NCBI GenBank assembly: GCA_001799485.1
Contig: MGTO01000059.1
Span: forward strand, 1 to 32,956
Direction: 5' to 3'
Length of the DNA stretch: 32,956 bases
Source of the DNA: Desulfuromonadales bacterium GWC2_61_20
Lineage (GTDB): Bacteria > Desulfobacterota > Desulfuromonadia > Desulfuromonadales > UBA2197
Shown here: piece by piece, positions 1 to 32,956 of the stretch
Position numbering within the stretch: the stretch's first letter is position 1
Layout: each line of letters opens with the position of its first letter
Translations under genes and position numbers: made by a program
Notes under the pieces: generated by a model
Database searches by the model: none
Seen by the model: only the letters and a program-made list of their open reading frames with translations
What the model was told of the DNA's origin: nothing

Positions 1-118
1 AGCTTGCCGGCGATGACGTTGAAGGCCCGGGCGATCCCCGAATCGGTGGTGCGGCTGCCAGCTTGCCGGCGATGACGTTGAAGGCCCGGGCGATCCCCGA
101 ATCGGTGGTGCGGCTGCC
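1..118. repeat. 59-bp tandem duplication at the window edge
   Basis: Bases 1-59 are repeated exactly as bases 60-118; the next base differs from the one that follows the first copy (a at 60, g at 119). The unit is 59 bp, not a multiple of three, so in the minus-strand actin-like gene the second unit read (1-59) is shifted in frame. An exact repeat placed at the extreme end of a sequence is typical of a contig-end assembly artefact, but a real slippage duplication cannot be excluded. Confidence 0.95.
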
Positions 119-661
119 GCGTTCCGAATAGCGCATCTTGTCGGCAACCTCGCCGAGATCGTTGAACATACGCTGGAAGAGGGAGCCAAAGGGTTGGGGA
201 ATGACCCGCTCCTTGTTGATGTTGATGACCTTCTCGACCCGCTTGCCGTCGGCGCCGACGAGGACAACCTTGTGTTCCCCCTGCAGCAGACGGGCGAGTT
301 CGTCCTTGTGCTGGCGGTAATAGCCGATGGGGAGTCCGGTGACCAGATTGATCGGGATGAAGCCGCCGACCAGTCGCGCCGCCGCCGTCAAGGCCAGAAT
401 CTTGGCGAACTGACTGACGAATTGGGCCTGATCGAGGGTAAAAAAGCGCACGTTGCTCTGGCGCTCGGCAAGCTCGCCGACAAAGAACTCCTTGCCGTCA
501 ATCTCGACCTGCAGATGTTCGTCCCCAGCGTTGTCACCGATGAGATTTTCCCGGTACTGCAGCTCCGTCGCCTCGCCGAAGACCGACTTGAAGACCAGCT
601 CACGGCTGCCGTTGGTCGCCTTGGTGAAACCGAAACCGATGTCGATACCGAGAATTTCCAC
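1..661 (-). CDS. Actin-like ATPase, ParM/StbA family (partial, disturbed)
   Basis: The gene starts at a GTG (659-661) preceded by a GGAGAG Shine-Dalgarno and runs off the left edge. The N-terminus reads EILGIDIGFGFTKATNG, the phosphate-1 loop of the actin/ParM/MreB superfamily (D-x-G-x-G-x-T-K). Other conserved-looking stretches are LTAAARLVGGFIPINLVTGLP (about residues 91-111) and RVIPQPFGSLF (about 152-162). Such proteins form ATP-driven filaments and can segregate plasmids or position complexes; the cargo here is unknown. Two oddities are visible. The 59-bp duplication at the edge throws the frame out after about residue 201. The expected phosphate-2 motif (VVDIGxxTTD-like) is not seen before residue 175, where the sequence jumps to MRYSERGSRTTDSGI. 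The DUF1015 gene ends 39 bp upstream on the same strand, so the two are probably co-transcribed. The family call is firm; whether the gene is intact is not. Confidence 0.8.
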   Translation of the reverse strand, partial: MEILGIDIGFGFTKATNGSRELVFKSVFGEATELQYRENLIGDNAGDEHLQVEIDGKEFFVGELAERQSNVRFFTLDQAQFVSQFAKILALTAAARLVGGFIPINLVTGLPIGYYRQHKDELARLLQGEHKVVLVGADGKRVEKVININKERVIPQPFGSLFQRMFNDLGEVADKMRYSERGSRTTDSGIARAFNVIAGKLAAAPPIRGSPGPSTSSPAS

Positions 662-700
662 AGATCTCTCCGAATGCCGTCCCCGACGAAAAGAACGTAT

Positions 701-2050
701 TTAGTCCACGACCGTCTCGCCGGTAAAGATCTTGCTGATGACCAGACCACTGAGAAGTTTGGGATAAAAATAGGTCGATTTCTGCGGCATCTTTTCCCCG
801 GCGTTGGCGACGTCGCGCACCTCGCTCATACGCGTCGCGTTCATCAGGAAAGCCAGTTGACACTCCCCCTTCTGCACCAGCTCGAAGGGATCGTCAAAAC
901 CTTTAACGTACTTGAGGTTGGTCTGTTGCTCCTGGGCCTCCAGGGAGACACTCAAGAGATTCTCAAGAATCAGCCGATGGAGAATGGAAACGTCGAGGGT
1001 GCGTAATGCCTTGGGCGCCCGCACATCGAAGAAGCGATTCATCACCGCCTCGTCCTTGAGGGTCAGATAATAGAGGGTCTTGCCGCCGGCGTAGCAAGCA
1101 ATGGCGTGACCGTTCTTCCCCTTTTCCGCCAGCATTTGTCGGGCCTGGCGACGCTGGGCGGCGTCGTTCGAGTCAATCGGTTGGGCATCAATGGTGAAGT
1201 GCTCAGCCAACCCGGCGAGGAGATTCTCCAGTTGAAAATTGGCCAGCCCGTGCAGCAACCGGTGGGTCGGGAAAATGAGCATCCCCTGGTCTTCCATGTT
1301 GGCGAAATACATGAGGACGTAGTTGTAGAGCTCGCGGCCGTTGAACCCCGGCTCGGCGGCGCGCCTGAGGTTGCGGTAGTTGAGAGCGGTTTCGTAGCGG
1401 TGATGTCCATCAGCGATAAAGAGCGGTTTGCTGTCGAGGAGTTCGCGCGCCTTGTCGATGAGTTCGGGCGCCGTCGCGCACCAGAGACGGTGACGCACAC
1501 CGTCGTCGTCGACGACGTCGATCTCGGGAGTACGTTCCTTTTCCCGCTTGCTGAACGACTCGATGACACAGCAGGGATCGGCGTAGAGGGAGAAGATCGG
1601 ACTGAAGTTGGCGCTGCAGGCCTTGGTCAGATGGAGACGGTCGGCCTTCGGCCCGGCCAGGGTCTTTTCGTGGGGCTTGACCACCCCCGAGGAGAAATCC
1701 TCGATGCGGGTCAGGGCGATAAAGCCCTTGCGGCAGACGGCGGTACCATCCTCCAGAATGTAGTCCTGGTCGTAGAGGTAGATGGCCGGCGCCGCGTCGC
1801 GCACCAGCACCCCGTCGGCCTGCCAGCGGGCAAAGTCATCGGCAGCGCGGGTATAGCGGTTATCGTTTTCGTTGTCGGCGGAGGTCGTCTTGCCGAGGAT
1901 GAGGCGGATGATGTTGTGCGAGCTGCGGGCATACAGTGCCTCCTGCAACGTCGGCGAAATGACGTCATAGGGAGGAGCCATCACCTTTTGCAGGTCGGGG
2001 ATGACCTTGCTGGCATAGCGAAGGGCGCGGAACGGGACAATCTTGGCCAT
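701..2050 (-). CDS. DUF1015 family protein
   Basis: This 449-residue soluble protein starts at an ATG preceded by GGGAGG at 8 nt. It matches the DUF1015 (COG4198) family over its whole length. The hallmarks seen are MAPPYDVIS near residues 24-32, HEKT at 127-130 and IADGHHRYETAL near 212-223. The last, with its acidic and histidine residues, looks like an active-site motif, but I know of no established reaction for the family. There is no signal peptide or membrane segment. It lies 145 bp downstream of the pilE-like gene, behind a terminator-like hairpin, and 39 bp upstream of the actin-like gene. Co-transcription with the actin-like gene is an inference from spacing. Family assignment is confident; function is unknown. 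Confidence 0.9.
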   Translation of the reverse strand: MAKIVPFRALRYASKVIPDLQKVMAPPYDVISPTLQEALYARSSHNIIRLILGKTTSADNENDNRYTRAADDFARWQADGVLVRDAAPAIYLYDQDYILEDGTAVCRKGFIALTRIEDFSSGVVKPHEKTLAGPKADRLHLTKACSANFSPIFSLYADPCCVIESFSKREKERTPEIDVVDDDGVRHRLWCATAPELIDKARELLDSKPLFIADGHHRYETALNYRNLRRAAEPGFNGRELYNYVLMYFANMEDQGMLIFPTHRLLHGLANFQLENLLAGLAEHFTIDAQPIDSNDAAQRRQARQMLAEKGKNGHAIACYAGGKTLYYLTLKDEAVMNRFFDVRAPKALRTLDVSILHRLILENLLSVSLEAQEQQTNLKYVKGFDDPFELVQKGECQLAFLMNATRMSEVRDVANAGEKMPQKSTYFYPKLLSGLVISKIFTGETVVD

Positions 2051-2131
2051 GGATGAATCCTCCCGGGATGAACGCTACGGCAAGGCGCCACTATACAGGG
2101 AGGGAGGGGAGTGGTTCAAGCAGAAATGCGC

Positions 2132-2168
2132 AAAGCGGGCGTGACCATGACCGGTCACGCCCGCCTTG
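2132..2168 (-). terminator. Terminator-like hairpin after the pilin operon
   Basis: A perfect 12-bp stem (2135-2146 with 2153-2164, GC-rich) has a 6-nt loop. It extends by a few A:T pairs past a one-base bulge. On the minus strand it lies about 30 nt after the pilE stop and is followed by a short, weak T-rich stretch. It probably ends or attenuates transcription of the fimT-pilE operon before the DUF1015 gene. Confidence 0.65.
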
Positions 2169-2195
2169 CTGTTATTCACAGTGTTTTGCGCCGTC

Positions 2196-2585
2196 CTACC
2201 AGCATTTGCTCGGCAGGGCCGGGGTGCGGGCGCCGGTCTGGTCGATGGTCAGGGTGCCGCATTCGTCGCCCACCTGCACCCCTTGGGGAACCGCCTGGAT
2301 GATGAAGTTGGAGGCGTCAGGAGCGCCGGAGTAACTCAGAGCGTAGGTGTTGCCGCTCACCGTCGCCGGGCTCAGGGGGGCGCCGGCGTAGGTGCTGTTG
2401 CGAGTGAAGAAGCGTTCCATGTTCTGGGCTCCCTCAACCAGGGCCGCCTTGGCCGAGGCCCGGTGCGAACGCTGGGTATAGCCGCGGTAGGTTGGGATGG
2501 CAATGGCGGTGAGGATGCCGATAACGGCAATGACCACAACCAGCTCGATGAGGGTGAATCCGCGCACTTCATTGCAAGTCGGCAT
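2196..2585 (-). CDS. pilE: Type IV pilin-like minor pilin (PilE type)
   Basis: This prepilin has 129 residues from the chosen start. The leader MPTCNEVRG is followed by FTLIELVVVIAVIGILTAIA, so the prepilin peptidase (PilD) should cut after Gly9 and methylate Phe10. Glu14 is the conserved Glu5 of the mature pilin. The N-terminal hydrophobic helix is followed by a short globular part with two cysteines near the C-terminus (DECG and the terminal KCW). Those cysteines could close the disulfide-bonded D-region typical of type IVa pilins. The ATG at 2585 is preferred because AAGGAG sits 6 nt upstream; an ATG at 2600 and a TTG at 2603 are in frame but have poorer spacing. It is the last gene of the fimT-pilV-pilW-pilX-pilY1-pilE series and starts about 20 bp after the pilY1 stop. 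It is more likely a minor pilin than the major PilA because of this context. Confidence 0.88.
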   Translation of the reverse strand: MPTCNEVRGFTLIELVVVIAVIGILTAIAIPTYRGYTQRSHRASAKAALVEGAQNMERFFTRNSTYAGAPLSPATVSGNTYALSYSGAPDASNFIIQAVPQGVQVGDECGTLTIDQTGARTPALPSKCW

Positions 2586-2605
2586 CTGCTGCTCCTTCAT
2601 CAAGG

Positions 2606-5600
2606 TTAGATCTCCTGCCAGGAGATACGGCCGCTGCCGACGCTGTCGGCTTCGAGACCGGTGAGGTTGACCGAACCGTCGGAATTCTCCGTCGTCGTCG
2701 TCGTCGAGTCGGTGACGCCGCCGGTGACCGTTTCGATGGTGATGGTGATGGTGTTGTCCGAATTGCGCGTCACCGTCGTCGTCCGGAGGTCGCCACCGAC
2801 GTAGGTGATGACGGTGGTGGTGACATTCTCGACGATGGTCGTCACCACCGACTCGATATCGTCGGCCGGGCGAGCAGTAAAGCTGCCGTCATTGGGGTCA
2901 GCGGCGCCGGGGGAAGGGGTCGAGGCCGCCGTCGTCGAAATCGCCGTATCTTCCGGCGGGTTGACGACCCAGCCGGCGACATCGGAGCACATACCGTTTT
3001 CATGATGCCAGAAGATGGTGTATTCGGCAATGAGAGAAGCATCTCGGCTCGTCTTCTTGACGCGGTAACCGTAGCGCAAGTCACCGGCAACGTTGAGTTC
3101 GACATTGGCCGCCGGGGTATTGTACTTGATGATCTGGAAGGTCAGGGCGCCGTTGCGCCAGGTGCCGAGGATGCCGTCCTGCTTGGCCGCGTCATAGGCC
3201 CCCTTGACGCAGCCGGTCTGGGTCGGGATGAGGCCGGCGCGGACGACCCCGGTCCCCCAGTCCCGCGATTCGAAGGCGAGAAGGGGGAGATTGACCATCA
3301 GCGAATTGATGTCGGCTATGGTGTAGGTCAGCACCGAGGCGTTGCCGAGGGAGTCGACCACCGCTTGGTTGTCGTAATCGATGACCTTGATGTAAGGGTT
3401 GCCGCCGATGCTCAACTTGGCCGCCGGCGACAGGGTGGCATTGACGACCAGAACCTTGAACTTGACCGCAGTGCTCTTGATGACGTTACCGAGGTTGGTC
3501 CCGGCGATACTGCCGTTCAACATGTTGACGCCGGTGACATCGAACTTGTCGTCATATTCGTGGGTATGGGTATCGACTTCCGACGCCCACGCCCCGGCGA
3601 CGCAGGTCGTATCCGGCCGTTTGACCGTGCAAGTCGTCTGCGGCGCCCCGATGTTGCAGGTCGTCGTCCAGTTTTTGGTGAGACAGGTCGTCGTCGTGTC
3701 GACGGTGGTGCAGTTCGTCGTGGTCGTGGTGATGGTACAGGTGGTTTTCCACACCCCGCTGACCTTGGCATAGACGCAGCTTTCGGTCTGGTTTGAGGCC
3801 AGGGTGTAGATCGGTGAGGCAAAGGTCTGGCACGAACCGGGGGAGCGATGGTCACCTGTGCAGGTCTTGGTCGAAGTGGCCGTTGACGCTGTACAGGTCT
3901 GGGCCCGCCCGTCAGGTAGGGTATAGGTCGGAGTATCGTAATCAGCGCAGCCGGTGCCGGTGGTGTGATTCCCGGGACAGTTGTAAGACGGCCCGGCAAC
4001 GGAGGCCTTGGTGCAGGTCTGGGTCGTCCCGACGGCAAGGGTGTAGGGCGGGGTGTCGTAGGTCTGACAGCCCGCCGCGACGCGGTCGCCGGGGCAGTCA
4101 TAGGTCGGCCCGTTGGTTGAAGCCTCGGTGCAGGTCTCCGACGAGCCGACGGGAACGCTATAGGTTGGCGAACTGTAGGTCGCGCACGAATCGGGGGATT
4201 TATGCTGACCGGGGCAGACCTGGGTTGAGGATATCAGTAGACCGGAAACACAGGCCTCGGTGTAGCCGGTGGGGACGGTGTAGTCGCCAGGACTGGGGCT
4301 GTTGGTTATGCACGAATCGGGGCTCGGATGCGAACCGTCGCAGGTATAGGTGCCGTCAACGACCATACTGCTGGAGCAGGTCTGCGGCGGCCAGTGGCTG
4401 TCCCAGTCGAAGTGCCCGCCCGAAACGCCACGGTCGGGAGGAGGGGCGGGAATGACGTAGTCGGGGTTGCGGGTGTAGAGGGTGGTGTTGAGAACTTTAA
4501 GGTCGACCAGGACCGGCTGCGAGACAACCCCCGAATCAAGGTATTTGGAGACGGGAATCCCCGGCGCTCCGGCGATGAATGGACCATCCGGGTAGCTGTC
4601 GCGCAGACGGTCGTAGTCGTTGATGACAAGGTCGCTGTTCATGTCGTTGAAGGGGCGATAGTAGGCGCCGCCAGTGAGGTAATCAAGTTCGCTCTTCCAG
4701 TTTTCACCACTGGCGCCGCTAGGGTTGATATTGACCGTCGGGTTGGTGCTGTTGAAGACGTAGCGCCCGCTCTGGACATAGGTGCCGTCGCCGAGGACAC
4801 GTTCCCCGGCTGGCAGGGGAGTGCGCCAGGCATTGTGACCGGCGGCCGTATAGTCGAAGGGGGTGTTGGTGACGGTGCGCACGCGGTAGGTGGTGACCCC
4901 GGAGACGTAGGTCGTTTCAGTGAAGGCCTGGTTCAAAAGGCCAGTTCCGGGAGCGCCGACCCAGACGCCGTAAGCGTAATGGATGGCATTGTCGGTCTTG
5001 TCGGCCGGGGTAAACATGCGCCCGGTGGCGAAGTTGACCATGACCCCCCCTTTGGGGTGGACCGTCACCGCCGGCGCCGTGGTGATGGCCTGGCCGGCGT
5101 CGTACACCTGGGTGGCGGTCCAGGCGCCGGGGGAGGCGTTGGTCAAGTCAAATTTCCACATCTTGCCGTCGATGTCGCCGGCATAGGCATAATCGGCGAT
5201 GTCGTCACCGTTGAGATCGAGAACGGTCGGTGTCGCCAGGCCATTGGGGCCGCCGACCCCGGCGAGACCGGTGTCGATCTCTGCGATGCGAACGCCGGTC
5301 TCGAGGTTGATGACATAGAGGACGGCGTGTCCGTTACCGCTGTTGACATAGCCGTTACCGACGATGACCGCCGGGGTGAAGACCCCGCTACTTGTCTGCA
5401 CGTTCATGATCGACGGGGTGTTGTAGGTAAAACCGAGGTTGGTGAAGCCGGTGGAACTGTTGCTGATCTCCCACAGGGCGCGGCTGGCGGCGTCACTCTC
5501 CGAGGTCGGGACCGGACTGGTGATTTCGAGGCAATAAAGCCCCTTGCCGCCGGCGCCGAGGCCTCCGACCATGAATTTGCGGTCGACGCCGCCGATGGTC

Positions 5601-6340
5601 ACTTGGGCATAGGCCATGGAGGCGTCGACAAAATAGGCGTGAGCGGCGGCATTGTAGGGATCGACATTCAGCCGTGTCAGCTTGGAAATGAGCATGGAGG
5701 GGATATAGGCATAGACTTCGTCGCCCCCCTCGCGCCCCAGCGCGGTGGCGGCGGCATTATTGACGTTGAGGACGTGGACCATGCCGTCGTTGGCGCCGAA
5801 GTAGAGGAGCCCATCAATGAGGTAGGGACGCGAGTGCATGACATCGCCGAGAACCTTGACCCGGGCGCGATAGAGATTGAGACCGTTGGGCTTCTCGTTG
5901 GTACGATCACCACGGATGTAGTTGAGGTAGTACTCGGTGCCGAGGGCGGTCGTTTGGCTCGCCGAGAGGCTGGCCCAGCGGAAGCGGGCGCCGCTGGCGC
6001 CGTTTTTGGTGACGATCCAGCGGCTGGTGTCGTAGTTCTGGGCGTCGATATGGTCGGCGGCGCCATTCCAGTCCTCGACGGCATAGTTGATGATGCCGCG
6101 GTCGCTGATCGGGTATGAATAGACGTTGCCGTACCAGAACTCGCGATTATAGGTCGTCTGGTAACTCGTCTCGGCCCCCGACGACAGATCATAACTGGAG
6201 AGGGCCGGCTGAACGACGTAACCGACGGTCTGAAGTTCGGGATTGAAACTCACCGCGGCAAAAGCTGCCGGCGCCGCCAGCAGCAGAGAGAGGAGACTGA
6301 GGGCGCAGCGGAGGCCAAACTGGCGAAAGGTCGTGGTCAT
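2606..6340 (-). CDS. pilY1: PilY1 pilus-tip adhesin/assembly protein with cysteine-rich insert
   Basis: This secreted protein has 1244 residues and a Sec signal peptide (about residues 1-28, ending AAFAA). AAGGAG lies 9 nt before the ATG. Residues about 160-620 match the PilY1 beta-propeller domain (for example HSRPYLIDGLLYFGANDGMV). They include a calcium-binding loop of the PilY1 type, DLNGDDIADY (375-384), and a dockerin/EF-hand-like loop DMNSDLVINDYD (566-577). PilY1 proteins cap type IV pili, help pilus extension and bind surfaces. I see no N-terminal von Willebrand A domain like that of Pseudomonas PilY1. Residues 655-913 hold 22 cysteines in regular arrays (separate repeat entry). A C-terminal region beginning around HTHEYDDKFDV follows, and the protein ends in a Thr-rich tail (about 1150-1225). 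It sits between pilX and pilE in a classic minor-pilin operon. The family call is very secure; the role of the Cys-rich region is unknown. Confidence 0.95.
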   Translation of the reverse strand: MTTTFRQFGLRCALSLLSLLLAAPAAFAAVSFNPELQTVGYVVQPALSSYDLSSGAETSYQTTYNREFWYGNVYSYPISDRGIINYAVEDWNGAADHIDAQNYDTSRWIVTKNGASGARFRWASLSASQTTALGTEYYLNYIRGDRTNEKPNGLNLYRARVKVLGDVMHSRPYLIDGLLYFGANDGMVHVLNVNNAAATALGREGGDEVYAYIPSMLISKLTRLNVDPYNAAAHAYFVDASMAYAQVTIGGVDRKFMVGGLGAGGKGLYCLEITSPVPTSESDAASRALWEISNSSTGFTNLGFTYNTPSIMNVQTSSGVFTPAVIVGNGYVNSGNGHAVLYVINLETGVRIAEIDTGLAGVGGPNGLATPTVLDLNGDDIADYAYAGDIDGKMWKFDLTNASPGAWTATQVYDAGQAITTAPAVTVHPKGGVMVNFATGRMFTPADKTDNAIHYAYGVWVGAPGTGLLNQAFTETTYVSGVTTYRVRTVTNTPFDYTAAGHNAWRTPLPAGERVLGDGTYVQSGRYVFNSTNPTVNINPSGASGENWKSELDYLTGGAYYRPFNDMNSDLVINDYDRLRDSYPDGPFIAGAPGIPVSKYLDSGVVSQPVLVDLKVLNTTLYTRNPDYVIPAPPPDRGVSGGHFDWDSHWPPQTCSSSMVVDGTYTCDGSHPSPDSCITNSPSPGDYTVPTGYTEACVSGLLISSTQVCPGQHKSPDSCATYSSPTYSVPVGSSETCTEASTNGPTYDCPGDRVAAGCQTYDTPPYTLAVGTTQTCTKASVAGPSYNCPGNHTTGTGCADYDTPTYTLPDGRAQTCTASTATSTKTCTGDHRSPGSCQTFASPIYTLASNQTESCVYAKVSGVWKTTCTITTTTTNCTTVDTTTTCLTKNWTTTCNIGAPQTTCTVKRPDTTCVAGAWASEVDTHTHEYDDKFDVTGVNMLNGSIAGTNLGNVIKSTAVKFKVLVVNATLSPAAKLSIGGNPYIKVIDYDNQAVVDSLGNASVLTYTIADINSLMVNLPLLAFESRDWGTGVVRAGLIPTQTGCVKGAYDAAKQDGILGTWRNGALTFQIIKYNTPAANVELNVAGDLRYGYRVKKTSRDASLIAEYTIFWHHENGMCSDVAGWVVNPPEDTAISTTAASTPSPGAADPNDGSFTARPADDIESVVTTIVENVTTTVITYVGGDLRTTTVTRNSDNTITITIETVTGGVTDSTTTTTENSDGSVNLTGLEADSVGSGRISWQEI
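3596..4378 (-). repeat. Cysteine-rich tandem repeats encoded inside pilY1
   Basis: This stretch codes for PilY1 residues about 655-915. There are five units of about 40 residues, starting at Cys 655, 697, 737, 776 and 816, each with three cysteines spaced about 12 and 10 apart. A typical unit reads CPGxHxSxDSCxTYxxPxYT and so on to a TC. A six-cysteine ladder follows, at residues 868, 877, 886, 895, 904 and 913, exactly nine residues apart in Thr-rich sequence. None is a CxxCH heme motif. The units are degenerate, so this is a protein repeat rather than a recent DNA duplication. Confidence 0.9.
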
Positions 6341-6414
6341 GATGAGCTCTCCTTCTGTGGTGACGCGAGAACGGTTCTGGGCGAGTGCGGCCGCCGGCGG
6401 CGTCCCCCGCCCGA

Positions 6415-7011
6415 TTATTCCTTGCGAAAAATCCCCTCAAGGGTGACCTGGGTGCCGGGCTTGGCGCCGTAGCCGCGCACGGTGATGGTATAGGTATAGA
6501 GGCAGCGGCCTGAACCGGTGACCACCGGGCAGGCGAAATCGATGATGTAACGGGGCTGATTGGGGAGCGGGACACCGTCGGTGCCGAGCAGGGGGGCGGC
6601 GCCGGTCCGCGCCCCATAAACGGTGTTACGGGCATCGGCGGGATCGAGAAAGGGGAGTTTGGTGGCGCGAACCACCCCGAGGCAGAGCCCGTTGGTGCAG
6701 GCGGCGGAAAAACCGACACCGCCGACGATGCGACGCTGGGCATCGGGATCGGTGGGGGCGCCGGTGTATTTGTTGGTAAAACGGTCGGGCAGGGGCAGCA
6801 GCGAACCGTTTTCAATCTCGTTTTCGGCATCGCGCAGGGCCGCCTCCGCCGCCTGGAAGGCGAGGTTGCGGTCAGCCAGATTCCCTGCCATCTTCTCCTC
6901 GAGGGTGGTCGACTGCATGGCGGTAATGCCGAGGAGAGTCAGTACCAAAAGGAGAATCAGGCTGACGATGAGGACGGCGCCGGACTCGTTGTCAAGGATT
7001 CCTTGTTTCAT
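6415..7011 (-). CDS. pilX: PilX-like minor pilin
   Basis: The protein has 198 residues. Its N-terminus NESGAVLIVSLILLLVLTLLG, followed by AMQSTTLEEKMAGNLADR, is the PilX_N pattern. Prepilin peptidase should cut after Gly11. As in many PilX/GspK-like proteins, position +5 of the mature protein is not Glu (it is Val), which suits a tip or priming subunit. The globular part has several cysteines. The ATG at 7011 is chosen because GGGGGA lies just upstream. An earlier in-frame ATG at 7047 overlaps the pilW stop (ATGA) but lacks a Shine-Dalgarno and would add 12 unlikely residues. PilX normally works with PilV, PilW and PilY1 in the pilus-tip complex. Confidence 0.88.
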   Translation of the reverse strand: MKQGILDNESGAVLIVSLILLLVLTLLGITAMQSTTLEEKMAGNLADRNLAFQAAEAALRDAENEIENGSLLPLPDRFTNKYTGAPTDPDAQRRIVGGVGFSAACTNGLCLGVVRATKLPFLDPADARNTVYGARTGAAPLLGTDGVPLPNQPRYIIDFACPVVTGSGRCLYTYTITVRGYGAKPGTQVTLEGIFRKE

Positions 7012-7043
7012 CTTTCCCCCATGCCGACAAAGGCGAGAACACT

Positions 7044-7796
7044 TCATCGGAGCTGGTTACGCATGCTGATGGTACCGGTGAAGACCTGGCGCAGGCGGCG
7101 GTCGTCGACCGGATCGATGATCACCTGGTTGGTGATCTCACCCGGGGTCCCGGCGACCATGTAGGTGCGGGTATCGAGACCGGACCCCTGCGGGAGCTCA
7201 TCGACAGTGCGCAGCAACACTCCGAAGCGGACGGCGACGACTACGGTGGCAGGCGTCAACGCGGTAGCGGTGACATAACTGTCGACACTGATATCCTCGT
7301 TGCTATCGATGCCGTAGAGGACCTGGAAACTTTCCACCCCCTCAATAACCGGCTGCCAGCTGGTCCCGCTGTCTAGGCTGCGTTCGAGCTCGTTGTCCAC
7401 GGTATCGTGGCGGAACCAGGTCCGGGCCAAGGTTCCGGGGACATTCTCGTAACATAGTTGCAAAGTGTCACTGACGGTACCGCCCCCCTCGTTTCCGGTG
7501 ATGGGGACCTCGGCCCCGGGATTAGAGGTGAGGTTGACAAAGGAGCGTCCGTCGACGGAGAAACGCGGAGTGCCGGCACGGCGAATCTCACGCGCCAGGA
7601 TGTCAACGGCAAAACGACCGTTCTCCTGCAACCGCCCGAGCTCGGCCTGGGTGCCGTAGGTGGTGGTGCTGGAGAGGAAGATCTGATAGACCCCGCCGAG
7701 GAGGACAAGGCTGACGGCCATGGCCACCAGCATCTCGACCAGAGAGAGACCTGCTTCACCGATCCCGGACAGTTTTTTCATCCTCCGGCCTTTCAT
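7044..7796 (-). CDS. pilW: PilW-like minor pilin
   Basis: The protein has 250 residues. Its N-terminus MKGRRMKKLSGIGEAG is followed by LSLVEMLVAMAVSLVLLGGV, giving cleavage after Gly16 and the conserved Glu at +5. The following sequence (LGRLQENGRFAVDILAREIRRAG) is the conserved stem of PilW/PulJ-type pseudopilins. The ATG at 7796 overlaps the pilV stop as ATGA, which suggests translational coupling. A second ATG at 7781 abuts a GGAGG with no spacer and so is less likely. The large C-terminal part is family-typical. It is thought to form part of the minor-pilin tip complex that primes pilus assembly. Confidence 0.9.
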   Translation of the reverse strand: MKGRRMKKLSGIGEAGLSLVEMLVAMAVSLVLLGGVYQIFLSSTTTYGTQAELGRLQENGRFAVDILAREIRRAGTPRFSVDGRSFVNLTSNPGAEVPITGNEGGGTVSDTLQLCYENVPGTLARTWFRHDTVDNELERSLDSGTSWQPVIEGVESFQVLYGIDSNEDISVDSYVTATALTPATVVVAVRFGVLLRTVDELPQGSGLDTRTYMVAGTPGEITNQVIIDPVDDRRLRQVFTGTISMRNQLR

Positions 7797-8284
7797 AGTT
7801 CGGTTTCGATCTGAATCTGGGCATTGGCGACGCCGCTGCGCAGATCGTCCCAGATGACGATAACGGTGATTTTGTTCCCCACCATTGCCACCGAACCGTC
7901 GCCAAGAGGGAGTCGGGCAAGACCCCAGCGGTCCTCGACGTCCGAGGCGGGATTGCCTTTCCATTCAACCAGATCGGCGTTGAAGATCGGGGCCGGGGGC
8001 GGATTGAGAACCGGTGACGTGCCGAGACCGATATCGTAGAGACCGAGGCGGGCCTGCACCGGGTTGGCGCGCATGCGGTCGATGATGTCGTTGGCCGCCG
8101 TCGTCGCTTGCGAACGCATGAGGGAACCGTGATTGTCGCGCAGGCTGCGGGTCTGCATCCCGGCGAGGCCAAGCATGCCGATGGAGAGGATGACGAGGGC
8201 GACAAGGACCTCGACCAGGGAGAAGCCATGCTCTTGTGGGCGAGGAGCAAAAAAAGGGGTCTTTAGGATTGGCGTCATGGACAT
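7793..8284 (-). CDS. pilV: PilV-like minor pilin
   Basis: The protein has 163 residues. The prepilin signal ends at Gly20 and is followed by FSLVEVLVALVILSIGMLGL, with Glu25 at +5. The next block, LAGMQTRSLRDNHGS..RSQATTAANDIIDRMRAN, is a strong PilV signature. GGAGG lies 7 nt before the ATG at 8284; another ATG at 8278 forms an ATGA overlap with the fimT stop, but its spacing to the Shine-Dalgarno is poorer. The gene overlaps fimT by 10 nt and pilW by 4 nt, so the three are translated as a tightly coupled block. Confidence 0.92.
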   Translation of the reverse strand: MSMTPILKTPFFAPRPQEHGFSLVEVLVALVILSIGMLGLAGMQTRSLRDNHGSLMRSQATTAANDIIDRMRANPVQARLGLYDIGLGTSPVLNPPPAPIFNADLVEWKGNPASDVEDRWGLARLPLGDGSVAMVGNKITVIVIWDDLRSGVANAQIQIETEL

Positions 8285-8853
8285 GAGCCGACCTCCGCAT
8301 CGACAGTCGTTGTGCGCACCCGACCGGTTATATTGACGATGACACCATAAGCCCTGGGCACCCCCCGGTCATCGCAAACCCGAAAGGTGCCGTTACCGAC
8401 AGCCGCGCCCTGACTGACGCCCGTAGCGTTGTAGGAAATATAATCATCGAAAGTTGCCGTTGTACGCAAGGTCACCCCGGGCGCCAGGGGACGAAAGACG
8501 CGGATGATGTCGGCGGCGGTATCGACCTCTTCGTCCTGATCGACGTCGGCAAAGACAAGCCACCCCTGTTCCCACCCGCCGCTGGTGATGCAACTCGTAC
8601 CGTTGCTGCTGATGCAGACGCTGACCTGCTGCGAGCGGCGGATTGCTTCGCTGCGCGCCAGATTGAGGGCTCCGGCAAAAGTGGCGGTGTCGGTGCGGAG
8701 ACGATTGTTCTTGACGACATCGAGAAAGGTCGGCACGGCAAAACTCAACAAGATGCCGGCAACGCCGATGGTTATCATCAACTCGACCAGGGTGAAGCCG
8801 CGGTTGCGCCTCGAGTATTGCAGAAGATGGTCGCTGATCAAGGTTATACGCAT
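8275..8853 (-). CDS. fimT: FimT/GspH-type pseudopilin
   Basis: The protein has 192 residues. Cleavage after Gly19 precedes FTLVELMITIGVAGILLSFA, with Glu24 at +5. The stem VPTFLDVVKNNRLRTDTATFAGALNLARSEAIRRS is the GspH/FimT signature. The C-terminal globular domain has several Cys residues (VCISSNGTSC, FRVCDD, GSCP). AAGGA lies 8 nt before the ATG. This is the first gene of the minor-pilin operon and lies about 55 nt after the predicted transcription start of a sigma54 promoter. FimT has been linked to DNA uptake in some bacteria; here a role in priming the pilus is the safer inference. Confidence 0.9.
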   Translation of the reverse strand: MRITLISDHLLQYSRRNRGFTLVELMITIGVAGILLSFAVPTFLDVVKNNRLRTDTATFAGALNLARSEAIRRSQQVSVCISSNGTSCITSGGWEQGWLVFADVDQDEEVDTAADIIRVFRPLAPGVTLRTTATFDDYISYNATGVSQGAAVGNGTFRVCDDRGVPRAYGVIVNITGRVRTTTVDAEVGSCP

Positions 8854-8918
8854 GAGTCGTCCTTCCCGTAAGAAGCTCGGCGCTCGCCGCCGTCACCTCA
8901 GTACTTGAGGTTCACCTT

Positions 8919-8934
8919 TGCAAAGGCTGTTCCA
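8919..8934 (-). promoter_or_regulatory. Sigma54 (-24/-12) promoter of the pilin operon
   Basis: Read on the minus strand, the site is TGGAAC-AGCCT-TTGCA, against the sigma54 consensus TGGCAC-N5-TTGCW, with one mismatch and exact GG/GC spacing. The predicted start is near 8908, leaving a leader of about 55 nt before fimT. A small hairpin (8896-8910, 5-bp arms) lies at the start region. A gene for a sigma54-activating regulator lies just upstream in the same orientation. Confidence 0.75.
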
Positions 8935-9017
8935 CCATTTCACCTGCGACTACCATCCCGAGAATATGAGTCTTTTCTCAGCTCGGCAAAAGAAAGAGGG
9001 GTCTGCGTGCAAAATAC

Positions 9018-9034
9018 TGCATACTCACCATGCA
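9018..9034. promoter_or_regulatory. Palindrome, possible activator site for the sigma54 promoter
   Basis: The sequence TGCAT-ACTCACC-ATGCA is a 5-7-5 inverted repeat centred about 118 bp upstream of the predicted sigma54 start. That is the usual distance for NtrC-family enhancer sites. The assignment rests on position and symmetry only. Confidence 0.3.
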
Positions 9035-9074
9035 ACGTCCTGCGCGGCTCACCCAAGCTGCTGACGCCCGATGG

Positions 9075-10031
9075 TCATTCGTTCACTTTGCCGACCCGGA
9101 GAGGAAACTCTTGCTCCGCCTTCTCGCCGTCGGTGTCGCTGGCGACGATGCGCACCGTGTATGAGCCGACATTGTCGAGGGTGATCTGCCATTCCAGCTT
9201 GCCACTTTGCTCATCGATGGTCATCCCGGGCGGGCCTTCCTCCAAGGTGTAGGTCAAAGGGTCGTCGTCGGGGTCGATAGCGCGAGCGGCATAGGTATAG
9301 AGAAACCCGGATAGACGTTCGGGCGGCATGCTGGCAAAGCTTGGCGCCGAATTTCTCACGGTCGCCGTATTGCTGCGAAAGGTCTCGCCCTGAATTTCGC
9401 CATCGCTTGGCACTACTTCAAAGACAATCTGGTCACCCTTGTGGATTTGTGTCCCAGGGAGAACGGTACCGGTCACGCCCGGGACCTCGCTGCCGTTAAT
9501 AAACCAGCGGCAGGTGGTGGAAATTTTGTCGCTATCAGGATCCTGCGCGGCAATGATAGCGGTGACATCGAAGTTGCGTGCCAGTCGCGGTGGTTTGAGT
9601 TCAACGTTGACGACGCCCGGCGGCGAATTGGCAATTGTGACCGAGGTCGAGGCTGTCGCCGTTTCCGTCGTGACATAGACTGTCACCACATCTCCCCTGA
9701 CCCATGGTTGGGCGCAGAGGGAAAGGAGTTCCCCTTCATCGATAAGACCGCCGTTCAATTCCCAGCGCACCGACAAACGTCCGCTACCATGACCGGACGC
9801 CTTAAGCCGCACACAATCACCGCTGCGCGGCTCGGCCGGTTCGAGGGAGACGACCAGAGGGGCAGCGGACCTTGCCGATGCTGCGCCCTGGGTGGCAACA
9901 GCCGCAGGAGAGACGACGGGTGCAGCGTCCGGGGACGACGGCGTCACCGTGGGCTGATTGTCGCTGCAGGAGATCAAACCGGAACCCAGCAGCAACAGGA
10001 CAACTCCTCTGAGCGTAACAACAGTTTTCAT
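9075..10031 (-). CDS. Ig-like domain lipoprotein
   Basis: The protein has 318 residues. The ATG at 10031 has GGAGG 5 nt upstream. The signal sequence ends in the lipobox LISC, so Cys22 should be lipidated. A Pro/Ala/Ser-rich linker follows (about 25-55). Beta-sandwich-like segments come next, ending in a putative Ig/cadherin-like domain (He_PIG type) marked by DPDDDPLTYTLEEGPPGMTI and a following SGKLEW. Its first gene-level neighbours are the response regulator (35 bp upstream) and, downstream, the sigma54 promoter of the pilin operon. It probably sits on the periplasmic side of a membrane and may help sensing or pilus passage; nothing in the sequence proves either. The exact function is unknown. 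Confidence 0.8.
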   Translation of the reverse strand: MKTVVTLRGVVLLLLGSGLISCSDNQPTVTPSSPDAAPVVSPAAVATQGAASARSAAPLVVSLEPAEPRSGDCVRLKASGHGSGRLSVRWELNGGLIDEGELLSLCAQPWVRGDVVTVYVTTETATASTSVTIANSPPGVVNVELKPPRLARNFDVTAIIAAQDPDSDKISTTCRWFINGSEVPGVTGTVLPGTQIHKGDQIVFEVVPSDGEIQGETFRSNTATVRNSAPSFASMPPERLSGFLYTYAARAIDPDDDPLTYTLEEGPPGMTIDEQSGKLEWQITLDNVGSYTVRIVASDTDGEKAEQEFPLRVGKVNE

Positions 10032-10065
10032 TGCATCCTCCGTCAATAAATATCTTGTGGTGAAT

Positions 10066-11427
10066 TTAAATACCATATTCCTTGATCTTGTACATGAGAT
10101 TGCGCAGGCTGACCTGCAAGCGCTTCGCCGCCTGGGTACGATTCCCCCCCGACGCAGCAAGGGCCTGACGAATACACGCCTCTTCGCTGCGGGCCGTCAC
10201 CTCCTTGAGGGAAAGCCCCGCCAGCCCCCCTTCCCTGTCCAGCCCCTCGCCGCTTGTCAAGGGGAGTTCGGCCAGGTCGATGATCCCGTTCCGGCTGAAA
10301 AGAACTGCCTTTTCCATGACGTTTTCCAACTCCCGAACATTGCCGGGCCAGGAATGGTGCTGCAGCCGCGTCAGCACCTCGGGGGTCAGAAGCGGCAGCG
10401 GACGTTGCTGGGCCGCGGCACTGCGGCGCAGAAAGGTGTCGGCGAGGAGGGCGATATCCTCGCACCGCTCCCGCAACGGCGGGATACGGATTTCGACAAC
10501 GGCGAGACGAAAGAAGAGATCGCTGCGAAAAGTACCGCGGCGACCGGCTTCGGTCAGGTCCCGGGCGGTGGCGGCAACGACGCGGACATCGACTGCTCGC
10601 GCCTGATTGGCCCCGACCGGGCGAATTTCCTTCTCCTGCAAGACGCGCAGCAGCTTCGGCTGCAACTCCAGGGGGAGGTCGCCGATCTCGTCGAGAAAGA
10701 GGGTTCCGCCGCTGGCGGCGGCAAAGAGCCCCTGGCGCTCGCGCTCGGCCCCGGTAAAGGCACCGCGGACATGGCCGAAGAGCTCGCTTTCGACCAGGGT
10801 CGCGGGAATGGCACTGCAATTCACCGCGATAAAGGGTCCATCGCCACGGACGCTGCGCCGATGCAGTGCCCGTGCCACCAACTCTTTGCCAGTTCCGGTT
10901 TCGCCGGTAACGAGGACCGGAGAGGAGGTCGGCGCCACCCGTTCGACCAGGGCCAACACCGCCCGTAGCGCCGGGCTGGTGCCGACGAGTTCGCTCGAAC
11001 CGGGCCGCGCGGCCAGTTCCTGGCGCAAACGGTCATTTTCAAGACGCAGGCGCTGGCGCTCCTCGGCCTTGCGCAGGGTCAGGACGACCTCGTCCGGCTT
11101 GAACGGCTTGGAAATATAGTCGTAGGCCCCCTCCTTCATGCAGGTAATGGCGCTGTCGATGGAACCGTAGGCGCTCATCATGATGACGGTTTCGGCCTGG
11201 CCCCGACTGGCGAGCTGGCGCAGAAAGGCAGTCCCATCCATGCCGGGCATACGAATGTCACAGAGGATGGCAGCAAATGCCTCTCGGGACAGGATGGCGA
11301 GGGCTTCTTCTCCCCCCCCCGCCTCGACGACGGCGTACCGTTCTTTTTCGAGGACGAGACGCAGCATGTGCCGCATCGCCGGCTCGTCATCGACCACCAG
11401 AATGCGTTTGTCCCTCGGCTGCATCAT
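10066..11427 (-). CDS. NtrC-family sigma54-activating response regulator
   Basis: The protein has 453 residues. An N-terminal receiver domain (ILVVDDEP, phosphoacceptor Asp57, conserved Lys in ISKPF) is followed by an AAA+ domain. Its Walker A is GETGTGKE (175-182), Walker B is TLFLDEIGD (242-250), and the loop GAFTGA (222-227) contacts sigma54. A Fis-type helix-turn-helix ends the protein (NRTQAAKRLQVSLRNLMYKI). The ATG at 11427 overlaps the kinase stop as ATGA and has AGGAGG upstream at good spacing; an in-frame GTG at 11433 is less likely. The intact GAFTGA loop shows it should activate sigma54 promoters. The nearest one is before fimT, so it is a good candidate for the PilR-like activator of this operon. 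The target is inferred from context. Confidence 0.92.
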   Translation of the reverse strand: MMQPRDKRILVVDDEPAMRHMLRLVLEKERYAVVEAGGGEEALAILSREAFAAILCDIRMPGMDGTAFLRQLASRGQAETVIMMSAYGSIDSAITCMKEGAYDYISKPFKPDEVVLTLRKAEERQRLRLENDRLRQELAARPGSSELVGTSPALRAVLALVERVAPTSSPVLVTGETGTGKELVARALHRRSVRGDGPFIAVNCSAIPATLVESELFGHVRGAFTGAERERQGLFAAASGGTLFLDEIGDLPLELQPKLLRVLQEKEIRPVGANQARAVDVRVVAATARDLTEAGRRGTFRSDLFFRLAVVEIRIPPLRERCEDIALLADTFLRRSAAAQQRPLPLLTPEVLTRLQHHSWPGNVRELENVMEKAVLFSRNGIIDLAELPLTSGEGLDREGGLAGLSLKEVTARSEEACIRQALAASGGNRTQAAKRLQVSLRNLMYKIKEYGI

Positions 11428-12944
11428 GGGCACCCCTCCTCTGCCGCCGGCAGCCAGAGGAAGAAACGGCTCCCGGCCCCTTCCTGTGACTCGACCTCGA
11501 TGCGCCCCCCGGCCTCGTTGATGATGCGGTGACAGATGGAGAGGCCGAGCCCCCGCCCCTTACCCGGCGCCTTGGTAGTGAAGAAAGGATCAAAGAGCCG
11601 GCTGCGCACGGTCGGGGTCATGCCGCTGCCGCAATCGGCGACACTCAGCCACACCCAGTTTCCGTCCACGCCGCCGGTAAGGAAAATTTCGCCAGCGACG
11701 GGCGAGGCGTCGCGAGCATTGAGGAGGAGATTGAGGAGGACCTGCAGCAGTTTGTGCCGACTCATACACACCACCGGCAGCTTTGCGTTGATCCGCAGCT
11801 GGCAGCGACACCCCTCCAGCGCCCCCTGCTGCTGCAACAGCTCGACGGCTTCGGCCATGACCGCCGCTGGCTCGACCGGTTCGCTGGGGGATTGCTCCGG
11901 ACGGGCGTAATCGAGGAGGTCGCGCACCAGCCGGTCGATGCGTGAAAGTTCGACGAGGGAACGCTCGGCCAGCTCGCGTCCGCCCTGTTCCGGCAGATCG
12001 GCCTTGAGGAGTTCGAGGTAGCCGACGACGGCGCCAAGAGGATTGCCGATCTCATGCGCCATCCCCGCCGCCAACTGGCCGACGGAGGCCATTTTTTCCG
12101 AACGCACCAGTTCTTCCTGGGTGCGGCGCAGCTCGTCATTACTCTGCTGCAGACTGGCGATATACCCCTCCGTCGCTCCTCGGCTCTGCTCCAGCGCCGC
12201 CGTCATGGCATTGAAAGCTTCGGCGAGATCGGCGATCTCCCGCGGTCCCGCGACGGTTACCCGTGCGGCGAGATCGCCGGCGGCGACACCGGCGGTGGCC
12301 TGGTGCAAACGGCGCACCGGTCGCACGATGTTGTGGCTGAAGAGCCAAACACCGAGACCGACGAGGACGGCGCCGTAGAGAAGAACATAGAGAAAGACGA
12401 GGCGGCCGCCGGCAAGGACCCGCAGGCGCACATCCAGAAGAGAGTAGCGCAGTTGCAAGACTCCGATAGTCATCTGCTGGCGCCGGATCGGCAGAGTCAT
12501 CTGGACGACGTCGTTGCCGCTGAGACCGAAGATCGTCCCGCCGGGATAGTCGAGGCGAACCAGGAGGGCGCCGGTGCTGGAGCCGAGAGCAAGGGCCGGG
12601 TCACCGGGACCGAGGATCGGTTCACCAACGAGGCTGCGCTCTCCCGCCACCGTTAGCTGCCGATCGAAGATCTTCCAGCTAATAATCCCCGTCTCCTCCG
12701 GCAACTCGACCAGGTGCTGATTCAACTCGGCGAGAAGGATGTCGTCGCTGCCGTGTCCAACGGCGCGATGGCTGAAGCTGGCCGCCAGCATTCCGGCCTG
12801 GGTGCTCAGAGCAGCGACCCGCGCCTCAAGGAGCTGCGCCTCAAAACGGCCGAGGAGAAGGAGGCCACCGAGAAGGAGGGCGGCCCCGACGAGGAAGGTG
12901 ACGCTGACAATGATTTCGGCGTAGAGACCGGCGGGTCGGCGCAA
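11424..12944 (-). CDS. Membrane sensor histidine kinase (HAMP, NtrB-like core)
   Basis: The protein has 506 residues from a TTG start at 12944 that has GGGAGA 8 nt upstream; a TTG at 13037 is open but unsupported. The order of domains is: TM1 (about 10-33), an extracytoplasmic sensor of about 145 residues, TM2 (about 182-203), HAMP, then the kinase core. The H-box is GMAHEIGNPLGAVVGY with His297, the N-box is NLLLNARDAS, G1 is DCGSGM, the F-box is FDPFFTTK and G2 is GKGRGLGLS. It should autophosphorylate His297 and pass phosphate to Asp57 of the overlapping regulator. It is unlike classical PilS, which has six membrane helices, so its signal is probably periplasmic and different. Confidence 0.9.
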   Translation of the reverse strand: MRRPAGLYAEIIVSVTFLVGAALLLGGLLLLGRFEAQLLEARVAALSTQAGMLAASFSHRAVGHGSDDILLAELNQHLVELPEETGIISWKIFDRQLTVAGERSLVGEPILGPGDPALALGSSTGALLVRLDYPGGTIFGLSGNDVVQMTLPIRRQQMTIGVLQLRYSLLDVRLRVLAGGRLVFLYVLLYGAVLVGLGVWLFSHNIVRPVRRLHQATAGVAAGDLAARVTVAGPREIADLAEAFNAMTAALEQSRGATEGYIASLQQSNDELRRTQEELVRSEKMASVGQLAAGMAHEIGNPLGAVVGYLELLKADLPEQGGRELAERSLVELSRIDRLVRDLLDYARPEQSPSEPVEPAAVMAEAVELLQQQGALEGCRCQLRINAKLPVVCMSRHKLLQVLLNLLLNARDASPVAGEIFLTGGVDGNWVWLSVADCGSGMTPTVRSRLFDPFFTTKAPGKGRGLGLSICHRIINEAGGRIEVESQEGAGSRFFLWLPAAEEGCP

Positions 12945-12985
12945 CGTTCGATTCTCCCGGAAAATCGTGCGGGCATGACCGGCGC

Positions 12986-13014
12986 AGCATAGCACAGAGG
13001 CCAACGGTCGTGAA
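12986..13014 (-). promoter_or_regulatory. Weak candidate promoter of the kinase operon
   Basis: On the minus strand TTCACG and TATGCT are spaced 17 bp, each matching the sigma70 consensus at four of six positions. It lies about 42 bp before the preferred kinase start. Confidence 0.3.
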
Positions 13015-13052
13015 GGCGAAAACCCCGCAGCCGGCAAGGGCTCCGTTTCCTT

Positions 13053-13081
13053 TTGACAGGAGATCGCCTTTCAGTTACAAG
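13053..13081 (+). promoter_or_regulatory. Sigma70 promoter of the ferredoxin gene
   Basis: A perfect TTGACA (13053-13058) is followed after 17 bp by TACAAG (13076-13081). The start would be near 13088, about 36 nt before the ferredoxin ATG. Confidence 0.6.
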
Positions 13082-13123
13082 AGGGGGCATTCCATCCGTC
13101 CGCATGCGTGAAAGGAACATCTC

Positions 13124-13336
13124 ATGTCCGCCATCCCCGTCGTCGACCAGGAAGCGTGCATCGGCTGTGAAGCCTGCACCCAGATTTGCCCGGAAGTCTT
13201 CCGCATGGAGGAAGAGGAACACGGCGATCACAGCCACGGCAAATCGACGGTGTACAATCCGACCGGCGCTTCTCGCGCCAAGATCGAACAGGCGATGGAT
13301 GCCTGCCCCGCCGCCTGTATCTATTGGCAGGACTGA
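13124..13336 (+). CDS. Single-cluster [4Fe-4S] ferredoxin
   Basis: This protein has 70 residues, with AAGGA about 8 nt before the ATG. CIGCEACTQICPEVF gives Cys12, 15 and 18 as cluster ligands, and Cys61 in ACPAACI is the fourth. This is the arrangement of the small Desulfovibrio-type ferredoxins. Two further cysteines (22 and 65) are present and could form a disulfide. Between the halves is an acidic, His-containing insert (EEEEHGDHSHGK, about 29-40). It carries low-potential electrons in the cytoplasm; the partner is not indicated by neighbours, since the MFS gene downstream is unrelated. It has its own promoter and runs opposite to the kinase operon. Confidence 0.9.
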   Translation: MSAIPVVDQEACIGCEACTQICPEVFRMEEEEHGDHSHGKSTVYNPTGASRAKIEQAMDACPAACIYWQD

Positions 13337-13345
13337 GGCGGCTCT

Positions 13346-13424
13346 CAGCTCTCAGCAATAGCTGTCAGCTTGAACCCAGTTTTTTGACCCAAGCTGATCG
13401 CTGACAGCTGATAGCTGAGAGCTG
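13346..13424. repeat. Imperfect inverted repeat built of AGCTGA-like units
   Basis: The left arm (13346-13371) and right arm (13391-13424) are near-complementary; the right arm has about 8 extra bases. Both are made of reiterated AGCTGA/TCAGCT words. The arms flank a 19-nt loop containing a T-run. The element fills almost the whole gap between the ferredoxin stop and the MFS start, so the MFS gene has little room for a normal ribosome binding site. Confidence 0.85.
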
Positions 13425-13431
13425 TATTTCC

Positions 13432-14604
13432 ATGTCCAATCTCTCCCGCCTCTACCTCTTCGCCTGCCTCAAGATGACCCTCTTTCCCATGGCGGTCATC
13501 ACCCTCTTCTGGAAAGACGAGATCGGCCTCTCCCTCACCGAAATCATGCTGCTGCAGGGGGGCTTCTCCCTCGCCTCGGTCCTCTGCGAATACCCCTCCG
13601 GCTACCTCGCCGACCGCCTCGGCTACCGCCGCACCCTGACGTTGGCGACGATCATCGGCATCGTCGGCTGGGCCGTCTACACCGTCGCCGATTCCTTTGC
13701 CGGCGTCCTCCTCGCCGAAGCCCTCCTCGGCGCCTGCTTCGCCTTCATCAGCGGCAGCGACAGCGCCCTCCTCTACGAGTCGTTGCGTCGCGACGGCCGC
13801 GAGGGGGACTACGCCCGCTATGACGGGCGCATGAACGGCGCCGCCCAGAGCGGCGAGGCGGCCGGGGCCCTCTTCGCCGGCGCCCTCTATGCCCTCTCTC
13901 CCCTCATCCCTTTCTTGCTGCAGATCGCGGTCTGGCTCGTCGCCCTGTTGGTGGTGCGCGGCCTGGTCGAAGCCCCGCCCGATCACACCCCGGCGCCGGC
14001 CTCGCACCTGACCGAGGCGCTCAAAGTCGGCCGCCACGCCCTGATCGAGACGCCGCTGCTGCGCTGGGGCATTCTCTACGGCACCGTCGCCGGCCTCGCC
14101 TCCTTCTACCCGGTCTGGCTGATCCAGCCGCACATGCAGCAACAGGGGGTACCGCTGACTTGGTTCGGGCCGATTTGGGCCGGAGCCAACCTCACTGTCG
14201 CCGTCTTCGCCCTCTTGAGCCAGCGCAGCCGCTTCCATCTCGGCGATGCCGGCCTGGTCTGGCTTTGCGGCGTTCTCTGTCTGCTCGGCTACCTCGGCCT
14301 CGGCCTCTGGCCCGGGATCTGGTCCTTTTTCTGCTACTATCTCCTCACCGCCATGCGCGGCTTGCAGGGGCCCCTCATCCGCCACCACCTGCAGCTGGCC
14401 AGCTCCCGCCACAACCGCGCCAGCATCCTCTCGCTGAAGAACTTCGCCTTCCGCCTCGCCTTCGTCGTCAGCGGGCCGCTGGTCGGTCTCGCCGCCGACC
14501 GCGCCGGCCTCGCCGCCACCTTCCTCGGCCTCGCCCTCCTCTTCGCCCTGCTTCTCCTGCCGCTGTCACGGGCGTTTCTGAACCATCTCCCCAAAACGAG
14601 TTAA
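13432..14604 (+). CDS. MFS transporter
   Basis: The protein has 390 residues, mostly hydrophobic, with about 12 predicted membrane helices. The loop between helices 2 and 3 reads GYLADRLGYRR (57-67), the major facilitator motif A. The substrate cannot be told from sequence. No clear Shine-Dalgarno is seen before the ATG at 13432; the upstream bases belong to an inverted-repeat element. Its TAA stop is the first part of a strong hairpin. Readthrough from the ferredoxin promoter is the only obvious source of transcription. Confidence 0.88.
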   Translation: MSNLSRLYLFACLKMTLFPMAVITLFWKDEIGLSLTEIMLLQGGFSLASVLCEYPSGYLADRLGYRRTLTLATIIGIVGWAVYTVADSFAGVLLAEALLGACFAFISGSDSALLYESLRRDGREGDYARYDGRMNGAAQSGEAAGALFAGALYALSPLIPFLLQIAVWLVALLVVRGLVEAPPDHTPAPASHLTEALKVGRHALIETPLLRWGILYGTVAGLASFYPVWLIQPHMQQQGVPLTWFGPIWAGANLTVAVFALLSQRSRFHLGDAGLVWLCGVLCLLGYLGLGLWPGIWSFFCYYLLTAMRGLQGPLIRHHLQLASSRHNRASILSLKNFAFRLAFVVSGPLVGLAADRAGLAATFLGLALLFALLLLPLSRAFLNHLPKTS

Positions 14605-14629
14605 GGGCGGGGATCACTCCCCGCCCTTA
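14602..14629 (+). terminator. Terminator-like hairpin overlapping the MFS stop
   Basis: A perfect 12-bp stem (14602-14613 with 14618-14629) has a TCAC loop. The stop codon TAA forms the base of the stem. There is no T-run after it, so termination would be by structure or with Rho. Confidence 0.6.
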
Positions 14630-14700
14630 CGTCACTTATCCCACCAACAACAAAAATATATTTATGATGTGTACTGGCTCTCCGCCCCGGAAACGAGCCA

Positions 14701-14807
14701 TTATGCCCTTACAGTCGAATCAGAGAAATCATGAGGTAATCGTGAAGCAAAAACTGTTTTTAGCCTCTCGATTACCTCATGATTTCTCTGCTTAAACAAA
14801 GGCATAA
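14701..14807. repeat. 107-bp hairpin element between MFS and rdgB
   Basis: A perfect 22-bp inverted repeat (14721-14742 with 14769-14790) continues inward with only three mismatched pairs to a centre near 14755. It is flanked by an outer pair TTATGCC (14701-14707) and GGCATAA (14801-14807) around nearly the same centre. No ORF or transposase is inside and no clear target duplication was found. It resembles a REP/MITE-like element or a long 3'-end stem-loop. Confidence 0.85.
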
Positions 14808-14854
14808 AAACCTCTGACTCAGACCGTGGTCAGCTAAGAATCAGGCCATTAACA

Positions 14855-15442
14855 CTACATCCGTTGCAGCACTTCCAGGGCCTGGCGCAAAGCCTGACCG
14901 CGGTGACTGATGCGGTTCTTGGTCTCGACCGGGAGTTCGGCCAGGGTCTGACCGTATTCGGTGACGAGGAAGAAGGGATCATAACCGAAGCCGCCGCTGC
15001 CCCGCGCTTCGTCGAGGATGATGCCGGGGAGACGGCCGAAAAAGAGCTGGCCGGGGGCGTCGGGGGGGCAGAGAGCCATGGCACAGACGAAGGCGGCACG
15101 GCGGTGCTCGCGCGGAAGTCCTTTGAGGGCGACGAGGAGTTTGCGGTTGTTGGCGTCGTCATCCCCCTGGATCCCGGCGTAGCGGGCCGAATGGACGCCG
15201 GGAGCGCCGCCCAAGGCGTCGACTTCGAGGCCGGAGTCGTCGGCCAGGGTCAGGCAGCCGCTCAGGCGCGCCATCGTCTCCCCCTTCTTGAGCGCATTGG
15301 CGGCGAAGGTGGCGCCGTCCTCCTCGATCTGCGGGACTGCGGAGAGAGAGTCGAGACCGACCACCTCGAGACCGGAAGCGGCCAGGAGGAGACGGATCTC
15401 CTTGAGCTTGCCCTGATTGCCCGTTGCCACCAGCAGCTGCAT
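14855..15442 (-). CDS. rdgB: XTP/dITP pyrophosphatase (RdgB/HAM1)
   Basis: This protein has 195 residues, the normal length for the family. It hydrolyses non-canonical purine nucleoside triphosphates (XTP, dITP, ITP) to the monophosphate and pyrophosphate, keeping them out of DNA and RNA. The motifs seen are [10 protein letters not shown] near the N-terminus, [28 protein letters not shown] and the C-terminal SHRGQAL. AGAGG lies about 8 nt before the ATG. It follows vapC by 15 bp. In many relatives rdgB directly follows rph; here a toxin-antitoxin pair is between them. Confidence 0.96.
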
Positions 15443-15457
15443 GAAATGACCTCTTGC

Positions 15458-15862
15458 CTAAATCCAGATAACCTTGACCAGATGCTCCACCTGACGAAAC
15501 TCGGGGTCCCCGGTCACCACCGCCGCCCCATGCTCTACCGCCGAGGCCAGAGCAAAGGCGTCGGCATAGGAAATGGGATAGCGGGCTTTCAGTTCGGCGG
15601 CGCGGAAGATCAACTCGTTGGGACAGGGGAGGATGGTAAAATCGAGACGGTGGATATGGGCGAGCATCTCCAGTTTTTTCCCCGTCCCGAAGCGGCGCTG
15701 GACGATGTAGATCAACTCGCCGAGATTGATGGCGTTGAGCAGGGGCGGGCTCTCCGTACTTCGGCACTTTTCGAGCAGAACCCTGACCTTCTCGCCCCCC
15801 GGCTCTTTCTGGAAGAAGCGCAGCAGGGCAAAGCTGTCGAAGAGGAACTTACTCTCCGGCAA
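15458..15862 (-). CDS. vapC: PIN-domain toxin, VapC family
   Basis: The protein has 134 residues. It carries the four acidic residues of a PIN ribonuclease site: Asp9 (FLFDSFALL), Glu49 (NLGELIY), Asp101 (SYADAFALA) and Asp119 (TGDPEF). VapC toxins cut RNA, often tRNA, when not held by VapB. The only usable start is a TTG at 15862, which overlaps the end of the antitoxin gene by 14 nt; no ATG or GTG occurs before Asp9. The overlap suggests translation depends on vapB. All catalytic residues are present, so it should be active. Confidence 0.88.
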   Translation of the reverse strand: MPESKFLFDSFALLRFFQKEPGGEKVRVLLEKCRSTESPPLLNAINLGELIYIVQRRFGTGKKLEMLAHIHRLDFTILPCPNELIFRAAELKARYPISYADAFALASAVEHGAAVVTGDPEFRQVEHLVKVIWI

Positions 15863-16085
15863 AGTCTTGGCCCCGTTCCTGACGCAACTCCTCGGCCAGC
15901 GACGGCCCGGCCGGCAGCGAGCCGTAAGCGGCGCCGACGGCGTCCTTGACCATGGGAGCGAGACAAATCACCTCGCCGTACTCGAAGATGCGCACATCCT
16001 CGCCTGGCTCCAGGTGGTGGCGTTTGCGCAACTCGGCCGGAATGACGACCTGGCCCTTGGTCGATACTTTACTGACTGTTTCCAT
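15849..16085 (-). CDS. vapB: AbrB/SpoVT-type antitoxin, VapB family
   Basis: The protein has 78 residues. The N-terminal half is a swapped-hairpin AbrB DNA-binding domain (KVSTKGQVVIPAELRKRHHLEPGE). The acidic C-terminal tail (SLAEELRQERGQDF) should bind and block the PIN toxin. The ATG at 16085 is chosen because it gives the canonical METVSKVSTKGQ start and lies just after the operator. GGGG is the only weak Shine-Dalgarno. It should repress its own promoter through the 10-bp palindrome at 16097-16128. Confidence 0.87.
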   Translation of the reverse strand: METVSKVSTKGQVVIPAELRKRHHLEPGEDVRIFEYGEVICLAPMVKDAVGAAYGSLPAGPSLAEELRQERGQDFAGE

Positions 16086-16096
16086 GGTGACCCCAC

Positions 16097-16128
16097 AGGT
16101 AATACACTTAGCAATCAATGTATTACCT
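16097..16128. promoter_or_regulatory. VapB operator palindrome
   Basis: AGGTAATACA (16097-16106) and TGTATTACCT (16119-16128) form a perfect 10-bp inverted repeat with a 12-bp spacer. It begins 12 bp upstream of the vapB ATG and covers the predicted -10 box and start site. That position is expected for autorepression by a VapB/VapBC complex. Confidence 0.8.
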
Positions 16129-16145
16129 TGGCGAAGGGAAGTCAA
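16117..16145 (-). promoter_or_regulatory. vapBC promoter
   Basis: On the minus strand TTGACT (16145-16140) and TACATT (16122-16117) are 17 bp apart. The -10 box lies inside the operator palindrome. The start would be near 16110. Transcription can continue into rdgB. Confidence 0.65.
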
Positions 16146-16177
16146 GGACTCCCCCGCCGAAAGAATTTACTCTATCC

Positions 16178-16909
<732 letters not shown>

Positions 16910-16915
16910 GTTTCC

Positions 16916-17974
16916 TTAATTCTGTTCGGAGTTGAAAGATTTGATCCCTTTAAGGAGCGCCTGGGCAATGCGCTCCTGGGCCTCATCCTGCTTCAGCCGC
17001 AAAAGGTCGCTGTCGCCGGAGAGGAAACCGAGTTCGATCAGCACCGTCGGCAGATTGCCGCGCCCCAGGGGCAACAAGGGCGCCCGCACGATGCCGAGGA
17101 CCGGTATGGCCTCATCGCGCAGGGCGGCTTCGAGGCGGCGGGCCAAGGCCATGCTCGGGCCTTCTCCGACCACGACGCCGCTCGAGGCTTCGTCGAGAGG
17201 GCGGACAAAGAGGGTAACCCCGCGGGCGGCGGGGGCATAGGAATTCTGGGCATGCAACTGGATGAGGAGTCCGACGTCGGGCCGGGTGGCGACATCGAAA
17301 CGCTGCTGGGCGGAAAGGGTGTAGTCGCCATCGCGCGACAGGTAGACGGGGATGCCGAGCTGCATCTTGAGGAGCTTCTCCAGCCGGCGCGCCTGACCGA
17401 GGACCAGTTCCTTCTCCTTGCTGCCGTCCTTGCCGATGACCCCGGGGTCTTCCCCCCCATGGCCGGGGTCGATGGCGACGCCACGCAGGGGCGCGGCGCC
17501 GGGCGCCGCTTTCTTCTGCAGCAAAAAGGCAAAGAGCTGGTCGAGAGGGGCGGCCTTGGCGGCCGTCTGCCCCTGCCCCGGGTTGAGATTGCGATAGTCG
17601 ACCGGCTGCTGCGCCAGTCGCCCGAGATGGAGAATGGCGACTTCCTCGGCGACGCGCAGGCGACCGTCGATGAAACGGGGCTTGTGCTCGAGGGGGATGG
17701 CCCGATCCCCGAGGCGCAGATAGTGGCTCCCCGGGGAGAGGATGGCACTCCCCGCCGGCGTCGCAATGCGATAGACATGGTCGACGGCATCCCAGCGCCC
17801 CTTCAGACCCAAGGGGGCCAACAGGTCGTCGATGGCAAGATAGCTGATGCCGTCGCGCAGGTAGACCTCACCGATCTGGGTCGGCGCACGTCCGGCAATG
17901 GCAATCTCGACCGTGGCAGTCGCCGCCGCCGGCAGAACCAGTAACAACATCGAGAACAGAATCAGTCTTTTCAA
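16916..17974 (-). CDS. N-acetylmuramoyl-L-alanine amidase (Amidase_3)
   Basis: This exported enzyme has 352 residues. It starts with TTG at 17974, supported by GAGG 8 nt upstream, and has a signal peptide of about 20 residues. Residues about 35-110 resemble the copper-amine-oxidase-N-like domain often found ahead of cell-wall hydrolases. The catalytic domain follows (about 165-350): DPGHGGEDPG with Zn ligand His172, Glu187, His241 in IQLHAQNS, and catalytic Glu314 in LIELGFLSG. It cleaves the bond between N-acetylmuramic acid and L-alanine in peptidoglycan, aiding daughter-cell separation or wall turnover. The amidase-rph pairing suggests co-transcription from the promoter at 18009-18037. Confidence 0.93.
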   Translation of the reverse strand: MKRLILFSMLLLVLPAAATATVEIAIAGRAPTQIGEVYLRDGISYLAIDDLLAPLGLKGRWDAVDHVYRIATPAGSAILSPGSHYLRLGDRAIPLEHKPRFIDGRLRVAEEVAILHLGRLAQQPVDYRNLNPGQGQTAAKAAPLDQLFAFLLQKKAAPGAAPLRGVAIDPGHGGEDPGVIGKDGSKEKELVLGQARRLEKLLKMQLGIPVYLSRDGDYTLSAQQRFDVATRPDVGLLIQLHAQNSYAPAARGVTLFVRPLDEASSGVVVGEGPSMALARRLEAALRDEAIPVLGIVRAPLLPLGRGNLPTVLIELGFLSGDSDLLRLKQDEAQERIAQALLKGIKSFNSEQN

Positions 17975-18008
17975 AGTCAGATCCTCAGCAGTCGAAAAAG
18001 GGTTTCAC

Positions 18009-18037
18009 CTTATACTCTTCCCCGCCAACGCTGTCAA
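18009..18037 (-). promoter_or_regulatory. Sigma70 promoter for amidase-rph
   Basis: On the minus strand a perfect TTGACA (18037-18032) and TATAAG (18014-18009) are separated by 17 bp. The -35 box overlaps the last codons of the DHH gene. The start would be near 18002, about 28 nt before the TTG start. Confidence 0.7.
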
Positions 18038-19077
18038 CGCGGCGACAGAAGCCGCTGACCGCGGCGGTTGCTGACCTCGAGGGCGGCAAAGAGGCGCCGC
18101 TTCAACGTGGTGACGAGGCGGCGCCGGTTCGCGGCGTCAGCAGACGCCAGGGGAATCTGACCGCCGGCGATGCGGCCATGGCCGCCGGCGTGACCGAGTT
18201 CGCCGACGATGTCGCGGAGAATGGTGCCGGCGGAGAGGTCCTCCCGGTCCGTGCGCATGGAGAGGACCTGGCCGCCATTACACTCGGCCAGGCCGAAGAC
18301 CGTCTCCACCCCTTCGGCGCGCAGGAGGAAATCGGCCATTTCGGCGACGATGTCGGGATTGGCGACGTTATGCAGATCGAAAACCAGAACCTTGTCGTAA
18401 ATCCGCGCTCCGGCCATGGCCCGGTGAAAGCTGACGAAGTAATCCTGTGGCACCTTGGGATGGACGATGCGGGCCAGGATATGGTTGTTGCACAGGGGAA
18501 TCAGTTCCTGATAGGCATCACGGTCGGCCTTGACCCATTCCCGCCCGAGATCCTGGGTCTCGGTCTTGATGGCGTAAAAGAGCATGGTGGCGAGACGGGT
18601 GCTGATGTAGACCCCTTTGACCACCAGATATTCATAGAGAATGGTGGCGCAGGCGCCGAACTCCTCGCGCACATCGACCCAGTGACAGCGCGCCGTCCCT
18701 TCCCGCAGGGGGTGGTGATCGATGACGACATGGACGGGACGCTCCGGTGGCCAGGCGTTGTTCCCCACCCCGGGTTGGGTATCGACCATGCAGACCACAT
18801 CGAAGAGGTCGAGATCGAGCAGGTGAATCGGCACCGCCTCGATACCCAGTTCCTCGACCATGACCCGATTCTCGCGCCGGCCGATGACCCCGCCGTAGGT
18901 GATCACCGCTTCCTGGCCGGTGCGGACGAGGATCAGGGCCTGCAGGGCGCAGGCCGACGCCAGGGCGTCGGGATCGGGGGCGTCATGGGCGACGATGAGG
19001 ATGCGCCCCTTGCCGCGCAGCCATTCGACCAGATCATTGACAAACTGGCGGAAGAGCCGGGGATCGTTACTCAGCAT
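18034..19077 (-). CDS. DHH-family phosphoesterase
   Basis: The protein has 347 residues. The DHH domain shows VAHDAPDPDALASA near the N-terminus, CMVDTQPG, and the signature VIDHHPL. The C-terminal DHHA1 domain has GHAGGHGRIAGGQIPL. These enzymes use manganese to hydrolyse phosphodiesters or phosphates, for example nanoRNA, pAp or cyclic dinucleotides; which one applies here cannot be read from sequence. The ATG at 19077 is preferred because GGGAG lies 8 nt upstream; an ATG at 19092 lacks a Shine-Dalgarno. It follows copA by 45 bp on the same strand, so it probably belongs to the TPR-copA operon. Confidence 0.9.
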   Translation of the reverse strand: MLSNDPRLFRQFVNDLVEWLRGKGRILIVAHDAPDPDALASACALQALILVRTGQEAVITYGGVIGRRENRVMVEELGIEAVPIHLLDLDLFDVVCMVDTQPGVGNNAWPPERPVHVVIDHHPLREGTARCHWVDVREEFGACATILYEYLVVKGVYISTRLATMLFYAIKTETQDLGREWVKADRDAYQELIPLCNNHILARIVHPKVPQDYFVSFHRAMAGARIYDKVLVFDLHNVANPDIVAEMADFLLRAEGVETVFGLAECNGGQVLSMRTDREDLSAGTILRDIVGELGHAGGHGRIAGGQIPLASADAANRRRLVTTLKRRLFAALEVSNRRGQRLLSPR

Positions 19078-19122
19078 GCAACCTGCTCCCATTCGTACCG
19101 AAATTCACGGTCAGGGACAAAG

Positions 19123-21564
19123 TCAATTTCGCAGCTCTTTTTGATAACGCCGGAGGAGCAGACTGCTTGTCACCACCGAAACGCTGGAGAGGGCCATGGC
19201 CAGCCCGGCGAATTCGGGCTTGAGGACGAGGCCGAATAGCGGATAGAGCAGCCCGGCGGCGATGGGGATGCCGATGACATTGTAGGCAAAGGCCAAAAAG
19301 AGATTGAGACGGATTCGTCCCAAGGTCTTACGGCCGAGGCGGATGGCACGCTCGACATCGCGCAGCTGGCCGCGCACCAGGACGATGTCGCCACTCTCCC
19401 GGGCAACATCGGTGCCGCCGCCGAGGGCGATGCCGACATCGGCGGCGGCGAGGGCCGGGGCATCGTTGATGCCATCGCCGACCATGCCGACACGATCCCC
19501 CTGGGCCTGATAACGCTGGACCAGGGCCAGCTTGTCGGCGGGGAGGAGGTCGGCTTCGACCGCGTCGATGCCGAGCTGGCGCGCCACGGCAAGGGCGGCG
19601 CTGCGCCGGTCGCCGCTGAGCATGACCGTGCGCAGACCGAGACGCTGCAAGCGCGCCACGGTCTCGGCAGCGTCGGGGCGAACGGTATCGGCGAGGGCGA
19701 CGAGGCCGAGAAGAAGACCGTCGACGGCGACTAGAACGACCGCCTTGCCGGCCGCGGCCAGGGCTGCGGCCTCTGCCTCCAGTGGCGTCAGCGCCACCCC
19801 CTCCCCTGCGAGCAAACGTCGATTGCCGAGGAGAACGCTACGCTCCGCCAGTCGGCAGGTGAGGCCGTAGCCACCGCGTTCGACCACGGCCGCCACCGAC
19901 TCCGGCGCGATCCCGCCGTCCCGGGCATGCCGCGCCAAAGCCACGGAAAGGGGATGGCGACTCGCCGCCGCCGCCGCGGCCGCTACCGCCAGCAACTCCG
20001 CCGACGTCTTGCCGGGAGCCGGGACGAAGTCGGTGACGGCGAACTCCCCGGTGGTCAGAGTGCCGGTCTTGTCGAAGAGGATGAGGTTGAGGCCGGCCAC
20101 CGTCTCGACGACGGCGGCGCCCTTGAAGAGGATGCCGGCGCGCAGGCCGAGGGCGCTGCCGACCATGATGGCGGTCGGGGTCGCCAGACCGAGGGCGCAG
20201 GGACAGGCGATGACGAGAACGGCGATCGCCAGCTTGAAGGCAAAGAGGAACGTCGCCCCGGCGAGAAGCCAGCCAGCGAAGGTCAGGGTGGCAATGCCGA
20301 TGACGGCGGGAACGAAGATGGCGGAGACGGCATCGGCCAAGCGCTGGACCGGCGCCTTGTCGGCCTGCGCCGCCGCCACCAGGCGGACGATGCGGGCCAG
20401 AACCGTGGCTTCGCCGACACCGGTGGCCCTAACCGTCAGTTGTCCGCTGCGGTTGATGGTGGCAGCGATCACCCCGTCTCCGATTCCCTTGTCGACGGGG
20501 AGAGCTTCGCCGGTGACCAGGGCTTCGTCGATCGCCCCGGCCCCGGCCTCGATATCCCCATCGACGGGAATCTTCTCCCCCGGCCGCACGACGACGCGGT
20601 CGCCGACTTGCACCTCGGCCAGGGCCACCTCGCGCTCGACCCCGTCCACCAGAAGCCGGGCCGTTTCGGGGCGCAGCTGTAACAGCTCACGCAGGGCCTG
20701 GCTGGCCCGCCCCCGGGCCCGGGCCTCCAGCCACTTACCGCAACGGATGAAGGTGACGAGCATGGCACTGGTCTCGAAAAAAACCTCGCCATGTCCGCCG
20801 GAGCCGGAAAAGAGGGCGAGGAGGGAGTAGCCATAGGCGGCGCTGATGCCGAGGGCCACCAAGACATCCATGTTGGCGGCACGGTTACGCAACGCCGTCC
20901 AGGCGCCGCGATAGAAGGTCAGGCCGGCGGTGAACTGGACGAGGGTGGCCAGGAGTGCTTCGATGACATGGCCGCCGGGGAGCGACTGGCCCCACATGAG
21001 GAACATCAGGGGGAGGGAGAAGTTGAGGGCGAAGAGGAACCAGAGGAATTCGCGCCGCGCCTCGTCGTCGCGTCCCCGGGCCTCCTGCTGCACGCTGCCG
21101 GGAAGGCGGGCGCGGTAGCCGAGGGCGACCACCCTGGCCATCAGGGCGTCAGGATCGAGACGGCCGGGGTCGTAGTCGACACGGAGTTGTTCGGTGGCGA
21201 AGTTGACGCTGGCGCCATGAACTCCGGCCATTTTCGCCATGCCCTGTTCGATGGTCGCGGCGCAGTTGACGCAATGCATGCCGGCGAGGGTCAGGGTCAA
21301 CTCGCGATGGTCGGATCGGTCGGACCGTTCGGATGGGTTTGGTGCGGTTGATGGGGCAGGGGCAGGTGTGAACCCGGCCGCACTTACAGCGGTGCGGAGG
21401 TCGTCCTCGGCAAGTCGGGCCGGGTCATAATCGACCGTGGCACACTTCTCCGCCAGGTTGACCGCCACCGCCGCAACCCCCGGCAGGGATTCCAGCGCCG
21501 CCGTGACCTTGGCCACGCACTTGCCGCAGCTCATGCCGTCGACGGGGAGACGGCAACGGGTCAC
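19123..21564 (-). CDS. copA: Copper-translocating P1B-type ATPase
   Basis: This inner-membrane pump has 813 residues. Two N-terminal HMA metal-binding domains carry GMSCGKC (Cys13, Cys16) and GMHCVNC (Cys98, Cys101). The membrane metal-site motif is CPC (454-456). The catalytic aspartate is Asp498 in DKTGT, the actuator motif reads TGEA rather than the usual TGES, and the hinge is GDGINDAP. The CPC motif with GMxCxxC domains points to Cu(I) export. The start is a GTG whose GTGA overlaps the stop of the TPR gene, suggesting translational coupling. The linker between the HMA domains (SERSDRSDH, about 78-86) is encoded by a short repetitive sequence. No CopY or CueR gene is nearby. Confidence 0.95.
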   Translation of the reverse strand: MTRCRLPVDGMSCGKCVAKVTAALESLPGVAAVAVNLAEKCATVDYDPARLAEDDLRTAVSAAGFTPAPAPSTAPNPSERSDRSDHRELTLTLAGMHCVNCAATIEQGMAKMAGVHGASVNFATEQLRVDYDPGRLDPDALMARVVALGYRARLPGSVQQEARGRDDEARREFLWFLFALNFSLPLMFLMWGQSLPGGHVIEALLATLVQFTAGLTFYRGAWTALRNRAANMDVLVALGISAAYGYSLLALFSGSGGHGEVFFETSAMLVTFIRCGKWLEARARGRASQALRELLQLRPETARLLVDGVEREVALAEVQVGDRVVVRPGEKIPVDGDIEAGAGAIDEALVTGEALPVDKGIGDGVIAATINRSGQLTVRATGVGEATVLARIVRLVAAAQADKAPVQRLADAVSAIFVPAVIGIATLTFAGWLLAGATFLFAFKLAIAVLVIACPCALGLATPTAIMVGSALGLRAGILFKGAAVVETVAGLNLILFDKTGTLTTGEFAVTDFVPAPGKTSAELLAVAAAAAAASRHPLSVALARHARDGGIAPESVAAVVERGGYGLTCRLAERSVLLGNRRLLAGEGVALTPLEAEAAALAAAGKAVVLVAVDGLLLGLVALADTVRPDAAETVARLQRLGLRTVMLSGDRRSAALAVARQLGIDAVEADLLPADKLALVQRYQAQGDRVGMVGDGINDAPALAAADVGIALGGGTDVARESGDIVLVRGQLRDVERAIRLGRKTLGRIRLNLFLAFAYNVIGIPIAAGLLYPLFGLVLKPEFAGLAMALSSVSVVTSSLLLRRYQKELRN
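21309..21334. repeat. Short CGGATCGGTCGGA-type repeat inside copA
   Basis: Three imperfect TCGGAYCGKTC-like words run in tandem. They encode the polar linker between the two HMA domains. The repeat keeps the reading frame and falls where an insertion would be tolerated. Confidence 0.65.
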
Positions 21565-22835
21565 GTCGGTTTTTTCCCGCTCGCCCGCCGCTTCCTCGCG
21601 CCGACCAGCTGCAGAAAGGCCGGCGCCTGGCGAATGGCGTCAAAGTCGGGGTCGGTCCGGGCATCGTCGAGAAAACGGGCGTCGAGGTCCGAGGCCCGCG
21701 ACAACGCCTGGACCGCTTCCTGTTCCCGGTGCTGGCGGGCAAAGACGCAGGCCCGGTTGTAATGCGCCAAGGGATAGCCGCCGGTACGGGCGAGAATGGC
21801 GTCAAAACAGAGCATCGCCTCGTCGAGACGACCGAGATCGATGAGAACATTGCCCCGGTTGTTGAGGGTGTAGATCGACTCGGGGTCACAGAGCAGACTT
21901 TGATCGAGGGCGGCCAGGGCGCCGGGGAGATCGCCGAGACGCTCCAGGGCCACACCGCGGTAGAAAAAGGCCTCGGCATTCTCCGCATCGAGGGCGAGAG
22001 CGGCATCGATGGCAGCCAGAGCTTCTCCGTAACGTTCCAATTCGACGAGAAGGCTCGCCTTCTCGATGTACGCCTCGAAGAAGCGGGGATCGCTGGCGAG
22101 GGCGGCGTCGAAGTTGGACAGGGCGGCATCGACCTGCCCGAGACGAGCCAGGGAGAGGCCGCGGTTGTAGGGGTAGGTCGGCACCTTGTTGTCGCGGGCA
22201 ATGGCGCGGCTGTAGCTCTCCACCGCTTCGTTGTCGCGGCCAAGTCCGGAAAGGGCATAGCCGCGGCCGTTGAGGGCGGCGGCGTCCTGCGGGTTGGACG
22301 CCAGGACTTCGTCGAAGCTCTTCAGCGCCTCGGCGAAACGACCGAGGCGGTTGAGGGCATAACCCATGTTGTAATGGGCATCGGGGGTGTCGGGGAGGCG
22401 GCGCAGAGCCTGGTCGTACATCGCCAGCGATTCCTCGGTGCGACCGAGCTCATCGAGGGTATTGCCGAGATTGATGTAGGCCTCGGGAAAGTCGGGCTGC
22501 AGTTCAAGGGAACGGCGGAAACGCGCCTCGGCCTCTTCGAGCCCCCCCATGCGCTGGAGGAGGACACCGAAGTTGTGGTGCAACGCACCGTTCTTCGGGT
22601 CGAGGAGGAGAGCCCGGCGATAGAGGACCAGGGCCTTGGCCTCGTCGCCCAGATTGGAGGCGGCGACAGCACAGATGTTGAGCGCCTCGACATCGAGAGG
22701 ATAGTGCTCGAGATAGTCTTCAACCAGATCAAGGGCAGTGCTGCTATCGCCTCGATCGAGGGCCAGCTGGGCGAGCTCGAGGGTACTCTGATCGTCGTCG
22801 CCGTCATCTTCGTAATCGTCAAAATCGTCGTTCAT
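21561..22835 (-). CDS. Tetratricopeptide repeat protein
   Basis: The protein has 424 residues. A very acidic N-terminus (DDFDDYEDDGDDDQ) is followed by about eleven TPR units of 34 residues, for example EAYINLGNTLDELGRTEES and NAEAFFYRGVALERLGDL. The C-terminus is basic (RKRRASGKK). There is no signal peptide, so it is probably a cytoplasmic scaffold for protein contacts. The ATG at 22835 has GGAG 5 nt upstream; a GTG at 22841 does not. It overlaps copA, making a TPR-copA-DHH operon likely. The partner is unknown. Confidence 0.88.
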   Translation of the reverse strand: MNDDFDDYEDDGDDDQSTLELAQLALDRGDSSTALDLVEDYLEHYPLDVEALNICAVAASNLGDEAKALVLYRRALLLDPKNGALHHNFGVLLQRMGGLEEAEARFRRSLELQPDFPEAYINLGNTLDELGRTEESLAMYDQALRRLPDTPDAHYNMGYALNRLGRFAEALKSFDEVLASNPQDAAALNGRGYALSGLGRDNEAVESYSRAIARDNKVPTYPYNRGLSLARLGQVDAALSNFDAALASDPRFFEAYIEKASLLVELERYGEALAAIDAALALDAENAEAFFYRGVALERLGDLPGALAALDQSLLCDPESIYTLNNRGNVLIDLGRLDEAMLCFDAILARTGGYPLAHYNRACVFARQHREQEAVQALSRASDLDARFLDDARTDPDFDAIRQAPAFLQLVGARKRRASGKKPT

Positions 22836-23053
22836 TCTCACTCCGGGCGCCGCGCCGTCGCCTTTGCGTTGGGGGAGCCACCTGCGTAATCATTTCCGGG
22901 GTTGCACTATAGCAGAACCAGCGACGAAATGCACCCGTCTCGCACCGAGAGCCGCGTTGCTGCCATTGCCGGATGAAAACCCCTGTAATCGCTGCGAATG
23001 CCTGTCGGCGCGCCGCCGGAAATTTGCCCCACGGCAACGATCTCGGGCTCGTC

Positions 23054-23155
23054 CCGCGCTTTGCCGAACAGGGGGTACGCGGTCACGCCGAAGCGGTGCA
23101 GCTCCTTTTCGACCCGGCGCGCATCGGCTACGCCCAATTCCTGGAGAAGCCCTAG
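23054..23155 (+). pseudogene. Remnant resembling peptide methionine sulfoxide reductase MsrA
   Basis: In one frame the region reads PRFAEQ-GVRGHAEAVQLLFDPARI and then GYAQFLEKP before a TAG. This resembles the MsrA core (GHAEAVxVxFDPxxIxYxxLLE). The catalytic GCFWC motif and the rest of the enzyme are missing, and the preceding sequence does not match MsrA. It can be read from an ATG at 22973 as a 60-residue ORF, but no Shine-Dalgarno was seen. It is most likely a decayed fragment. Confidence 0.4.
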
Positions 23156-23208
23156 GGGCAGGCTTTCCGGAAAATTAATGTCTCCCCCCCCTTTTCAGAG
23201 CTTTTCCC

Positions 23209-23237
23209 TTGACGTCTCGTGGTTGGCGAGGAACAAT
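23209..23237 (+). promoter_or_regulatory. Candidate promoter for the MCP gene
   Basis: TTGACG (23209-23214) and AACAAT (23232-23237) are 17 bp apart, five and four of six matches to sigma70. No sigma28 motif was recognised. Confidence 0.4.
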
Positions 23238-23292
23238 TCATCCGCTGCGTTTTTTTGATTCATGAATTTTAATACCACGGGAGATGTCCTGC

Positions 23293-25455
23293 ATGGTGCA
23301 AATGAGTATCGTCACCCGGGCGGCGGGGCTGATCACCCTCCTCCTCCTTCTCTCCATCGCCATTCTCGGTTCCATGGTCTATGTCACCCGCGACCAGATC
23401 AATACCGAGATCCGCGAGAAGATCCGCCAGGAAACCATCCGCTCGGCCGAGGAACAGGAAGTGGCGGATCTCAAGTTGCTGCGACAGGAGATCGACGTTC
23501 TCGGCGGCATCATCGCCCAGGCGGCGAGTCAGTACCTCTACGACCTCAACCAGGAGGGGATGGAGCCCCTGCTGCAATCGTTTCTCAAGCGTCCCGACCT
23601 GCTGGCCATCACCATCAACGAATCGGGAAACAACCCCTTCGCCGCCATCTGGCGCGCCGAGGAGGAGACCCGCTTCGGCAGCTCTCTTCCCAAGGATGTC
23701 GCCTTCCTGGATGTACAGCAGCAGACCCTGGAAATCCGGCACAAGGGGGAACTCCTCGGCACGGCCATCATCCATTACACCGACAGCCAGCTTCGCGCCC
23801 GCGGCGCCGCCAACCGCGAGCGGCGCCTGCAAGAAGTCGGCAACTACGAAGCCGCCATCGGCGCCATCATCCTGACCTCGACCCTGCGTCAGGGCGGGGT
23901 CTTTGCCCTGGCCATGGCGGCCCTCGTCGCCGCCGTCGTCTACCTGCTGGTGCGTCGGGTCAAGCGCCCCCTCTCCCAGGTCGTCGCCAATCTCAAGGAT
24001 ATCGCCGAAGGCGAAGGCGACCTGACCCGCACGCTTGAGGTCAGCAACCACGACGAAGTCGGCGAAGTCGCCGAAACCTTCAACCGCTTCGTCGCCCGCT
24101 TGCGCGACATGGTCCAGCGGACCCGCACCGCCGCCACCGATCTCGTCGCCGCCACCGAACGCATCCGCTCCTCCTCCCGCGCCGTCAGCGACGGGGCGCG
24201 GCAGCAGCGAGGCTGCCTGGAAGATTCCTTTATCGCCCTGCAGGGGATCAATGGCTCGGTCTCGGGGATCGCCGAGAGCACCGGCTCCCTGGTCGAGGCG
24301 GCGGAGGAGAGCTCGTCGGCCACTTTGGAGCTCGGTTCGACCATCGAAGAGATCGCCAGCCAGATGGAACGGCTCTTTACCACCATCGACGAGGTCGCCA
24401 GCTCCATCGGCGAAATGTCGGCGGCGAGCCGGGAGATCCTCGAAAACGTCGAGGTCCTCTCCAGCAGCACCGAGGTCACCGCCAGCTCCATCACCGAACT
24501 CGACGCCTCCATCAAGGAAATCGAGGAGAACGCCGAAAAGACCAACCGCTTTTCCGAAGAGGCGGCGCAAGACGCCCAGGTCGGCAAGGAAGTGGTGGAT
24601 GAAACGATCCGCGGCATCGGCGCCGTCCGCGAGATGGTCGATCGCGCCGGGACGGCGATTCAGGAACTCGGCCGGCAGTCGACCGCCATCGGCAAGATCC
24701 TCACCGTCATCGACGAGGTCGCCGACCAGACCAGCCTCCTTGCCCTCAATGCCGCCATCATCGCCGCCCAGGCCGGCGAACACGGCCGCGGCTTTGCCGT
24801 CGTCGCCGGCGAAATTCGCCAGCTCGCCGAACGCACCGCCGTCTCGACCCGGGAGATTGCCGCCATCATCGGTCACCTGCAATCGGGGACCGAGGAAGCG
24901 GTGCGCGCCATGGCGGCAGGGAGCGACCGGGTTCATCAGGAAGCCGAGCGGAGCAAGGGCGCGGGGATGGCTCTGGAGAAGATCCGCAACAGTACCTTAA
25001 AGGCGCGGGAGCAGGTCGGCGGCATCGTCCGGGCAACCCAGGAGCAGTCGCGAGGGAGCCGGCAGATCACCAACTCCATCAACCAGGTTGCCTCGATGCT
25101 CGATCATATTTCCACCGCGATCAAGCAACAGGCCGAAGGAAACCGGCAGCTGAGCTACTCGGCCGAGGCGATGAAGGAGATCGCGGCGCAGGGCAAACTC
25201 TCCACCGGCGAGCAGGCCAAGGGGAGCCGGCAGATCAACCAGAGCATGGAGCGCATCCGCTCGATGATCGAGCGCATCGACGCCGCGACGCGGGAACAGA
25301 CTGAGCGCAGCCGCCAGGTCGTCGAGGCGGTTTCGAACATCCGACGCATCGCCGAGGCAACGGCCGTCCGCACCGCCGAACTCGACCAGGTCGTCGACAT
25401 TCTCGCCACCCAGAGCGGTATTCTCGAAAGCGAGGTCGGCGCCTTCAAGGTCTGA
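23293..25455 (+). CDS. Methyl-accepting chemotaxis protein
   Basis: The protein has 720 residues. TM1 is about 11-31, a periplasmic sensor of about 170 residues follows, TM2 is about 201-220, then HAMP and a long coiled-coil signalling domain. The hairpin tip (about 478-512) includes [31 protein letters not shown] and QLAERT, where it binds CheA and CheW. The common tip sequence NAAIEAARAGE is changed to [11 protein letters not shown], and VVADEVR to VVAGEIR. No C-terminal CheR-binding pentapeptide is present. The ATG at 23293 is preferred because GGGAG lies 9 nt upstream; an ATG at 23284 abuts it. The ligand is unknown, and no chemotaxis genes are nearby. Confidence 0.92.
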
Positions 25456-25478
25456 CCATCATTTGGACGAATCAAAGC

Positions 25479-25515
25479 AAAAAGGCCGGGGCACTCGTTG
25501 CCCCGGCCTTTTTTT
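25479..25515. terminator. Bidirectional Rho-independent terminator
   Basis: A perfect 15-bp stem (25479-25493 with 25499-25513) has a 5-nt loop and a T-run on both strands. It serves the MCP gene on the plus strand and the binding-protein gene on the minus strand, which converge here. Confidence 0.93.
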
Positions 25516-25530
25516 GATATCTCGCCCTCT

Positions 25531-26313
25531 TTATTTCCAGTCGTGCAGACCATATCCTGCAAGAATTTTTTTCAACGTACCGTCACGCCGCAACTCCTCG
25601 ATCCCCTTGTCGAAAAGGGCGGCATACTCTTTGGCCTTGGGATCCTTGGGGGAGAAGGCGACATAGACCGGATCGGGCTCACCGCTGGCGGCGCAACTCA
25701 ATTCGCCGGCGAGGCCAAGATCCTGCACCGTCCCCTGCAGCACCGCGCTATCGTCGATGACGAGGTCGACCCGTCCCTTGGCCAGTTTGCGCAGGCTCAG
25801 CTCCAGGGCATTCTCGCCGGAGGAGATTTGAATCTTCTTGTCGTTCTTTTTGTTCGCCTCGATATAACCATCGATCTCTTCGTCGTCATAAGAGTAGTCG
25901 CGAATGACCCCGAGTACCTTGCCGTCGAAGGATTTGACCCCGCGGTAGCTCCACTTCTCCCCCTGGCGCAGGCAGAAGCCGTTGGCGCTCATGCCGAAGG
26001 CATTCTTCGGATAGACCAGATCCTCGGCGTCACTGACCACGGCGCCGACGATGGCGGTGATTTTACCGATGCGCGCCTCCTCGATGCTGCGGGCCCAGTT
26101 CATCTGTTGGTAATCGACGGTATGCCCGGCCTTGGCGAAGATCAACTTCAGCACCTCGATCATGTAACCCGGCTTGGCCGCATCCGGCGCGCAATTGTAG
26201 GGGCACCACTCATCGGCACGGACGGTGACGACCCCAGCCTGCGTCACCCCCGGAGCCAGCCACAGACCAACAACCAGCAGCAACACGATGAAACCCTGCA
26301 CTCTCCTCAGCAT
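25531..26313 (-). CDS. Periplasmic substrate-binding protein (family 3, amino-acid type)
   Basis: The protein has 260 residues. The signal peptide ends near residue 26 (GVTQA-G). The mature part begins VVTVRADEWCPYNCAPDAAKPGYMIEVL, the start of a family-3 solute-binding fold, and continues with IVGAVVSDAEDLVYPKNAF and a C-terminal LFDKGIEELRRDGTLKKIL. Such proteins bind amino acids or small polar solutes. No ABC permease or ATPase gene is adjacent, so it may be an orphan or a sensor partner. The ATG at 26313 is chosen because GGAGG is 7 nt upstream; in-frame ATGs further up lack this. Confidence 0.87.
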   Translation of the reverse strand: MLRRVQGFIVLLLVVGLWLAPGVTQAGVVTVRADEWCPYNCAPDAAKPGYMIEVLKLIFAKAGHTVDYQQMNWARSIEEARIGKITAIVGAVVSDAEDLVYPKNAFGMSANGFCLRQGEKWSYRGVKSFDGKVLGVIRDYSYDDEEIDGYIEANKKNDKKIQISSGENALELSLRKLAKGRVDLVIDDSAVLQGTVQDLGLAGELSCAASGEPDPVYVAFSPKDPKAKEYAALFDKGIEELRRDGTLKKILAGYGLHDWK

Positions 26314-26337
26314 GAAAGACCTCCCTGTCATGGAATG

Positions 26338-26380
26338 ACGCACCGAAGTGCGTGGATAAATCCGTGAGGATAATATCACG
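26338..26380 (-). promoter_or_regulatory. Two small inverted repeats in the binding-protein leader
   Basis: ACGCAC-TTCG-GTGCGT (26353-26338 on the minus strand) is a UUCG-tetraloop hairpin about 25 nt before the start codon. Just upstream CGTGA (26380-26376) and TCACG (26367-26363) flank TATTATCC, which could be an operator around a -10-like box. No good -35 was found. Confidence 0.4.
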
Positions 26381-26406
26381 ATACCATTGGACTTGCTGGC
26401 AATAAA

Positions 26407-27270
26407 CTACCCCCACCCCAGCTCCCGCATGGTCGTGGCCAGCAAGCCGAGATCGACCCGGCGCTCATGCACGGGGCGTGGGTCGGCAGCGTAGGCGGCG
26501 AGCTGCTCCTCAAAGACCGGTTTCTCCTTCTGGTAAAAGATTCCCAAGCGCAGGGGCTCCTCCTCGCAGGCACGGGCAAAAGCCTGTTGCCGGTCCCCGG
26601 GATCGTGGTCGCTTGGCAGGGGGGCGGTATGCGCGGCGAACCACTGATAGGTGTTGAGCTTGTTGAAGGTCACGCACGGTTGCAGCAGATCGACCAGGGC
26701 GTAGCCGCGATGCTGGATCGCCGCCTGGAGGATGGCGCGGGTTTCCTCGACGTTGCCGACGTAGGCGCGGGCGACAAAGGCGGCGTCGAGGGCGATGGCG
26801 ACGGCGAGGGGGTTGAAGGGTTCGAGGATGACGCCATCGACCTGCAAGGGGGTGACGAAGCCGCGCGGGCTGGTCGGCGAAGCCTGCCCCTTGGTCAGGC
26901 CGTAGACCATGTTGTTGTGGACGATATTGGTCAGGTCGGGGTTGCGGCGGATGCAATGGAGGAAGTGGTTTCCCCCTTCGCCGTACATGTCGCCGTCGCC
27001 GCTCTCGGCGATGACGGTGAGGTTGCGGTTGCTCGCCTTGATCGCCGTCGCCACCGGCAGGGCGCGGCCGTGCAGGCCGTTGAAGTAATGGACGCGCAAG
27101 TATTGGGGGAGTTTGGCGGCCTGGCCGATCCCCGAGACCAGGACGGTCCGCTGCTGGTCGAGGTCGAGGGCGGCGAGGGTATCGCGGACCTGGTTGAGGA
27201 TGCCGTAATTGCCGCAGCCGGGACACCAGGCAACATCGCAGCCCGGGCGGGCGAAGCGATTTTCGCTCAT
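26407..27270 (-). CDS. korB: 2-oxoacid:ferredoxin oxidoreductase, beta subunit
   Basis: The protein has 287 residues. CPGCG (16-20) begins the domain, and the thiamine diphosphate/Mg site is GDGD (91-94) running to [12 protein letters not shown], with conserved SPTSPRG after it. This pattern fits KorB-type subunits that oxidise 2-oxoglutarate (or a related 2-oxoacid) with coenzyme A, passing electrons to ferredoxin. The ATG at 27270 overlaps the korA stop as ATGA and has AGGAGGA upstream. The substrate is inferred from family resemblance; pyruvate or branched 2-oxoacids are not ruled out. Confidence 0.92.
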
Positions 27271-28976
27271 GACCAGTCCTCCTCCTGCAGATGGGCCACC
27301 ACCTCTTCGACACTGAAGGGGAGGCCGTTGTACTTGAGCCACTGGCGGTCGGCGCCGCGGCCGGTTTCGGCGCGCAGCAGACGAGCAAACTGGCCGGTGG
27401 CGTTGTTTTCGATGACGATGACGATCTGCGCCTGCAGCAGGGCATCGACCACCTCGGCCGGCAGCGGATAGACCTGCGGGCAGTAGAGAAAGGCGGTGTG
27501 CGGCGCATCGACCCGCGCCAGGGCTTCACGGACGCAGCCATAGGTCGAACCGAAGCCGACGATGAGGCTGGTGAAATCGGCCGGGCCATAGAGCCGCGGC
27601 GGCAGCGCCAGATCGAAGCGCAGCAGCTCCCCCTTGGCCAGACGTTTGTCGACCATGGCGGTGCGCACGGCGAAGTCCTCGGTGATGCACCCCTGCGCAT
27701 CGTGCTCGTCGCTGTCGACGCAGACCAGCCCGGCGCCCAGCCCCGGAATGCCGCGGGGCGAGACGCCGTTGACGCTCGGCGCGTAACGCTGGTAGTCCGC
27801 CGCCGTGACGACGATCTGCGTCTCCGGCGGTCGATCGGCCAGGGGAAGATCCGGTATGTCGTAAACACTGTCGAGGAGAAACTGGTCGGTGAGGAGAATT
27901 ACCGGCGACTGACTGGCATCGGCCATGGCGAAGGCGTGGGCGGCACAGAGAAAGGCGTCTTCGAGGGTGCCGGGGGCGAGGATGGCGCGGGGAAATTCGC
28001 CGTGACCGCCATAGCGGGCGAGCTCCAGATCCCCCTGCTCGCTACGGGTCGGCAGCCCCGTCGCCGGGCCGGGACGCTGGGCCAGATGGATGACCAGGGG
28101 GGACTCGATGGCGCCGCAGAGACTGAGGCCCTCGGTCATCAGGTCGAAGCCTCCCCCCGAGGTGCTGACCAGCGCCCGGCCGCCGGCATACCAGCTCCCC
28201 AACGCCATGTTGATGGCGGCGATCTCGTCTTCGGCCTGCTCCACCACCACCCCGTGCGTCCGCGCCTGCCTGGCCAGATGGATGAGGACCCCGGTCGAGG
28301 GGGACATGGGATAGGAAGCGATGAAATTGCAGCCGCCGGCCAGCGCCCCGAGGGCCACGGCGGCGGAACCGTCGAGGAGGAGCGGCCGCTCGGCCGCGGC
28401 ACGTGGCTGACTCGGCAGCAACAGGGCACAGCAGCCGGCGTGAGGCGCTGCCGCCTCCCAACCATGCCGCGTCGCCGCCAGATTCGCCGCGCTCTGCGCA
28501 TTGGCAGAGTCGCCGAAATAGCTCGCCACCGTCGCATTGAGGAGTTCCCGGTCAAGGCCAAGGAGTCGCGCCAGAAAACCGCAGGCTATGGCATTGGCGA
28601 AAAGCACGCCGCCGGCGGCCTTGCTCAACTCTTGCAGCGGCAGCGGGATCATCCCGGCGACCTCGCCCAAACTCCGCGGGTCGCCAACTACCACTGTCTC
28701 CGTCCCGAAGCGTCCCTGCAAACGTGGCAACGCGGCCGGATCGAGGATCAGGCAGAGATCGACCTTCTCACACCAGGCGTTGACCGGATGCGGTGCCGCG
28801 CGCAGGGTCACCGAGTTACTCCCCCCCCGAATGCGCGACATGAACTCGCTAGCGGCGAAGACGTGCCAGCCGGCCTGACTGAGGAGCCTCAGCATGAGGG
28901 TTTGCAGGGTCTGCAACCCCTGCCCGGCTTCGCCACCGAACAATAGAGCAACTTCGCTTCGCGGCGGTGTGGCCAT
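27267..28976 (-). CDS. korA: 2-oxoacid:ferredoxin oxidoreductase, fused gamma-alpha subunit
   Basis: The protein has 569 residues. The N-terminal part (about 1-190) is the gamma domain ([21 protein letters not shown]). The alpha pyrimidine-binding domain follows ([40 protein letters not shown]), and a transketolase-C-like domain ends the chain. Fusion of gamma and alpha is typical of the two-subunit KorAB enzymes. GGGGAGG precedes the ATG at 7 nt. With korB it forms a two-gene operon read from a divergent promoter region. No delta (ferredoxin-like) subunit is in the operon, so a free ferredoxin should be the acceptor. Confidence 0.93.
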
Positions 28977-29033
28977 GGCCGTCCTCCCCTATCATCGGCG
29001 CCCGCTGGCGCGTTCTTTTTCGGTTTGCGCTTC

Positions 29034-29061
29034 AGTATAACCGGATTAACGCCGGCGTCAC
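29034..29061 (-). promoter_or_regulatory. Candidate korAB promoter
   Basis: On the minus strand GTGACG (29061-29056) and TATACT (29039-29034) are 16 bp apart, four and five of six matches. Confidence 0.4.
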
Positions 29062-29105
29062 CTGGGCCCGACGATCGCCGGTGCTTTTATTTAATGAGCC
29101 ATTGC

Positions 29106-29133
29106 TTGACCCTCGGTCTTTGTTGGTTAGACT
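29106..29133 (+). promoter_or_regulatory. Candidate promoter of the ferritin-like gene
   Basis: TTGACC (29106-29111) and TAGACT (29128-29133) are 16 bp apart, about 40 bp before the ATG. Confidence 0.4.
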
Positions 29134-29173
29134 TCCAAAATCCTACCCCATCGCAGCGTCCTTGGAGGACCAC

Positions 29174-29686
29174 ATGAAAATTTTCGAGTTTGCCCTCAAG
29201 ATGGAAGAAAACGGAAAGGCCTATTACGAGAAGCTGGCGAAGACTGCGCAAACCAAGGGTTTGCAGGCGATTTTCACCGAGTTGGCCATGGATGAGCAGA
29301 AACATTACGATATTTTCAAGGCTATGCTCGCCGGCCAGGAGGTGTATATGGCCGACTCCATGGTTCTGGAAAAATCACGAAATATTTTTTCTACGCTGCT
29401 TGCGGATAAAACCGCGATGGTCGTCTCCACGAGCGATCTCGAGGCTTATCGATACGCCATGAAGCTCGAGGTGGACAGTTTCCGCCTCTATGAAGAAGCC
29501 GCCGCCAAGGAATCGAATACCGACGTCAAAGTCTTGCTGTTGCGCATCGCCGGCGAAGAACACAAACACTTCAATATCCTCGAAAATATCTACGCCTTCG
29601 TGAATGCACCGAACCAGTATCTGGCCTGGGGGGAATTCAGCAATCTGGAGGAATTCAGAAACTTCGGGCGGGATGTCGGGCGTTAG
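29174..29686 (+). CDS. Ferritin-like diiron protein (rubrerythrin family, no rubredoxin domain)
   Basis: The protein has 170 residues. It has the four-helix diiron pattern: Glu12 (MEENGKAYY), Glu41-x-x-His44 (MDEQKHYDIF), Glu99 (KLEVDSFRLYEEA) and Glu129-x-x-His132 (GEEHKHFNIL). The C-terminus lacks the CxxC pairs of a rubredoxin domain. Relatives reduce peroxide or store iron; either is possible here. The ATG at 29174 has GGAGG 5 nt upstream; an upstream in-frame ATG at 28967 would extend into the promoter region. It is divergent from korAB, which contains oxygen-sensitive machinery, so a protective role is a reasonable guess. Confidence 0.9.
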   Translation: MKIFEFALKMEENGKAYYEKLAKTAQTKGLQAIFTELAMDEQKHYDIFKAMLAGQEVYMADSMVLEKSRNIFSTLLADKTAMVVSTSDLEAYRYAMKLEVDSFRLYEEAAAKESNTDVKVLLLRIAGEEHKHFNILENIYAFVNAPNQYLAWGEFSNLEEFRNFGRDVGR

Positions 29687-29844
29687 ATGGCATCAAGCCC
29701 TTTCCGGCGGCGCATTTTCAATTCTCGCCTCCGCTGCTGTGGTCGTGGAGATCCAGTACCGGCGACCTCCCCCTCCTTGCAGCAACAATTTGGCGATTGT
29801 GCTAAATTTGTTCTGTGAGAAGAATTTGGAGAAAGGAGTCGGCT

Positions 29845-30060
29845 ATGGAAAGGGAACGTTTTATTTATCTGTGTCAGGAAAGCGATGGCGGACGCGATGC
29901 CTTTGCGGCCCACCCCTCCACCCACGAGGAGGGCTTCGTCACCAGTTGCAGCATGGAGTCGGGCACTCTGCAGGTGCGGACCCCGGACAATCAGATGCGC
30001 AGCTGGGACTTTCAAGAATGTGAAGAGTTGCCGCTGATCGCCGGCATCACCCTGCACTAG
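29845..30060 (+). CDS. Small uncharacterised protein
   Basis: The protein has 71 residues, starting at an ATG with AAGGAG 6 nt upstream, an excellent Shine-Dalgarno. It is soluble, with no membrane helix or signal peptide, and contains three cysteines (LCQES, TSCSME, QECEEL). The C-terminal half (SGTLQVRTPDNQMRSWDFQ) looks beta-rich. I do not recognise the family. It lies 158 bp after the ferritin-like gene and before a strong hairpin, so it is a unit of its own. Confidence 0.75.
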   Translation: MERERFIYLCQESDGGRDAFAAHPSTHEEGFVTSCSMESGTLQVRTPDNQMRSWDFQECEELPLIAGITLH

Positions 30061-30068
30061 CCCGTCTC

Positions 30069-30100
30069 ACGCCCCCACAGGAGTCATCGCGTGGGGGCGT
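30069..30100 (+). terminator. Terminator-like hairpin after the small protein gene
   Basis: A 10-bp perfect stem (30069-30078 with 30091-30100) has a 12-nt loop and no following T-run. Confidence 0.55.
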
Positions 30101-30202
30101 CGTGCTTGGCCACGCAGGAAGGCGCGCTGGAGTTCGGCGTTAATCCGCCAAGGATGGGAAAGTCAAGCAGGAGGTGTTGCTGCGTGGTTGCGCAGCGCCC
30201 CC
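30093..30202 (+). promoter_or_regulatory. Possible alternative-folding leader of the aconitase gene
   Basis: GGGGGCG (30093-30099), part of the upstream hairpin, can instead pair with CGCCCCC (30196-30202), which lies 8 nt before the aconitase Shine-Dalgarno. A further 6-bp stem GCTGCG/CGCAGC sits just before it. No known riboswitch class was recognised. Confidence 0.25.
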
Positions 30203-30220
30203 GGTGCATAGGAGGGTGTC

Positions 30221-32158
30221 ATGATCCAGAACCTGACGCAGAAAATTCTCGCCGCCCACTTGGTCGAAGGCAAGCTGGAGCCGGGGACGGAGATCGGCAT
30301 CCGCATCGACCACACCCTGCTGCAGGATGCCACCGGCACCATGGCGATGCTCGAATTCGAGGCCCTCGGCTTGCCCAAGGTCAAGGCCGGTCTTGCCGCT
30401 CAGTACGTCGATCACAACCTGCTGGAGACCGACAACAAGAACGCCGACGACCACAAGTACCTGCAGACCGCCTGCGCCCGCTACGGTCTGCACTTCTCCC
30501 GCCCCGGCAACGGCGTCTCCCATCAGGTCCACATGGAGCGCTTCGGCCGCCCCGGCTTCACCTTGCTCGGCGCCGATAGTCACAGCACTGGCGCCGCCGG
30601 GGTGTCGATGCTCGGCATCGGCGCCGGCGGCCTCGACGTCGCCTTGGCCATGGCCGGCTATCCCTACTACCTCCCCTGCCCCAAGGTCTTCGGGGTCAAG
30701 CTGGTTGGGCAGCTCCCCGACTGGGTCAGCGCCAAGGATGTGATTCTCGAGATGCTGCGGCGCTACGACGTCAAGGGGGGGTTGGGGAAGATCATCGAAT
30801 ACTACGGCCCCGGCGTCGCCACCCTCTCCGCCACCGACCGCGAGACCATCGGCAACATGGGGGCCGAACTCGGCGCCACCACCACCCTCTTCCCCTCGGA
30901 TGAACGCACCCGCCGCTATCTCGAATCGCAGGGACGGGTTGACGTCTGGGTCGAACTCGCCGCCGACCCCGGTTGCAGCTACGACGAACACGCCGAGATC
31001 GACCTGACTAAAGTCGAGCCCCTCATCGCCTGCCCGACCTCCCCCGGCAACGTCAAGCGGGTGCAGGAGGTCGCCGGGATCAAGGTCGACCAGACCATCA
31101 CCGGCTCCAGCGTCAACTCCTCCTTCCGCGATCTGCTGGTAGTGGCGCGCATCGTCAAGGGGCGCCATTCGCACCCCGACGTCTCCTTCCACATCAACCC
31201 CGGCAGCCGCCAGGTATTGGAGAACATCGCCGACGCCGGCGGGGTCATGGATCTCCTCCTCGCCGGGGCGCGCATTCACCAGAGCGGCTGCCTGGGCTGC
31301 ATCGGCATGGGCCAGGCCCCCGGCACCGGCCAGGTTTCGCTGCGCACCTTCCCGCGCAACTTCCCCGGCCGCTCCGGCACCAAGGACGACCAGGTCTACC
31401 TCTGCTCGCCCGAGACCGCCGCCGCCGCCACCCTCAAAGGGGTCATCACCGATCCCCGCGAGCTGGGCAAGGAGATGGACTATCCGCGCATCGTCGATCC
31501 GGAGAAGTACCTGGTCGACGAGTCGTCCATCATCTTCCCGTCGCCGGAGCTGGCAACGACCGAGGTGGTGCGCGGGCCGAACATCAAACCCCTCCCCCAC
31601 TTCGAGCCGCTCCCCGAGTCGTTGAGCCTCAAGGTGGCGATCAAGGTCGGCGACAACGTCTCCACCGACACCATCATGCCGGCCGGCAACAAGGTCTTGC
31701 CGCTACGCTCCAACATCGACGCCATCAGCGAGTTCGTCTTCTACCAGCTCAATCCCGACTTCCACCGCGAGTGCCGGGCCCTGGGCGATGCCATCGTCAT
31801 CGGCGGCGACAACTACGGCCAGGGGTCGAGCCGCGAACATGCCGCCCTGGCGCCGCGCTACCTCGGGGTACGGATCAAGCTGGTCAAGAGCTTCGCCCGC
31901 ATCCACAAGGCCAATCTCTGCAACTTCGGCATTCTGCCGCTGACCTTCAAGGATGGGCGCGATTACGACACGATCCAGCCGGGGGATGTGCTCGATTTCT
32001 CTGAACTGCGCCAGTTGCTGAAAGCCGGAGCGGTGGAAATCCCGCTGCGCATCGGTAAACGGGTCATCACCGCCCTCCTCGACGTCTCCGACCATCAGCG
32101 CCGCCACCTTCTCGCCGGCGGCACCCTCAATTTCATCCGCAACTCACTGGCCCGCTAA
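30221..32158 (+). CDS. Aconitate hydratase (Aquifex/Geobacter type)
   Basis: The protein has 645 residues, shorter than the usual 850-900-residue AcnA/AcnB. It converts citrate to isocitrate in the TCA cycle using a [4Fe-4S] cluster. Catalytic-domain motifs include GADSHSTGAAGVSMLGIGAGG and the cluster pair SGCLGC (Cys357, Cys360). The C-terminal swivel domain has GGDNYGQGSSREHAAL. AGGAGG precedes the ATG at 6 nt. The segment usually written GSCTNSS in this superfamily reads GSSVNSS here (Ser297), so one expected cluster cysteine is a serine; Cys271 in IACPTSPGN is the nearest other cysteine upstream. A ferredoxin gene follows 39 bp later. Confidence 0.92.
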   Translation: MIQNLTQKILAAHLVEGKLEPGTEIGIRIDHTLLQDATGTMAMLEFEALGLPKVKAGLAAQYVDHNLLETDNKNADDHKYLQTACARYGLHFSRPGNGVSHQVHMERFGRPGFTLLGADSHSTGAAGVSMLGIGAGGLDVALAMAGYPYYLPCPKVFGVKLVGQLPDWVSAKDVILEMLRRYDVKGGLGKIIEYYGPGVATLSATDRETIGNMGAELGATTTLFPSDERTRRYLESQGRVDVWVELAADPGCSYDEHAEIDLTKVEPLIACPTSPGNVKRVQEVAGIKVDQTITGSSVNSSFRDLLVVARIVKGRHSHPDVSFHINPGSRQVLENIADAGGVMDLLLAGARIHQSGCLGCIGMGQAPGTGQVSLRTFPRNFPGRSGTKDDQVYLCSPETAAAATLKGVITDPRELGKEMDYPRIVDPEKYLVDESSIIFPSPELATTEVVRGPNIKPLPHFEPLPESLSLKVAIKVGDNVSTDTIMPAGNKVLPLRSNIDAISEFVFYQLNPDFHRECRALGDAIVIGGDNYGQGSSREHAALAPRYLGVRIKLVKSFARIHKANLCNFGILPLTFKDGRDYDTIQPGDVLDFSELRQLLKAGAVEIPLRIGKRVITALLDVSDHQRRHLLAGGTLNFIRNSLAR

Positions 32159-32197
32159 AAGCTTTTGTGCGGGCACCAACGAAAGGAGCGAACCACC

Positions 32198-32380
32198 ATG
32201 GGGACTCATTACATTGTCGAGGGCTGCATCAATTGCGGGGCCTGCGCCCAGGTTTGTCCGGTGAACGCCATCAGCGAGAAGGGGGATTCGCACTTCATCG
32301 ATCAGGAGGTCTGCATCGATTGCGGCGCTTGCGATTCGGTCTGCCCGGTCGATGTCATCAAGTGGACGACGACGGCGTGA
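32198..32380 (+). CDS. 2[4Fe-4S] ferredoxin
   Basis: The protein has 60 residues. Two CxxCxxCxxxCP motifs (Cys10, 13, 16, 20 and Cys39, 42, 45, 49) bind two clusters, as in clostridial ferredoxins. AGGAG lies 9 nt before the ATG; an earlier ATG at 32165 has none. It follows aconitase by 39 bp and ends before a strong terminator, so the two are probably co-transcribed. It is a plausible electron acceptor for KorAB. Confidence 0.95.
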   Translation: MGTHYIVEGCINCGACAQVCPVNAISEKGDSHFIDQEVCIDCGACDSVCPVDVIKWTTTA

Positions 32381-32507
32381 GCACCTGTTCCGGCTGATCG
32401 GCCGGATCGAAGCGGAGGTGCTGGTGGTGCTGGTGGTGAGAGTGGGGCACCAGAAGGAAGTCTACGAAGGGTGAGGCCGCAGGGTGTGCCCCATCGGCAG
32501 GAAAAAT

Positions 32508-32540
32508 ACAAAAAGGCCCGCAGAACGCGGGCCTTTTTGT
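32508..32540. terminator. Bidirectional Rho-independent terminator
   Basis: A perfect 14-bp stem (32508-32521 with 32527-32540) has a 5-nt loop, a T-run on the plus strand and an A-run on the other side. It ends the aconitase-ferredoxin unit and could also stop leftward transcription. Confidence 0.92.
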
Positions 32541-32650
32541 TGCATGTCTGTCTTTGACTGTCGGCGGCTACAGAGCAGCGGATCATAAATGTGTATTATG
32601 TCGCTCTATTTCGGCTATCAGTCGTTACACCTTCAGCTAATCGATAAAAT

Positions 32651-32806
32651 TCACACTTCCGCAAGAGGGATTGTAAGCCCCACGTGAGCTGGCAGATCGA
32701 GAAGCACGCCTCCACCATACACGTACTCGCCGGTTACCTTTGATAAAGGCCAAGAAAAGGGGGATAGATTTATTTTCAATAGCCCGAGAATGTCGATTGT
32801 CTTCAC
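32651..32806 (-). CDS. Small ORF coupled to a winged-helix regulator
   Basis: This ORF has 51 residues, read from a GTG whose GTGA overlaps the stop of the regulator gene. The sequence begins MKTIDILGLLKINLS and contains GEYVYGGGVLLDLPAHVGLT. No Shine-Dalgarno is needed if it is translationally coupled. The region is visibly lower in GC than its neighbours. I do not recognise the family; it could be a small toxin-like partner or a truncated gene. Confidence 0.45.
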   Translation of the reverse strand: MKTIDILGLLKINLSPFSWPLSKVTGEYVYGGGVLLDLPAHVGLTIPLAEV

Positions 32807-32956
32807 ACCGCAATCCGCAAATCGATCGCCTCGTAATCAACCCGCAACACCAGCCGGTTCCCCTCCTCGCTGCTTTCAATCAGACCGATCTGCGAGAGGT
32901 GCCTCACATCGTCGGCGACGTTCTTGATGTTGCGCTTGCTCAGGCGCGCCAGTTCA
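32803..32956 (-). CDS. Winged-helix DNA-binding protein (partial, C-terminal end)
   Basis: Only the last 50 residues are inside the window; the start lies beyond the right edge. The sequence ELARLSKRNIKNVADDVRHL, SQIGLIESSEEGNRLVLRVD looks like the recognition helix and wing of a MarR/HVO_A0114-type regulator. Regulators of this kind are often paired with small downstream partners, in toxin-antitoxin-like units. The family call is tentative. Confidence 0.6.
   Translation of the reverse strand, partial: ELARLSKRNIKNVADDVRHLSQIGLIESSEEGNRLVLRVDYEAIDLRIAV

What the first reader, a model, noticed from the sequence alone, without database searches (positions are those of the whole stretch)
3596..4378. 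PilY1 carries a cysteine array ending in a ladder of Cys every nine residues
Twenty-two cysteines lie in about 260 residues: five repeats of about 40 residues with three Cys each, then six Cys exactly nine residues apart in Thr-rich sequence (868-913). No CxxCH motif is present. Possible roles are a rigid disulfide stalk, metal binding, or an electron-related surface, in a group known for contact with minerals.
Basis: seen in the sequence. Interest (0 to 1): 0.6.

Follow-up and report, generated by a model that had tools for sequence, protein, structure and literature searches.

The report
Cysteine-ladder insertion in pilus-tip protein PilY1
A protein expected at the tip of a bacterium's grappling pili carries an extra 260-residue segment with 22 regularly spaced cysteines that probably zips up with sulfur-sulfur bonds into a stiff extension; nothing like the repeat turned up in roughly 500 related genomes, so it looks like a lineage-specific custom part on a familiar machine.

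Summary
PilY1 (window 6340-2606, minus strand, 1244 aa) has 22 Cys in residues 655-913: five ~40-residue units of three Cys, one linking Cys (855), then six Cys exactly nine apart (868-913). There is no CxxCH and no CxxC. The repeat is an orphan: no other copy in its own genome, and no relative in 134 genomes of the order, 395 of the phylum, plasmids, phages, PDB, Pfam, NCBIfam or PHROGs. At that site the relatives carry 0, 0, 2 (nine apart) and 4 Cys. Nine-residue spacing is a cross-strand register of a beta-hairpin, and AlphaFold (low confidence) places the last four ladder cysteines mid-strand in a meander. Most likely it is a disulfide-stapled beta extension of the pilus-tip adhesin. Metal or electron roles have no positive support. 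New variant of a known kind; moderate interest, because only one draft genome has it and no disulfide has been shown.

The parts
2606..6340 (-). PilY1 ORF, 1244 aa, N-terminal signal-peptide-like sequence
   Evidence: PF05567 E 2.2e-40; P. aeruginosa PilY1 3HX6 E 1.2e-37
4958..5806 (-). PilY1 beta-propeller, residues 179-461 (N-terminal half of this protein)
5192..5218 (-). DLNGDDIAD (residues 375-383), aligned with DNNSDGVAD of 3HX6, the propeller calcium loop (site recalled from the literature)
   Evidence: alignment
4400..4420 (-). GGHFDWD, upstream invariant motif at the insertion site (residues 641-647)
   Evidence: A4
4259..4384 (-). Cys unit 1, residues 653-694 (C655, C667, C677)
4139..4258 (-). 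Cys unit 2, residues 695-734 (C697, C709, C719)
4022..4138 (-). Cys unit 3, residues 735-773 (C737, C749, C758)
3902..4021 (-). Cys unit 4, residues 774-813 (C776, C788, C798)
3785..3901 (-). Cys unit 5, residues 814-852 (C816, C827, C837)
3740..3784 (-). linker with C855, residues 853-867; truncated start of a sixth unit
3602..3739 (-). Ladder: six Cys nine residues apart (868-913), Thr-rich; predicted beta-meander
3539..3568 (-). HTHEYDDKFD, downstream invariant motif at the insertion site (residues 925-934)
   Evidence: A4
3209..3211 (-). C1044, invariant in all five relatives; candidate partner of C1118
   Evidence: A4, A5
2987..2989 (-). C1118, invariant in all five relatives
   Evidence: A4, A5
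2609..3568 (-). Post-propeller C-terminal domain of a rare PilY1 subfamily, no Pfam or PDB match

Best explanation
The array is a lineage-specific insertion into a length-variable loop of the post-propeller domain of PilY1. After oxidation in the periplasm it most likely folds as a chain of disulfide-closed beta-hairpins: units 1-5 as repeated hairpin modules (three Cys per unit, so at least some bonds cross unit borders) and the ladder as a six-stranded meander with one Cys at the centre of each strand (probable pairs 868-877, 886-895, 904-913). This would give a stiff, protease- and force-resistant extension that spaces or presents the pilus-tip adhesin. Shown: the sequence, the spacing, the insertion position, and the smaller Cys inserts in relatives. 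Inferred: disulfides, stiffness, adhesion.
For: Regular spacing with old, diverged units that all keep C, C, C, G, P, Y. Insertion between invariant GHFDxD and HxHxYDDxxD, while relatives have inserts of different length with 0, 0, 2 (spacing 9) and 4 (spacing 8, 8, 12) Cys. Hairpin geometry (established knowledge): in a two-residue-turn hairpin i and i+9 are opposite each other at a non-hydrogen-bonded site, where cross-strand disulfides sit. AlphaFold strands 884-888, 892-898, 901-907, 911-915 are centred on C886, C895, C904, C913, with C868 and C877 on one long strand 863-879 (partly reproduced). Even Cys number. Minor-pilin operon context with GspH/FimT-, PilW-, PilX- and pilin-type genes. 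A thioredoxin-fold protein with a CSFC motif (DsbC-like) is encoded in the genome.
Against: Models are low confidence (mean pLDDT 41.7 and 49.9) and units 1-4 were not folded. C868 and C877 lie on a single long predicted strand, not on two hairpin strands. No DsbA (PF01323) or VKOR was found in the 79%-complete draft genome. A meander cannot have all neighbouring Cys pairs in the same hydrogen-bonding register, so turns must alternate in type. Only one genome carries the array, so no evolutionary couplings are available.
Confidence: 0.55

Rival explanations
1. The insert is not a stalk but the ligand-binding head of the adhesin: a variable disulfide-rich module whose loops contact the surface or another cell, diversified because the target changes.
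For: Insertion at a hypervariable site, extreme lineage specificity, location in a protein expected at the pilus tip; tip adhesin genes are known to be replaced between Geobacter species (PMC2700814).
Against: Repetitive, Thr-rich, low-diversity sequence is more typical of spacers than of binding heads (general knowledge); no lectin-like or other known fold was found.
Confidence: 0.2
2. The Cys array is a redox- or force-switchable element, an enlarged version of the cysteine-dependent surface sensing proposed for P. aeruginosa PilY1.
For: PilY1 cysteines and disulfides matter for surface signalling in P. aeruginosa (PMC9210963; PMC13190605).
Against: That concerns Cys in an N-terminal vWA domain. 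No Pfam vWA match was found here, and only about 178 residues precede the propeller. No sequence sign of redox switching was tested or seen.
Confidence: 0.1
3. The array binds metal or forms an electron-transfer surface.
Against: No CxxC or CxxCH, no His/Asp pattern inside the repeats, spacing of 9-20 suits hairpin disulfides rather than metal ligands. The flanking His/Asp motifs are conserved in relatives without any Cys insert, so they are not coupled to the array.
Confidence: 0.05
4. Neutral or weakly useful low-complexity growth (Thr-codon slippage plus duplication) with no specific fold.
For: Thr-rich; single-genome occurrence; low-confidence model.
Against: High synonymous divergence with all 15 unit cysteines kept; no DNA tandem array.
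Confidence: 0.1

Closest known systems
PilY1/PilC type IV pilus tip adhesins (PF05567; P. aeruginosa PilY1, PDB 3HX6)
   Same: Homologous propeller over residues 179-461 including the calcium-loop pattern; gene in a minor-pilin operon.
   Different: Propeller lies in the N-terminal half and is followed by about 780 residues without a Pfam match, carrying the Cys insertion; no vWA domain detected.
Cys-rich myxobacterial PilY1 clades 1.5-1.7 (PMC13190605)
   Same: PilY1 with high Cys counts (clade medians 30-41), predicted disulfides, long extracellular parts.
   Different: Passages read describe clade-level counts and vWA plus propeller architectures; no periodic Cys repeat or nine-residue ladder is described in them (find for 'repeat' gave 0 hits).
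Cystine ladders of beta-hairpin peptides (theta-defensins; 'cysteine ladder' in PMC13408038, title and abstract only)
   Same: Proposed geometry: Cys opposed across antiparallel strands forming parallel disulfides.
   Different: Analogy of mechanism only; no homology tested or claimed.

Membership tests
PilY1 / T4P_PilY1 (PF05567) | PilY1 beta-propeller above curated cut-off | tested here: met
   139.3 bits vs 28.1
PilY1 / T4P_PilY1 (PF05567) | Calcium-binding loop DxNxDxxxD in the propeller | tested here: met
   DLNGDDIAD aligned with DNNSDGVAD of 3HX6; its role as calcium site is recalled knowledge
PilY1 / T4P_PilY1 (PF05567) | Gene within a minor-pilin operon | tested here: met
   GspH/FimT-type, PilW, PilX and pilin genes adjacent on the same strand
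PilY1 with N-terminal vWA domain (P. aeruginosa type) | vWA domain before the propeller | tested here: not met
   Only PF05567 matches; the propeller match begins at residue 179
c-type cytochrome / heme protein | CxxCH | tested here: not met
   none in 1244 aa
Disulfide (cystine) ladder in a beta-meander | One Cys per strand, aligned across strands | tested here: inconclusive
   strands centred on C886, C895, C904, C913, but C868 and C877 share one predicted strand; low pLDDT
Disulfide (cystine) ladder in a beta-meander | Cysteines oxidised to disulfides | not testable with these tools
   needs protein

The most novel reading that the evidence does not exclude
This PilY1 subfamily has a dedicated loop, framed by invariant His/Asp motifs, into which different lineages build disulfide-hairpin stalks of very different length (0 to 22 Cys), so that pilus-tip reach and stiffness are tuned by adding Cys hairpins.
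Probability: 0.3. Interest if true: 0.6.

Novelty: new variant of a known kind. Interest (0 to 1): 0.42.

Why it matters
How the PilY1 tip adhesin varies between species and withstands retraction force is an open question. An expandable Cys-hairpin insertion site would be a simple, testable way to change tip reach and stiffness, and the nine-residue Cys ladder is an unusual natural scaffold to compare with designed beta-sheet staples.

Tried and rejected
Search for the array by DNA in plasmids, by protein in phages and plasmids, and as a repeat profile in the order and phylum: no credible relative; the weak hits at E 0.003-0.1 are short and some cross stops. TGY-N24 DNA pattern in 134 genomes: swamped by simple repeats, uninformative. 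The repeat profile could not be used to scan viral contigs; the C-terminal domain profile found nothing there. PDB search with the repeat profile and the C-terminal domain: nothing. Foldseek of the low-confidence model: no match below E 0.97, not interpreted. Barley peroxidase hit at E 0.29 dismissed as chance. Shared-repeat alignments A6 and A7 put identical units on top of each other; only A9 was used for folding. Recent DNA expansion rejected.

Full report
Observation. The minus-strand ORF 6340-2606 encodes a 1244-residue PilY1. Every number in the finding holds: 22 Cys lie at residues 655-913, arranged as five units of three Cys, a linking Cys at 855, and six Cys exactly nine residues apart at 868-913. 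There is no CxxCH and also no CxxC. The outermost codons are window 4378 and 3602, so the given coordinates are right to within a few bases.

More than chance. A run of five equal gaps arose in 27 of 200,000 random placements; this is a post hoc statistic, but the repetition of the 12/10/18 spacing adds to it. Units share C, C, G, C, P and Y in all copies at 33-54% identity to the reference unit. Synonymous differences among units are large (pS 0.47-0.76) and no DNA-level tandem array is detected. The cysteines have therefore been kept while the DNA diverged. GC and GC3 of the array resemble the rest of the gene, so there is no compositional sign of recent import.

Context. The gene sits among GspH/FimT-type, PilW, PilX and pilin genes, with a sigma-54 response regulator and a histidine kinase further along on the same strand: an ordinary type IVa minor-pilin operon. 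The propeller aligns with P. aeruginosa PilY1 3HX6, including its calcium-loop pattern, but it lies at residues 179-461, followed by about 780 residues that match no Pfam family.

Relatives. PF05567 proteins occur in 93 of 136 genomes of the order, but the post-propeller domain of this protein was found in only three other genomes of the order and in a Burkholderiales MAG (L004); a phylum-wide sample of 395 gave one weak hit. The 30 other PilY1 loci checked lack that domain. The alignment (A4) is the key result. In all five proteins the segments GHFDxD and HxHxYDDxxD are invariant and the sequence between them is not: very short without Cys in L004 and G070; a short insert with two Cys nine apart (YTCKTKKGKTECNQ) in G071; a longer one with four Cys spaced 8, 8, 12 in G016; and about 280 residues with 22 Cys here. 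Two further Cys (1044, 1118) are invariant in all five and probably form a separate bond of the domain (inference).

The repeat itself is an orphan: absent elsewhere in its own genome, in 134 genomes of the order, 395 of the phylum, plasmids and phages, and without a match in PDB, NCBIfam or PHROGs. These samples are limited, the metagenome collection could not be scanned, and genome contigs was scanned only with peptide patterns from the whole protein.

Structure. AlphaFold without relatives gave a poor model (mean pLDDT 41.7). Units 1-4 are not folded. The ladder region is modelled as beta strands, with 884-888, 892-898, 901-907 and 911-915 centred on C886, C895, C904 and C913, and C868 and C877 on one long strand 863-879. 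A second run with three rows from the protein's own repeats (mean pLDDT 49.9) again gave strands over 812-828, 851-860, 863-881, 892-898 and 901-907, but not those around C886 and C913. I treat this as suggestive only. From established hairpin geometry, residues i and i+9 face each other across a two-residue turn at a non-hydrogen-bonded pair, the usual place for cross-strand disulfides. In a continuous meander neighbouring pairs must alternate in hydrogen-bond register, so three disulfides (868-877, 886-895, 904-913) are the natural count for six Cys, with the remaining 16 also even.

Oxidative folding. The draft genome (79% complete) shows no PF01323 DsbA and no VKOR, but has a thioredoxin-fold protein with a signal-peptide-like start and a CSFC motif, DsbC-like by my reading. 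The machinery question is open.

Mechanism. Best reading: a disulfide-stapled beta extension of the pilus-tip protein that spaces or stiffens the adhesin. Rivals are a binding head, a redox or force switch like that proposed for P. aeruginosa PilY1, metal or electron roles, and neutral low-complexity growth. The His/Asp motifs that frame the insertion look like a possible metal site, but they are conserved in members without Cys, so they do not support metal binding by the array.

Novelty. High-Cys PilY1 proteins are known in myxobacteria (PMC13190605) and pilY1 replacement between species is known in Geobacter (PMC2700814). A periodic Cys repeat plus a nine-residue ladder at a framed insertion site was not found in the papers searched (9 searches; read mainly by keyword). 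Hence: new variant of a known kind.

Noticed in passing
L004 near 7504: The Burkholderiales PilY1 relative has an in-frame TGA where a relative has Trp (YGI*DGAP vs YGIWDGAP); a nonsense change, sequencing error or recoding. One codon only, so recoding seems unlikely.
   Followed up: partly
residues 641-647 and 925-934 (window 4400-4420, 3539-3568): Invariant GHFDxD and HxHxYDDxxD motifs, with a later conserved FWHH, look like a possible metal site in the uncharacterised post-propeller domain.
   Followed up: partly
G000 contig C8, 4623-4772 (L093): Thioredoxin-fold, DsbC-like protein with both a CSFC motif and an N-terminal CRDCH heme-type motif.
   Followed up: partly
window 1-119: A 59-base stretch at the contig start is directly repeated once; probably an assembly-end artefact.
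   Followed up: no
L027 (G104 PilY1), ORF residues 323-407: A different PilY1 of the order has 8 Cys within 100 residues at another position.
   Followed up: no
window 2196-2603 (-): Pilin downstream of pilY1 matches ComP_DUS (DNA-uptake minor pilin) at E 8.7e-22.
   Followed up: no
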